Below are positions 1 through 64,000 of a stretch of DNA of 64,000 nucleotides, one piece after another (positions within the stretch are counted from its first letter, which is position 1; every line of letters starts with the position of its first letter). This stretch comes from Skermanella pratensis (GTDB taxonomy: Bacteria > Pseudomonadota > Alphaproteobacteria > Azospirillales > Azospirillaceae). The notes beneath the pieces were generated by a model. That model searched no databases. It was not told the origin of the DNA and saw only the letters and a list, made by a program, of their open reading frames with translations. The DNA is taken from NCBI RefSeq assembly GCF_008843145.1, contig NZ_CP030265.1:5015001-5079000 (forward strand). Direction: 5' to 3'. The position numbers were made by a program, and so were the translations under genes.

Positions 1-486
<486 letters not shown>

Positions 487-892
487 ATCCGGGCTGTACC
501 TTGGTCCCTGCGAGCAACCGGAACTGCATCACGACTCGATGCGGCGAAGCGGTGTGGATTATCCGCGTCTATCCACAATGTATGGTGCATCCCCAACAGT
601 TAACAGTTCCGAGGTGGATTTTCTGCGTAGAAGGTTCCAGCCTGTTGCAGCACTGCATGATCATACCAGTCCTGCACGCCTTTCATGCCAGCGTCAACAC
701 GACGCATGACATAGAGCGCCTTTGGACTATAAGCGGTTCGGCATGCCGTGGCACGCATGACACGTTACCACGCCTTCGGTCACACGCCATCATGCAAAAC
801 CTCCCTAAGCGCGGGCGGACCAGCCGAAGCAGCCGGTCGACCCCCTACGATCGCGATTGCCGCCCGGGTTCCCACCGGGTAAGTTCCCGGCC
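487..892. other. Divergent intergenic region between clpX and the adenylate cyclase gene
   Basis: About 400 bases separating two divergent genes, so promoters for both should lie here. It is visibly less GC-rich than the flanking genes. The hexamer GCATGA/CATGAC recurs (around 655-660, 705-710 and 754-760), which could be a repeated binding motif, but I cannot assign a regulator. Open frames crossing it look like noise. No RNA gene is evident. Confidence 0.4.
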
Positions 893-2812
893 ATGACCGA
901 AGCGGCCGAAGACGCACCGACACCCTTGGCCGCTCCCCCCGCCGCCCTGATGACGACCTCCCCGATTACCGGTCAGGTCGTTGGACGGCGCCGTCGCCTG
1001 CGTCTGCCGATCGCCGCCGTGCTGGTGGCCGGGTTCGGCACCCTGATGCTGGCCGCGGTGGCAAGCGTCCTCATCCTGGGGCTCAGCAGCGCCGGGCGCA
1101 ACACTTTTGCCTTGCTGAACGACAAGGCCGACCTGGCGATCGACAACGTCGTGGTAAGGGTCCGCCACCAGCTCGACCCGGCGCGCAATCAGATCACGTA
1201 CCTGAACGGGTTGATCGAAAGCGGAAAACTGGATCCGGACGACCCGGACTCGATGCGCGACACGCTCCGCGGGGCGCTGGCCGCGACGCCCCAGGTCACC
1301 GGGGTCGGCTTCGCGCCTCTCAACCAGATAATGACGAGGGCCGGTCGAATCAACGGCGAGATGGTGGAGAGCACGCTCGACCTCTCCGCCTCGCCCGATA
1401 TGACCGCGGCCATGGCGGAAGCCAGGGACCGCCAGGGTCCTTTCTGGGTCGAACCGGTCTGGTCGCCCGACGTGAAGACGACCCTGCTGACCGTGCGCAT
1501 GGGAGTGCGGCGCGACGACCGCTTCATCGGCATGCTGATCGTCGGGGTCTCCATCGGGGACCTCTCGCGCTTCCTGTCCGAGCTGTACGTCGACGAGGGG
1601 CTCAGCGCCTTCGTGCTCTATGGCCGGGAGCACGTACTGGCCCATCAGGCCCTGCGCTACAAGGAGTTCGACTTCTCCGACCACGGCGCCGGGCTGCCGC
1701 TGCCGCGGATCGACCAGGTCGACGATCCCGTCCTCGCCAGCCTCTGGCGCAACAGCCGGCCGGCGGACACCTTCGTGATCCCCGGGCGCAACGCCGCCAA
1801 CACGGAAGTGGTCGAGATCGGCGACGACAGCCACCTGTTCCTGCTGCGCACCCTGGAAGGCTACGGCGCCCAGCCCTGGACCGTCGGCATCAACTATCGC
1901 CTGGACGAGGTCGGAGTCGAGATCGAGCGGCTGTGGACTACCGGCCTGGTCGGCCTCGGCATCCTGCTGGTGTCGGTCGGCGCCGCCCTGTGGATCGGGC
2001 GCGCCATCAGCCGCCAGATCTCCCGGCTTGCCGCCGCCGCGGCCAGCGTCAGCGCGCTCGACTTCCGCAGCGCCCCGACCCTGCCCGACAGCCGATTCCG
2101 CGAGCTGGCGAACGCGGCGGACGCCTTCAACGCCATGGTCGCCGGGCTGCGCTGGTTCGAGACCTATGTTCCCAAGGGGCTGGTGCTGCGCCTGATCCGC
2201 CGGAGCGCCCAGGGTGGCGCCACGTCGGCCCTGGTCTCGGAGGAGCGGCAGGTGACCGTGATGTTCACCGACATCCGGGGTTTCAGCAACCTGGCCGAGG
2301 ATCTCGGCGCCGCCGAGACCGCGGCCCTGCTGAACAGCCACTTCACCCTGCTGGCCACCTGCATCGAGGCCGAGGGCGGAACCGTAGACAAGTTCATCGG
2401 CGATGCGATCATGGCATTCTGGGGCGCGCCGGAGGTGCAGCACGACCATGCGGCCCGGGCGCTTCGCGCGGCCCGCGCCATGGCGCTGGCGCTCCGGGCC
2501 GACAACGCCAAGCGCCTTGCGGTCGGCCTGCCGGCGGTGCGGATCCGCGTCGGCCTGCACAGCGGCCCGGTGGTGGTCGGCAATATCGGCTCGGCCAGCA
2601 GGATCAACTATACGATCGTCGGCGACAGCGTGAACACGGCCGCCCGAATCGAGGAACTGGGCGCCGCGATGCAGGGCGACGCCGAGATCATCGTGCTCGT
2701 GGGCGCCACGACCGCGGAGGAGAGCGGCGGCTGCGTTCCCCTCTGCCCCCTGGGCGCCCAGAGCCTGCGCGGGCGAAGCGGCAGGGTCGAGGTGTTCAGG
2801 CTGGACGCCTGA
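893..2812 (+). CDS. Membrane-bound class III adenylate/guanylate cyclase with Cache-like sensor and HAMP domain
   Basis: Predicted to make cAMP from ATP in response to a periplasmic signal. From the ATG at 893 the protein has 639 residues: a basic N-terminus, a membrane helix near residues 40-65, a long periplasmic region of single-Cache type, a second helix near 345-365, a HAMP linker, and a C-terminal class III cyclase domain. In that domain the first metal-binding Asp is D460 (FTDIRGFS), the second is D504 (GDAIMAFWG), K500 is the adenine-selecting Lys, and the GDSVNTAAR stretch supplies the second base-selecting Asp and the transition-state Asn and Arg. All catalytic residues are present, so it should be active as a dimer. 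An upstream TTG at 857 would add 12 residues. It is convergent with htpG. Confidence 0.9.
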   Translation: MTEAAEDAPTPLAAPPAALMTTSPITGQVVGRRRRLRLPIAAVLVAGFGTLMLAAVASVLILGLSSAGRNTFALLNDKADLAIDNVVVRVRHQLDPARNQITYLNGLIESGKLDPDDPDSMRDTLRGALAATPQVTGVGFAPLNQIMTRAGRINGEMVESTLDLSASPDMTAAMAEARDRQGPFWVEPVWSPDVKTTLLTVRMGVRRDDRFIGMLIVGVSIGDLSRFLSELYVDEGLSAFVLYGREHVLAHQALRYKEFDFSDHGAGLPLPRIDQVDDPVLASLWRNSRPADTFVIPGRNAANTEVVEIGDDSHLFLLRTLEGYGAQPWTVGINYRLDEVGVEIERLWTTGLVGLGILLVSVGAALWIGRAISRQISRLAAAAASVSALDFRSAPTLPDSRFRELANAADAFNAMVAGLRWFETYVPKGLVLRLIRRSAQGGATSALVSEERQVTVMFTDIRGFSNLAEDLGAAETAALLNSHFTLLATCIEAEGGTVDKFIGDAIMAFWGAPEVQHDHAARALRAARAMALALRADNAKRLAVGLPAVRIRVGLHSGPVVVGNIGSASRINYTIVGDSVNTAARIEELGAAMQGDAEIIVLVGATTAEESGGCVPLCPLGAQSLRGRSGRVEVFRLDA

Positions 2813-2844
2813 TCACCCCGGGCCCTGCCCTTCCCGGGCGGCGC

Positions 2845-4725
2845 TTACGCGGCCAGGCCCAGCCCCTTCTCCATCACCAGAGCCAGCCGGCGCGAGAACG
2901 CGGCCGGATCGGGGATCGGCTCCCCTTCGACGATGCGGGCCTGGTCGAGCAGCAGCCAGGCTACGTCCTCGATGTTGTCGGAGATCCCGTCCTTCGCCGC
3001 CATGCCGGTCAGCCGGCGGATCAGCGGGTGGGTCGGGTTGACCTCCAGGATCCGCTTGGCGCCGCCGTCGAGCTGGCGATGCTGCTTCAGCAGGCGTTCC
3101 AGGTGCATGTCCATGTCACCCTCGTCGGCCACCAGGCAGACCGGGCTGTCGGTCAGCCGCTCGGAGATCCGGACGTCCTTGACCGAATCCGCCAGGGTCA
3201 GCTTCAGCGCCGCGACCAGGCTGCCCAGGTCGTTCTCGGCGGGCTTCTCCTCGTCCTTCTTCTCCGGCTCGCTCTCCGCCTTGATCTTCGACAGGTCGGC
3301 GCCGCCGCGGGTGACCGACTTGAACTTCTTCTCCTTGTACTCGGAGACCGACGGGATCCAGAACTCGTCGACCGGATCGGTCAGGAGCAGCACCTCGACG
3401 CCGCGCGCCTTGAAGCCTTCGAGCTGCGGGCTGCGGCGAAGCGCCTCGATGTCGTCGCCGGTGATGTAGAAGATCGCGTCCTGCCCTTCCTTCATGCGGC
3501 CGACATAGTCGTCCAGCGAGACCAGCCCGTCGGAACCCGTGGTGCGGAAGCGCATCAGCCGGGTCAGCTGCTCGCGGTGCTCGTAGTCCTCGTACAGTCC
3601 CTCCTTCAGGACCGCGCCGAAGTTCTCCCAGAACGACGCGTACGACTCGGCCTGCTCGGCGTCGTCCGCCTTCCTGGCGAGGTCGCCGAGCACACGGCGC
3701 ACGATGCCGGCGCGGATCTTGGCCAGCATCGGGTTGTGCTGGAGCATCTCGCGGCTGATGTTCAGCGGCAGGTCCTCGCTGTCCACCACGCCGCGCAGGA
3801 AGCGCAGGTACGGCGGCAGCAGCCCCTCCGCCTCGTCGGTGATGAAGACGCGCTTGACGTACAGCTTCACCCGGTGCCGGCGGTCGGGGTTGAACAGGTC
3901 GAACGGCTTGGCCGAGGGGACGAACAGCAGGCTGGTGTACTCGATCTTGCCTTCGGCCCGCCAGTGCAGGGTCAGCCAGGGGTCGTCGAAGGCGTGGCCG
4001 ACATGGTGGTAGAATTCCTTGTACTCGTCGGCCGTGATCTCGTTCTTCGAGCGGGTCCACAGCGCCGAGGCCTTGTTCAGCGCTTGGGCGTCGGCGGCGT
4101 CGCCGAACAGGATCGGCAGCGCGATATGGTCGCTGTATTTCTGGACGATTCGCCGCAGCCGATGCTCCTCCAGGAACTCGCCCTCGTCGGCCTTCAGGTG
4201 CAGGACGACGCGGGTGCCGCGCGGCGCATCCTCCGCTTCGCTCACCGTGAACTCGCCGCGCCCGTCGGAGACCCAGCGCCATCCCTGGCTTTCGCCCGCC
4301 TTGCGGGTCAGCACCTCGACCTTCTCCGAAACCATGAAGGCCGAATAGAAGCCGACGCCGAACTGGCCGATCAGGCCGATGTCCTTCTTGGCGTCGCCGG
4401 TCAGCTTGTTCATGAAGGCGGCGGTGCCCGACCGCGCGATGGTCCCCAGGTTCTCGATCAGGTCCTCGCGGTTCATGCCGATGCCGTTGTCCGCCACCGT
4501 CAGGGTCTTGGCGTCGGCGTCGGCCAGCAGGCGGATCTTGAGGTCGGGATCGTCAGCCGAAAGCTCCGGCTGGGTCAGGGCCGCGTAGCGCAGGCGGTCG
4601 CACGCGTCGGATGCGTTCGAGATCAGCTCGCGCAGGAACACCTCCTTCTCGCTGTAGAGGGAGTGCGCGACCATGTCGAGCAGGCGGCTGACCTCGGCCT
4701 GAAAACTGAGCCGTTCCTCGGACAT
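2845..4725 (-). CDS. htpG: HtpG, Hsp90-family molecular chaperone
   Basis: Cytosolic ATP-dependent chaperone. The 626-residue protein has the family's usual length and three-domain layout: an N-terminal GHKL ATPase with the LRELISNASDA helix, DNGIGM and GQFGVGFYSAFMV motifs, a middle domain with the conserved SREMLQ segment, and a C-terminal dimerisation domain. The ATG at 4725 was chosen because MSEERLSFQAEV is the normal HtpG start and an AGGTGA ribosome-binding site lies 7-12 bases upstream. Longer in-frame extensions upstream look non-coding. The gene is divergent from the SUV3-like helicase. No convincing sigma-32 promoter was seen. Confidence 0.98.
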   Translation of the reverse strand: MSEERLSFQAEVSRLLDMVAHSLYSEKEVFLRELISNASDACDRLRYAALTQPELSADDPDLKIRLLADADAKTLTVADNGIGMNREDLIENLGTIARSGTAAFMNKLTGDAKKDIGLIGQFGVGFYSAFMVSEKVEVLTRKAGESQGWRWVSDGRGEFTVSEAEDAPRGTRVVLHLKADEGEFLEEHRLRRIVQKYSDHIALPILFGDAADAQALNKASALWTRSKNEITADEYKEFYHHVGHAFDDPWLTLHWRAEGKIEYTSLLFVPSAKPFDLFNPDRRHRVKLYVKRVFITDEAEGLLPPYLRFLRGVVDSEDLPLNISREMLQHNPMLAKIRAGIVRRVLGDLARKADDAEQAESYASFWENFGAVLKEGLYEDYEHREQLTRLMRFRTTGSDGLVSLDDYVGRMKEGQDAIFYITGDDIEALRRSPQLEGFKARGVEVLLLTDPVDEFWIPSVSEYKEKKFKSVTRGGADLSKIKAESEPEKKDEEKPAENDLGSLVAALKLTLADSVKDVRISERLTDSPVCLVADEGDMDMHLERLLKQHRQLDGGAKRILEVNPTHPLIRRLTGMAAKDGISDNIEDVAWLLLDQARIVEGEPIPDPAAFSRRLALVMEKGLGLAA

Positions 4726-4815
4726 TGCAGTATCACCTTCGGATATAGGTTTGGTGCCTTGACCAGGCTGATGCGTAAGGTGCGCCAGATATGTGAAATG
4801 CCGCGAAAAGCTGCA

Positions 4816-4845
4816 ACCCCTTCCCGCTCCGGAGCGGGAAGGGGT
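4816..4845. repeat. 30-nt perfect palindrome between htpG and the helicase gene
   Basis: Bases 4816-4830 are the exact reverse complement of 4831-4845, giving a 15-bp inverted repeat with no spacer, rich in C/T on the left and G/A on the right. It lies in the short divergent gap upstream of both genes. It could be a cruciform-forming intergenic repeat of REP type or a regulator site. I saw no second copy in this window. Confidence 0.75.
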
Positions 4846-4880
4846 GATGACGGCCCTTGCAATGCAGCACATGAACCCCA

Positions 4881-7454
4881 ATGCTCTCCCCTATGAGCGC
4901 AGCATCTTCTGGCGTGGCTTTCCAGCATCAGGGTCAGCACCAGGGGCGGGTCACCGCCGTTCTTGGGCCGACGAACACCGGTAAGACCTTTCTCGCCATC
5001 GAGCGGATGCTGGGGCACCGGTCCGGCATGATCGGATTCCCGCTGCGCCTCCTGGCGCGCGAGAACTACGACAAGATCGTCAAGGCGAAGGGCCGCCACG
5101 CGGTGGCGCTGGTCACCGGCGAAGAGAAGATCATCCCGCCGCGCGCCGTCTATTTCGTCTGCACGGTCGAATCGATGCCGCTGGACCGGCCGGTCGCCTT
5201 CATGGCGGTGGACGAGATCCAGCTCTGCGCCGACCCCGAGCGCGGCCACATCTTCACCGAGCGGCTGCTCCACGCCCGCGGCATGGACGAGACCATGTTC
5301 CTGGGCGCCGACACGATCCGGCCGCTGATCCAGAAGCTGGTGCCTCGGGCCGAGTTCATCAGCCGGCCCCGGTTCTCGTCGCTCACATATGCCGGGCACA
5401 AGAAGCTGACCCGGCTGCCGCCGCGCTCCGCCGTGGTCGCCTTCTCCGCGACCGACGTCTACACCATCGCCGAGCTGATCCGCCGCCAGCGCGGAGGTAC
5501 CGCCGTCGTCCTGGGGGCGCTCAGCCCGCGCACCCGCAACGCCCAGGTGGCGCTCTACCAGGCCGGCGAGGTCGATTACCTCGTCGCCACCGACGCCATC
5601 GGCATGGGGCTGAACATGGACGTGGACCATGTGGCCTTCGCCCGGCTGACCAAGTTCGACGGGCATGCGCCGCGCAAGCTCCGCCCGACCGAGATCGCCC
5701 AGATCGCAGGCCGCGCCGGCCGCCACATGACCGACGGCACCTTCGGCACCACCGGCGACATGAACGGCCTCGACTCGGAGACGGTCAACGCGGTCGAGAA
5801 CCACCAGTTCGAGTCGCTCAAGGCGATCATGTGGCGGAACACCGTGCTGCGGTTCGAGACCCCGGGCGCGCTGATCAAGAGCCTGGAGCAGCGCCCGCCC
5901 CGGCCGGAGCTGATGCGCGCGCGGGATGCCGACGACTACCTGTCGCTGGTGGCGCTGTCGCGCGACCAGGAGATAGCATCCCTGGCGACCGATCGCGGAG
6001 CCGTGCGGCTGCTGTGGGAGGTCTGCCAGATCCCCGATTTCCGCAAGGTGCTGTCGGACGCCCACACCCGGCTGCTGTCCCAGATCTACCGCCACCTGAT
6101 GACGCCGGAAGCCCGCCTGCCGGAGGACTGGGTCGCCAAGCAGGTGGCACGGATGGACAGGACCGAGGGCGACATCGACACCCTGGTCTCGCGCATCGCC
6201 CATATCCGGACCTGGACCTACATCTCGCACCGGCCGGACTGGCTGACCGATCCCGGCCATTGGCAGGCCCAGACCCGCGCGATCGAGGACAAGCTGTCCG
6301 ACGCCCTTCACGAGAGGCTGACCCAGCGCTTCGTCGACCGGCGCTCCGCCGTGCTCGCCCGCACGCTGGCCGGCGGCGGCGAGCTTCTGGCCGCCGTCAC
6401 CGCCGCGGGCGAGGTGCTGGTCGAGGGCCATCATGTCGGACGGCTGGAGGGTTTCCACTTCACCCTCGACCCGGAGGTGCGGGAGGACGACGTGCGCGCC
6501 TTCATGAGCGCCGCGCGCCGGGCGCTCCGCGACGAGATCGGCCGGCGGGTCCGCCTGCTGGAGCAGGCGGGCGACGACAGGATCGGCCTGGGTCCAGACG
6601 GCATCCTGGCCTGGGACGGGCATCCCGTGGCGCGCCTGGGACCGGGGACCTCGGTGCTGACCCCGGCGGTGATACCGCTGCACGACGACCTGTTCGAGTC
6701 GGGCCAGCGCGACCGGGTGCGGGCCCGGCTCGGCCGCTGGGTCGAGCAGTTCGTCAAGGACCGGCTGGCGCCCCTGTTCAAGCTGCGCGAAGCCGACCTG
6801 TCCGGCCCGGCGCGCGGGCTGGCCTTCCAGCTTTCCGAGTCGCTGGGCAGCCTCGCCCGGCCCGACCTGGAACCGCTGATCACGGGATTCAGCAAGGCCG
6901 ACCGGCAGGCACTCAACCGGCTTGGCGTGCGGCTGGCGACCAGCCAGGTGTTCATGCCGGCCCTGATCAAGCCCAGGGCCGTGGAGACCCGCGGCCTGCT
7001 GTGGGCCGTCCTGCACGGCGGCCACGCCGCGATGCCCCTGCCCCCGCCCACTCCGCCGGCCGGCCGGGTCTCGGTCGCGACCGACGCCGTGCCGGCCGGC
7101 TTCTGGGAGGCGGTGGGCTATCCGCCCATGGGGCCGCGGGCGCTCCGGGCCGACATCCTGGAGAGGTTCGAGCGCGAGCTGTACAAGCGGTCCAGCGAAG
7201 GCCCGTTGACCGCAGCGCCCGATCTGGCCCAGATGATCGGCAGCACGCCCCAGGACCTGGAAGGGGTGCTGGCGGCCATGGGATATCGCCGCAGGCAGGA
7301 CGAGGCCGGCGCCGTCACCTGGGCACGCGGCAAATTGCCGCGCCGCGAGCAGGCACGCAAGGGCCGGCGGCGCGACGCCCCGGCCAAGCCGCGCGCCGAT
7401 CCATCCACAGACTCTCCCTTCGCCAAGCTGAGGCAGATCGAGTTCATGCGATGA
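4881..7454 (+). CDS. SUV3-like superfamily 2 RNA helicase
   Basis: An 857-residue helicase resembling the mitochondrial degradosome helicase SUV3, a type common in alphaproteobacteria. Motifs in order: Walker A GPTNTGKT (residues 28-35), a DEIQ box with the SUV3-like DEIQLCADPERG context, SATD (motif III), the ATDAIGMGLNM strand, and QIAGRAGRH (motif VI). The C-terminal half is longer than in eukaryotic SUV3 and ends in a basic tail. The likely role is ATP-driven RNA unwinding during turnover or ribosome biogenesis. An alternative ATG sits 12 bases downstream at 4893. Its stop overlaps the next start by four bases (ATGA), so it is translationally coupled to the S4-domain gene. Substrate and partners are inferred. 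Confidence 0.88.
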   Translation: MLSPMSAASSGVAFQHQGQHQGRVTAVLGPTNTGKTFLAIERMLGHRSGMIGFPLRLLARENYDKIVKAKGRHAVALVTGEEKIIPPRAVYFVCTVESMPLDRPVAFMAVDEIQLCADPERGHIFTERLLHARGMDETMFLGADTIRPLIQKLVPRAEFISRPRFSSLTYAGHKKLTRLPPRSAVVAFSATDVYTIAELIRRQRGGTAVVLGALSPRTRNAQVALYQAGEVDYLVATDAIGMGLNMDVDHVAFARLTKFDGHAPRKLRPTEIAQIAGRAGRHMTDGTFGTTGDMNGLDSETVNAVENHQFESLKAIMWRNTVLRFETPGALIKSLEQRPPRPELMRARDADDYLSLVALSRDQEIASLATDRGAVRLLWEVCQIPDFRKVLSDAHTRLLSQIYRHLMTPEARLPEDWVAKQVARMDRTEGDIDTLVSRIAHIRTWTYISHRPDWLTDPGHWQAQTRAIEDKLSDALHERLTQRFVDRRSAVLARTLAGGGELLAAVTAAGEVLVEGHHVGRLEGFHFTLDPEVREDDVRAFMSAARRALRDEIGRRVRLLEQAGDDRIGLGPDGILAWDGHPVARLGPGTSVLTPAVIPLHDDLFESGQRDRVRARLGRWVEQFVKDRLAPLFKLREADLSGPARGLAFQLSESLGSLARPDLEPLITGFSKADRQALNRLGVRLATSQVFMPALIKPRAVETRGLLWAVLHGGHAAMPLPPPTPPAGRVSVATDAVPAGFWEAVGYPPMGPRALRADILERFERELYKRSSEGPLTAAPDLAQMIGSTPQDLEGVLAAMGYRRRQDEAGAVTWARGKLPRREQARKGRRRDAPAKPRADPSTDSPFAKLRQIEFMR

Positions 7455-7885
7455 CGTCGGACGGGCATCGGGACGAGGATCAGGACGACGGCGGGGCCGC
7501 GACCGCCCAGGAGTTGGCATCCGGCCGCCTGCGGCTCGACAAGTGGCTCTGGTACGCCCGCTTCTTCAAGACGCGCAGCCTCGCCGCGAAGCTGTGCGCG
7601 GCCGGTGCCGTCCGCATCGGCGGTGCGCCGGTCACCAAGGCGCATCATGCGGTCAGGCCGGGCGACGTGCTGACCTTCGCCCAGGGCCGCCATATCAGGA
7701 TCATCAAGGTGGTGGCACTGGGAACCCGGCGCGGCCCGGCGCCGGAGGCCCAGGCACTGTACGAGGACCTGTCGCCGCCGGTGCCGGAGACCGCGATGGC
7801 CCGCCCGGCGGAACGGCCCTCCGGAGCCGGCCGGCCGACCAAGGCGGAACGACGGGCGACCGAAAGGCTGCGTTCGAACTCCTGA
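7451..7885 (+). CDS. S4-domain RNA-binding protein, Hsp15 (HslR)-like
   Basis: A 144-residue protein with an S4 RNA-binding fold near the N-terminus: the RLDKWLWYARFFKTRSLA segment is the signature of the Hsp15 family, which binds stalled 50S subunits carrying nascent chains in E. coli. After the S4 domain comes a less conserved linker and a basic tail (RPTKAERRATERL). The start at 7451 overlaps the helicase stop by four bases, implying coupled expression and a joint role in RNA or ribosome quality control. Assignment to the S4/Hsp15 family is firm; the exact function is inferred. Confidence 0.88.
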   Translation: MTSDGHRDEDQDDGGAATAQELASGRLRLDKWLWYARFFKTRSLAAKLCAAGAVRIGGAPVTKAHHAVRPGDVLTFAQGRHIRIIKVVALGTRRGPAPEAQALYEDLSPPVPETAMARPAERPSGAGRPTKAERRATERLRSNS

Positions 7886-7896
7886 GTTGATTCCCG

Positions 7897-7949
7897 AAAA
7901 GGGCGCGGAACCTACCTCCTGCTGCCCGGTTCCCAGCGCGCGCCTTTTC
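7897..7949. terminator. Probable bidirectional terminator between convergent genes
   Basis: A-rich bases at 7897-7900 followed by a GC-rich arm pair with a matching arm ending near 7945, which is followed by TTTTC. The A run on one side and T run on the other suit termination in both directions, for the S4 gene and the oppositely directed DUF938 gene. Just downstream, an 11-base direct repeat (CGATGCTCATC) occurs twice in tandem near 7949-7972. Confidence 0.5.
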
Positions 7950-8097
7950 GATGCTCATCTTCGATGCTCATCGAGTCGCTGAACCTGCTGGCCAACCGGA
8001 GGCGGCGGCCCTGACCCGGCAGGCCCGCGGCGAGCCGGCGGGCTTTGGAATGACATGCGGGAACGCGGGTCGGCCTGCGGAATTCGCCGCCGTCGCT

Positions 8098-8714
8098 TCA
8101 ACCCCGGCGGAAGACCACGGACAGGTTGTTGGCCGGCATCTCGATGACCTCGTCCAGGGTGAGGCCGGCCTCCGCCGCCGCGACGCAGACCTCTTCGAGA
8201 TCGCGCACCCCCAGTCCGGATTCTGAGCCCTCAGGGAATGGTCGAAATCCTCGTTGCTCGGCGCCGTGTGCCGCCCGTCCCGCTTGTACGGGCCGTAGAG
8301 ATAGAGCGGCGCTCCCGTCGGCAGGGTGCGCCCCGCCCCCGCCATCAGGCCCAGGGTCGCCGGCCAGGGCGAGATATGGATCATGTTGATGCAGACGATG
8401 GCGTCGGCGTGGGTGACGGGCCAGGCACGCGCCGAGGCGTCCAGGTTGGCCGGAACCGTGACGTTGGTGACGCCGGTCTCGGCGATCCAGTCCCGGATGC
8501 TGGCCCGGTTGTCCGGGTCCGGATCGGTCGGATGCCAGATCAGGTCGGGCAGCGACCCGGCCAGGAAGACGGCGTGCTCGCCGCTGCCGCTGGCGATCTC
8601 GAGCACGGTGCCGGCGGCGGGAAGCACGCGCCGCAGCACACCCAGGATAGGTTCCCTGTTGCGCTGGGTCGCCGGGGCGTGGCGGCGGTGGTCTGGGCCG
8701 GCTGCGGTCATCAT
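8098..8714 (-). pseudogene. DUF938 SAM-dependent methyltransferase-like gene with a one-base frameshift
   Basis: The N-terminal two thirds read as a DUF938 protein: MTAAGPDHRRHAPATQRNR start, a SAM-binding motif VLEIASGSGEHAVFLA, then INMIHISPW and YLYGPYKRDG. After the NPDWG segment the frame changes: the expected ending (VRDLEEV ... EMPANNLSVVFRRG, stop at 8098) sits in another frame. Adding one C to the run of five at 8208-8212 (G on the coding strand) restores an intact protein of about 205 residues, the family's normal size. The 617-base span is one base short of a multiple of three. This is either a true mutation in a homopolymer or a sequencing/assembly error. Without repair the unbroken frame runs on to 7968. 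The reaction catalysed by DUF938 proteins is not known to me. Confidence 0.75.
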
Positions 8715-8856
8715 GCCGAGCAGGCTAGTGCCTCCCGCACCCGAGGGCAAGGGTCAGCAGGGGTCGTCATCGTCAGGACAGCCCCCCATATCTGACAGAC
8801 CGCATGGTTTCGCGATACCGGCCGCATGGACTGGCCGCAAGGATAGGATTTCGGTA

Positions 8857-9378
8857 ATGCTGGCTCGATTGAAAGCACTGTTGATGGACGCCGACGACAC
8901 GACCCGGCAGGCCGGGCGGCACTCGCGCGACGAAGTGCAACTGGCGGCCGCCACGCTGCTGGTCGAGGCTGCCCGCATGGACGACGAGATCGGCGACCGC
9001 GAGCGCGCCCGCATCCGCGACCTGCTCGAACAACGCTTCTCCCTGTCGGGCGTCGAAGCGAACGACCTGCTGGCCTCGGCCGAGACAGTGACGGAGGGGC
9101 CTGCCCAGTGGCACCGCTTCACCTCCACCCTGAAGGACCGTTTTTCCGACGAAGAGCGCATTCAGATGATTGAAATGCTCTGGGAAGTGGTCTACGCCGA
9201 TGGCGAACTGCACGATCTGGAAGCCAGCCTCTTGCGCAGGGTGGGCGGACTGCTCTACGTCTCCGACCGCGACCGTGGTGCGGCCCGGATGCGCGTGCTT
9301 GAACGACTGGGCATCGCCGACTCCACGCTGGAGGCGCCGACCGGAGAGAGCTCGATCCAGAGATCTCCATCTGACTGA
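8857..9378 (+). CDS. TerB-family (tellurite-resistance-like) protein
   Basis: A 173-residue all-helical soluble protein of the TerB/TerB-N superfamily. It shows two internally similar acidic motifs typical of the fold: AARMDDEIGDRERARI near residue 37 and VVYADGELHDLEASLL near residue 115, which in TerB proteins contribute to metal binding. The ATG at 8857 follows a purine-rich stretch (AAGGATAGG) that can serve as a ribosome-binding site. The gene precedes fdxA by 65 bases and could be cotranscribed with it. Despite the family name, tellurite resistance should not be assumed, as most such orphan TerB proteins have no assigned role. Confidence 0.8.
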   Translation: MLARLKALLMDADDTTRQAGRHSRDEVQLAAATLLVEAARMDDEIGDRERARIRDLLEQRFSLSGVEANDLLASAETVTEGPAQWHRFTSTLKDRFSDEERIQMIEMLWEVVYADGELHDLEASLLRRVGGLLYVSDRDRGAARMRVLERLGIADSTLEAPTGESSIQRSPSD

Positions 9379-9443
9379 ACTGCTGCCGGCACGCGGGACG
9401 AGGACGAAGTCCGGGTGTCTGAAGAGGAAAAGGGAAAGCGAGC

Positions 9444-9782
9444 ATGCCCTACGTCGTCACCGAACAGTGCATCAAGTGCAAATATACCGACTGCGTCGAG
9501 GTGTGCCCCGTCGATTGCTTCTACGAGGGGGAGAACATGCTTGTGATCCACCCCGACGAGTGCATCGACTGCGGCGTTTGCGAACCGGAGTGCCCGGCCG
9601 AGGCGATCGTCCCGGATACCGAGCCCGATGCCGAGAAGTGGCTTGAATTGAACCGGGAGTACTCCCTGCAATGGCCGAACCTGACCCGCAAGAAGGACGC
9701 TGCGCCCGAGGCGGAAGAGTTCAAGGGAGCCCCGGACAAATTCGAGAAGTTTTTCAATTCCAACCCGGGATCCGGCAACTGA
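9444..9782 (+). CDS. fdxA: FdxA, 7Fe ferredoxin (3Fe-4S/4Fe-4S)
   Basis: Small electron carrier of 112 residues. The N-terminal cysteine pattern (C9, C17, C21 followed by Pro) with an additional C12 and the second cluster motif [12 protein letters not shown] match the FdxA family, which holds one 3Fe-4S and one 4Fe-4S cluster. The C-terminal acidic and aromatic tail ([15 protein letters not shown]) is also family-typical. A good ribosome-binding site (AAGGGAAAG) lies before the ATG. In alphaproteobacteria fdxA commonly sits next to carD, as here, although the electron-transfer partner is not known. Confidence 0.96.
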
Positions 9783-10120
9783 ACGTTGGGTTGACGCTAC
9801 TTTCGTCACCCTGAAAGTTTATTCTTCCATTCCGCTATGCAATTCCCGCAGGTCCGCCATCGTGCGGCCAGCGGGAGCTTGCTTATGACCAAGACGTTAT
9901 ATCTTTGTAACGCCCTACTCACTTCCTATATAATGGCGGCCCTAGGCCCGGTCGATTTCTCGCGCGTTCCGGGCTTGCGATGCTCCAGGCTCGAATTGCC
10001 TAATTCGTCGGCCCTTACCCGTCATGGGGGCTGGTGGATGGCGCTTCAGCCTTTCGTTGTCCCGAGGCATCCGGCCGGGACAGCCGGGTGCCAGCGAGCG
10101 TGAAGTGAGAGCCAACAGGA
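9783..10120 (+). other. fdxA-carD intergenic region (carD leader)
   Basis: A 338-base gap that holds the carD promoter described separately and a leader of roughly 180 bases. An 88-codon open frame at 9837-10103 crosses the promoter, has unlikely composition and no ribosome-binding site, and is not called as a gene. The long leader leaves room for post-transcriptional control, but I see no recognised riboswitch. Confidence 0.5.
9905..9934 (+). promoter_or_regulatory. Sigma-70-type promoter for carD
   Basis: TTGTAA at 9905-9910, an 18-base spacer, and a consensus TATAAT at 9929-9934, in a locally AT-rich stretch that contrasts with the surrounding GC-rich DNA. Transcription would start near 9941. 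This is one of the best-matching promoters in the window. Confidence 0.65.
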
Positions 10121-10624
10121 ATGATGAACAAGCTTGAGTTCACGGCCGGTGATTTCGTCGTCTACCCGGCCCACGGGGTCGGTCGTGTCGAAGGAATCGA
10201 AACGCATCATATTGCCGGCCAGACCGTAACGCTTTACGCCATCACCTTCGAAAAGGAGCGCATGACGCTGAAGGTCCCGGTGGGTAAGGCCAAGGACTCA
10301 GGTCTCCGCCGCCTCAGCTCCAAGGACCGGATCAAGGTCGCGCTGGAGACTCTCCAGGGCCGCTCGCGCGCCCGGCGCGCCATGTGGAGCCGCCGCGCTC
10401 AGGAATACGAAGCCAAGATCAATTCCGGCGACCCTGTCTCGATCGCCGAAGTGGTCCGTGACCTGTACCGCGGCAGCGACCAGCCGGACCAGTCCTACAG
10501 CGAGCGCCAGATCTATCAGGCGGCATTGGAGCGGCTCGCCCGGGAACTGGCTGCGGTCGAGAAGATCGACGAGATGAAGGCCACGGAGCGGCTAGAGGCC
10601 GTCCTGACCAAGACCGCCGCCTGA
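10121..10624 (+). CDS. carD: CarD/CdnL-family transcription regulator
   Basis: A 167-residue protein that binds the RNA polymerase beta subunit through an N-terminal Tudor-like domain (FTAGDFVVYPAHGVGRVEGIE, residues about 6-26) and stabilises open promoter complexes. The C-terminal helical part with RRAMWSRRAQEYEAKINSGD matches the DNA-contacting region of CdnL proteins, including the conserved Trp. In alphaproteobacteria CdnL adjusts rRNA and growth-related transcription. Two ATGs are adjacent (10121 and 10124); the AGGA just upstream suits the second slightly better. The gene has its own promoter and a strong terminator, so it appears monocistronic. Confidence 0.95.
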   Translation: MMNKLEFTAGDFVVYPAHGVGRVEGIETHHIAGQTVTLYAITFEKERMTLKVPVGKAKDSGLRRLSSKDRIKVALETLQGRSRARRAMWSRRAQEYEAKINSGDPVSIAEVVRDLYRGSDQPDQSYSERQIYQAALERLARELAAVEKIDEMKATERLEAVLTKTAA

Positions 10625-10639
10625 GCTGCGCAGAGGCTT

Positions 10640-10679
10640 GTGGCCGGGGACGCCAACAATCCCCGGCCACTCCCTTTTA
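10640..10679 (+). terminator. Rho-independent terminator of carD
   Basis: An 11-bp perfect stem (10640-10650 with 10660-10670) around a 9-base loop, followed by TCCCTTTTAT. It starts 15 bases after the carD stop and is clearly placed to end that transcript. Confidence 0.88.
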
Positions 10680-10758
10680 TCGGCTTTTGCTGGGCACGCC
10701 GGGCGCCTAAACTCCGGTCACAGTCCAAGCCGGACCGGAGTTGCGTTTACGCGTCCAG

Positions 10759-11589
10759 ATGTCAGACAATCAGAAATTCGCAGATATCGGCCATCCCAAG
10801 CGGATCTGGGCCGTCGGTGCCGTCCATGGCGAAGTCGACCGGCTAGCGGCGTTGCATGCCGACATAGGCCGACGCTTCACGCCGGGCGATCGGCTCGTCT
10901 ATACCGGCAATATGATCGGCCGCGGCGTGGCGGTGCGGGAGACGATGGACGAATTGCTGTCGTTCCGCCGTGCCCTGATCGCGATGCCCGGCATGCTCGC
11001 GGACGACGTGGTCTATCTCCGCGGCGCCCAGGAGGAGATGTGGCAGAAGCTCCTCCAACTCCAGTTCGCGCCCGATCCGGCCGTCGTCCTGCGCTGGATG
11101 CTCCGCCAGGGCGCCGACGCGACCCTGCACGCCTATGGCGGCAATCCGGACCAGGGACTGGCCGCCGCACGTGACGGCGCCGTCGCGATCACCCGCTGGA
11201 CCAACAGCCTGCGGGGCGCCATGCGTGCCCATCCCGGTCACGAAAACGTGATGAGCGCGCTGCGCCGTGCCGCCTATACCAGCCAGCCGGGCGACGGGCC
11301 GGCCGAACGCGTCCCGGTGGGTGTCCTGCTGGTCTCCTCCGGCATCGAGATCTCCCGGCCGCTGGCTGCCCAGGGCGACACTTTCTGGTGGGGCGGGACC
11401 GGATTCGGGCGCATCGACCAGCCCTACGACCAGTTCCGCCGCATCGCCCGCGGGTATGACCCGGGACGCGGAGGTATCCAGGCTGGTGACTTCACGGTCA
11501 CCCTGGATGGCGGGTGCGGTTTCGGCGGCCCGCTGGTTTGCGGTTGCCTGGCGGCCTCAGGGGAAATCCTGGAACTGATCGAGGTCTGA
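10759..11589 (+). CDS. PPP-fold (Ser/Thr phosphatase-like) protein lacking the metal-binding residues; probable pseudophosphatase
   Basis: A 276-residue protein that follows the bacterial PPP phosphatase layout but has lost its catalytic signatures. Where active enzymes have GDxHG it has GAVHG (A21, H23); GDxxDRG is replaced by GNMIGRG (N51, G54); GNHE is replaced by GAQEE (A90, Q91). The later HAG motif is SSG, although the LDGGCGFGG strand that follows the final metal-binding region is retained. Overall fold and spacing are preserved, so this looks like a maintained non-catalytic binding protein, not a decaying gene. An upstream TTG at 10741 is an alternative start. It follows carD after a terminator, so it probably has its own promoter. 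The role is unknown. Confidence 0.7.
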   Translation: MSDNQKFADIGHPKRIWAVGAVHGEVDRLAALHADIGRRFTPGDRLVYTGNMIGRGVAVRETMDELLSFRRALIAMPGMLADDVVYLRGAQEEMWQKLLQLQFAPDPAVVLRWMLRQGADATLHAYGGNPDQGLAAARDGAVAITRWTNSLRGAMRAHPGHENVMSALRRAAYTSQPGDGPAERVPVGVLLVSSGIEISRPLAAQGDTFWWGGTGFGRIDQPYDQFRRIARGYDPGRGGIQAGDFTVTLDGGCGFGGPLVCGCLAASGEILELIEV

Positions 11590-11748
11590 AGAGGCATCGG
11601 ACCGACCGAAAAAACTTCCCTCCCGATGTGATCCGGCCCTGTCCGGGCTGCGTATCTGAAGCAACAGACGGCACCAACCGGTGTTGACCCTACTAAGGAC
11701 AGGGCCATCGCCGAGGTCGCGCGTCCATCAGGGGGAAGGGACAGGACG

Positions 11749-12636
11749 ATGGCGCATATCGATGACCCGGAAACACAGCGGGCCAATCTGACTTTCATCA
11801 AGGCCTCGATGCGGGAACCTCTCCTTGCCCGCGACCACGAATTCGAATTGGCGCGCAATTGGCGTGAGGACGGCAACGAGGCGGCGCTTCACGATCTCGT
11901 CCGCGCCTATACCCGGCTGGTCGTCTCCACCGCCTCGCGCTTCCGGAACTACGGTTTGCCCATGGGCGATCTGGTCCAGGAGGGCAATGTCGGCCTGATG
12001 CAGGCCGCCGCCCGGTTCGAGCCGGACCGGGAGGTGCGTTTCTCGACCTACGCCGCCTGGTGGATCCGCTCGGCTATGCAGGACTATATCCTGCGCAACT
12101 GGTCGATCGTGCGGACCGGCACCACCGCGGCCCAGAAGAGCCTGTTCTTCAACCTGCGCCGGCTGCGCGCCAAGATCGAAGACGCCTCCAACAACGGCGC
12201 CCTGACGCAGGCCGGCCGGGTGAAGATCGCGACCGAACTGAAGGTCGAGGTCCATGAGGTCGAGGCGATGGAGATGCGCCTGAGCGGCGCCGACCAGTCG
12301 CTGAACGCCCCGATCAGCGACAGCAGCGAGGACGACTGGCAGGACTTCCTGGCCGACCAGCGGCCAAGCCCGGAAGAAGTCGTGATCGGGATGCGCGACA
12401 GCAATACCCGCTCCAAGTGGCTCGCCGAAGCCCTGGGCGAGCTCAGCCCCCGCGAACGGACCATCATCTCCCAGCGCCGCCTGCGCGACGACGGCGCCAC
12501 CTTGGAGGAACTGGGCAAGGAACTGGGCGTCAGCAAGGAGCGCGTCCGTCAGCTTGAGCATCGCGCGATGCTCAAGCTCAAGGAGTCGATGATGCGCCGG
12601 GTGGAACTGTCCAGCGATCTTCTGCTGGAGATGTGA
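11749..12636 (+). CDS. rpoH: RpoH, heat-shock RNA polymerase sigma factor (sigma-32 family)
   Basis: A 295-residue group 3 sigma factor that directs RNA polymerase to heat-shock promoters. Region 2 (LVVSTASRFRNYGLPMGDLVQEGNVGLMQAAARFEP, then FSTYAAWWIRSAMQDYILRNWS) and the region 4 helix-turn-helix (TLEELGKELGVSKERVRQLE) are complete. The RpoH box, QKSLFFNLRR, is present near residues 126-135, which separates it from housekeeping and other alternative sigma factors. Alphaproteobacteria often encode two RpoH paralogues, so this may be RpoH1 or RpoH2. The start follows a purine-rich GGGAAGGGACAGGA stretch. Targets such as htpG lie in the same window. Confidence 0.94.
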   Translation: MAHIDDPETQRANLTFIKASMREPLLARDHEFELARNWREDGNEAALHDLVRAYTRLVVSTASRFRNYGLPMGDLVQEGNVGLMQAAARFEPDREVRFSTYAAWWIRSAMQDYILRNWSIVRTGTTAAQKSLFFNLRRLRAKIEDASNNGALTQAGRVKIATELKVEVHEVEAMEMRLSGADQSLNAPISDSSEDDWQDFLADQRPSPEEVVIGMRDSNTRSKWLAEALGELSPRERTIISQRRLRDDGATLEELGKELGVSKERVRQLEHRAMLKLKESMMRRVELSSDLLLEM

Positions 12637-12701
12637 GGATCCATCGAAGTGCGGTCCTGCGCCCCGGAGGGCGCGGGATTCCCACCAGGAGAGCCCGAGG
12701 C

Positions 12702-13523
12702 TTACGCCGCTTCCTTGGTCAGCTTCCTAAGCCTGCTGTCCAGGTACCACCAAGCCATCCGCGTTGCCGCCCGGTACAGCGTCGTATGGGGCTTCAGACC
12801 GACCGCCTTGAAGATCATCGCTACACCCCGGTCCACGTGGGTCGGCCGGTAATAGGCGTAGGCCCGGCGCATATAGGCGCGGGTGTTGGTCTCGCGATCG
12901 TAAGGCGCGCCGGTGCCGTTGGCCGCGTAATAGGCATAGGCCAGCTCGTCGTCCTCGGACTCGTTGATACGGCCCAGCGCGATGCGCAAACGGGACAGCC
13001 GGCCTAGATCCTCGCGCTCCATGTAGCGCTTGAGGTGCTGGTAGAACAGCTTGTAGTGACGGAGCTCGTCGGTCGCGATGCGCCGGCAGATCTCCTTCAG
13101 CACGGGCTCGTCGGTCGCGTCGCCCAGCGCCGTGTAGTAGGAACTGGTGCCGGTCTCGACCATGCAGCGCGCGATCAACTCGCCGCTCCGCGATCCGCGG
13201 ACCGATTCCGTCGCTTCGAGCTTGATTTTGTAGCCGTCGGTAAACCGCTTGAAGGCATCTTCCAGGGAGAAGGAGGGATCAACGACCTCAGCCCAGCGGC
13301 CGAGCGCGGCACCGTGCTGGACCTCTTCCTCCGCCCAGTCCCGCGCCACCTGCTGGAACTCGGGATCGTCGTTGAAGACGTTGCACAGGTAGGTCGCATA
13401 ATCCCGGCCGTTATACTCAACCAGGGCCGCAGCCTTGATGATCTTCAGGATTTCCGCGTCTGCTTTCGATCTGTCGATGCGGTCCCAAGGAAGATCGTCC
13501 AGCGTCCAGTGTTGATAGCCCAT
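12702..13523 (-). CDS. Ferritin-like di-iron protein
   Basis: A 273-residue soluble protein with the two-helix-pair ligand pattern of the ferritin-like/di-iron superfamily: a first glutamate in ALVEYNGRDYATYL, EEEVQHG, a third helix with CMVETGTSSYY, and TDELRHYKLF. This carboxylate and histidine set fits a di-iron centre as in rubrerythrin-like and acyl-ACP desaturase-like proteins. The C-terminal third is rich in Tyr, Arg and Trp and is less typical. The gene lies downstream of the atp operon, separated by a probable terminator, and is convergent with rpoH. Oxidative-stress defence or an oxygenase role is possible; the substrate cannot be told. Confidence 0.75.
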   Translation of the reverse strand: MGYQHWTLDDLPWDRIDRSKADAEILKIIKAAALVEYNGRDYATYLCNVFNDDPEFQQVARDWAEEEVQHGAALGRWAEVVDPSFSLEDAFKRFTDGYKIKLEATESVRGSRSGELIARCMVETGTSSYYTALGDATDEPVLKEICRRIATDELRHYKLFYQHLKRYMEREDLGRLSRLRIALGRINESEDDELAYAYYAANGTGAPYDRETNTRAYMRRAYAYYRPTHVDRGVAMIFKAVGLKPHTTLYRAATRMAWWYLDSRLRKLTKEAA

Positions 13524-13559
13524 TCTTCCCCAAGCCGAAGTTTGTTGACCCTGAAAGAC

Positions 13560-13590
13560 CGATGGCCCGGCCTTGGCGGCCAGGCCATCG
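13560..13590 (-). terminator. Probable terminator of the atpHAGDC operon
   Basis: An imperfect inverted repeat (CGATGGCC-C-GGCC with GGCC-A-GGCCATCG) around a short loop, 56 bases after the atpC stop. On the minus strand it is followed by GGTCTTTC, a weak T-rich tract. It separates atpC from the ferritin-like gene. Confidence 0.5.
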
Positions 13591-13646
13591 ATAACAGGTC
13601 TGCAGATTATCCCTCTATGGCCGTTTTACAACGGCATCGTGGGGCA

Positions 13647-14063
13647 TCAATGCGCGGTGGTGCCGGTGATCGCCTCGAGCTTGGCGCGGGCGATTGCCAG
13701 ACGGCCCTCCGCGACGGCGCGCTCGCTGTCCGACTTGGCATCCTCCACATCCTCGCCCACGTCCCTGACCTCCTGCTCGACCGCGGCGCGGTCCAGTTCG
13801 TTCAGGTTGGTCGCCTGCTCGGCCAGGACCGTGCAGCGGGTCTCGGTCACCTCGGCGAAGCCGCCGGCGACGAAGATCCGGTCCACGACCCGGTCACCCT
13901 CGAAGATGTCGATGACGCCGGGGCGCACCGTGGTGATCATCGGCGCGTGACCGGCCAGCACACCGAAGTTACCCTCGCCGCCCGGCACCACGACCATGTC
14001 GACCGGCTGGGAGACCAGCAGCTTTTCCGGCGAAACCAGCTCGAACTCGACTTTGTCGGCCAT
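13647..14063 (-). CDS. atpC: AtpC, ATP synthase F1 epsilon subunit
   Basis: A 138-residue subunit of the central rotor stalk. The N-terminal beta-barrel is clear (VEFELVSPEKLLVSQPVDMVVVPGGEGNFGVLAGHAPM), followed by the VTETRCTVLAEQA segment and a C-terminal helical region (AKSDSERAVAEGRLAIARAKLEAI) that can regulate ATP hydrolysis. It is the last gene of atpHAGDC, 72 bases after atpD. Alphaproteobacteria encode the F0 genes elsewhere, consistent with their absence here. Confidence 0.97.
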   Translation of the reverse strand: MADKVEFELVSPEKLLVSQPVDMVVVPGGEGNFGVLAGHAPMITTVRPGVIDIFEGDRVVDRIFVAGGFAEVTETRCTVLAEQATNLNELDRAAVEQEVRDVGEDVEDAKSDSERAVAEGRLAIARAKLEAITGTTAH

Positions 14064-14135
14064 GGATAGCTCTCGTTCCTGAGTTAGGCGTCAAACAAGG
14101 CGAAGGGGCGATGAAGCCCCTTCGACCTCCGGTAC

Positions 14136-15629
<1,494 letters not shown>

Positions 15630-15662
15630 TCAGTATCGGACGCTCATTGAACCTGACGGGCC

Positions 15663-16556
15663 TCAGATCGCCTCGGCACCGGAGATGATCTCGATCAACT
15701 CCTTGGTGATGACGGCCTGGCGGGTCCGGTTGTAGGTCAGCGTCAGCTTGTTGATCATGTCGCCGGCGTTGCGCGTGGCGCTGTCCATCGCGGTCATCCG
15801 GGCACCCTGCTCGCTGGCGGCGCTTTCGAGCAGCGCCCGATAGACCTGGATCGACAGGTTCTTCGGCAGCAGGTCGGCGAGGATCTGGTCCTCCTCCGGC
15901 TCGAACTCGTACAGCGCCTTCGCCTCGCCCTGGTCGGCGGCCTCGGCGGGCTCCCCTTCCGGCATGGCGAACGGGATCACCTGCTGGACGGTGACGACCT
16001 GGGTCATCGCCGACTTGAACTTGTTGTAGATCACCGACGCCACGTCGTATTCGCCGGCCTCGAACAGCTCGAGCACCTTGGCGGTGATCATGTCGGCCTC
16101 GGCGAACGACAGCCGCTTGCGTCCGATGTCCTCATAGGACTGGACGATGGTCTTGGGGTTGGTCCGGCGGATCTGGTCGCGGCCCTTGCGGCCGACGGTC
16201 AGCACCTTGACGGTCTTCCCCTCGCTTTCGAGCCGGGCGATCTGGCGCCGCGCCTCGCGCACGATGGTTCCGTTGAAGCCGCCGCACAGGCCACGGTCCG
16301 ACGTGATGACGACCAGCAGGTGCACGTCCTGCTTTCCGGTACCGGTCATCAGCTTCGGACCTTCGCCGTTGCTCGACACGTTGGCGGCGAGCGACGCGAG
16401 CATACGGCCCATGCGCTCGGCATAGGGACGGCCGGCCTCCGCCTGCTCCTGCGCGCGGCGCAGCTTGGAGGCGGCGACCATTTTCATGGCGGCCGTGATC
16501 TTCTGCGTCGACTTGACGCTGGCGATACGGTTTTTAAGGTCCTTAAGGCTTGGCAT
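15663..16556 (-). CDS. atpG: AtpG, ATP synthase F1 gamma subunit
   Basis: Rotor shaft subunit, 297 residues. The N-terminus ([20 protein letters not shown] followed by [16 protein letters not shown]) and C-terminus ([34 protein letters not shown]) form the two long coiled-coil helices inserted in the alpha3-beta3 core. The Rossmann-like middle begins near [14 protein letters not shown]. It lies 104 bases after atpA and 60 before atpD. Confidence 0.97.
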
Positions 16557-16660
16557 TCGAGGCCTTCATCACACCGGGGGTTGGAGCCCTGCCTTCCTGA
16601 TCCCCGACGCGGTCCTCCGGAAATGCTTCCGGAAGACCGCATCCAGGGACCGCTTCGAGC

Positions 16661-18189
<1,529 letters not shown>

Positions 18190-18190
<1 letters not shown>

Positions 18191-18750
18191 CAGCCAACCC
18201 CTTTCATGGCGATTTGCAGCTTGTTCAGCTTGGTGCGCACGGAGCTATCGACCATGCGCGAACCGACTTTGACGATCATGCCACCGATCAAGGAGGGGTC
18301 GACGGTGACCCGGACCTCGATCTTGGACCCCATCTGGGCCCTGAGGACATCGGTGAGGGCCTGGACCTGAGGATCGGACAGGCGGTAGGCCGAAGTCACG
18401 TCGGCGGTCATCTGACCGCGGCGGCGAGCCAGTTCGGCCAGGTAGCCGTCGATCATGCCGCGCAGCGCGAACAGCCGGCGGTTCTGGGCGACCAGCCCGA
18501 CGAACCGCTGGGTCAGCTCGGACACGCCGGCCTGTTTGAGGAGAGCGCCCATCGCCCGGCTCTGGTCGCCGCGGGACAGCACGGGGCTGCGCACCATGCG
18601 GTCCAGTTCGGGACTTTCGACGAGCATCTGCTTGATGGCGGCCAGATCCTGGGCGACCTGGTCCAGCGCCTTGTTTTCGTCCGCAAGCTCAAACAGGGCA
18701 GTCGCGTATCGCCCTGCCAGCCCGGATACTCCTGTACCTTCGGATGCCAC
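18190..18750 (-). CDS. atpH: AtpH, ATP synthase F1 delta subunit
   Basis: A 186-residue subunit linking F1 to the peripheral stalk (the OSCP equivalent). The [17 protein letters not shown]-terminus and the C-terminal [25 protein letters not shown] motif are diagnostic. It is the first gene of the F1 operon, so the promoter should lie in 18751-18900 on the minus strand. Confidence 0.96.
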
Positions 18751-19124
18751 GCGGTACCTCGGTTCGGTCCATAGACCTTGTTGATTTTTAGGGCCTTGGA
18801 GGAGAAGACATGCGTCGGGCAGGCCCCCTCCCCTGACGGCGAGCGGTCACATAACACAGGGAGCGGGTGCGCGCAACCGACTCAAGTCCAGCAAAACCGG
18901 GCAGTTGGGGCCGAAACGCCCCCGGCTTTACCGTTCCGGGGGCCTCTCCGCCCGGCCTGCGACACTAAGGCCAGGGCATGGGAGAGATCCGCCTTCCGAT
19001 TAAGCGCAAATTAACTTTGGATGCGCATCATTGGTGGTGCCGCCGGCTGGCGGCGCGGCGACCGGTCCCGCCGGTATCGCCCCTTCGGATTTTCCCTCTG
19101 ATCACGCCTCCGGATCACCTGACC
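18751..19124. other. Divergent region upstream of atpH and the 19125 gene
   Basis: A 374-base gap containing the expected promoter of the F1 operon on the minus strand and of a small plus-strand gene. A weak minus-strand candidate reads TTGCGC, 16 bases, TTATGT around 18853-18880. I am not confident in it. A longer plus-strand reading frame starting at 18978 is probably non-coding upstream of 19125. Confidence 0.3.
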
Positions 19125-19454
19125 ATGACCGTCGTCGCCTTCAGCCTGGCCCGCTTCACCCCGGCCGACCTTGCGGAGTTCTACGAGATCGCCCGGCCGC
19201 GCATGGAGCGCGGGCTGTGGGCCGGCGTGTCCCGCCAGACCAGCCCCGATGGCGACCTGCTGCTGGTCACCTTCCCCCACCTGGACCGCCCCGTCTTCCG
19301 GTTCGAGCGCGACCGGCGGGGGACCTATACCCTGTGGTTCCACGACCGCCAGGGCTGGCACAGCATCGGCAGCGGCTCCACCTCGACCGAGTGCCTGTCG
19401 ATCTGGCGCACCCGCCCGGCCCGCGTCCCGGCCCCGGCGCTGCGGGAGGCGTGA
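19125..19454 (+). CDS. Small hypothetical protein
   Basis: A 109-residue protein I do not recognise (MTVVAFSLARFTPADLAEF start). It is rich in Arg and Trp, has no membrane segment and no signal peptide, and contains a central strand pattern (GDLLLVTFPHLDRPVFRFERD, GTYTLWFHDRQGW) suggesting a small beta-rich domain. The same frame is open upstream to 18978, but the ATG at 19125 fits a compact protein. It is convergent with brnA, only 7 bases apart. Confidence 0.5.
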   Translation: MTVVAFSLARFTPADLAEFYEIARPRMERGLWAGVSRQTSPDGDLLLVTFPHLDRPVFRFERDRRGTYTLWFHDRQGWHSIGSGSTSTECLSIWRTRPARVPAPALREA

Positions 19455-19461
19455 GGTCGGC

Positions 19462-19809
19462 TCAGCGGGATCGGCCGCCGTTCCGCTGGCTTTCCACGAA
19501 GGCGCGCAGCACGGAGTTCATGCGACTCTGCCAGCCGCGCCCCTGGCCCTTGAAGAAATCCACCACCTCGGCGTCGTAGCGCACCGTGACCTGGCGCTTG
19601 TTCTCCCGCGACGGCAGGGGAAAGGGAAAGCCGGGCACGGACAGTTCCTCCCAGTTGTCCGGCACCGCCAGATCGGGATCGGAAGCGATCTGGGCTTCTA
19701 TCTCTTCGTCGGTATCTTCGCGCGACCAATCGGTTCTGTCCTCGCCCCTTGCGATCATCGCATCAATTTCCGATGCCGTGTACCGCACGGTATCGTCTTT
19801 CTTCACCAT
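19462..19809 (-). CDS. brnA: BrnA-like antitoxin of a BrnT/BrnA module
   Basis: A 115-residue antitoxin and autorepressor. The N-terminal part (VRYTASEIDAMIARGEDRTDW and the acidic DTDEEIEAQI) binds the toxin, and the C-terminal PSRENKRQVTVRYDAEVVDFF with GWQSRMNSVLRAFVESQ is a ribbon-helix-helix DNA-binding domain, the standard BrnA arrangement. The start lies inside the 3' end of brnT, as expected for this two-gene operon. The frame is intact while the toxin gene is broken. Confidence 0.9.
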   Translation of the reverse strand: MVKKDDTVRYTASEIDAMIARGEDRTDWSREDTDEEIEAQIASDPDLAVPDNWEELSVPGFPFPLPSRENKRQVTVRYDAEVVDFFKGQGRGWQSRMNSVLRAFVESQRNGGRSR

Positions 19810-20045
19810 ACCTTGCCCTCCTTGCGGAAATGATCCGAATTCGCCCTTCGCGGATCGTCCAGACCACGGCAAAAAACTTGTCCTCGATCCGGCCGACACT
19901 GACCCACCGCTCTTCCGCACCACGGGCCGAAAGATAGACGAACACTGGCCTTCCGTCGAAAAGCTCGCGCATACGCAGAAAATCAATCCCTCGCTTCCAG
20001 CGTCGCTTGCCGCTTACCCTCGGACCACTCGAACTCCAGGTCCAT
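19763..20045 (-). pseudogene. brnT: BrnT-like ribonuclease toxin, frameshifted
   Basis: BrnT is a small RelE-fold ribonuclease. The ATG at 20045 opens with the family N-terminus (MDLEFEWSEGKRQATLEAR) but hits a TGA after 20 residues. The rest of the toxin (IDFLRMRELFDG, GAEERWVSVGRI, FFAVVWTIREGRIRIISARRARYGEERR) continues in another frame and ends at 19763. One extra base, or two missing bases, near 19985 would explain it, since BrnT proteins usually read GIDF here. Reinitiation at an internal ATG (19972) would give a 69-residue fragment lacking the N-terminal strand and helix. The toxin is therefore probably inactive unless this is a sequencing error. Confidence 0.75.
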
Positions 20046-20065
20046 GACGCCTCGCGCGTAGTTGC

Positions 20066-20095
20066 ATTGTAGTTACAAATGGAGCCGTTTCACAA
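20066..20095 (-). promoter_or_regulatory. Promoter with overlapping BrnA-type operator
   Basis: On the minus strand TTGTGA (20090-20095), an 18-base spacer and TACAAT (20066-20071) form a good sigma-70 promoter. The inverted repeat TTGTA-GT-TACAA at 20067-20078 overlaps the -10 element, the position expected for autorepression by the BrnA ribbon-helix-helix domain. The brnT ATG is 21 bases downstream of the -10 element. Confidence 0.6.
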
Positions 20096-20142
20096 GCCTT
20101 GTCTGTAACACTTTCGATGAATCGAACACAATTGCATTCCCC

Positions 20143-22383
20143 CTATAGAAAGCTGTAGGGATCGATATCCACCTGCACCCTGACCGTCCCCGGCACCTCC
20201 ACCCGCGCCAGCCAATCGGCGATCAGCGGCTGGACCGACACGGCGCGCGGCGCCTTCAGCAGCAGCCTCCGCCGGTGCCGGCCGCGCAGCAGGGCATAGG
20301 GCGCCGGCGCGGGTCCCAGGACCTGGACGGTCTCGGACCGCGGCGCCGCACGCCCCAGGGCCCGGGCGACGGCGTCCACCGCCCCCTCCTCCTCGCCGGA
20401 CACGATCAGCGCGGCCAGCCGGCCGAACGGCGGCATGGCGTGGATATGGCGCTCCTCCGCCTCGCGCTCGTAGAACGAATCCCGGTCCCCCGACACCAGA
20501 GCCTGCAACACCGGATGCTCCGGCATGTAGGTCTGGAGGAAGACCCGCCCCGCACGCTCCGCCCGTCCCGCCCGGCCGGCGACCTGCTGGAGCAGCTGGT
20601 AGGTCCGCTCGGCCGCCCGCAGGTCGCCGCCGCCCAGGCCCAGGTCGGCATCGACCACGCCGACCAGCGTCAGCATGGGAAAGTGGTGGCCCTTCGCCAT
20701 CACCTGCGTGCCGATCAGCAGGTCGATCTCGTGGTCCTGGACGCGGCGGACCATCTCGCGGATCGCGTGCGGGCCGACCAGGCTGTCGCTGGTCATCAGG
20801 GCGGTGCGCTGGTCGGGGAACAGCTGGGTCACCTCCTCGGCGATGCGCTCCACGCCGGGGCCGCAGGCGGTCAGCGAGCCCTCAGCGCCGCAGGACGGGC
20901 AGACGTCCAGCAATTTCACCGTGAAGTCGCAGTGGTGGCATTGCAGCTTGCCGGCCAGCCGGTGCTCGACCAGCCAGGCGGTGCAGTTCGGGCATTGCAG
21001 CCGGTGGCCGCAATTGCGGCACAGGGTCAGCGGCGCATAGCCCCGCCGGTTGAGGAACAGCATGCCCTGTTCGCCTGCGGCGAAAGTCTCGGTCAATGCC
21101 TGGACCAGCGACGGCGCCAGCCAGCGGTTGCGGGGAGGACGGTCGAGCCGCAGGTCGATCAGCTTCATCTCCGGCATGCTGGCGCCGCCGTGGCGGGCCG
21201 GCAGGTCGATCCGGCCATAGCGGTGGGCCTCGGCGTTGATCGCCGATTCGAGCGATGGCGTCGCCGAGACCAGGACGATCGGGATCCCGGCCAGATGCGC
21301 CCGCGCCACCGCCATGTCGCGGGCGTTGTAGATCACCCCGTCCTCCTGCTTGAACGAGGGATCGTGCTCCTCGTCGATCAGGATCAGGCCCAGTTCGGGA
21401 TAGGGCAGGAACAGGGCGGACCTGGCTCCAACCACCACGCGCGCGGCGCCGGTCGCGACGTCGCGCCAAGTCGCGCGCCGCTGGGCTCCGGACAGGTCGC
21501 TGTGCCACTGGTGAGGCGGCGCCCCGAAGCGGACGGCGAACCGCTCCAGCCACTGTGCCGAAAGGGCGATCTCCGGCAGCAGCACCAGCACCTGCCTGCC
21601 GGCCTCCAGCGCCGCGGCGATCCCCTCGAAATAGACCTCCGTCTTGCCCGACCCGGTGACGCCGTCCAGCAGGGTGGCGCTGAAGGCGTTGCCCGCGACT
21701 CGGGCGCGCAGGGCCGCCGCCCCGGCCGCCTGCTCGCCCGACAGATCGGGGCCGGGAAGGCTCCAGTCCGGCAGCGGCAGGTCGCGGGTGGGATGAAGCA
21801 GTACCGGCTCCAGCACCCCGGCGTCGGCCAGCCCGCGGACGACGCCGACGCTGCATCCGGCATCCAGCGCCAGTTCGGCCGGCGGACGGGGCGGACCGTC
21901 CCCCAGCAGGTCGAGCACCCGCCGTCGGGCCGGGGTCATGCGCAACTCGGCCAGCCGCCCGGGATCGCCCAGGCGATAGGCGGTCACCGGCTTGGGCGGC
22001 TCCATCCCGCCGATCGCGCTCAACGCCATGCGCAGGACGGCGCCGGGGGGCGCCATGGTATAGGCCGCCACCCAGTCGATGAAGCGCCGCTGGATTTCCG
22101 GCATGGGCGGCACGTCGAACCGCTGGGCGATCGGCCGCAGCTTGCCGTCGGCCACCTCCCCCGCTCCCGGCCCCCAGACGACGCCCAGCAGGTGGCGGGG
22201 GCCGAGCGGCACCTCGACATAGTCGCCGGGGGCGACGTCGAGCCCGGCCGGCACCTTGTAGTCGTACGCTTCCGGCAGCGGCAGCGGCAGCAGCACGGCG
22301 ACCCGCTTCGGGGCCGAAGGCCGCGCCTCCATGCCGTCGCCGAAATCGAATCCGGGGGCGGAACTGGAACCCTGGTCCACCAT
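20143..22383 (-). CDS. priA: PriA, primosomal replication restart helicase
   Basis: A 746-residue helicase that reloads the replisome at stalled forks. Visible parts are an N-terminal DNA-binding domain ([25 protein letters not shown]), Walker [22 protein letters not shown] (DEEH box), VSATPSLES, a zinc-binding insert with repeated C-x2-C pairs ([21 protein letters not shown]), and [12 protein letters not shown] with [13 protein letters not shown]. The length and order are normal. In many alphaproteobacteria priA neighbours atpH; here the brnTA module and a small gene lie between them. It is divergent from the transaldolase gene. Confidence 0.97.
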
Positions 22384-22471
22384 GGGCTAGAGTGTTCCCG
22401 AGTTTCCGGGCCGGCTGCCGTGCAGGCGCCCGCCGCAATCGCCGCTTCGTTTTATCAAGGATCGTTTCCTG

Positions 22472-23143
<672 letters not shown>

Positions 23144-23223
23144 GCTCACAACGTTAACGCCTGATGGAGTAAGTTCCGCTTGGAACGGGCATGGGGTTCG
23201 ACAATGGGAGAGGGCCGACGCTG

Positions 23224-23937
23224 ATGGCTCGGGAAACCGGACATAGCCAAAGGACGATGGACGCGCTGACTGCGGAGGATGTCGCGGCATATCTGCGCGA
23301 ACATCCCGATTTCCTGACCCAGCACGCCGACCTTGTCCAGCACCTGACGCCTCCGGCCATGGCGCACGGCAAAGGGGTGGTGGATTTCCAGTACTTCATG
23401 GTCGAGCGGCTTCGGGGCGAGGTCGGGCGCCTGAAGGAGCAGCAGCGGGAGCTGATCACCACCACCCGCGCCAACATCAACAACCAGAACCGGATCCATG
23501 CCGCCGTGCTGTTCCTGCTGGACGCACGGTCGTTCGAGCAGCTGATCCAGACCATAACGACGGATCTGGCGGTTCTGCTGGACCTGGACGTGGCCGGCCT
23601 GGCGGTGGAGGCGAACGGCGAGGACCGGCCGCACGTACACACCTCGGGCGTACGGGTGGTCGAGGCGGGTACGGTCGACGGCTGGCTCGGCCGGCGCGAC
23701 GTGATGCTCTATTCGGACACCCGCGGCGATCCGGCGATCTTCGGCGCCGCGGCCGGGCTGGTGCGCTCCCAGGCGCTGATCCGCATCCAGGTCAGCGAGG
23801 ATACGCCGCCGGGGCTGCTCGCCTTCGGCAGCCGCGATCCCGACATGTTCCATTCCGGCCAGGGGACCGAACTGGTCTGCTTCCTGGGCCGGGTGATCGA
23901 GCGCAGCATCCGGGCATGGCTCGACCTGCCGGAGTAA
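23224..23937 (+). CDS. DUF484 family protein (GAF-like domain)
   Basis: A 237-residue soluble protein of the DUF484 family. The N-terminal DVAAYLREHPDFLTQHADLVQHL segment is the family hallmark, followed by a coiled-coil stretch (ERLRGEVGRLKEQQREL) and a C-terminal GAF-like domain. An upstream in-frame ATG at 23191 is possible, but the start at 23224 follows a purine-rich GGGAGAGGG sequence. The gene overlaps xerC by 22 bases. The pairing of DUF484 with xerC is widely conserved, suggesting a link to chromosome segregation, though the biochemical role is unknown. Confidence 0.85.
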   Translation: MARETGHSQRTMDALTAEDVAAYLREHPDFLTQHADLVQHLTPPAMAHGKGVVDFQYFMVERLRGEVGRLKEQQRELITTTRANINNQNRIHAAVLFLLDARSFEQLIQTITTDLAVLLDLDVAGLAVEANGEDRPHVHTSGVRVVEAGTVDGWLGRRDVMLYSDTRGDPAIFGAAAGLVRSQALIRIQVSEDTPPGLLAFGSRDPDMFHSGQGTELVCFLGRVIERSIRAWLDLPE

Positions 23938-24881
23938 TCGGCTTCTCCTGCGCCGAGGATGTCACGGCGGCCATCGCCGCGTGGCGCCGATGGCTGGAGA
24001 TGGAGAAGCGCGTGTCGCGCCACACGCTGTCGGCATACACCGCCGACCTCTCCGGGTTCCTGGAGTTCCTGACCGGATATCATGGCCGGCCGCCCGCGCT
24101 GAACGACCTCAGCCAAGCCCGGCTGATGGACTTCCGCGCCTGGCTGGCGCGGCAGGCGGCGGACGGGCTGGGCACGGCGAGCCGGGCGCGGGCGCTGTCG
24201 GGCATCCGCAACTTCTTCCGCTGGCTCGACCGCAGCGGGCGCATGCACAATGCCGCCGTCGGGCTGATCCGGGCGCCCAAGCTGCCGGACCGGCTGCCGA
24301 AGCCCCTCACGGTGGCGGACGCCGCGGCATTGCTGCCCAACGCCGAGGCCTGGGCCAACGAGCCCTGGGTCGGCAAGCGCGACCGCGCGCTGTTCACACT
24401 GCTCTATGGCTGCGGCCTGCGCATCGACGAGGCGTTGAGCCTGAACCGACGCGACATGCCGGCCGACGATACCCTGATAGTGACGGGCAAGGGCAGCAAG
24501 CAGCGCATGGTGCCGGTGCTGCCGGTGGTGCGCGACGCCCTGGCGGATTACGTCGCCGCCTGCCCCTTCGCCCTGCCCGCGGACGGGCCGCTGTTCGTCG
24601 GCGTGCGCGGCGCCCGGCTCCAGGCCGCCGTCGCCCAGAAACAGATGCGGGAGATCCGGCACCTGATGGGACTGCCCGACACCGCGACTCCCCATGCCCT
24701 GCGCCACAGCTTCGCGACTCACCTGCTGGCCGACGGCAGTGACCTGCGGGCGATCCAGGACCTGCTGGGCCATGCCTCGCTGTCCAGCACCCAGCGCTAC
24801 ACCGAGGTCGACGCGGACCAGATGCTGGGCGTCTACGAGAACGCCCACCCCCGCGCCCGGAAGAAGACCGCCGAGGATTAG
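23916..24881 (+). CDS. xerC: XerC-type tyrosine recombinase
   Basis: A 321-residue site-specific recombinase that resolves chromosome dimers at dif together with XerD. The N-terminal SAM-like core-binding domain and C-terminal catalytic domain are both present. Catalytic residues are visible: Arg in YGCGLRIDEAL, Lys in VTGKGSKQR, His and Arg in HALRHSFATHLL, His in LLGHASLSST, and nucleophilic Tyr in TQRYTEVD. It starts within the 3' end of the DUF484 gene and is convergent with the MFS gene. The chromosomal context argues for XerC and not for a phage integrase. Confidence 0.93.
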   Translation: MARPAGVIGFSCAEDVTAAIAAWRRWLEMEKRVSRHTLSAYTADLSGFLEFLTGYHGRPPALNDLSQARLMDFRAWLARQAADGLGTASRARALSGIRNFFRWLDRSGRMHNAAVGLIRAPKLPDRLPKPLTVADAAALLPNAEAWANEPWVGKRDRALFTLLYGCGLRIDEALSLNRRDMPADDTLIVTGKGSKQRMVPVLPVVRDALADYVAACPFALPADGPLFVGVRGARLQAAVAQKQMREIRHLMGLPDTATPHALRHSFATHLLADGSDLRAIQDLLGHASLSSTQRYTEVDADQMLGVYENAHPRARKKTAED

Positions 24882-24891
24882 CGGCCGAATA

Positions 24892-26169
24892 TCAGCGCTT
24901 GCCGCCGCCTGCCATGTCACCCAGGACGAGCAGGGCCACCGGCCCCAGCGCCACCACCACCCCCTGGGAGACGAAGGCCAGCCCCCAGGCCATCTGGCTG
25001 CTCCCGCCGCCTGCCGCATCCAGGACCACGCCGAACATCACGGAGCCTGCGAAGGCCGCCGTGAAGCCGAGGAAGGAGTGGACCGCCATGGTGGCGCCCC
25101 GGCGGCCCGGCTGGGCGTTGGTGACTGCGCCGACAGTAAGGGACGCGCTGTCGGCCGTCACCGTGACGCCGTAGAGCGCCACGACGCAGACCGCCAGCCA
25201 GAACGGCAGGCTCGCCGCGAACCCGACGCCGCAGGCCAGCACCGCCGACCCCGCCATGATCGCGACCAGGACGCGGCGCCGGCCATACCGGGTCGCGGCC
25301 TCGTTGCCGAGGATGCTGGCCGGAAGCCCCAGCAGCAGGATGACGGTGCCGATGGTGGTCACCACGGCCGGCACGCTCCCGTCGGGCACGGTCCCGGCGC
25401 TGGTCGCCAAGGCGAAGGCGAGGAAGGCCACCAGCCAGGCCCGCAGGCCGAACAGCTCGTAGCAGTGCGCCGAATAGGCCAGGATGTAGCCCATGGCCGC
25501 CCGGTGGCGCAGCACGGGTCGGAAGTCCAGCAGCGCCGTCTCGGCCGGCGGACGGTCGGCCGGCGCCCGAGGAATCCCCCACCAAGCGAGCGCAAGCGCC
25601 GCGGCGGTCGCCGCCGAGGAGGCCAGGAAGGCGGCCCGCCAGCCGAACTCGGCCCCCGCCAGCCCGGCGATCAGCACGGACGCGCTGGAGCCCAGGGCGT
25701 AGCTGGCCGTGTAGAAGGACAGGTAGCGCCCCTGCCGCGGACCGGCGGTATGGTCGGACAGGATGCGCAGCCCAGGCATGTAGGTGCCGGCCAGCCCCAC
25801 GCCGCCCAGGGCACGGAACAGCATGGCGGTCCAGAACCCGTCCGCGAACAGGGCGAAGCCCAGCAGCGCCAGGGCGGCCAGCGCGGTCGAGAACAGGTAT
25901 ATCCGCCGGGGGTCGATCCGGTCGGTCAGGGTGACCAGGACCGGCACGGCGGCGACGTAGCCGCCATGGAACACGCCGTTGATCCAGCCGGCCTCCACCG
26001 TGCCCAGGCGCCACTCCGCGAAGAAGGTCGGCAGCAGCGCCGGGAAGCTCATGGTGCCGGCCATGCCGAGGACCTCGGCAAGGCACAGCAGCACGGCCAG
26101 CCTGCCGGGAGAAGCCCTCCCGGCCGCCGGTCCGGATGGCGCCGGATCAGATGTGGAGGGCTCGGCCAT
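24892..26169 (-). CDS. Major facilitator superfamily transporter
   Basis: A 425-residue inner-membrane protein with about 12 predicted hydrophobic segments. It shows the MFS motif A-like loop after helix 2 ([12 protein letters not shown]) and the corresponding ATRYGRRRV loop in the second half. The substrate cannot be read from the sequence. Its start overlaps the 3' end of lpdA by 23 bases on the same strand, so it is probably cotranscribed with lpdA even though their functions seem unrelated. Confidence 0.85.
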
Positions 26170-27553
26170 CCACCGCCAGGGCCGCTTCCTTGACCGCCTC
26201 GTTCAGGGTCGGGTGGGCGTGGCAGGTCCGCGCGATGTCCTCGGCGGACGCACCGAACTCCATCGCCAGGGCCACCTCGGCGATCAGGTCGCCGGCGCTG
26301 GCGCCGACGATGTGGACGCCCAGCACGCGGTCGGTCGCGGCGTCTGCCAGCATCTTCACGAAACCATCGGTCATGCCGAGCGCGCGGGCGCGGCCGTTGG
26401 CGGTGAAGGGGAACTTGCCGACCTTGTACTTGACGCCGGCGGCCTTGAGCTGCTCCTCCGTCTTGCCCACGGTGGAAGCTTCCGGCCAGGTGTAGACCAC
26501 GCCGGGAATGGCGTCGTAGTTGATGTGGGCCGACTGGCCCGCGATCAGCTCGGCCACCGCGACGCCCTCGTCCTCGGCCTTGTGGGCCAGCATCTGGCCT
26601 TCGATCACGTCGCCGATGGCGTAGACGCCGGGGACGTTGGTCTCCCAGTGGTGGGTGGTGACGATCCGGCCGCGCTGATTGATCTCGACGCCGATCTCCT
26701 CCAGGCCCAGCCCGGCGGTGTAGGGCCGGCGGCCGATCGCGACCAGGACGACGTCGGCCTCGATCTGCTGCGCCTCGCCGCCCTTGGACGGCTCGACCGT
26801 CAGGGTGACGCCCGCGTTGCCCACCGCGGCGGCCGTGACCTTGGTGTTCAGCTTGAAGGTCATGCCCTGCTTGCCCAGGATGCGCTGCATCTGCTTGGAC
26901 ACCTCGCCGTCCATGCCGGGCAGGATGCGGTCCAGGAACTCGATGACGGTGACTTCCGCGCCCAGCCGGCCCCAGACCGAGGCCATCTCCAGCCCGATCA
27001 CGCCGCCACCGATCACCGCGAAGCGCTTGGGCACCTCGGCCAGCTCCAGCGCGCCGGTGGAGGTGACGATGCGCTGCTCGTCCACCTCGACGCCGGGAAC
27101 GGGCATGGATTCCGAGCCGGTGGCGATGATGATGCTCTTGGCGCCGACCGTCTCGCTGACGCCGTCGCCCTCGATCGTCACTTCGTTCCTGGCGGAGATG
27201 CGTCCGCGGCCCTTCAGCCAGTCGACCTTGTTCTTCTTGAACAGGAACTCGATGCCCTTGGTGTTGTCGTCGACGACCTTGTTCTTGTTGGCCATCATCG
27301 CGGGCAGGTCCAGCTCGATCGATCCCAGCTTGATGCCGTGCGACGCGAAGCTGTGCTTGGCTTCCTCGAACTTTTCCGAACTGGTGAGCAACGCCTTGGA
27401 CGGGATGCAGCCGACATTGAGGCAGGTGCCGCCCAGCGTCTTGCGCATTTCCACGCAGGCCGCCTTCAGGCCGAGCTGAGCTGCGCGGATCGCGGCGACA
27501 TATCCGCCGGGACCGCCGCCGATGACTACAACGTCGTAGGTTTTCTCAGGCAT
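26147..27553 (-). CDS. lpdA: Dihydrolipoyl dehydrogenase (E3)
   Basis: A 468-residue FAD enzyme that reoxidises lipoamide in 2-oxo acid dehydrogenase complexes. The ATG at 27553 gives the normal N-terminus ([24 protein letters not shown]-binding). The redox-active disulfide is in [16 protein letters not shown], the NAD-binding motif is [19 protein letters not shown], and the catalytic His-Glu pair is in [14 protein letters not shown]. It most likely serves the OdhAB complex whose genes lie 2.2 kb upstream on the same strand, but an opposite-strand insert separates them. Confidence 0.97.
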
Positions 27554-27859
27554 TTTTCTTCTTCGCCTCCGTGGGCAGCTCGCGAGCGTGGCCGTGCTTT
27601 GCGGATGCGATTTATGGCCTCTCATGCGGCCCGTGGCAATCGTCGTGACTGTCACAAGTCCATGGAAATGCCCGAAAACCCTGATATCCGCGGGGCCGGG
27701 CGGCACGCCGGGCGGCTGCGCGGCGATGGGTCGCACACCGGCGGCGGGTGGCATGGCACCGCCGTAAATCTTCCTTAACCGGGCCGGCGCTCAAGATGCG
27801 GGCGCAATTGGACGGAGCTTAACAGACGTCCCTTTCCGGCATGGATTTGAAGCAAGAAC
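27554..27859. other. Divergent region between lpdA and the 27860 gene
   Basis: A 306-base gap between divergent genes, so it must contain a promoter for lpdA-MFS and one for the plus-strand gene. A GC-rich hairpin-capable stretch lies near 27690-27725. I see no recognisable regulator site or RNA. Confidence 0.35.
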
Positions 27860-28678
27860 ATGGCCGACGAGACGTTTCATCAGACCCAGCATGATCTGGC
27901 GCAGACGCTGATCCGTACCTTCTACGAGGCGCTGGCGGTGCAATTCGAGCGCAAGGACCACATCACCCGCGACGAGCTGGACCGCGCCTTCACCCTGATC
28001 GAGGGGTTCTGGCCAAAGACGCTGCCCGCCTTCAAGGCCAATTGCCGGCTGTGCCTGGACAAGCACGGCGCCCGCGCCTACAACCCCGACGCCCGGCGCA
28101 AGGATTTCCTGACCCGCTTCGTCTTCTCGCTTCTGATCACCAACATCCCGTCCCGCATGGACCCGATCAGCGGCAAGTATTTCCCCCAGGTCATCGTCCG
28201 CGGCATCCAGCGCAACGTCACGACCCTGTTCAGCAACGCCGAGTACGAGATGCTGAACAGCCAGGCCCAGGCGATCTTCGCCACCATCGGGACCGACGAC
28301 GATACTCAGATGTGGCCGCTGATCCGGGCGGACGAGACCATGAGCATGCTGGCGGACAAGATCTTCATCCGCATGCTGCTGCGCTTCAGGCAGTTCAACC
28401 AGCAGCGCCAGACCTTCACGGCGGCGATCGTCGGCAGCATCGAGGCAACTGTCTATAAATTCACCGACCAGGACTTCTGCACCATCTTCGAAGTCATGTT
28501 CAGCCGTTACGATACCCTGATCCGCACACCGGAGGGGCGGATCAAGATGGACGTCTATTACGGCGACGGCACGGCGGACGGAATCTCCAGCATCTTCTTC
28601 GCCTTCGAGCAGTTCAAGAAGGATCTGACCGCACGGGAAGGCCGGACCAAGGGAATGCTGTCGGCGCGCCGTCGGTAA
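27860..28678 (+). CDS. Conserved-looking hypothetical protein
   Basis: A 272-residue soluble protein I do not recognise. It is mostly helical by composition, with no signal peptide or membrane segment. Notable features are a Cys pair in FKANCRLCLDKHGARAY, an aromatic and basic stretch PISGKYFPQVIVRGIQRNV, and a C-terminal KMDVYYGDGTADGISSIFFAFEQFKK. Codon use matches the neighbours, and it is preceded by an acceptable start context. It is followed after 81 bases by a proteasome-fold protein on the same strand, so the two may act together. Confidence 0.6.
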   Translation: MADETFHQTQHDLAQTLIRTFYEALAVQFERKDHITRDELDRAFTLIEGFWPKTLPAFKANCRLCLDKHGARAYNPDARRKDFLTRFVFSLLITNIPSRMDPISGKYFPQVIVRGIQRNVTTLFSNAEYEMLNSQAQAIFATIGTDDDTQMWPLIRADETMSMLADKIFIRMLLRFRQFNQQRQTFTAAIVGSIEATVYKFTDQDFCTIFEVMFSRYDTLIRTPEGRIKMDVYYGDGTADGISSIFFAFEQFKKDLTAREGRTKGMLSARRR

Positions 28679-28759
28679 TTCTGGCTCAATCTCGGTAGGA
28701 TTTTATTAACCATACAGCCGCCATTCTCCGTCTGGTTGATTTGCCAGTTCGGGGAACCC

Positions 28760-29341
28760 ATGACCTGCATCGTTGGATTGATCGAAGGCCGCCGCGTATG
28801 GATGGGCGGCGACAGCGCCGGAGTTTCCGGTTTGGACATCACCGTGCGCGCCGACCCCAAGGTCTTCCGCAACGGCGACTTCCTGATCGGGTTCACCAGC
28901 TCGTTCCGCATGGGCCAGCTGCTGGCGTTCCGGCTGCGTCCGCCGAAGCGGCCCGAGGGGATGGACGTGTTCCGCTTCATGGTCACCGACTTCGTGGACG
29001 AGGTCCGGAACTGCCTGAAGGAGGGCGGCTACGCCCAGCGCAACAACGACGCCGAACAGGGCGGCAGCTTCCTGGTGGCCTACGAGGGGCGCCTGTTCTC
29101 GATCCAGAGCGATTACCAGGTCTGCGAGACGACCCGCGGCTTCCACGCGATCGGCTGCGGCGCCGACTACGCCCTGGGCTCGCTGGCCTCCACCGCCGGC
29201 CAGCCGGCCGAGCAACGCGTCCGCAAGGGGCTGGAATGCGCCGAACTGCTGAACGGCGGCGTCCGTGCCCCCTTCCGCATCGAGTGCCTGGACACCGAGG
29301 AGGATAACCTGACCCTGCCGCTGCTCAGCGCCGTGGCGTAA
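28760..29341 (+). CDS. Proteasome-fold Ntn hydrolase-like protein of unknown function
   Basis: A 193-residue protein beginning Met-Thr-Cys-Ile-Val-Gly. If the initiator Met is removed, Thr1, Asp17 (GGDS) and Lys33 (ADPKVF) fall at exactly the catalytic positions of HslV and proteasome beta subunits. The following GDFLIGFTSSFRMGQLL and a glycine-rich AIGCGADYALGSL also match the proteasome fold. It is not HslV (no hslU neighbour and different downstream sequence) and differs from Anbu at the start. I know similar uncharacterised proteins only as hypothetical. An ATG at 28736 would bury the Thr, so 28760 is preferred. The likely activity is self-compartmentalised peptidase or amidase; this is inference. 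Confidence 0.6.
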   Translation: MTCIVGLIEGRRVWMGGDSAGVSGLDITVRADPKVFRNGDFLIGFTSSFRMGQLLAFRLRPPKRPEGMDVFRFMVTDFVDEVRNCLKEGGYAQRNNDAEQGGSFLVAYEGRLFSIQSDYQVCETTRGFHAIGCGADYALGSLASTAGQPAEQRVRKGLECAELLNGGVRAPFRIECLDTEEDNLTLPLLSAVA

Positions 29342-29413
29342 CGGGGGAGCAGTACCCGGACCGCCGGCAGTTCCTCGGAAGGCGGTTTGTCGGAAGATGG
29401 TCTGGCCGTGACC

Positions 29414-29713
29414 GACATATTGCGGCGCCATGACGCGGAAGCGTGACCAGACCTTCTTGAGGTTGGGCTGCTGGACGGGCTTGAACAGGTAGTCGTCGGC
29501 CCCCAGCGACCGCGCGTCGCGCACGGTGTCCATCGCCGCGTCCGACGTCACCATCACCACATAGGCGTCGCGCCGCAGCGCCTTGATCGCCTTCAGCGCC
29601 CGGCCGGTGCGGCTGTCGTCGGCGGTCAGCACCGCGAACGGACGCCGGCGCCTCGCCGACGAAGGCGGTGACCGCCTCGTCTCCTCGGTGATGCCGTGCT
29701 CCAGAGCGTTCAT
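29414..29713 (-). pseudogene. Decayed response-regulator receiver domain
   Basis: Minus-strand sequence after the odhB terminator encodes the C-terminal half of a CheY-like receiver: TADDSRTGRALKAIKAL, VVMVTSD with Thr56, and the GADDYLFKPV strand with the conserved Lys78 (22 residues after the Thr, as in CheY). The preceding segment of a receiver (EAVTAFVGEAP) is in a different frame over the same bases, and the first strand with the acidic pocket is missing. The open frame then runs on without a stop into the antisense of the proteasome-like gene. Together this indicates a frameshifted, truncated remnant, not a working gene. Confidence 0.5.
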
Positions 29714-29749
29714 GGTGCCTTCCGCCCCTGCCCGATGGGGATACAACGC

Positions 29750-29777
29750 CGCCCCGGCCATGGGAGCGGCCGGGGCG
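29750..29777 (-). terminator. Hairpin after odhB, probable terminator
   Basis: A perfect 10-bp GC-rich stem (29750-29759 with 29768-29777) with an 8-base loop, 30 bases beyond the odhB stop. There is no clean T run on the minus strand, so it may terminate only partly or protect the mRNA 3' end. It marks the end of the sucA-odhB transcript and precedes the receiver remnant. Confidence 0.6.
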
Positions 29778-29806
29778 TGGACTTCTCTTGCGCGGCGAGG
29801 TGGCGA

Positions 29807-31066
29807 TCAGACGTCCAGCAGGATACGCTGCGGGTCCTCGATGCACTCCTTGACCCGGACCAGGAAGGTCACCGCTTCCTTGCCGTCGATGATGCGGTGG
29901 TCGTAGCTCAGCGCCAGGTACATCATCGGCCGGGCCTCGATCTTGCCGTTGACCACCATCGGGCGTTCCATGGTCTTGTGCATGCCCAGGATGGCCGACT
30001 GGGGCGGGTTGATGATCGGGGTGGACATCAGCGAGCCGTAGACGCCGCCGTTGGAGATCGTGAAGGTGCCGCCGGACAGCTCCTCCATGGACAGCTTGCC
30101 GTCGCGGGCCTTCTTGCCGAGCGCGCCGATGGTCTTCTCGACCCCGGCGAAGTTCAGCTTGTCGGCGTCGCGCACCACCGGAACCACCAGGCCGCTCGGC
30201 GTGCCGACGGCGACGCCGATGTCATAGTAGTTCTTGTAGATGATGTCGGTGCCCTCGATCTCGGCGTTGACCGCCGGGAGTTCCTGGAGCGCCGTGATGC
30301 AGGCCTTCACGAAGAAGGACATGAAGCCCAGCTTGACGCCGTGCTTCTTCTCGAACACGTCCTTGTAGGAATTGCGCACCGCCAGCAGGTTGGTCATGTC
30401 CACCTCGTTGAAGGTGGTCAGCATGGCCGCCGTGTCCTGGGCTTCCTTCAGGCGCTCGGCGATGCGTTGGCGCAGGCGCGTCATGCGGACGCGCTCCTCC
30501 TGGGCGGCGCGGGCGCGCGGTCCGGCCGGAACGGCGGGCTTCGGCGCCGGCTTTGCCGCGGGAGCCGGAGCGGGGGCGGCCGGCATCTCGGTCGGGCGGC
30601 TCTCCAGGAAGCGCAGCACGTCTTCCTTGGTCAGGCGGCCGTCCTTGCCGGTCGCCTTGATGTCCGACGCCTTCAGCTTGTTGTCGTCGATCAGCTTGCG
30701 CACCGCCGGGGACAGGGTGTCGTGCTGCTCGGCGGCCGGGGCGGCGGGAGCCGCCGGCGCGGGTGCGGGGGCGGGTTCGGCCTTGGCTTCCGGCTTCGAC
30801 TCCGCCGGCTTGGCGGCCGGCGCGCCGGCACCGTCGGACAGGGTGCCCAGCAGGGCCCCGACCTCGACCGTGGCGCCTTCCTCGGCGACGATCTCGGCCA
30901 GCGTGCCGGCGGAGGTGGCGTTGACCTCCAGCGTGACCTTGTCGGTTTCCAGCTCCAGCAGGGGCTCGTCCATGGCGACCGGGTCGCCGATCTTCTTCAG
31001 CCACTTCGCGACGGTGGCTTCGCTGACCGATTCACCGAGGACGGGGACCGTGATTTCCAGGGCCAT
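29807..31066 (-). CDS. odhB: Dihydrolipoyllysine succinyltransferase (E2 of 2-oxoglutarate dehydrogenase)
   Basis: A 419-residue core component of the TCA-cycle 2-oxoglutarate dehydrogenase complex. Domains in order: a lipoyl domain with the lipoylated Lys in [11 protein letters not shown] (about residue 43), an Ala/Pro/Lys-rich linker, a peripheral subunit-binding domain ([11 protein letters not shown] ... [12 protein letters not shown]), a second linker, and the catalytic domain ending with [12 protein letters not shown], which carries the HRxxDG active site. It lies 87 bases after sucA and is followed by a strong hairpin. Confidence 0.97.
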
Positions 31067-31153
31067 GATTTCAAACCTTTTTATGTGAGCGGTGCGCTCG
31101 GTTTTGTTGGGAGGTGCGGGGGCGGCCGCAGGACGGCGCCCCCGCAGGTCCGG

Positions 31154-34096
31154 TTACTTGACGGTCAGCGCCTCGTCGACGAGCTGCGCCTGCTCACGGT
31201 TGTGCCGCTTCAGCAGGCCGGTCGCCGGGGAGGCCGCCTCGATGCGGCCGGCATAAAGCGGACGGCTCGCCTTCAGCTGGGCCGCCACCATGCAGTCCTC
31301 GAGCCGGCGGTCGATGAAGGTCCAGGCCCCCATGTTGCGCGGCTCTTCCTGGCACCAGACCACGTCGGCGTTGCCGTAGCGGGACAGCTCGCGGGTCAGC
31401 GAGGTGCGCGGGAACGGATAGAGCTGCTCCAGCCGGACGATCGCCACGTCCTTGATGCCCCGCGTCTCGCGCTCCTGCAGCAGGTCGTAATAGACCTTGC
31501 CGGTGCACAGCACGACCCGCTTGACCTGGTCGTCGGCGACCAGCTCGTACGGCTCGCTCAGGATGCGGTGGAACGAGGTGCCCGGACCGAAATCCTCCAG
31601 CTTCGACACCGCCAGCTTGTGGCGCAGCAGCGACTTCGGCTCGAACACGACCAGGGGCTTGCGGAAGTCGCGGCGGACCTGCCGGCGCAGCGCGTGAAAA
31701 TAGTTGGCCGGCGTCGTGCAGTTCAGGATCTGCCAGTTGTCCTCGCCGCACATCTGCAGGTACCGCTCCAGGCGGGCGGAGCTGTGCTCCGGCCCCTGCC
31801 CCTCGTAGCCGTGGGGCAGCAGCAGCACCAAGCCGGACATGCGCAGCCACTTGGACTCGCCCGAGCTGATGAACTGGTCGATGATCACCTGGGCGCCGTT
31901 GGCGAAGTCGCCGAACTGCGCCTCCCAGATCACCAGCTCGTGCGGCTCGGCCAGCGAGACGCCGTACTCGAAGCCCAGGACGGCGGCTTCGGACAGCGGG
32001 CTGTCATGGACCTCGTAGATCGCCTGGCCGTCGCGGATGTTGTTGAGCGGGACGAACCGCTCCTCGGTCTCCTGGTCGACCAGCACCGAATGGCGCTGGG
32101 AGAAGGTGCCGCGGCCGACGTCCTGGCCGGACAGGCGGACCGGCGTGCCCTCGACGCACAGGGTACCGAACGCCAGCGCCTCGGCGGTCGCCCAGTCGAT
32201 GCCCTCGCCGCTCTCGATCGCCTGGGCCTTGGCCTTGAGCTGGCGGGCGATCTTGGAGTTGATCTTGATGTGCTTCGGATCGGTCGAGATCGCCTTTCCG
32301 ACCTCGCGCAACACGTCCAGCTCGACCGCGGTATTGCCGCGGCGGTCGTCGCCCGACGCCGCCTCCAGGCCCGACCACTTGCCTTCCAGCCAGTCGGCGC
32401 GGTTGGGCTTGTAGTGGCTGGCGACCTCGAACTCGTCCTCCAGCTTCTTGTAGAAGTCGGCGACGATCTTCTCGGACTCCTCGGCCGTGATGACGTTCTC
32501 GTCGACCAGCTTCTTGGCGTAGATCTCGCGCGTCGTCGCGTGGCTACGGATTGCCTTGTACATCAGCGGCTGGGTGAACGCGGGCTCGTCACCCTCGTTG
32601 TGGCCGTGGCGGCGGTAGCAGAACAGGTCGACGACCACGTCCTTCTTGAACTTCTGGCGGAACTCGATCGCGATCCGGGCGACGTGGACGACCGCTTCAG
32701 GGTCGTCGCCGTTGACGTGGAAGATCGGCGCCTGGATCATCTTCGCGACGTCGGTGCAGTACGGCCCCGAGCGCGAATAGCTCGGCATCGTGGTGAAGCC
32801 GATCTGGTTGTTGATGATGAAGTGGATCGTGCCGCCGACGCGATAGCCCTTGAGCTCGCTCATCATCAGCGTCTCGGCCACCAGACCCTGGCCGGCGAAG
32901 GCCGCGTCGCCGTGCAGCAGGATGCCCAGCACCTCGTCGCGGCTCTGGTCGGTCGGCGGGACGGTGCCGCAGCGCTGGATCTGCTTGGCGCGCACGCGGC
33001 CGATCACGACCGGGTCGACCGCTTCCAGGTGCGACGGGTTCGGGCTCAGCGACAGATGGACCGGGATCCCGTCGAAGTCGCGGTCCGACGAGGTGCCCAG
33101 GTGGTACTTGACGTCGCCCGAGCCCTGGACGTCCTCCGGATGGGCCGAATTGCCCTGGAACTCCGAGAAGATCGCCTTGAACGGCTTGCCCATGAAGTTG
33201 GCCAGCACGTTCAGACGGCCGCGGTGGGCCATGCCGAGCACGACCTCGCGCAGGCCGAGCTGCCCGCCGCGCTTCAGCACCTGCTCCATGGCGGGCATCA
33301 GGGCCTCGCCGCCGTCCAGGCCGAAGCGCTTGGTGCCGGTGTATTTCTTGTCGAGGAACCGCTCGAAGTTCTCGGCCGCGGTCAGGCGCTCCAGGATCGC
33401 CTTCTTGCCGTTGACCGTGAAGTCGGTGTGGTTGCGCCCGCCCTCGATGCGCTCCTGGATCCAGGCCTTCTGGTCGGGGTCCTGGATATGCATGAACTCG
33501 ACGCCGATGGTGCCGCAATAGGTCTTCTTCAGCACCTCCAGGATCTGGCGCAGCGTCGCCGTCTCCATGCCGAGGACGTTGTTGATGAAGATCGGGCGGT
33601 CCCAGTCGGCGTCGGTGAAGCCGTAGGTCTTGGGGTCCAGTTCCGGATGCTGCTCGCGCTTCTCCAGCCCCAGCGGGTCCAGGGTGGCCTGGAGATGGCC
33701 GCGGACGCGGTAGACGCGGATCAGCATCAGCGCCCGCAGGCTGTCCAGCGTGGCGGCGCGGAGCTGGTCCTGGTCCAGCGCGGCGGCCGGGACGGTAGCC
33801 GCTGCGGCGGCGCCGTTCGGGGCGGCGTGGCCGTTGGCCTTGGCCGAACCGTTCGGCTTGGCGGCGGGGGCGGGCTCCTCGCCGATCACCGCCGTGGTGT
33901 TGGGGGCCCAGCTCGCCCCGCGCAGTTCGTCCAGCACCTCCCGCGCGTCGTCGTTCAATTCGCCGAAGAAGCTGCTCCAGCTCTGGTCGACGGACTGCGG
34001 GTCCTTGAGATAGCGGGCGTACAGCTCGGCGATGAAAGTGGCGTTCGAGCCGAAAAGGAACGATGACTGATCAGGGGTCGCTGCGGTCGCTGACAT
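31154..34096 (-). CDS. sucA: 2-oxoglutarate dehydrogenase E1 component
   Basis: A 980-residue thiamine-diphosphate enzyme that decarboxylates 2-oxoglutarate. The N-terminal SSFLFGSNATFIAELYARYL segment, which docks E1 to the complex, the HRGRLNVLANFMGKP motif, the ThDP/Mg site with GDAAFAGQG and INNQIGFTT, and the C-terminal NMGAWTFIDRRLE region are all typical. It is preceded by a hairpin just upstream of the start and lies 97 bases after sucD. Confidence 0.97.
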   Translation of the reverse strand: MSATAATPDQSSFLFGSNATFIAELYARYLKDPQSVDQSWSSFFGELNDDAREVLDELRGASWAPNTTAVIGEEPAPAAKPNGSAKANGHAAPNGAAAAATVPAAALDQDQLRAATLDSLRALMLIRVYRVRGHLQATLDPLGLEKREQHPELDPKTYGFTDADWDRPIFINNVLGMETATLRQILEVLKKTYCGTIGVEFMHIQDPDQKAWIQERIEGGRNHTDFTVNGKKAILERLTAAENFERFLDKKYTGTKRFGLDGGEALMPAMEQVLKRGGQLGLREVVLGMAHRGRLNVLANFMGKPFKAIFSEFQGNSAHPEDVQGSGDVKYHLGTSSDRDFDGIPVHLSLSPNPSHLEAVDPVVIGRVRAKQIQRCGTVPPTDQSRDEVLGILLHGDAAFAGQGLVAETLMMSELKGYRVGGTIHFIINNQIGFTTMPSYSRSGPYCTDVAKMIQAPIFHVNGDDPEAVVHVARIAIEFRQKFKKDVVVDLFCYRRHGHNEGDEPAFTQPLMYKAIRSHATTREIYAKKLVDENVITAEESEKIVADFYKKLEDEFEVASHYKPNRADWLEGKWSGLEAASGDDRRGNTAVELDVLREVGKAISTDPKHIKINSKIARQLKAKAQAIESGEGIDWATAEALAFGTLCVEGTPVRLSGQDVGRGTFSQRHSVLVDQETEERFVPLNNIRDGQAIYEVHDSPLSEAAVLGFEYGVSLAEPHELVIWEAQFGDFANGAQVIIDQFISSGESKWLRMSGLVLLLPHGYEGQGPEHSSARLERYLQMCGEDNWQILNCTTPANYFHALRRQVRRDFRKPLVVFEPKSLLRHKLAVSKLEDFGPGTSFHRILSEPYELVADDQVKRVVLCTGKVYYDLLQERETRGIKDVAIVRLEQLYPFPRTSLTRELSRYGNADVVWCQEEPRNMGAWTFIDRRLEDCMVAAQLKASRPLYAGRIEAASPATGLLKRHNREQAQLVDEALTVK

Positions 34097-34108
34097 TTTG
34101 TTAATGAC

Positions 34109-34126
34109 GCGGGCGTTGGCGCCCGC
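34109..34126. promoter_or_regulatory. Hairpin just upstream of the sucA start codon
   Basis: GCGGGCG and CGCCCGC form a perfect 7-bp stem with a 4-base loop, 12 bases before the sucA ATG on the minus strand, with no T run after it. It may influence ribosome access or mRNA processing between sucD and sucA. I am unsure that it is functional. Confidence 0.35.
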
Positions 34127-34193
34127 GCCCTCTTTCTGGCAAGGGTTTACGGCTCCGACGGGCCGGTCGGGGACCGGCCCGGGCTGATCGGGA

Positions 34194-35069
34194 TCAACCC
34201 TTCAGAGCTTTCAGCATGGTGCTGCCCAGGCTGGCCGGGCTGTCGGCAACGTGGATGCCGGCGGCCTTCAGCGCCTCGACCTTGAAGTCGGCGGTGTCGT
34301 TGCCGCCGGAGATCACGGCGCCGGCATGTCCCATCCGGCGTCCCGGAGGAGCGGTGCGGCCGGCGATGAAGCCTACGACCGGCTTCTTCGTCTTGCTGTC
34401 CCTCAGGAATTCGGCTCCCTTGACCTCGGCGTCGCCGCCGATCTCGCCGATCATGATGATGCCTTCGGTCTCCGGGTCGTCCAGGAACAGCTCCAGGCTG
34501 TCCACGAAGTTGGTGCCGTTGACCGGATCGCCGCCGATGCCGATGCAGGTCGACTGCCCCAGGCCCGCCGCCGTGGTCTGCGCCACCGCCTCATATGTGA
34601 GGGTGCCGGAGCGGGAGACAACACCGATCTTGCCGCGGCGGTGGATATGGCCGGGCATGATGCCGATCTTGCATTCGTCCGGGGTGATGACACCCGGGCA
34701 GTTCGGTCCGATCAGCCGGGTCTTGGAACCGGCCAGGGCGCGCTTGACGGTCACCATGTCGAGGACGGGGATGCCCTCGGTGATGCAGACCACCAGCGCG
34801 ATCTCGGCGTCGATCGCCTCCAGGATGGCGTCGGCCGCGAAGGGCGGCGGGACGTAGATCACGCTGGCATTGGCGCCGGTCGTGTGGACCGCCTCGGCGA
34901 CGGTGTCGAACACCGGCAGGTCCAGGTGCTTGGTGCCGCCCTTGCCGGGGGTGACTCCGCCGACCATCTGCGTGCCGTAGGCGATCGCCTGCTCGGAGTG
35001 GAAGGTCCCCTGCGCGCCGGTGAAGCCCTGGCAGATGACTTTCGTTTGGGAATTGACGAGGACAGCCAT
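34194..35069 (-). CDS. sucD: Succinyl-CoA synthetase alpha subunit
   Basis: A 291-residue subunit that binds CoA and carries the phosphohistidine. The CoA-binding [15 protein letters not shown], the [21 protein letters not shown] segment and the active-site His in [14 protein letters not shown] are present. The start codon follows the sucC stop with no gap. Together they convert succinyl-CoA to succinate with substrate-level nucleotide triphosphate formation. Confidence 0.98.
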
Positions 35070-36266
<1,197 letters not shown>

Positions 36267-36451
36267 GGACGTCCGTCTATCTGATGGCGGCTATCTGGTG
36301 ACGGGTGGCAAACGAAGCACCCCGGCTTAAGAATACCTGGCCCGTACCGTCGGGATCGCGGGGGTGCCGGCCGCTCAGTCTAGCACCCTCCGCGCCCCGA
36401 TTGAACCGGGCCCGGCCGTACCGGCTATGCCGGGCGGCCAGTCGGGATACG

Positions 36452-36476
36452 AAAAAGGCCGCCCGGAGCGGCGGCC
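36452..36476 (-). terminator. Rho-independent terminator of mdh
   Basis: On the minus strand GGCCGCC, six bases, GGCGGCC and then TTTTT: a perfect 7-bp stem with a T run, 15 bases after the mdh stop. This is a textbook intrinsic terminator and separates mdh from sucCD. Confidence 0.9.
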
Positions 36477-36491
36477 TCCCGAAGGCCGCTG

Positions 36492-37691
<1,200 letters not shown>

Positions 37692-37736
37692 TTAAGGTTT
37701 GGATGGTAATACCAAATTTGGCTGAGGAGAGCGCTC

Positions 37737-38138
37737 ATGTTGACCTGGACTTCCCGCTTGTGCGGTGCGGCGGCACTGCTCGCGGCCTCGCTGCCGGTAC
37801 AAGCCCAAGTGGTATCACCATCCCCCGGAACGGCCCCCGACCCGGCCTCCCGGCGGGCCCAGCCGACACCGCCCGCCTTCACGTCCGTGACCCCCGGCTC
37901 GGATGCCGCGGAAACCTTCGAATGCAGGTCCCTGCTGACTTTGCTGCGGGTCGACATCCCCTCCTGGGAGCGCGCGATCGCTTGGTTCGAGGAGCCGTTC
38001 GTCCGGGACGAGCCGACCCTGGAACAGCTCGCCGCGCGCCAGCGCTGCTTCGACATCATGGCCGCTCCGGTCGTCAGCTTCGAGGAAAACGTCCCGGTCG
38101 AGCGGCCGGTGGACCGGGTTCCGCGTCCCGGAATGTGA
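37737..38138 (+). CDS. Small exported hypothetical protein
   Basis: A 133-residue protein with a clear Sec signal peptide: a short basic start, a hydrophobic AALLAASLP core and a VQA cleavage site near residue 23. The mature part is Pro-rich at first, then acidic with three cysteines (FECRSLL ... QRCFD pattern). A good AGGAG ribosome-binding site lies 8 bases before the ATG. I do not recognise the family. It is divergent from mdh. Confidence 0.65.
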   Translation: MLTWTSRLCGAAALLAASLPVQAQVVSPSPGTAPDPASRRAQPTPPAFTSVTPGSDAAETFECRSLLTLLRVDIPSWERAIAWFEEPFVRDEPTLEQLAARQRCFDIMAAPVVSFEENVPVERPVDRVPRPGM

Positions 38139-38445
38139 GCGTCGCCGGCCCTGGTCCGAGGAGTCCCGCCGGGCGCCCGGAAGGCCGCTTCGGGGTGCTT
38201 CGGGGGCAGTTTCCGGTTGTGGCGGCAGATTGACGCAGTGCCCGAAAGTCGGCCGGATCGGGGGCTGTTTGGACAGATTTGTATAGCCTTTCGCCCTCCG
38301 GAAGCAACTTCCCGCCGCAAGGCTGGCCATCCCGGCAATCTTCGCATCGCCACCACCCGGGCGCCCGGCAGAACACCAATCAGCCATCCGCCGGCGCCAC
38401 TTCCGGCAGCGACGGCTTCGCAGACCGAGAAAGCCTCCCCCGCTT
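38139..38445. other. Gap between convergent genes at 38138 and 38446
   Basis: A 307-base region between a plus-strand gene and a minus-strand gene that ends at 38446, so no promoter is required here. I see no clear terminator, RNA or gene in it. Confidence 0.3.
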
Positions 38446-39693
38446 CTAAAGCTTGACCCCGTAGAACTCCAGCTGCCAGGTCATCTCGACCGGGGTCAGC
38501 GGATAGTCCACGCCGTTGCGGGCGTTCAGCAGCATGCGCGGCGGGATGTTGGCGGCGCGCGATTGGAGCTGCATGGCGCAACGCATGCTCAGGCCCGCCC
38601 GCCAGGCCAGCGCGGTGACGCCTTTGGGGCTCTGCGCCCCGATGATCTCCTCGACCAGGCACGGCGCGATGCCGGCCATCAGCGCCAGGCCCAGCTTGAC
38701 GAACACCATGTCGTTCCACGACAGCGCGTCGCTGATGGCGCTCTCGTCGAGCTGGCCGACCGCGAAGAGCCGGCGGACGCGATGCTCCGGGGGCTCCCCG
38801 TCTGACCGCTGGTCAAGATAGTCGATCCGGCGGCGGGCGACGCTGACCACCTCGGCCGCGGTCTCGCCGTCCAGGTCGCGACGCTGCCGCAGGATGGTCA
38901 GCACGTGCTGGTCGACGAACTCGGCGAGCCGCACCGCGAGCCGGCCGGGCAGCCTGGGCCGCTTGGCCAGCGGCTCCTGCCAGGACGGGCGGGCGGCCGA
39001 CTGCTCGACCATGCCGGACAGGGTGCGCTCGGGGATCAAGGCGCCGTGGTTGTCGAGCAGCGCGGTCGAGGCGGGGATGTCGCCGGTCTCGTACAGGGCC
39101 GCCGCGACCGGACCGGAGACGCCGTCGCGCTGGGCGATCGCGCTGAGTACCCAGGATTTCGGCTGGTTGGCGATGATGCTCAGCAAGTCGTTGTCGGTCA
39201 GCGTGGCGCAGTAATGCAGGATCGGCTCGGCGACTTCCCGCTCGACGTCGCGGGCCAGATGCACGCAAAGGTCTGGCGGAGCGCAGGCGACGTCCTTGAG
39301 GCTGGACGCCAGCGCCTGCCGGACGCCGACCGCCTGGTCGCGCGCCAGTTGCTCCAGCGTGCGCACCGTCAGCTGGAAAAGCTGGCCCTGAGCCTCGCGC
39401 GAGAGGTCGGGCAGCAGTCGTGCCAGCTTGTCCGCCAGCAGGCGCCGCACGCTCTCGTCGCTGTCGCGCGCCAGCACGGCGCTGGCCTGCGCCGGCGCCG
39501 ACCGGTTGGCCGCCACCTCGCGGCGCACCTCGACCGCGGGATCGATCGCGAGGTAATAGAGCAGTTCCGGCCTGACGTCCTCGCGCCCGGCCACCCGCGC
39601 GCGGACGGCGGTGTCCTCGCTCTGGGCCATGAGCTTCGAGGTCTCGTAATCGAGCGGGCCGTCGGGCGGCGATTTCTGCTCTCTGATGGGCAC
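38446..39693 (-). CDS. DUF2336 domain-containing protein (HEAT-like helical repeat)
   Basis: A 415-residue all-helical protein. The repeated VRARVAGREDVRPELLYYLA, VRREVAANRSAPAQASAVLA and VRRLLADKLARLLP units are typical of DUF2336/HEAT-like proteins in alphaproteobacteria, built from helix pairs. There is no membrane segment. A distant paralogue lies at 41107-42279 on the other strand. DUF2336 proteins have no established biochemical function to my knowledge; a scaffold or regulator role is inferred from the fold. Confidence 0.8.
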   Translation of the reverse strand: MPIREQKSPPDGPLDYETSKLMAQSEDTAVRARVAGREDVRPELLYYLAIDPAVEVRREVAANRSAPAQASAVLARDSDESVRRLLADKLARLLPDLSREAQGQLFQLTVRTLEQLARDQAVGVRQALASSLKDVACAPPDLCVHLARDVEREVAEPILHYCATLTDNDLLSIIANQPKSWVLSAIAQRDGVSGPVAAALYETGDIPASTALLDNHGALIPERTLSGMVEQSAARPSWQEPLAKRPRLPGRLAVRLAEFVDQHVLTILRQRRDLDGETAAEVVSVARRRIDYLDQRSDGEPPEHRVRRLFAVGQLDESAISDALSWNDMVFVKLGLALMAGIAPCLVEEIIGAQSPKGVTALAWRAGLSMRCAMQLQSRAANIPPRMLLNARNGVDYPLTPVEMTWQLEFYGVKL

Positions 39694-39807
39694 GATCTGT
39701 CCTGGGCTGCCGGGCGCGGCACCTGCCCGCCGCGCTGCTCTCGGTCCTTTATCGGCGACCGGGGTTTCCGGAAGATGAATTCAGGGATTGGCGGCAGGGG
39801 GCGGTCC

Positions 39808-40359
39808 TCACAGCCCGGTCGGCGGCGGCGGTTCGGGTTCCGGATTGGTCGCCGGACTGAACTCGTGCTCGCGGCGCCGGCTGTTGAACTCGTCCAGGGC
39901 CCAACGGACGGTCGGAAAGGCGATCGAGTCCCAGGGGATCTCGTCCCACCTGAAAAGCCCGACCTCCAGGCTTTCCGGCCCAGCCGCCACGTCCGGCGAC
40001 CGGAGCCTCGCGCGGTAGATGAGTTGGACCTGGCTTATGCGCGGAATCTCGTACACGGCGAGCAGGCAATCGATCTCGATCCTGGCCCTCGCCTCCTCCC
40101 AGGCTTCCCGGGTCGCGCCCTCGGCAGTGGTCTCGTTCAGCTCCATGTAGCCGGCCGGCAAGGTCCAAAGCCCCCTGCTCGGCTCGATCGCCCGGCGGCA
40201 CAGCAGGATGCGGTCCTCCCACGCGGCCACGGAACCCACCACGATCTTCGGGTTCTCGTAATTGATGAAGCCGCAATCGGGGCATACGAGGCGGTGACGG
40301 TCGTCGCCCTCGGGGATGATGCGGACTGTCGGCCCGCTCGGCTTTGGATCGGAAGTCAT
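39808..40359 (-). CDS. NUDIX hydrolase with N-terminal zinc ribbon
   Basis: A 183-residue enzyme. The N-terminal [20 protein letters not shown] resembles the zinc-ribbon entry into ADP-ribose/NADH-pyrophosphatase-like NUDIX proteins, though only one C-x2-C pair is visible here. The NUDIX box is complete ([20 protein letters not shown], residues about 70-90), giving the Glu residues for Mg binding. It should hydrolyse a nucleoside diphosphate linked to another moiety; the substrate is not predictable. The C-terminal tail is Pro-rich. Confidence 0.88.
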
Positions 40360-40426
40360 GCCGGTAATGTGGCGCAGCCCGTGGGGGTGGGCAAGCGGAA
40401 CGCGCCGGCGCCCTCGGACGTGGACT

Positions 40427-40630
40427 TCAGACCGTGATGTTCACGTTCCGGCCGCGGGTGGCGAAAGGGTCCGTGACGGGCTGGTTCTCCGGGGTGCCGC
40501 CTTGGGGTCCGCCGGCAACCTGGTTGCCGCCCGGGCCGCCCTGCTGCTCGTCCTGGGGACGGGTCGCGGCTGATTGAAGCGGGCTGGAGTAGCCCGGTGC
40601 GGGACCGACTCCCGAAGCTTGCACTTGCAT
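40427..40630 (-). CDS. Small Gly/Pro/Gln-rich hypothetical protein
   Basis: A 67-residue low-complexity protein rich in Gly, Pro and Gln, ending RGRNVNITV. Support comes from a strong AGGAG ribosome-binding site 6-10 bases before the ATG and from ordinary codon use. No domain is recognised. It could be a small structural or secreted peptide, but no signal peptide is visible. It is on the same strand as the NUDIX gene, 67 bases upstream. Confidence 0.5.
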
Positions 40631-41106
40631 GGCGATCTCCTGGATGCGCTGCGGAAGCCGGGCGTCACGCGGACGCGGGCAATTCCGAAGAAGGGTTACA
40701 TCATCTGGAGTATAGCCCCGACGGGAGGGGCAAAGCCATACCCATCAGGCTGCGGCGGTATCGCCTTTCAGCGCCATGAAGGACGTTCGGTGCCCTATTC
40801 TCCAGCGTCCGGCAGGTTGAAAACAAATAGTTTAAAATACTGTTAATTCTGTGATCGAGTCACGGGCGAGGTGATCTCGGACGATCGGATTAACATTTTA
40901 CTAAGGAAGATTCCGCATGCTCGTCACGCTGCGAAGTCAGCGGGAACACGGTTCCGATCCAATGACCGGCCGACCAGAAGGGTCGCGAGAATGAAGTGTT
41001 TGGTTTTGGTTTTCCGGAGAATGCCGGCCGAGCGGAGGGTCCGTCCCGCGCCGCATCGCGAGGACGGCCGGGGGACCTCCCGGGGCGGTCCCGCCGGAGG
41101 ACGCCG
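40631..41106. other. Divergent region between the small protein and the second DUF2336 gene
   Basis: A 476-base gap with a marked AT-rich patch at 40815-40852 and another near 40889-40912. These probably hold promoters for the divergent genes, although I cannot place -10/-35 pairs with good spacing. A frame open from 40996 into the DUF2336 gene is considered untranslated upstream of 41107. No RNA gene was recognised. Confidence 0.35.
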
Positions 41107-42279
41107 ATGAACGGCGGCATGGCGGAACCGGGATCGGAAACGAGAACAGGCGGCGGAACAATGGCGCATCTGGCCGATCTGTTCGAGATGGCGCGGGACA
41201 GGAGCCAGACCGGACGGCGGGCTCTGGCCGACAAGGTCGGCGATTTCTATTTCGCGGGACACAGCCTGTCGGACCGCGAGCGCGATCTGGTGGTCGATAT
41301 TCTCCGCCAAGTGCTGCGAGACGCGGAGATGGACGTCCGCCGGTCGCTCGCCGAACGGCTGGCCCCCCACGCCGAGGCGCCGCGGGACCTGATCGTGGCC
41401 CTGGCGAACGACCAGATCGAGATAGCCCGGCCGATCCTGATGCGCAGCGAGGTGCTCGAGGACGAGGATCTGATCGCGGTCGTCCGCGCCCACGCGGAGG
41501 CCCACCAGCTCGCCGTCGCCGGCCGGCCGGGGATCAGCACGGCGGTCAGTGACGTCCTGATCGAAACCGGCAACACGCGTGTCGCCGAGACGCTGCTGGG
41601 CAACCGGGGCGCCAGCCTGTCCGGACAGGCGATGATCCGCCTGACCAATGTCGCCCGCCGGGTACCGCCCTTGCGGCCGCCGCTGCTGGGAAGGCCCGAG
41701 CTGACGCCCGAACTGGCGACGAAGATCTACTGGCTCGTCTCCCAGGAGCTGCGGCGGACCATCCTCGACCGCTTCTCGATCCCGAGGGCGCAACTCGACG
41801 CGGCGCTCCAGGCGACGCTCCAGGACCTGATCGACGGGACCCGCGGCCGGACCAGCCTGACCGCCGACCAGCTGGAAACGGTCGAGCGGATGGCCGAAGC
41901 CGGCGCCATCACGCCGCAGGTCCTGATCCAGACGCTGCGCCTCGGCCAGATCGACCTGTTCAAGGCGCTGTTCGGCCGGATCGCCGGCCTGGGCCCGGAA
42001 GCCATGCACCAGCTGATCGCCGAGACTGGCGGCGAAGCCATGACCCTGGCCTGCCGGGCGCTGAGGATCGACAAAGGTTTCTTCGCCTCGATCTTTCTGC
42101 TGAGCCGCGCGGCCCGGCCGGGCGAGCAGATCGTCGATCCGCGCGAGCTATCGCGGGTGCTGGCGCTGTACGACCGCCTGACGCCGGAATCGGCGCTGCC
42201 GATCCTCCAAGGCTGGCGCCAGAACCCGGCCGCCATCAACCTGGTCCCGCTGCGCCGCCGCGAGCGCCCGGACGCCTGA
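41107..42279 (+). CDS. DUF2336 domain-containing protein (second copy)
   Basis: A 390-residue helical-repeat protein related in design to the product at 38446-39693: DVRRSLAERLAPHAEAPRDLIVALANDQIEIARPILMRSEVL is the signature HEAT-like unit of DUF2336. The start at 41107 was chosen for its strong GGAGGA ribosome-binding site; a second ATG at 41161 is possible. No membrane segment. The C-terminal part (GFFASIFLLSRAARPGEQI) is a conserved portion of the family. It is unknown whether the two copies interact. Confidence 0.8.
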   Translation: MNGGMAEPGSETRTGGGTMAHLADLFEMARDRSQTGRRALADKVGDFYFAGHSLSDRERDLVVDILRQVLRDAEMDVRRSLAERLAPHAEAPRDLIVALANDQIEIARPILMRSEVLEDEDLIAVVRAHAEAHQLAVAGRPGISTAVSDVLIETGNTRVAETLLGNRGASLSGQAMIRLTNVARRVPPLRPPLLGRPELTPELATKIYWLVSQELRRTILDRFSIPRAQLDAALQATLQDLIDGTRGRTSLTADQLETVERMAEAGAITPQVLIQTLRLGQIDLFKALFGRIAGLGPEAMHQLIAETGGEAMTLACRALRIDKGFFASIFLLSRAARPGEQIVDPRELSRVLALYDRLTPESALPILQGWRQNPAAINLVPLRRRERPDA

Positions 42280-42308
42280 CCGGTCCCGCCGCCGGCCCCC
42301 GCCCCCCT

Positions 42309-42737
42309 TCAGGAGTTGGTCGTCGGAACCCAGGGGATGCGCTCGACGGTGATGCCTTCCTCTTTCAGCTCCGACGATTCGGCTTCCGTCGCCTCTCCGT
42401 AGATGCCGCGGCTTTCCACTTCGCCATAATGGATGCGCCGGGCCTCCTCGGCGAAACGGTCGCCGACATAGTCGCAGTTCTCCTCGACCTTGCGGCGCAG
42501 ATCCTTCAGCTCGCGCAGGATCTCCGCCTTCCGCCGGACCGCCTCGTCGGTGTCCTTGGCGGACATGTCGCGCGACTTGGCGATGCGCGGCGCCATCGGC
42601 GCCTTGCCGATCCGGACGTTACCGCAGATCGGGCAGGAGATCTCCTGCGCTGACGCCTGCGCCTCGTAAGCGCTGCTGTTCCTGAACCAGGCTTCGAAGA
42701 CGTGGCCGGCCTGGCACTTGAGATCGAAGAGGATCAT
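42309..42737 (-). CDS. DUF1178 family protein
   Basis: A 142-residue protein with the family start MILFDLKCQAGHVFEAWFRNSSAYE and a C-x2-C in SCPICGN; together with the Cys-Gly-His of the N-terminus this suggests a zinc-ribbon. The family-typical KAEILRELKDLRRKVEENCDYVGDRFAEEARRIHYGE and RGIYGEATEAE segments are complete. In many alphaproteobacteria DUF1178 follows a grxC-nitrilase pair directly; here that pair lies 3 kb upstream with three plus-strand genes in between. The function is unknown. Confidence 0.88.
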   Translation of the reverse strand: MILFDLKCQAGHVFEAWFRNSSAYEAQASAQEISCPICGNVRIGKAPMAPRIAKSRDMSAKDTDEAVRRKAEILRELKDLRRKVEENCDYVGDRFAEEARRIHYGEVESRGIYGEATEAESSELKEEGITVERIPWVPTTNS

Positions 42738-42859
42738 CGACCGTTACTCGTTCCGCTCCTGGCGGCGGCGGCGCCGTCGCATGTTCACTGATCAGCCTGA
42801 TCTGTCATATATGTACGAATTGGTTAGGCCAAGATGAAAGCACAAGCGGTTACCGGACC

Positions 42860-43468
42860 ATGGACCACTCACCGCCTCCAGCCTCCCTTCCCCCGGCCTC
42901 TTCCCCTCCGCTCCCGTCGCGATGGGTGACCCGCTTCGCGCCGCTGGTGCGGCAGGGCGGCCCGGTGCTCGACCTGGCCTGCGGGTCCGGCCGGCATACG
43001 CGGCTGTTCGCCGGGCGGGGACACCCGGTCACCGCGATCGACCGGACCCTGGCGGGCGTCGCCGACCTGGCCGACCAACTGCCCGGCCGCTCCGCCCCGG
43101 AACTGATCGAGGCCGACCTGGAGGACGGCAGCCCCTGGCCCCTGCCGGCGAACCGTCGCTTCGCCGCGGTGGTCGTCACCAACTATCTCCACCGCCCGCT
43201 CTTTCCCAGGCTGCCGGGCTTGCTGGAACCCGGCGGGCTGCTGATCTACGAGACCTTCATGCAGGGCAACGAGCGGTTCGGCAAACCTTCCTCGCCAGCC
43301 TTCCTGCTGGCCCCCGGCGAACTTCTGGAACGTATCGGACGTCAGCTCCAGGTAGTGGCCTTCGAACAGGGTGTGATCGATTTCCCGAGGAGGGCGGTCG
43401 TCCAGCGCCTCTGCGCCATCGCCGATCCGGCTCCCCGGCCGCTCCCGCCGAACCAAGCGGAGGGGTGA
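42860..43468 (+). CDS. Class I SAM-dependent methyltransferase
   Basis: A 202-residue protein with motif I VLDLACGSGRHTRLFAGRGH and the acidic end of strand 2 (TAIDRT), then FAAVVVTNYLHRPLF and LLEPGGLLIYETFMQGNERFGKP, a pattern shared with TehB-like and uncharacterised small methyltransferases. The first 20 residues are Pro/Ser-rich and poorly conserved-looking. The substrate is unknown. The sensor kinase gene follows on the same strand after about 180 bases. Confidence 0.82.
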   Translation: MDHSPPPASLPPASSPPLPSRWVTRFAPLVRQGGPVLDLACGSGRHTRLFAGRGHPVTAIDRTLAGVADLADQLPGRSAPELIEADLEDGSPWPLPANRRFAAVVVTNYLHRPLFPRLPGLLEPGGLLIYETFMQGNERFGKPSSPAFLLAPGELLERIGRQLQVVAFEQGVIDFPRRAVVQRLCAIADPAPRPLPPNQAEG

Positions 43469-43647
43469 CCGCAGCACGCGAACAGACGGAATCTTCCTTT
43501 CGATAGAACGAGACAAGGCCCTGGTCTTTGGCTTACTATTATTAACCTTGCTTGCTATTAACCGTGTTTGCGTTTCTCGACCGGGCGGGAGGCCGGCTTC
43601 CGGTGACCGCGGCGTTCCATGTACTGCGATATCAAACCGGAAACTGG

Positions 43648-45381
43648 ATGGAACCCTTCTTTCGCGCCCTCGCCGAGCCCGGCGACTTTCTGCCCCACGG
43701 CCTTTGCTTGACTTGGCGGCCGGAGCTGATCTGGACCCATCTGCTGTCCGACCTGCTGATCGGTCTCGCATACTTCTCCATTCCGGTAGGATTGCTCTAC
43801 TTCGTCTGGCGGCGCCAGGACCTCGCCTACAAGTGGATTTTCCTGATGTTCTGCGGCTTCATCCTGGCTTGCGGGGTAAGCCATTTCTTCGGCGCCTGGA
43901 CCTTGTGGAACCCGGACTATGTCGCGCAGGGCGCGGTCAAGGCGTTCACCGCCGCGATCTCGGTCGTGACCGCGGTCATGCTGTGGCCCCTGATCCCCCA
44001 CGCGCTCGCCCTGCCCAGCCCGGCCCAGCTCCGCGACGCCAATTTCCGGCTCGAACAGCAGATCCGGGAGCGGCAGCGCGCGGAAGCGGAAGTCCGCCAT
44101 GTGAACGCGGCGCTGGAGCACCGGGTCGCCGAGCGCACGGTCGAGCTGGAGGCGGCCAACGCGGCGCTGCAGCGCGCCAACGAGACGCTGGAGGTCCGGG
44201 TCGCCGAGCGCACCGCGGAGCTGTCCGAAGCCAACCGCCGGCTGCGCGCCAGCGAACTTCATTATTCGAGCATCTTCCACCACCTGGCCGAGGGCCTCTT
44301 CGTCGTCCGGGTGGAGGGACCCGGCGAATACCGGTACGAGGCGCTCAACCCCAGCCACGAGCGCCAGACCGGCCTGGTCTCGGCGGAGGTGGCCGGCCGG
44401 GCGCCGCACGACCTTTTCCCACCCGCCCTCGCCGATCATCTGGTCGAACGCTATCGCGCCTGCTGCGAGGCCCGGCAGCCGATCCAGTACGAGGAGACGC
44501 TCGACCTTCCGGACGGCACGCGCATCTGGCAGACCAACCTGGCTCCCGTGTTCGACGCCGAGGGCCGTCCGACCAAGCTGCTGGGCACGTCGCGCGACAT
44601 GACCGAGTACCGCACGCTCCAGGAGGAACTGGCCCAGACCTCCAAGCTGGCCACCCTGGGCACCCTGGCAGCCGGCATCGCCCACGAGATGAGCCAGCCG
44701 CTGAACATCATCAGGATCACCGCCGACGACAATCGCCTTCTGATGGAGGAGGACGGGTTGGAAGCCGACGCGGCCTATCTCCGCCAGGGAATGGAGCTGA
44801 TCTCGACCCAGGCGGCCCGCATGGGCGAGATCGTCGACCAGATGCGCTCCTTCAGCCGCCGCGACGGCCCGGAAGTCGTGCCGTTCGATCCCGTCCAGCC
44901 GGTCCGGCGCGCCGTCGCCCTGCTCGAGCGCCATTTCGCGACCGAGGGTACGGTCCTGGCCCTGGCGGTGCCGCCCACCGCGCCCGCCGTGGCCGGACGG
45001 CCCGGCCGCCTGGAACAGGTGGTGATCAACCTGCTGAGCAACGCCCACGATGCCATCGCCGCCCGCCGGGGCATCGACCCGGGCTTCGAGGGGGGACGCA
45101 TCGAGGTCGGCCTGTTCGAGGAGCAGGGTCCGCACCAGATCCGCATCACGATCAGCGACGACGGAACCGGTCTGCCGCCGGGAATGGCCGACCGGATTTT
45201 CGACCCGTTCGTCACCACCAAGGAGGCGACCAAGGGTGTCGGTCTCGGCCTGTCGATCTGCGCCAGCCTGATCGGCGCGATGGGCGGGCGGATATCCGCC
45301 GAGAACCTGGACCAGGGAGCCCGCTTCACGATATTGCTGCCGGTCCGCAGCAGACCACCACATGAGATCCCGAATGCCTGA
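43648..45381 (+). CDS. Ethylene-receptor-like sensor histidine kinase (ETR1-type copper/ethylene-binding domain)
   Basis: A 577-residue membrane sensor kinase. Residues 27-125 form three hydrophobic helices that match plant ETR1: SDLLIGLAYFSIP carries D35, Y42, I45 and P46, and ACGVSH carries C75 and H79, each exactly ten residues after ETR1 D25, Y32, I35, P36, C65 and H69. C75 and H79 would bind the copper that holds ethylene. Then come a coiled coil with two ERTxEL-type heptads (about 130-195), a PAS domain (about 200-310), a HisKA domain with H346 in GIAHEMSQPLN, and a complete HATPase (NLLSNAHDAI, DDGTGLPPG, GVGLGLSI). The ATG at 43648 aligns with known bacterial homologues; a TTG at 43552 would add 32 residues. 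It overlaps the receiver gene by eight bases. Confidence 0.88.
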   Translation: MEPFFRALAEPGDFLPHGLCLTWRPELIWTHLLSDLLIGLAYFSIPVGLLYFVWRRQDLAYKWIFLMFCGFILACGVSHFFGAWTLWNPDYVAQGAVKAFTAAISVVTAVMLWPLIPHALALPSPAQLRDANFRLEQQIRERQRAEAEVRHVNAALEHRVAERTVELEAANAALQRANETLEVRVAERTAELSEANRRLRASELHYSSIFHHLAEGLFVVRVEGPGEYRYEALNPSHERQTGLVSAEVAGRAPHDLFPPALADHLVERYRACCEARQPIQYEETLDLPDGTRIWQTNLAPVFDAEGRPTKLLGTSRDMTEYRTLQEELAQTSKLATLGTLAAGIAHEMSQPLNIIRITADDNRLLMEEDGLEADAAYLRQGMELISTQAARMGEIVDQMRSFSRRDGPEVVPFDPVQPVRRAVALLERHFATEGTVLALAVPPTAPAVAGRPGRLEQVVINLLSNAHDAIAARRGIDPGFEGGRIEVGLFEEQGPHQIRITISDDGTGLPPGMADRIFDPFVTTKEATKGVGLGLSICASLIGAMGGRISAENLDQGARFTILLPVRSRPPHEIPNA

Positions 45382-45766
45382 CACCGATGCCATGACGCAA
45401 AGCCAGCCCAGGAGCCACATCCTGGTCGCCGACGACGAAGCGATCGCTGCCATGGCGCTCGAACGGTTCCTGACCCGCAAGGGCTATCGCGTCACCACCG
45501 CCTGCGACGGCAGGGAGGCCCTGGCGATCCACCGGCAGGATCCGGCCGACATCGTGGTGACCGACATGCGGATGCCGCGCGGCGGCGGGCACGAGCTGAT
45601 CGGCAGCCTGCGCTCCACCGACGGCGATCTTCCGATCGTCGTGATGACCGGCTACATGTCGCCGAACGAGGAGGAGGCCATTCCCGTTGGCGACAGGCTG
45701 GTGGTGATGCAGAAGCCGATCGAGGTCGAACGACTCCTGCAGATCATCCGGAGCTTCACGGGCTGA
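45374..45766 (+). CDS. Single-domain response regulator (CheY-like receiver)
   Basis: A 130-residue receiver with no output domain. The acidic pair D20-D21, phospho-acceptor D64 (VVTDMRMP), the Thr in VVMTGYM and the Lys in VMQKPIE are present, so it should be phosphorylatable. The start codon lies inside the 3' end of the sensor kinase gene, making it the probable cognate partner. An ATG at 45362 is a longer alternative. Without an output domain it must act by protein contact or in a phosphorelay. It is convergent with the nitrilase gene (3 bases apart). Confidence 0.9.
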   Translation: MPDTDAMTQSQPRSHILVADDEAIAAMALERFLTRKGYRVTTACDGREALAIHRQDPADIVVTDMRMPRGGGHELIGSLRSTDGDLPIVVMTGYMSPNEEEAIPVGDRLVVMQKPIEVERLLQIIRSFTG

Positions 45767-45769
45767 GGT

Positions 45770-46621
45770 TCAGGGCACCGCGTCGGGAGGTTCGATCTCG
45801 CGGTCGTGCTTCAGCGACGGCACCTGGGCGCGGGCCTTGGCGACCTCCCCCAGGTCCAGCCGGGCGGTGACGACGCCCGGCTCCTCACCGCCGTCGGCCA
45901 GGATCTCGCCCCACGGGCTGACGATCAGCGAGTGGCCGTAGGTCGTGCGGCCGCCGTCATGGGTGCCGCACTGGGCCGGAGCCACCACGAAGCAGCCGGT
46001 CTCGATCGCCCGGGCGCGCAGCAGCACGTGCCAGTGCGCCCGGCCGGTCGGCACCGTGAAGGCGGACGGGACGGTCAGGATCGACGCGCCGGCATGGGCC
46101 AGCATGCGGTACAGGTAGGCGAAGCGCAGGTCGTAGCACACCGTCATGCCGACGCCGCCCCATGGCGTCGCGGCCAGAACCGCGCGGTCGCCGGGCCGGA
46201 ACGTGGCCGACTCGCGGTAGCTCTCCCCCCGCGCCAAGTCGACGTCGAACATGTGGATCTTGTCGTAGCGCCCCGCGATCTCGCCCTCGGGCGAGAACAG
46301 CAGGCTGCGGTTGGCGACACGCTCCTCGTCGAGCTTGACCGCGAGGGAGCCGGCCAGCAGCCAGGCCCCGGTCCGCCTGGCCATGTCGCGGAAGAACGGC
46401 ACCGCCGGATGGTCGGTTTCCGGCTGGGCCCGGCGCAGGACACGGCTGCGGCCCAGCACCATCATGCTGACATTCTCGGGCGTCGTGATGAAATCGGCCC
46501 CGGCCTCCCGCGCGCGCAGGATCAGGTCCCCGACCGCGTTCAGGTTGGGTTCGATATCCGGCCCGGCGTTGACCTGGACGCAGGCGACGGTGAGCGAGGC
46601 GGCGGGAGGGGAGCCGGTCAT
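45770..46621 (-). CDS. Nitrilase-superfamily carbon-nitrogen hydrolase (Nit1/Nit2-like amidase)
   Basis: A 283-residue enzyme with the Glu-Lys-Cys triad: Glu in TTPENVSMM, Lys in [11 protein letters not shown], and Cys in [10 protein letters not shown]. These contexts fit the branch that includes deaminated-glutathione amidase and omega-amidase, which repair side products of transaminases. The ATG overlaps the grxC stop by one base, and the grxC-nitrilase pairing is common in alphaproteobacteria and fits a glutathione-related role. Confidence 0.9.
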
Positions 46622-46881
46622 CACGCGCGGCCCAGCATGGGGTCGAGCTTGCCGGCCCGATCGAGCGCGTAGAGGTCGTCGCAGCCCCCGATCGGCTTGG
46701 CGTCGATGAAGATCTGCGGCACCGATGTCCGTCCTTCGGCCAGTTGCGTCATCTCCACCCGCTTGCGCGGCTGCATCATCACGTCGATCTCCTCGAACTG
46801 AACGCCCTTCTCGGCCAGCAGCTTCTTGGCCCGCGTGCAATACGGGCACCAGGGACTGGTATAAATGACGACTTCGGCCAT
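46621..46881 (-). CDS. grxC: Glutaredoxin 3 (GrxC)
   Basis: An 86-residue dithiol glutaredoxin with active site SPWCPYCTRAK near residues 10-20, the cis-Pro TSVPQIFI strand, and the GGCDDLYAL glutathione-binding loop. The ATG at 46881 gives the normal length; an extension to 46896 is possible. Upstream lies comF; downstream, the nitrilase gene is coupled by a one-base overlap. Confidence 0.96.
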   Translation of the reverse strand: MAEVVIYTSPWCPYCTRAKKLLAEKGVQFEEIDVMMQPRKRVEMTQLAEGRTSVPQIFIDAKPIGGCDDLYALDRAGKLDPMLGRA

Positions 46882-46940
46882 GGACTCCGGCTCCACTGTG
46901 GATTGACTATCCCGTTATATGATCGGTACCGCCGATTCCG

Positions 46941-47720
46941 CTAGACGTCGGACCGTATGACGCGCGCGAGCGTGAGCACGTCCACCCTGGCCGCGCCTGC
47001 GCGCAGCAGGACCCGGGCGCATTCGGTGACGGTGGCCCCCGTCGTCAGGACATCGTCGACCAGCACCACCGGCCGCCCGCGGATGCGTTCCGCCAAGCTT
47101 GGCCGGACCCGGAAGGCGCCGCGGACGTTCCGCTGACGGCCGGTCCGGGAATGGCCGCCCTGCGGCGTGGTCCGGCGCTGGCGGACCAGCAGCCCGGGCA
47201 GCACGGCGACGCCGGAGCGGCGGCCCACGTCCCCGGCGAGCAGCGCCGCCTGGTTGTAGCGCCGGGCGAACAGTTTCCAGCGGTGCAGCGGCACGGGCGC
47301 CAAGACGGCGTCCGGCGTCAGCAGCTCGGCCCCGGACCGGGCGAGCCAGCCGCCGAAGGCGACGGCGGCATAGGTCTGGTCGGCATGCTTGAAGCCCAGG
47401 ATCATGCCCCGGCTGCCGTCGTCGTAGCGGAGCGCCGACCGGGCGCGGCCGAACGGCGGCGGGCTCCCGACGCAGCGGGCGCACAACAGCGTCTCGGCCT
47501 GTCGCGTCTCGGCCGGGCCGGGATCGACCACGCCCTCGAAGGGCTCGCCGCAGCAGTAGCACCAGGGCGGCGCCAGGAATGTCAGGGCGCCCCAGCAGCG
47601 CATGCACAGCGTCCCCTGCCGGTCGACCGACTCGGCGCAGGACAGGCAGCGCGGCGGCAGCACCACGTCCAGCGCCGCGCGCGCCAAGGTCGTCAGGGAG
47701 GCGGTCGGCAGCCAGTCCAT
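46941..47720 (-). CDS. comF: ComF family phosphoribosyltransferase-like protein
   Basis: A 259-residue protein with an N-terminal zinc-finger region (PPRCLSC ... LCMRCWG ... WCYCCGEPF ... LCARC, four Cys pairs) followed by the PRTase-like domain: APVPLHRWKLFARRYNQAALLAG and the PRPP-loop VVLVDDVLTTGATVTECARVL. In naturally transformable species ComF helps DNA uptake; in alphaproteobacteria the role is unclear. It heads the comF-grxC-nitrilase group and is divergent from the methyltransferase. An upstream frame to 47771 is thought untranslated. Confidence 0.92.
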   Translation of the reverse strand: MDWLPTASLTTLARAALDVVLPPRCLSCAESVDRQGTLCMRCWGALTFLAPPWCYCCGEPFEGVVDPGPAETRQAETLLCARCVGSPPPFGRARSALRYDDGSRGMILGFKHADQTYAAVAFGGWLARSGAELLTPDAVLAPVPLHRWKLFARRYNQAALLAGDVGRRSGVAVLPGLLVRQRRTTPQGGHSRTGRQRNVRGAFRVRPSLAERIRGRPVVLVDDVLTTGATVTECARVLLRAGAARVDVLTLARVIRSDV

Positions 47721-47815
47721 GGCGCAGGATCGCACCGCTCCTGCCGGCCGGCAACGGATCGGATGCCGCACCCGGCGCGTGTTGTGCGGCGCGGCGGAGA
47801 CTCCATATAAGGGGA

Positions 47816-48727
47816 ATGGACGACAGCGACATCATGAACGTGTTCGACCGCGCGATGGTCCGCCGCCACCGCGACCGCGCGGCCGCCGGCTTCGCCGGGT
47901 ACAGCTTCCTGTTCGAGGAGATCGCGGAACGGCTGGCCGACCGGCTGGAGGACGTCGTCCGCGACTTCCCCATGGCGCTCGACCTGGGCTGCCACACCGG
48001 CGAGGTCGGCCGCGCGCTGCGCGGGCGGAAGGGAATCGAACGGCTGGTCCAGTGCGACCTTTCGCCCGCCATGGCCGGCGCCGCCGGGGGCCTGTCCGTC
48101 GCCGGCGACGAGGAGCTGCTGCCGTTCGCCGACGCCAGCTTCGACCTGGCAATCAGCAATCTCAGTCTCCACTGGGTGAACGACCTGCCGGGAGCGCTGC
48201 TCCAGCTCCGCCGCGCGCTGAAGCCGGACGGCCTGTTCATCGGCGCCATGCTGGGCGGCGACACCCTGTTCGAGCTGCGGCGCTGCCTGATGGAGGCCGA
48301 ACTGGACTTGACCGGCGGGGTCAGCGCCCGCATCTCCCCCTTCGCGGAAGTGCGGGACGCCGGCGGCCTGCTCCAGCGCGCCGGATTCAGCCTGCCGGTG
48401 GTGGACAGCGACACGCTGACCGTGACCTACGAGAGCGCCTTCAAGCTGATGGCCGACCTGCGCGGCATGGGCGAGACCAACGCCGGGCTCAACCGCCGCC
48501 GGCAGCCGACTCCGCGGGCCTTGCTGATCGACGCGGCGCGGCGTTATGCCGAACTGTTCTCCGAACCCGACGGGCGGGTGACGGCGACTTTCCAGGTGCT
48601 CTACCTGGCCGGCTGGTCGCCGCATGAGAACCAGCAGAAGCCGATGCGCCCGGGCAGCGCCCAGGCGAGGCTGGCCGACGCCTTGAAGACGGAGGAGCGG
48701 CCGGCGGGCGACAAGGCGGAACCCTGA
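47816..48727 (+). CDS. NDUFAF5-like methyltransferase-fold protein
   Basis: A 303-residue protein with the NDUFAF5-type start MNVFDRAMVRRHRDRAA, motif I ALDLGCHTGEVGRAL, and the characteristic SNLSLHWVNDLPGAL and LKPDGLFIGAMLGGDTLFELR segments. The mitochondrial homologue hydroxylates an arginine of the complex I subunit NDUFS7, so the bacterial gene may serve NADH dehydrogenase assembly; it is often annotated as BioC-like. An internal ATG at 47834 is an alternative start. It is divergent from comF, a conserved alphaproteobacterial arrangement. Confidence 0.85.
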   Translation: MDDSDIMNVFDRAMVRRHRDRAAAGFAGYSFLFEEIAERLADRLEDVVRDFPMALDLGCHTGEVGRALRGRKGIERLVQCDLSPAMAGAAGGLSVAGDEELLPFADASFDLAISNLSLHWVNDLPGALLQLRRALKPDGLFIGAMLGGDTLFELRRCLMEAELDLTGGVSARISPFAEVRDAGGLLQRAGFSLPVVDSDTLTVTYESAFKLMADLRGMGETNAGLNRRRQPTPRALLIDAARRYAELFSEPDGRVTATFQVLYLAGWSPHENQQKPMRPGSAQARLADALKTEERPAGDKAEP

Positions 48728-48739
48728 CGCCCGGGGAGC

Positions 48740-49477
48740 TCAGACGCCTTCGGCCATGTCGTAGATGCCGTCCATGTCGGCGATCTGGATGCGGTTGCCT
48801 TCCTGGAGCGAGATCGCCTGGGAGGTCTTGAGCTGGGTGAAGGTCCGGCTGACGGTCTCGGTCGTGAGGCCCAGGTAGTCGGCGATGTCGGCCCGGCTCA
48901 TCGGCACATAGACCGGGTTCTCCTTGTGGCCGCGGCGCGACTGGCGCTGCGACAGCATCAGCAGGAACGAACAGATCTTCTCCCGCGCGGTCTTGCGTCC
49001 GAGCAGCAGCATCTGGTCCTGCGCCGCCGCCAACTCGTTGGACGCCATGGAGAACAGGCGCCGCTGCATCTTCGGGAACTCGTCGAGCAGCGCTTCCATC
49101 TTGCGGCGGGGGAATCGACAGAGCGAGGTGGGCGTCACCGTCTCCGCCGAATAGGCGTAGCTCTCGTTCATGGCGAGGCCGAGGAAATCGCCCGTGACCA
49201 GGAACCCGGTGATCTGCCGACGCCCGTCGGGCAGCAGCTTGTAGAGCTTGACCGTGCCTGAGGTGACGTTGAACAGGGCGTCGGCCTGGTCGCCCTCGGC
49301 GAAGATCGTCTGGTTTCCTTCCAGGCGCTGCATCTGGACGATATCGGCGAGCCGGCGCACCTCGTCCGCCTCCAACGCCGCACAGACCGTCAGCGTCCGA
49401 ACCGGACACGCGCCGCAGGGCGTCGCCTCCGCCGCGGCACCCTTGTCGCGCACCCTGCCCATGTCGAATGGAGGCAT
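48740..49477 (-). CDS. FNR-type oxygen-sensing transcription regulator (FnrN/FixK family)
   Basis: A 245-residue Crp/FNR regulator. The four likely 4Fe-4S ligands are C21, C24, C32 and C120 (a C-x2-C-x7-C group plus one distal Cys), as in FnrN proteins. A cyclic-nucleotide-like beta-roll precedes the dimer helix and an HTH with ADYLGLTTETVSRTFTQL, where Glu, Ser and Arg are the residues that read TTGAT half-sites in FNR. It should activate anaerobic and microaerobic genes when the cluster is intact. The cbb3 maturation genes are next to it, and an FNR-like site lies upstream of ccoG. No FNR box was found at its own promoter. Confidence 0.92.
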   Translation of the reverse strand: MPPFDMGRVRDKGAAAEATPCGACPVRTLTVCAALEADEVRRLADIVQMQRLEGNQTIFAEGDQADALFNVTSGTVKLYKLLPDGRRQITGFLVTGDFLGLAMNESYAYSAETVTPTSLCRFPRRKMEALLDEFPKMQRRLFSMASNELAAAQDQMLLLGRKTAREKICSFLLMLSQRQSRRGHKENPVYVPMSRADIADYLGLTTETVSRTFTQLKTSQAISLQEGNRIQIADMDGIYDMAEGV

Positions 49478-49661
49478 CGCAGTTCCCCCCCGCCCTTCTG
49501 CTTCCCTATTCCATTCTGGTTATAAATTGGATTTTTCGCAAGATTGCAACACGCCTGAATATAACCATTCTCATAGTGGTTATTTTTGGTCGTTTCGCGG
49601 CTGCGGTGTTACACGCTCGTCATCGTCGAACAGGATGCGGTTGGCGGCTCCGTCGAGGTCG

Positions 49662-52187
<2,526 letters not shown>

Positions 52188-52197
52188 GCCGGAGTCT

Positions 52198-52728
52198 TCA
52201 CCCCTTGACCACGACCCGGCGGACTTCCTGGTAGTCTCCCTGGGGGTGGTCTGCGACGACCCGGATGTCCCACTGGCCGGGCATCGGCACCGCGAAGTCG
52301 GCACCGTAGCGGCCCTGGCCTTGGTAGGTCAGGTCGACCGTGAAGTCGTGGCCCTCGCTGGTCGGGCGGACGATCCGGGCGGTCACGGCGGCGCCGCCCA
52401 GGGCGTTGCCGTCGCGGTCCTTCAGGTCCACCGTCAGCCGGGCCTGCCGCGCCGCCGGGGCCTGGAAGTCGATCCCGACCTGCCAGCCGCGTTCCTGCTG
52501 GCGGCGGGCGCCCTCGATGGCGGCGTTGTAGGTGGTACCGCGCTGCCAGTAATGCTGGGTCTCCAGCCCGGTCCAGGTGTTCATCGCGAAGTACACCATC
52601 GTCGCGTTGACCGCGACGGTGACGAAGAAGAACGCGACGAAGATCCAGGGATACCACCATCCCGGCGATCTTCCGCCGGATTGGGACTGCTGCTGGTCGG
52701 TGTTCATGGCGCTGCTCATGGGTTTCAT
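52198..52728 (-). CDS. ccoH: CcoH (FixH), cbb3 oxidase assembly protein
   Basis: A 176-residue protein with one membrane helix (WYPWIFVAFFFVTVAVNATMVYFA) followed by a periplasmic FixH domain with GLETQHYWQRGTTYN and a C-terminal QWDIRVVADHPQGDY strand. FixH stabilises the oxidase subcomplexes. Starts at 52719 and 52707 are alternatives. It sits between ccoG (7 bases upstream) and fixI (10 bases downstream), so the genes form a tight operon. Confidence 0.92.
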   Translation of the reverse strand: MKPMSSAMNTDQQQSQSGGRSPGWWYPWIFVAFFFVTVAVNATMVYFAMNTWTGLETQHYWQRGTTYNAAIEGARRQQERGWQVGIDFQAPAARQARLTVDLKDRDGNALGGAAVTARIVRPTSEGHDFTVDLTYQGQGRYGADFAVPMPGQWDIRVVADHPQGDYQEVRRVVVKG

Positions 52729-52735
52729 CCGGACG

Positions 52736-54187
52736 TCACTTGTCGGGGCCAATGAAGACCGAGTCGTAGTCCGCCGTGTCGGAGGTCTGCTTGTCGGTCA
52801 GGGTGAAGGTTACGGGGGTCGAGGTCGCCTTCAGGGCGGCGGGCGGGGTCCGCACATAGATCCGGTACGTCGCGACGGTATCCGGCTTGGCGGAGAGTTC
52901 GATCCGGTCCAGCTTCTCGTCCTGGCCGAGCACCGACAGGGTGGCGCCGGGCACGCCGGCGAGCTGGAGGCTGTATTCCTTCTGGTACCGCGTCATGTTG
53001 GAGATCTTGAAGGTGTAGCCGTTGCGGATGTCGCCGTCGGACAGGGCGACGAACAGCGGCGCGCGGTCGCGCAGGACGCTGATGTCGAGCTGCGGGCGGA
53101 ACATCAGGCCGGCGGCCATCAGGCCGACCAGCACGACCAGGATCAGCCCGTAGATGATGGTGCGCGGCCGCAGCAGCTTGACGGTCGTCTTCTCGCCGCA
53201 GGAGCGGGCGACCTGGTTGTTGTGGGTGTCGAAGGTGACCAGGTTCAGCGGCCGGCCGATCTTCGTCATGATGTCGTTGCAGGCGTCGACGCACAGGCCG
53301 CAGCCGATGCATTCCATCTGCAGCCCGTCGCGGATGTCGATGCCGGTCGGGCAGACATGGACGCAGGCCTTGCAGTCGATGCAGTCGCCCCGCCCTTCCC
53401 ACGACTGGTCCTTGCGCTTGGCCCCGCGCGGCTCGCCGCGCCAGCCTTCGTAGGTGACGATCAGGCTGTCCTCGTCGATCATGGCGCTCTGGAAGCGCGG
53501 CCAGGGGCACATGTAGGTGCAGACCTGCTCGCGCGCCCAGCCGCCCAGCAGGTAGGTCGTGAAGGTCAGCAGGGAGATGAAGAAGATCGACTGGCTGTCG
53601 AGCTGGAAGTGGAACAGGTTGTAGACCAGCGTCGGCGCGTCGGTGAAGTACATCGCCCAGGCGCCGCCGGTCAGGAAGGCGATGATCAGCCAGGACGAAT
53701 GCTTGGCGATCTTCTTCAGCATCTTGGAGCCGGTCCACGGCCCCTTGTCCAGCCGGATGCGTTCCGACCGGTCGCCCTCGATCTTGCGCTCGACCCACAT
53801 GTAGAGGTCGGTCCACACGGTCTGCGGGCAGGCGTAGCCGCACCAGATGCGCCCGGCCAGGGACGTGGCGAGGAACAGCCCGACCGCGGCCATGATCAGC
53901 AGGCCGGTGAGGTAATAGATCTCCTGCGGCCAGATCTCGATGAAGAAGAAGTACAGGCGCGGCCCCGTCATGTCGACCAGCACCGCCTGATCCGGCGCGG
54001 TCGGCCCGCGGTCCCAGCGGATCCAGGGGACGAGATAGTAGATGCCGAGCAGGACGACGACGGCGGCCCATTTGAGGTTTCGGAACTTGCCCGCGACCGA
54101 TCGCGGGTAGACTTTCTCCCGGTTCTTGAAAAGCGACTGGGGAGCCTGTTCCTCCGCCGCGCCGTGGGTCTGGGTCGTCGTCGTCAT
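52736..54187 (-). CDS. ccoG: CcoG (FixG/RdxA), cbb3 oxidase accessory protein
   Basis: A 483-residue membrane protein with several N-terminal helices, a double 4Fe-4S motif (DCIDCKACVHVCPTGIDIR then CIGCGLCVDACND), and a periplasmic Ig-like C-terminal domain. Homologues reduce Cu(II) for delivery to cbb3 oxidase. The CGYACPQTVW segment and the YMCPWPRFQSAM motif are also diagnostic. It is the first gene of ccoGHIS; ccoNOQP are not adjacent within the window. An FNR/FixK-like site lies 93 bases upstream of the start. Confidence 0.96.
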   Translation of the reverse strand: MTTTTQTHGAAEEQAPQSLFKNREKVYPRSVAGKFRNLKWAAVVVLLGIYYLVPWIRWDRGPTAPDQAVLVDMTGPRLYFFFIEIWPQEIYYLTGLLIMAAVGLFLATSLAGRIWCGYACPQTVWTDLYMWVERKIEGDRSERIRLDKGPWTGSKMLKKIAKHSSWLIIAFLTGGAWAMYFTDAPTLVYNLFHFQLDSQSIFFISLLTFTTYLLGGWAREQVCTYMCPWPRFQSAMIDEDSLIVTYEGWRGEPRGAKRKDQSWEGRGDCIDCKACVHVCPTGIDIRDGLQMECIGCGLCVDACNDIMTKIGRPLNLVTFDTHNNQVARSCGEKTTVKLLRPRTIIYGLILVVLVGLMAAGLMFRPQLDISVLRDRAPLFVALSDGDIRNGYTFKISNMTRYQKEYSLQLAGVPGATLSVLGQDEKLDRIELSAKPDTVATYRIYVRTPPAALKATSTPVTFTLTDKQTSDTADYDSVFIGPDK

Positions 54188-54279
54188 TCCGTCCGCCTCG
54201 GGTCTACGTCACCATCTCCGCCGGCAAGCACGCGGCGGATCACGGAACGCAGTGTGAACCGGACAGGTCGGTCCCGGCA

Positions 54280-54293
54280 TTGCGATACATCAA
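54280..54293 (-). promoter_or_regulatory. FNR/FixK-type binding site upstream of ccoG
   Basis: The 14-base sequence TTGC, six bases, TCAA fits the FixK/FNR consensus TTG(A/C)-N6-(T/G)CAA; one half is a perfect ATCAA. It is centred about 100 bases upstream of the ccoG start, compatible with activation. The FNR-type regulator encoded at 48740-49477 is the obvious candidate. Confidence 0.6.
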
Positions 54294-54449
54294 AGCCCGG
54301 TGGCGATATTCGGCGCTTTCGGGGGGTGCGGCGGGGTGCGGCCCTGCCCGCGCGCGGCGGTCCCGCCGCCCCCCGGCGGAAGGCGCGGAATGTCATCAAG
54401 CGTCATCATTTTCCCTGTCTCGATCCAGGGGTGCTGCCCATAATATTAT

Positions 54450-54519
54450 CCACAGATGCACGCAGATAAACACGGATAAGAACTGACAATATCCGTGTCC
54501 ACCTGCGCGCATTTGTGGG
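54450..54519. repeat. Imperfect inverted repeat (hairpin-forming intergenic element)
   Basis: Two arms of about 29 bases, 54450-54478 and 54490-54519, are imperfect reverse complements around an 11-base loop. The left arm has CCACAGATGCACGCAG and ACACGGATA; the right arm has TATCCGTGT and GCGCATTTGTGG. The flanking sequence is AT-rich relative to the genome. It resembles the small palindromic intergenic repeats seen in many proteobacteria and could end the enoyl-CoA hydratase transcript. Confidence 0.65.
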
Positions 54520-54594
54520 CAACTCCCCTATCTTCCTGGCCGTCGTCGTCCACGGCAGGCCAGGAAGCCAGGGTCTTCAGCGGCGGTCGTCCTC

Positions 54595-55410
54595 CTACCG
54601 GCCTTCCCACACCGGCGGGCGCTTGGCGAGGAAGGCGTCTATCCCCTCCTCCGCGTCGCGGGCCAGCATGTTCTTCGTCATGACGTCGCTGGCATAGGCG
54701 TAGGCGTCGTCCAAGCCCATTTCGAGCTGGCGGTAGAAGGCCTCCTTGCCGATCGCCAGGGTAAGCGGCGACTTGGACGCGATCCGGGCGGCGAGATCCT
54801 GGACGGTCGCGTCCAGCTCGGCTTCGGGCACCGCCTGGTTGATCAGGCCGAACATCACGGCGTCGCCGGCGCCGATCATGTCGCCGGTCAGCAGCATCTC
54901 CATCGCGTGCTTGCGGCCGACCGCGCGGGACAGCGCCACCATGGGGGTGGAGCAGAACAGGCCGATATTGACGCCCGGCGTCGCGAAGCGGGTCGTGTCC
55001 GCCGCGATGGCGAGGTCGCAGGTGGCGACCAGCTGGCAGCCGGCCGCCGTGGCGATGCCGTGGACGCGGGCGATCACCGGCTGGCGCAGGCGGGTGATCG
55101 TCGTCATCAGGCGGGAGCACTGCCGGAACAGCGCCTCGTAGGTCTCCCGCCCCGGGTTGGCGCGGATCTCCTTCAGGTCATGGCCGGCGCAGAAGGCCGG
55201 GCCGGCCCCGGCCAGCACCACCACCTTGATCCCGGCATCGTCGCGGATGTCCTCCAGCTCCTCGGTCAGCAGGGTCATCAGCTCCATGGAGAGCGCGTTG
55301 CGGGCGGCGGGCCGGTTCAGCGTCAGCGTCGCCACGCCGTCGCGGACCTCGCGCAGCAGGATCGGTTCCGCAGGGCGGGCGGCGGCCGGGGCTGAGCCTG
55401 TGGCTGTCAT
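54595..55410 (-). CDS. Enoyl-CoA hydratase/isomerase family protein
   Basis: A 271-residue crotonase-fold enzyme. It has the oxyanion-hole segment AGAGPAFCAGHDLKE and the ATAAGCQLVATCDLAIAADTTRFATPGVNIGLF stretch; the ordinary bacterial catalytic Glu in the second position is not obvious (the segment reads SRAVGRKHAMEML), so the activity is uncertain and ECHDC3-like proteins are the nearest comparison. The ATG at 55410 was preferred over 55506. It is divergent from the thioesterase gene, suggesting a shared acyl-CoA role. Confidence 0.85.
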   Translation of the reverse strand: MTATGSAPAAARPAEPILLREVRDGVATLTLNRPAARNALSMELMTLLTEELEDIRDDAGIKVVVLAGAGPAFCAGHDLKEIRANPGRETYEALFRQCSRLMTTITRLRQPVIARVHGIATAAGCQLVATCDLAIAADTTRFATPGVNIGLFCSTPMVALSRAVGRKHAMEMLLTGDMIGAGDAVMFGLINQAVPEAELDATVQDLAARIASKSPLTLAIGKEAFYRQLEMGLDDAYAYASDVMTKNMLARDAEEGIDAFLAKRPPVWEGR

Positions 55411-55514
55411 GGTGGCGTTCTCCCGTTCTCGTTCGCTATGTGATAGGGGGTGATAGCGGCTATGTGTGGTGTCGCGCATGGGAAACCATGCGGCGACCGG
55501 ATTCAAGGGACGAG

Positions 55515-55979
55515 ATGAAGGGGACCCGGGGAATGGATGAGTCGGCGATCGCGGCGGCGGAACTGGAAACGCTGATCCGGGAGGGCGTGCCGCTGGTCGG
55601 CAGCTACGGCGTCGTGGTCGAGAGCGTGGGCGCCGGGACGATCCGGCTGCGCATGCCCTACCGCCAGGATTTCGTGCGGCCCGGCGGCACGGTCACGGGC
55701 CCCGCCCTGTTCGGGCTGGCCGACGTGGCGCTCTACGGCGCCGTTCTCAGCCTGATCGGCCGGGTCGAGCTGGCGGTCACCACCAGCATGACCATCAATT
55801 TCCTGCGCAGGCCCGGCCAGCGGGCGGTGATCGCCGAGGCGCGGGTGCTGAAGCTGGGCAAGCGGCTGGCCTATGGCGACATCCTGCTCTATTCCGAGGG
55901 CGAGGACGACCCGGTCGCCCACGTCACCGGCACCTACAGCATCCCGCCCGACCGCCCTCCCGTCACCATGCTGGCGTGA
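55515..55979 (+). CDS. PaaI-family hot-dog-fold thioesterase
   Basis: A 154-residue single hot-dog domain. The GTVTGPALFGLADVALYGAVLSLIG helix with the catalytic Asp, the VTTSMTINFLRRPG strand, and the following VIAEARVLKLGKRLAYGDILLYSEG region fit the PaaI/YbgC-like acyl-CoA thioesterases. The start at 55515 has an AAGGGA ribosome-binding site; 55533 is an alternative. It is divergent from the enoyl-CoA hydratase gene. Confidence 0.85.
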   Translation: MKGTRGMDESAIAAAELETLIREGVPLVGSYGVVVESVGAGTIRLRMPYRQDFVRPGGTVTGPALFGLADVALYGAVLSLIGRVELAVTTSMTINFLRRPGQRAVIAEARVLKLGKRLAYGDILLYSEGEDDPVAHVTGTYSIPPDRPPVTMLA

Positions 55980-55985
55980 GACGCG

Positions 55986-56005
55986 TGCGGTATGGTGATA
56001 CCGCA
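55986..56005. repeat. Perfect 20-nt inverted repeat, copy 1
   Basis: TGCGGTAT, four bases, ATACCGCA: a perfect 8-bp inverted repeat, seven bases after the thioesterase stop. A related copy lies at 56054-56071. Suitable as a dimeric regulator site or a short hairpin. Confidence 0.7.
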
Positions 56006-56053
56006 TGATGAAACCAATCGAAAAAATCCTTTTCCGGCAACGGGATAAGAGGC

Positions 56054-56071
56054 GCGGTATCATGGTACCGC
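56054..56071. repeat. Related inverted repeat, copy 2
   Basis: GCGGTA, six bases, TACCGC, sharing the GCGGTAT...TACCGC core with copy 1. It lies 36 bases upstream of the -35 element of the rplM promoter. Confidence 0.6.
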
Positions 56072-56106
56072 ACATCTAAATCCCTGCAGTCGCGGTGTTT
56101 TTCCGG

Positions 56107-56136
56107 TTGACTCATGCCATGCCGAAGCCCTAGAAC
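56107..56136 (+). promoter_or_regulatory. Promoter of rplM-rpsI
   Basis: TTGACT (56107-56112), 18 bases, TAGAAC (56131-56136). Transcription would begin near 56143, leaving a leader of about 60 bases before rplM. Confidence 0.5.
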
Positions 56137-56202
56137 AGCGCCCAACTTCGGCAGGGGAGTCCCGCTCTCGTGCCGTTACCGGTATTTCTTGAGAGAGTGG
56201 CA

Positions 56203-56667
56203 ATGAAGACCCTGTCCCTGAAGCCGTCCGAAGTCGAAAAGAAGTGGTTCGTAATCGACGCGGAAGGCCTCGTCCTCGGACGTATGGCGAGCATCATCGC
56301 CAACATCCTGCGCGGCAAGCACAAGCCGTTCTATACCCCGCACGTCGACTGCGGCGACAACATCATCGTCATCAATGCCGAGAAGGTCCGCCTGACCGGC
56401 AACAAGCGCAACGACGACATCTTCTACTGGCACACCGGCTACCCCGGCGGCATCAAGGGCCGTTCCAAGGGGCAGATCCTGGACGGCAAGTATCCCGAGC
56501 GCGTGGTCATCAAGGCGGTGGAGCGCATGGTTCCGCGCGGTCCGCTGGGCCGCAAGCAGATGGGCAACCTGAAGGTTTACGGCGGCACCGCCCATCCGCA
56601 CGAAGCCCAGCAGCCGGAGGTGCTGGACATCGGCGCCCGGAACCCGAAGAACAAGAGGATCGCATAA
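56203..56667 (+). CDS. rplM: 50S ribosomal protein L13
   Basis: A 154-residue ribosomal protein. [30 protein letters not shown], the [15 protein letters not shown] segment and the [24 protein letters not shown] motif are diagnostic. The ATG at 56203 fits the standard start. It is two bases from rpsI, the universal L13-S9 pair. Confidence 0.98.
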
Positions 56668-56669
56668 TC

Positions 56670-57170
56670 ATGGCGCAGGTCACCACCACCCTTGCCGATC
56701 TGAAGAACCTGACCGGCGGCGCCTCCTCCACAGTCACCGCAGTGGACGCCGTCGCCGCGGCGCCCGAGCCGAAGATCGACGCCCAGGGCCGCGCCTATGC
56801 CACCGGCAAGCGGAAGAACGCGGTCGCCCGCGTCTGGATCAAGCCGGGCTCCGGCAAGGTCACCGTCAACGGCCGCGACATCGGCGTGTACTTCGCCCGC
56901 CCGGTGCTGCGCATGCTGCTGAACCAGCCGTTCGAGATCGTCGCCCGCATCGACCAGTACGACGTGACCTGCACGGTCGCCGGCGGCGGCCTGTCGGGCC
57001 AGGCCGGCGCCGTGCGCCACGGCATCTCCAAGGCGCTGACCTACTACGAGCCGGGCCTGCGCTCGCCGCTGAAGGCCGCCGGCTTCCTGACCCGCGACGC
57101 CCGCGTCGTCGAGCGTAAGAAGTACGGCCGTGCCAAGGCCCGCCGCAGCTTCCAGTTCTCGAAGCGCTAA
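56670..57170 (+). CDS. rpsI: 30S ribosomal protein S9
   Basis: A 166-residue protein. The conserved core starts near residue 38 ([32 protein letters not shown]) and ends with the essential C-terminal [17 protein letters not shown] tail that contacts P-site tRNA. An N-terminal extension of about 35 residues, Ala- and Thr-rich, precedes the core, as in other alphaproteobacteria. The transcript ends at the terminator 45 bases downstream. Confidence 0.98.
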
Positions 57171-57214
57171 CGGGTACCCAGGGCACCAAGCCCCGCATTT
57201 CTGTTATACTGCGG

Positions 57215-57249
57215 CAGGGCGTCCCGATCGGGGCGCCCTGTTCGTTTTC
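57215..57249 (+). terminator. Rho-independent terminator of rplM-rpsI
   Basis: Eleven paired bases (57215-57225 with 57230-57240, one G-T wobble) with a GATC loop, followed by TTCGTTTTC. It ends the ribosomal protein transcript before argC. Confidence 0.88.
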
Positions 57250-57309
57250 GTACTCGCTGCCACCACCCCCGCCCTACTGTCCCGCTCTTCGCCTTTGGGA
57301 GTTCGTTCC

Positions 57310-58362
57310 ATGCCCGAAACGGTCGATCGGATCCGGATCGCCATCCTGGGAGCCAGCGGCTATACCGGTGCCGAACTGGTCCGCATGCTGGCCCGCCACC
57401 CCGCCGCCGACATCCGCGCCCTGACGGCGGAGCGCCAGGCCGGCAAGCCGCTGTCGGACGTCTTCCCCCATCTGGCCTACCTGAAGTTGCCGGATCTGGT
57501 GAAGATCGAGCAGGTCGACTGGTCGGAGATCGACTTCGTCTTCTGCGGCCTGCCCCACGGCACCACCCAGGAGATCATCCGGGCGTTGCCGGGCACGCTG
57601 AGGGTCGTCGACCTGTCGGCCGATTTCCGCCTGTCGGACGCCGCGACCTACGCCGAGTGGTACGGCCACGAGCACCAGGCGGTGGAGCTCCAGTCCAGGG
57701 CGGTCTACGGGCTGACCGAGTTCAACCGCCAGGGCGTGCGCAACGCCCGGCTGGTCGCCAACCCCGGCTGCTACCCGACCGCGACCCTGATCCCGCTGCT
57801 GCCGCTGGTGCTGGACGGGCTGATCGAGACCGACGACATCATCGTCGACGCCAAGTCCGGGGTCAGCGGCGCCGGCCGCGACGCCAAGCAGCAGAATCTG
57901 TTCTGCGAGGTCAGCGAGGGCATGCACGCCTACGGCGTCGGCCGCCACCGCCACATGCCGGAGATGGAGCAGGAGCTGGGCCTCGCCGCCGGCAAGCCGG
58001 TGACCATGGCCTTCACCCCGCACCTGATCCCCATGAACCGGGGCGAGTTCGTCACGACCTATGTCAGGCTGGCCGGGGGCAACACGCCGGACGACCTGCG
58101 CGCGGCGCTGGCGGCACGCTTCGAGGCCGAGCCCTTCGTCCAGGTGCTGCCGGCTGGCGCGGTGCCGCACACCAAGAATGTGCGCGGGTCGAACCAGATC
58201 CATATTTCGGTGTTCCCGGACCGGATCAAGGGCCGCGCGATCGTGCTGTCGGTGATCGACAACCTGGTCAAGGGCGCCTCGGGCCAGGCGATCCAGAACA
58301 TGAACGTGATGACCGGCCTGATCGAGACCATGGGCCTGGAGCAGGCGCCCCTGTTCCCGTGA
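57310..58362 (+). CDS. argC: N-acetyl-gamma-glutamyl-phosphate reductase
   Basis: A 350-residue enzyme of arginine synthesis that reduces N-acetylglutamyl phosphate. NADP-binding ILGASGYTGAELVRML, DFVFCGLPHG, the catalytic Cys in LVANPGCYPTATL, SGVSGAGRDAK and the catalytic His in FTPHLIPMNRGEF are present. The start at 57310 gives the usual length. rpsI upstream of argC is a common arrangement in alphaproteobacteria. Confidence 0.97.
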   Translation: MPETVDRIRIAILGASGYTGAELVRMLARHPAADIRALTAERQAGKPLSDVFPHLAYLKLPDLVKIEQVDWSEIDFVFCGLPHGTTQEIIRALPGTLRVVDLSADFRLSDAATYAEWYGHEHQAVELQSRAVYGLTEFNRQGVRNARLVANPGCYPTATLIPLLPLVLDGLIETDDIIVDAKSGVSGAGRDAKQQNLFCEVSEGMHAYGVGRHRHMPEMEQELGLAAGKPVTMAFTPHLIPMNRGEFVTTYVRLAGGNTPDDLRAALAARFEAEPFVQVLPAGAVPHTKNVRGSNQIHISVFPDRIKGRAIVLSVIDNLVKGASGQAIQNMNVMTGLIETMGLEQAPLFP

Positions 58363-58431
58363 GTCTGCCGCGGAGGGGCGGTGTCCCGCCGCCCATGGTG
58401 CGCGGGACGCGCACCCTCCGCCGAAGGCTTG

Positions 58432-59397
58432 TCAGAAGTGGGTCCAGCCCCGGGACGGAAGCGGCAGGGGCTGACCCGCGGCGTCCAGGACGGTGACGCT
58501 TCCGGGCTCGCCGCCGGGGGCCAGCCGGCCGATCTCGGTCACGTCGGCGCCCGTGGCGAGCAGCGCGTCGCGGTCCTGCGGCTTCATCGTGAAGACGATC
58601 TCGTAGTCGTCGCCGCCGGTCAGCGCCGCCGCCAGCAGGCCGGCGTCGGCGGTCACGACGGCGCGGGTGGCGGCGGACAGGGGGACGCGGTCCGCATGGA
58701 TGACGGCGGCGAGGCCCGAGACCTCGCACAGATGCGCCAGGTCGGCGACCAAGCCGTCGGACACGTCGAGGCCGGCCGTGGCGAAGCGCCGCAGCACCGG
58801 CACCAGGGACAGGCGGGGTTGCGGGCGGCGGTAGCGGTCGATCAGCGGCTGGGGGTCGGCGGCGGTCAGGTTTCCCTGTAGCACTCTCAGGCCGAGCACG
58901 GCGTCGCCGATGGTGCCGCTGACGAAGACGAGGTCGCCGGCCCCCGCTCCGCCCCGGCGCAGCGCCTTGCCGGCGGGCACCAGGCCGAAGGCGGTCACCG
59001 ACAGGGTGACGGGTCCCGGCGTGGACACGCTGTCGCCGCCCATCAGGTGGATGCCATACTCCCGCTGGTCGCGGGCCAGCTGGGCGGCGAACTCACCGAG
59101 CCAACCATCGCCGAGGCCCGCGGGCAGGCTGGTGACCAGCGAATAGGCCAAGGGCTCGGCGGCCATGGCGGCAAGGTCGGACAGGTTAACCCGCAGCATC
59201 TTGGCGGCGATGTCCGCCGGCGGGTCGTCGGCCAGGAAATGCACGCCGGCGACCAGCGCGTCGGTGGTCACCACCAGCTCCCGGCCCGCCGGAATGCCGA
59301 AGACCGCCGCGTCGTCGGTCAGGCCGAGCGCGCCGGGGAATCCCGCCGCCAGGGGCTTCAGGTATCGTTCGATCCGGCCGAATTCACCGAGCGGCAC
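58432..59397 (-). CDS. thiL: Thiamine-monophosphate kinase
   Basis: A 321-residue kinase that makes thiamine diphosphate. LGEFGRIERYL, LTDDAAVFG, the Mg/ATP loop ELVVTTDALVAGVHFLADDPPADIAAK, MAAEPLAYSL (in the usual A-M-GA region), GGDSVSTPGPV and DVSDGLVADLAHL are all ThiL motifs. The start is a GTG at 59397 inside the nusB 3' end; a 14-base overlap suggests coupling. A longer frame to 59514 is not supported. Confidence 0.93.
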   Translation of the reverse strand: MPLGEFGRIERYLKPLAAGFPGALGLTDDAAVFGIPAGRELVVTTDALVAGVHFLADDPPADIAAKMLRVNLSDLAAMAAEPLAYSLVTSLPAGLGDGWLGEFAAQLARDQREYGIHLMGGDSVSTPGPVTLSVTAFGLVPAGKALRRGGAGAGDLVFVSGTIGDAVLGLRVLQGNLTAADPQPLIDRYRRPQPRLSLVPVLRRFATAGLDVSDGLVADLAHLCEVSGLAAVIHADRVPLSAATRAVVTADAGLLAAALTGGDDYEIVFTMKPQDRDALLATGADVTEIGRLAPGGEPGSVTVLDAAGQPLPLPSRGWTHF

Positions 59398-59947
59398 GGG
59401 AAGGGTCCGGCGTCGCCAGGTCCTCGGCCCGGATCGCGCGGGCCAGCTTGTCCAGCACGCCGTTGACCATGGCCGGCTCGCGCCCGGCGAAGAAGGCGTG
59501 CGACACGTCCACATACTCGCTGATCACGATGCGCGGATGGGTGTCCACATGCACCAGCAGCTCGAAGGCGCCGGCCCGCAGGATCGCACGCATCAGCAGT
59601 TCCAGCCGGCCCACCGGCCACTGGGCGTCCAGGCAGGAGCCCAGCATCTCGTCCAGCTCGGCCCGGCGGGCGCTGGCGCCGCGCAGGATGTCGGAGAACA
59701 GCTGGGGGTCGGCCGCGACATAGGTGTCGCCGTCCACCTCGTGGCCCAGCCGGTGCTTTATGAATTCACCCAGGACCGACTCCGCGTTGGTGCCGGTCAG
59801 GTCGATCTGATAAAGCGCCTGCACGGCCGCCAGCCGGGCCGCCTTGCGGCGCGCCTTCGCGGAGCCGCCGCCGCTGCGGCGTGACCCCGAACCGGAAGTG
59901 CCGCGCTTGGGCGGGGCGCCTTCGCGCGCATCGTCGGACTGTGCCAT
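59384..59947 (-). CDS. nusB: NusB, transcription antitermination factor
   Basis: A 187-residue protein that binds BoxA RNA with S10. The RRKAARLAAVQALYQIDLTG start, the LILRAGAFELLVH-like helix (MRAILRAGAFELLVHVDTHPRIVISEYVDVSHAF) and the VNGVLDKLARAIR end are typical. About 35 basic, Ser/Gly-rich residues precede the domain, longer than in E. coli. It follows ribH and overlaps thiL by 14 bases. Confidence 0.95.
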   Translation of the reverse strand: MAQSDDAREGAPPKRGTSGSGSRRSGGGSAKARRKAARLAAVQALYQIDLTGTNAESVLGEFIKHRLGHEVDGDTYVAADPQLFSDILRGASARRAELDEMLGSCLDAQWPVGRLELLMRAILRAGAFELLVHVDTHPRIVISEYVDVSHAFFAGREPAMVNGVLDKLARAIRAEDLATPDPSRAAR

Positions 59948-59968
59948 GGTGGAGCTTTTCAATCGCGT

Positions 59969-60024
59969 CTATGTCGGGTCGGAGTCTGTGTCTGATCGGT
60001 GTCTATGTCTGATCGGAGTCTTTG
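59969..60024. repeat. Direct repeat between ribH and nusB
   Basis: Two 22-base units, 59969-59990 and 60003-60024, both reading CTATGTC-NNN-TCGGAGTCT-NTG, with a partial unit (TCTGATCGG) between. It lies in the short gap between the ribH stop and nusB start. Confidence 0.65.
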
Positions 60025-60043
60025 CCTGAACGGAACGGCCCGG

Positions 60044-60565
60044 TCAGGACGTGAGGCCGAAGTGGCGCTTCAACCGGATCATGTCAAGGCACGCGTTGGC
60101 GACCGCCCCGCCCTTGTTCTTCTGATCCACCTTGGCGCGCGCCCAGGCCTGGTCGTCGTTCTCGACCGTGAGGATGCCGTAGCCGATCGCGGCGTTGTGG
60201 CGCAAGGCCAGATCCTGCAACCCTCTGGCGCTCTCGACGCAGACATAGTCGTAGTGGGTCGTCTCGCCCCGGATCACGCAGCCGAGCGCCACGTAGCCGT
60301 CGTAGCGCGGCGGCGCCCCGGCCTCGTCGTTCGCATGGGCTGGGGCATGGGTGGCGTCGCCGCCGGCCAGGATCGCGAAATTGATCGCGGCCGGGATCTC
60401 GAAGGCGCCGGGCACCGCGATCCGGTCATAGGTCGCCCCGGCCGCCTCCAGCGCCAGGATGGCGCCGCGCACCAGCTCGTCGGCGATGTCCTCGTAGAAG
60501 CGGGCTTCGACGATCAGGACGTGGGGACCCATGATCTGGGCTACGGAATCGGGAACGGCGGACAT
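60044..60565 (-). CDS. ribH: 6,7-dimethyl-8-ribityllumazine synthase
   Basis: A 173-residue enzyme that forms the penultimate riboflavin intermediate and assembles as pentamers. VLIVEARFYEDIADELVRGAI, the VPGAFEIPAAINFAI substrate loop and the catalytic His in RGETTHYDYV are present. An insertion (GGDATHAPAHANDEAGAPPRYDG) between strands is somewhat longer than usual. It lies three bases after ribBA. Confidence 0.95.
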   Translation of the reverse strand: MSAVPDSVAQIMGPHVLIVEARFYEDIADELVRGAILALEAAGATYDRIAVPGAFEIPAAINFAILAGGDATHAPAHANDEAGAPPRYDGYVALGCVIRGETTHYDYVCVESARGLQDLALRHNAAIGYGILTVENDDQAWARAKVDQKNKGGAVANACLDMIRLKRHFGLTS

Positions 60566-60568
60566 GCC

Positions 60569-61756
60569 TCAGTCGGCTCCGGAAGTGGTTGCGTCTGAAC
60601 TGGTCAGCGGGATGGGCTGATGGCCGACCACGGTGAGGCCGTAGCCGTCGAGCCCGATGATCGTCTTCTTGTGGTTGGACAGGAGCACCATCTCCCGCAC
60701 GCCCAGGTCGAACAGGATCTGGGCGCCGATGCCGTAGTCGCGCAGCTCGCCCGCCGGGTTGGGCATGCCTTCGAGCTGGGCCTTGACGCGGCTGGACAGG
60801 CTGGTCGGCTGCGGCTCGCGCAGCAGCACGACGATGCCGCGGCCGGCCTCGGCGATCGCCCGCATCGCCGCCTGGAGTTCCCCGCCCCGGCCGCAGGACC
60901 GGTCGTGCAGCACGTCGTCCAGCACGTTAAGCGCGTGCATGCGGACCAGCACCGGCCCGGGCGCCGTGATGTCGCCCTTCACCAGCGCGATGTGCTCGGC
61001 GTACTGCACCTTGTTGACATAGACCATCATGCGGAACCGGCCGCCGTAGCGGCTGTCCAGCACGGTCTCCAGCGTGCGGTCGATGATCGTCTCGGTCCGG
61101 CGGCGGTGCGCGATCAGGTCGGCGATGGTGCCGATCTTCAGCCCGTGGAACTGGGCGAACTTCACCAGGTCCGGCAGGCGGGCCATGGTGCCGTCGTCGT
61201 TCATGATCTCGCAGATCACGCCGGCCGGGTTCAGTCCGACCATGCGGGCGACGTCGACCGCGGCCTCCGTATGGCCGGCGCGGACCAGGACGCCGCCGTC
61301 GCGCGCCATCAGCGGGAACACGTGGCCGGGGGTCGCGATGTCGTCGGCGCCCATCTCCGGGTCGATCGCGACCTGGATGGTGCGTGCCCGGTCGGCCGCC
61401 GAGATGCCGGTGGTGACGCCCTCCCGCGCCTCGATCGAGACGGTGAAGGCGGTCTGGTGGCGCGAGGCGTTCTGCTTGGCCATCAGGGGCAGGCGCAGCT
61501 TCTCGATCCGCTCGCCGGTCATGGCGAGGCAGATCAGGCCGCGGCCGAACTTCGCCATGAAGTTGATCGCCTCGGGCGTCGCCATCTGGGCGGGGATGAC
61601 GAGGTCGCCCTCGTTCTCCCGGTCCTCGTCGTCGACCAGGATGAACATCCGGCCCTGCCGGGCCTCCTCGAGGATTTCCTCGGTGGTCGAGAGATACTCG
61701 GTGTCGTGGGGGGTGCGGAGGCCCGCGACGAGGTCGGTCTTGTTGACGGTCCGCAT
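60569..61756 (-). CDS. 3,4-dihydroxy-2-butanone-4-phosphate synthase with degenerate GTP cyclohydrolase II domain (RibBX type)
   Basis: A 395-residue two-domain protein. The N-terminal RibB domain is intact (DDEDRENEGDLV, ASRHQTAFTVSIEA, HVFPLMARDGGVLVRAGHTEAAVDVARMVG). The C-terminal domain resembles GTP cyclohydrolase II, but of the three zinc-binding Cys of E. coli RibA (C54, C65, C67) only C288 is kept; the other two positions are N277 and R290. The NNP segment near the end reads NHK. This matches the RibBX class in which the second domain is inactive, so a separate ribA is probably encoded elsewhere. It is the middle gene of ribE-ribBX-ribH. Confidence 0.88.
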   Translation of the reverse strand: MRTVNKTDLVAGLRTPHDTEYLSTTEEILEEARQGRMFILVDDEDRENEGDLVIPAQMATPEAINFMAKFGRGLICLAMTGERIEKLRLPLMAKQNASRHQTAFTVSIEAREGVTTGISAADRARTIQVAIDPEMGADDIATPGHVFPLMARDGGVLVRAGHTEAAVDVARMVGLNPAGVICEIMNDDGTMARLPDLVKFAQFHGLKIGTIADLIAHRRRTETIIDRTLETVLDSRYGGRFRMMVYVNKVQYAEHIALVKGDITAPGPVLVRMHALNVLDDVLHDRSCGRGGELQAAMRAIAEAGRGIVVLLREPQPTSLSSRVKAQLEGMPNPAGELRDYGIGAQILFDLGVREMVLLSNHKKTIIGLDGYGLTVVGHQPIPLTSSDATTSGAD

Positions 61757-61759
61757 GAT

Positions 61760-62347
61760 CTAAAGGCTCTCCGCCAGGCGCGCGACGTAGCGGGCCAGCA
61801 TGTCCACTTCCATGTTCACCCTGCTGCCGGGACCCAGCGTCCGGAAGGTGGTGTGGGTCCGGGTATGCGGGATGATGTTGACGCCGAAGCGGCGCCCCTC
61901 GACCTCGTTGACGGTCAGCGACACGCCGTCCAGCGCTACCGAGCCCTTGGGCGCCACGAAGCGGGCCAGTTCGGCCGGCACCTCGAACAGGTAGCGCCAG
62001 CTGTCGCCCTCCCGCGTCGAGGAGACCACGTCGGCGACGCCGTCCACATGGCCGGAGACGATGTGCCCGCCCAGCTCGTCGCCCAGCCGCAGCGCGCGCT
62101 CCAGGTTGATCTCCGTCCCCTGCCCCCAGGTGCCGAGGGTCGTCTTGGACAGGGTCTCGCCGGAGGCCGAGATGGTGAACCGGCCGGGCGCCTTGTCGAT
62201 CACGGTCAGGCAGCAGCCGCTGCACGCGATCGAGGCGCCCATGTCGACGGTGCCCATGTCGAAGGCTGTCTCGATGGTGAAAAAGGTATCGCCCCGCCGC
62301 TCCACGGCGGCGACGCGACCCACGTCTGTTATGATTCCGGTGAACAT
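61760..62347 (-). CDS. ribE: Riboflavin synthase alpha subunit
   Basis: A 195-residue enzyme with two tandem beta-barrel domains that dismutates lumazine to riboflavin. MFTGIITDVGRVAAVE and the second-barrel GGHIVSGHVDGVADV are family signatures, with the catalytic SGCCLTV loop in the first barrel. The ATG at 62347 fits the family; longer frames upstream are not supported. It lies three bases upstream of ribBX on the same strand, and ribD is separated by an opposite-strand acyltransferase. Confidence 0.96.
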   Translation of the reverse strand: MFTGIITDVGRVAAVERRGDTFFTIETAFDMGTVDMGASIACSGCCLTVIDKAPGRFTISASGETLSKTTLGTWGQGTEINLERALRLGDELGGHIVSGHVDGVADVVSSTREGDSWRYLFEVPAELARFVAPKGSVALDGVSLTVNEVEGRRFGVNIIPHTRTHTTFRTLGPGSRVNMEVDMLARYVARLAESL

Positions 62348-62682
62348 GGGCACAAGCCTAGCAGCTTCGACGGATGCCGGCCACGTAACGGTAAGCCGCA
62401 GGGGTGATGACATGGCATCCGCCACCGCGCCAGTCAACCGCGGATGGGGCCGGCCGAGCGCGGTCCGGCGGCGCCGGATTCGGAAGGCATATGGGAGCAC
62501 AAAATCCAAACGCAGCCTTTCGAATAAATTTTGAGAATTCTTCCGAATAGATCGTGGCGCCATGGCTTCGGCACCCCCAGCATCATCCGGAAAAGTAGCA
62601 TCTTCTGTAAGTCTTTTGGGGAACCTTGCCCCCGGGCGCGCCCTTCCATTTCCTGTGGATTGCATACTGGAAGACGTTCGCC
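62348..62682. other. Divergent region between ribE and the acyltransferase gene
   Basis: A 335-base gap carrying promoters for ribE-ribBX-ribH and for the acyltransferase. The part near 62480-62560 is conspicuously AT-rich (for example AAATTTTGAGAATTC) in contrast to the surrounding genes. I looked for an FMN riboswitch and saw none. Confidence 0.45.
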
Positions 62683-63678
62683 ATGCGCGATAAATTCAAT
62701 ATTGATGAACTTCGGGGATTTGCCTGTCTTTTGCTGGTATCGCTACATGTGATCGGACATGATCCTACCGTGGCGATGCGGGTCCCGGACGACAGCTGGT
62801 ACCGGTACGCCGTGGACAGCTGGCTGTTCGTGCGGATGCCGCTGTTCACCTTCCTTTCCGGCCTGGTATACGCGTTCCGCCCCGTGCGGCGGGACCATCT
62901 GGCGGATTTCTACGGCAAGAAGCTGCGCCGGCTCGGTATCCCGCTTCTGATCGTCGCACCGGCCTTCTTCGTGCTCCAGGCGGTCACGCCGGGGACAACG
63001 GCGGCGCCGGACTGGTACGAGTTCCTGACCATCCCGGTGCTGCCCTACCAGCATTTCTGGTACCTGCAGGCGCTGCTGCTGATCTTCCTGCTGGTCGGAT
63101 TCCTGGATGCGCGCGGCGCGCTGTTCCGGCCCCGGCCGTTCCTGGCGCTGTCGGCGGCGGCGGCGGTGCTGAACCTGACCTTCGGCGGCACCCTGTACAA
63201 GACGGTAGACCTGTTCTCGGTCAGCCAGGCGGCGTACCTGCTGCCCTATTTCCTGCTCGGCGTCGCCTTCACGCGGTTCCACGACGCCCTGTCCACCCCG
63301 CCCGCAAGGGTCGGCGCCGTGGCGGTGCTGGCGGCCGGCGCGCTGATCCACCAGGCGTCCCTGTGGCATCTGATCCCGGTGGAATTCGGCCGGACCAGCC
63401 TGCTGGCCCTGGTCACCGGATCGGCGGCGGCGCTGGTCCTGGTCCGGGCGATGCCGGCGGTGCCGCTGCTGCGCACCCTCGGCCAGCACTCCTACGCGAT
63501 CTTCCTGCACCACATGTTCTTCCAGGCCGCGTTGCGCATCCCGCTGATGCGGCTTGGCGCCGACGACTGGCAGATCTTCCTGCTGGCGACGGCGGGCGGC
63601 TGCGTCGGGCCGATGGTCCTGCAGCGCCTGGCGTCGGTGAACCCCTGGACCCGGACCGCGCTGCTGGGATCGGCCTGA
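62683..63678 (+). CDS. Acyltransferase 3 family membrane protein
   Basis: A 331-residue integral membrane protein of about ten hydrophobic helices. The N-terminal DELRGFACLLLVSLHVIGHD motif with the conserved Arg and His, and FVRMPLFTFLSGLVYAFRP, are characteristic of acyltransferase 3 (OatA/ExoZ-like) proteins that O-acetylate cell-surface polysaccharides. The start at 62683 was chosen at MRDKFNIDELRG. It lies opposite to and between ribE and ribD, and its upstream region is AT-rich, suggesting it was inserted into an ancestral rib operon. Confidence 0.88.
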   Translation: MRDKFNIDELRGFACLLLVSLHVIGHDPTVAMRVPDDSWYRYAVDSWLFVRMPLFTFLSGLVYAFRPVRRDHLADFYGKKLRRLGIPLLIVAPAFFVLQAVTPGTTAAPDWYEFLTIPVLPYQHFWYLQALLLIFLLVGFLDARGALFRPRPFLALSAAAAVLNLTFGGTLYKTVDLFSVSQAAYLLPYFLLGVAFTRFHDALSTPPARVGAVAVLAAGALIHQASLWHLIPVEFGRTSLLALVTGSAAALVLVRAMPAVPLLRTLGQHSYAIFLHHMFFQAALRIPLMRLGADDWQIFLLATAGGCVGPMVLQRLASVNPWTRTALLGSA

Positions 63679-63707
63679 ACGCCCCGGCGCCGGCCCTGGC
63701 ACCGGCC

Positions 63708-64000
63708 TCAGCGCCGATAGCTTTCCATGACGTCGTCGCCGGCCCGGCGGACGCCGACGCGGATGAAGTCGGCCGTGTCCTCCAGCAGGTCCACGCCGAA
63801 GCCGACGACGGCGGGCAGCCCGTCGCCGCCGATCATGCGCGGCGCCCGGAACCACTCCAGCCGATCGACCAGACGCTGCTGCATCAGCGAGGCGCTGAGC
63901 CGGGCGCCGCCCTCGACCAGCAGGCGGGTGATGCCCCGCGCCGCCAAAGACTTCAGGGTCCCGGCCACGTCGAGCACGCCCGACGCGTCGGGCACCAGGG
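63708..64000 (-). CDS. ribD: RibD, C-terminal part of the bifunctional riboflavin biosynthesis protein (partial)
   Basis: The 3' end of ribD, which extends beyond base 64000. The visible part is the C-terminal reductase domain: a RGITRLLVEGGARLSASLMQQRLVDRLEWFRAPRMIGGDGLPAV stretch, typical of the NADPH-dependent pyrimidine reductase of riboflavin synthesis. The deaminase domain would lie outside the window. It is 361-odd codons in the usual family, so most of it is missing here. Confidence 0.88.
   Translation of the reverse strand, partial: LVPDASGVLDVAGTLKSLAARGITRLLVEGGARLSASLMQQRLVDRLEWFRAPRMIGGDGLPAVVGFGVDLLEDTADFIRVGVRRAGDDVMESYRR

Follow-up and report, generated by a model that had tools for sequence, protein, structure and literature searches.

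The kinase and receiver genes

Within the window, the 64-kb stretch of Skermanella DNA analysed here, two overlapping genes on the forward strand encode an ethylene-receptor-like histidine kinase (43648..45381, +) and a single-domain response regulator (45362..45766, +), so that translation of the frames confirms a locus spanning 43648-45766 as given by the first-pass annotation. The kinase frame opens with the ATG at 43648 and its stop codon ends at 45381, yielding a protein of 577 aa which, on its translation, its Pfam matches and its 48% identity (573 aligned positions, gaps included) to a 525-aa gene of Azospirillum brasilense Sp7, is probably the counterpart of AzoEtr1. Residues 26-122 (43723..44013, +) constitute an ETR1_N ethylene-binding domain with three predicted transmembrane helices, recognised by PF25487 with 134.1 bits against a cut-off of 27 (E 2.2e-39). 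Since this match extends over all of the model positions 1-97 and the same profile is matched in none of the 14 control genomes (0/14), it is not a product of chance.

The residues on which ethylene binding depends in AtETR1 are all found in this domain. D35, Y42, I45, P46, C75 and H79 align with ETR1 D25, Y32, I35, P36, C65 and H69 at a constant offset of ten, as had been proposed from the letters alone, and to these six is added a seventh that the earlier list lacked, I72 (ETR1 I62, with the same offset), while the helix-3 lysine K91 corresponds to K98 at an offset of seven. The two membrane domains share 36% identity over 95 aa, and the pairs D25/D35, C65/C75, H69/H79 and K91/K98 are likewise given for AzoEtr1 in PMC11819568.

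Behind the membrane domain extends a long signalling helix or coiled-coil linker (residues 125-189; 44020..44214, +), which is delineated by the model helix and the alignment and is longer than that of AzoEtr1, the term 'coiled coil' reflecting a reading of its repeats by eye. It is followed by a PAS domain (residues 205-322; 44260..44613, +) matched by PF08448, PF13426 and PF00989, by a HisKA dimerisation/phospho-acceptor domain (residues 337-407; 44656..44868, +), for which the PF00512 match of 28.9 bits lies barely above the cut-off of 26.9, and by a HATPase_c ATP-binding domain (residues 452-567; 45001..45348, +; PF02518, 80.9 bits). The putative phospho-acceptor H346 lies inside the HisKA match and is invariant across an alignment of 48 rows; together with N465, D504, G506, G508 and G534 it is the same in the other 47 rows. 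The structure model (30 input sequences, mean pLDDT 82.2) places membrane helices at 25-55, 62-87 and 91-112 and reproduces the order of long helix 125-189, PAS, HisKA and ATPase elements, the relative placement of the domains being unreliable because the pTM of the full-length model is 0.42.

The regulator frame of 134 aa carries a single Response_reg domain above the cut-off (PF00072, 78 bits), and is 51% identical to the 135-aa regulator AzoRR of Sp7 over 117 aligned positions. It overlaps the kinase gene by 20 nt if translation begins at ATG 45362 and by 8 nt if it begins at ATG 45374; the latter, giving a receiver of 130 aa, is more likely to be the start, judging from the 8-nt overlap of the A. 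brasilense pair. The presumptive phospho-acceptor D68 (numbered from 45362) has an equivalent aspartate in all 35 aligned receivers, namely 33 short linked receivers, that of the window and that of Sp7. The main elements of the first-pass annotation are thus borne out: the three N-terminal helices by the model, the Cys/His/Asp match by the ETR1_N score and by alignments with ETR1, AzoEtr1 and homologues, the intact His346 and ATP-binding domain by the HisKA and HATPase_c matches and the invariance of the histidine, and the output-less receiver overlapping the kinase 3' end by its Response_reg domain and 8- or 20-nt overlap.

Relation to described receptors

The family to which Skermanella belongs already has a published and experimentally examined pair of this kind, and the Skermanella pair adds to it. 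AzoEtr1 of A. brasilense Sp7 is a protein of 525 aa with a three-helix ethylene-binding domain, a PAS domain and a histidine kinase, whereas AzoRR-etr1, a 135-aa regulator without an output motif, is encoded directly downstream and overlaps the AzoEtr1 stop codon (Carlew et al. 2025, PMC11819568). Residues 1-130 of AzoEtr1, cloned from Sp245 where they are the same as in Sp7, bind 14C-ethylene saturably, the organism responds to ethylene, and the D35A and C75A variants do not rescue biofilm formation, although the authors themselves advise caution because two plasmids were used in the rescue tests; phosphotransfer to the regulator and the sign of the response are predictions only (PMC11819568). 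The first-pass annotation named A. brasilense as possessing such a receptor, and the two parts for which it had no match among described systems, the PAS domain and the linked output-less receiver, are both published for AzoEtr1/AzoRR-etr1 (PMC11819568). With this the hint of novelty falls and the functional reading stands.

On the Sp7 plasmid ABSP7_p1 we find a 525-aa frame and a 135-aa regulator frame (from an inner ATG) overlapping by 8 nt; agreement in strain, lengths, overlap and residue numbering leads us to infer that the former is the AzoEtr1 gene of the paper. The two kinases share the same domain order and an identical numbering of D35, C75, H79 and K98, and both are followed by an output-less regulator, with the 8-nt overlap in common if the Skermanella start is ATG 45374. 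They differ in the linker, which in Skermanella is 57 residues longer (a net 52 over the protein), and in location: the Sp7 pair lies on a plasmid record and adjoins genes for release factor 3 and aspartate-semialdehyde dehydrogenase (PMC11819568), whereas the Skermanella pair, with other neighbours, lies on a contig of 5.87 Mb. A reading of the longer linker as a novelty was dismissed on the ground that members of the genus differ in linker length, the proteins of the window and of two other Skermanella loci (L033 and L034) measuring 577, 559 and 553 aa.

Plant ETR1, in which all seven binding residues and the K91/K98 lysine are shared, differs in having a GAF domain and in having its receiver fused to the kinase, where Skermanella has a PAS domain and a separate receiver. 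The decayed kinases among the plant receptors are those of subfamily 2, and ETR1 itself has histidine kinase activity, which is reportedly, going by its title, the subject of Gamble 1998; an earlier characterisation of the ETR1 subfamily as decayed kinases is to this extent inaccurate. Signalling by the plant receptors is described as passing to a Ser/Thr kinase and as largely independent of the histidine kinase (PMC11819568). Among bacteria, SynEtr1 (slr1212) of Synechocystis PCC 6803 likewise joins an ethylene-binding domain to a histidine kinase signalling to a regulator, slr1213, and is set apart by its description as also a light sensor whose regulator switches on the transcription of a small RNA (PMC11819568, PMC6682694). 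In the SynEtr1-like GeiEtr2 of Geitlerinema a PAS domain separates the ethylene domain from the kinase (PMC6682694).

Conservation among relatives

One pattern scan of genome contigs matched at least 586 stretches, 526 of which encode relatives, and the best 80 of these 526 were retained. Receivers were sought around them with a profile made from the two receivers, one counting as 'linked' if it follows on the kinase strand at a distance of no more than 400 nt. A linked receiver lies downstream in 59 of these best 80, 12 carry a receiver fused into the reading frame of the kinase, neither was detected by the profile in 6, and 3 loci were not judged, because the sequence stops short or the locus could not be resolved; among the sampled relatives a linked receiver is thus common and no oddity. 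The same-frame loci are L041, L042, L043, L044, L065, L072, L073, L078, L083, L092, L101 and L109. The 59 linked receivers divide into 33 with fewer than 60 aa past the receiver and 26 with more, a classification which counts only the residues past the receiver in frames taken from stop to stop and whose shorter class includes weak matches (the lowest 23.8 bits, at L037) and one frame of 92 aa (L060). With a cruder motif, for which 30 of 64 matches were fetched, the receiver starts at the kinase end in 25 of 30 same-family loci, the window's included.

All seven binding residues are present in 78 of 81 other alignment rows and K98 in all 81, the exceptions being a serine for P46 in L046 and L052 and a leucine for I45 in L107. 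The invariance of I72, C75 and H79 is partly by construction, since these residues are covered by the peptide patterns with which the scan was run; only D35, Y42, I45, P46 and K98 provide a free test of conservation. Among the 48 kinases scanned, out of 82, PAS_4 is matched in 30, and a PAS domain between sensor and kinase is therefore common; 8 match HWE_HK and 8 HisKA_2, from which it would seem that the ethylene sensor is joined to several kinase classes.

Genus, family and genome context

The ETR1_N domain occurs in 62 of the 82 genomes of the family searched, the window's own included, and in all five genomes of Skermanella, one of which has two matches; second matches in two relatives lie at G079:C1:2284490-2284777 and G039:C8:103911-104195. 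The genome of the window has one such gene, a search for a second ETR1_N copy there having found none. The window domain shares 88-91% identity with its counterparts in Skermanella stibiiresistens and S. aerolata and groups with them in a tree built on 141 columns (support 100/96), with Aerophototrophica next (97/92); the tree says nothing firm on plants, because the branch leading to AtETR1 is very long. At full length the kinase shares 77-78% identity with both of these Skermanella kinases and 95% with L008 from another genome of the genus.

The neighbouring genes encode a DUF1178 protein, a methyltransferase, a carbon-nitrogen hydrolase, a glutaredoxin and a protein with double zinc ribbon and phosphoribosyltransferase matches, which we take to be ComF-like. 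In both named Skermanella loci the first two are likewise upstream and the last three downstream, and in the Aerophototrophica locus (L035) only the upstream DUF1178 and methyltransferase genes were found in the DNA examined. The DUF1178 protein (42309-42737, -; PF06676, 174 bits) adjoins the receptor locus in L033, L034 and L035. Elsewhere in the window, 48740-49477 (-) encodes a CRP/FNR-type regulator (cNMP_binding and HTH_Crp_2 in Pfam) with an N-terminal cysteine cluster, CGACPVRTLTVC, resembling that of oxygen-sensing FNR-like proteins. The 64-kb window contains no tRNA genes and no Rfam families at gathering score, and the ACC deaminase model TIGR01274 is unmatched in the genome at E <= 0.001 (matches in 6/14 controls, over the family's cut-off in 0/14, so that the controls supplied no true positive). 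An RpoN-like site is reported for Azoetr1 (PMC11819568); upstream of the Skermanella kinase none is found with the pattern used at up to two mismatches. At this tolerance the window holds 49 sites where chance would give 62.7, and the sole site near the kinase start falls within coding sequence. In the limited literature searched no paper was found that treats Skermanella and an ethylene receptor together.

Interpretation and alternatives

The proposal of an ethylene-receptor-like two-component system is supported by the profile match, the binding residues, the similarity along the entire proteins and the arrangement of the genes. The evidence in hand comprises sequence, domains, residues, full-length similarity, linkage and predicted fold, and on it we would give a probability of about 0.88 to the reading that the pair is a copper-dependent ethylene receptor kinase with its cognate single-domain regulator, the counterpart of AzoEtr1/AzoRR-etr1. 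Weighing against it are the lack of an RpoN-like site upstream of the kinase, the pTM of the full-length model, the caution of the Azospirillum authors over their rescue tests, and the 6 of 80 relatives in which the profile detected neither kind of receiver. Judging from sequence, the pair very probably senses ethylene; its binding by the kinase, and likewise the copper, the sign of the response, the phosphotransfer partner and the targets, we infer. Ethylene would bind in the membrane domain at a Cu(I) site formed by C75 and H79 and positioned by D35. The change would then travel through helix 3 (K98) and the long linker helix, pass the PAS domain and reach the H346 kinase. The receptor most likely works by inverse agonism, as proposed for ETR1, SynEtr1 and AzoEtr1: the kinase would be on in air and lowered by ethylene, such that reduced autophosphorylation of H346 would, by analogy with ETR1 and SynEtr1, leave less phosphate to be transferred to the receiver's D68. 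As the receiver has no output domain, it would act by partner contact or as a phosphate store, and its action might bear on attachment to surfaces and on carbon/nitrogen physiology, as in Azospirillum.

A broader conception takes the ethylene-binding domain as a module joined by bacteria to several kinase classes and receivers, and the Skermanella protein as a two-input sensor with PAS, tuned by a species-variable linker and driving a contact-based output; taken as a whole, we regard this as tentative and rather doubtful. We judge it improbable that the membrane domain retains its copper site while the main input in Skermanella is something else (copper, another small alkene, redox or light), with PAS supplying the main signal. 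Such a view could draw on the dual ethylene and light reception of SynEtr1 and on the stronger effects of receptor loss than of ethylene treatment in A. brasilense (PMC11819568), as well as on the PAS domain in the Skermanella kinase and in relatives (by PAS_4 alone, the 30 of 48 noted above), some of which, for example Marinobacter and Saccharospirillum, have no evident plant link; yet the seven ethylene-binding residues and K98 are all retained, and AzoEtr1, of identical domain order, binds ethylene in a host that responds to it (PMC11819568). That the domain is a decayed or chance copy which senses nothing any more is extremely unlikely, no support for it having been found against two intact reading frames, kinase residues retained as in the 47 other rows, the 95% identity to the L008 copy, and an arrangement of neighbouring genes that recurs in both named Skermanella loci and, on its upstream side, in Aerophototrophica.

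Read as the counterpart of AzoEtr1/AzoRR-etr1, the locus widens the range of the published proteobacterial ethylene receptor pair to include Skermanella, a soil bacterium, ethylene being a plant gas and A. brasilense a root bacterium. The question of what the output-less receiver acts on, posed in A. brasilense (PMC11819568), can thereby be taken up in a second genus.
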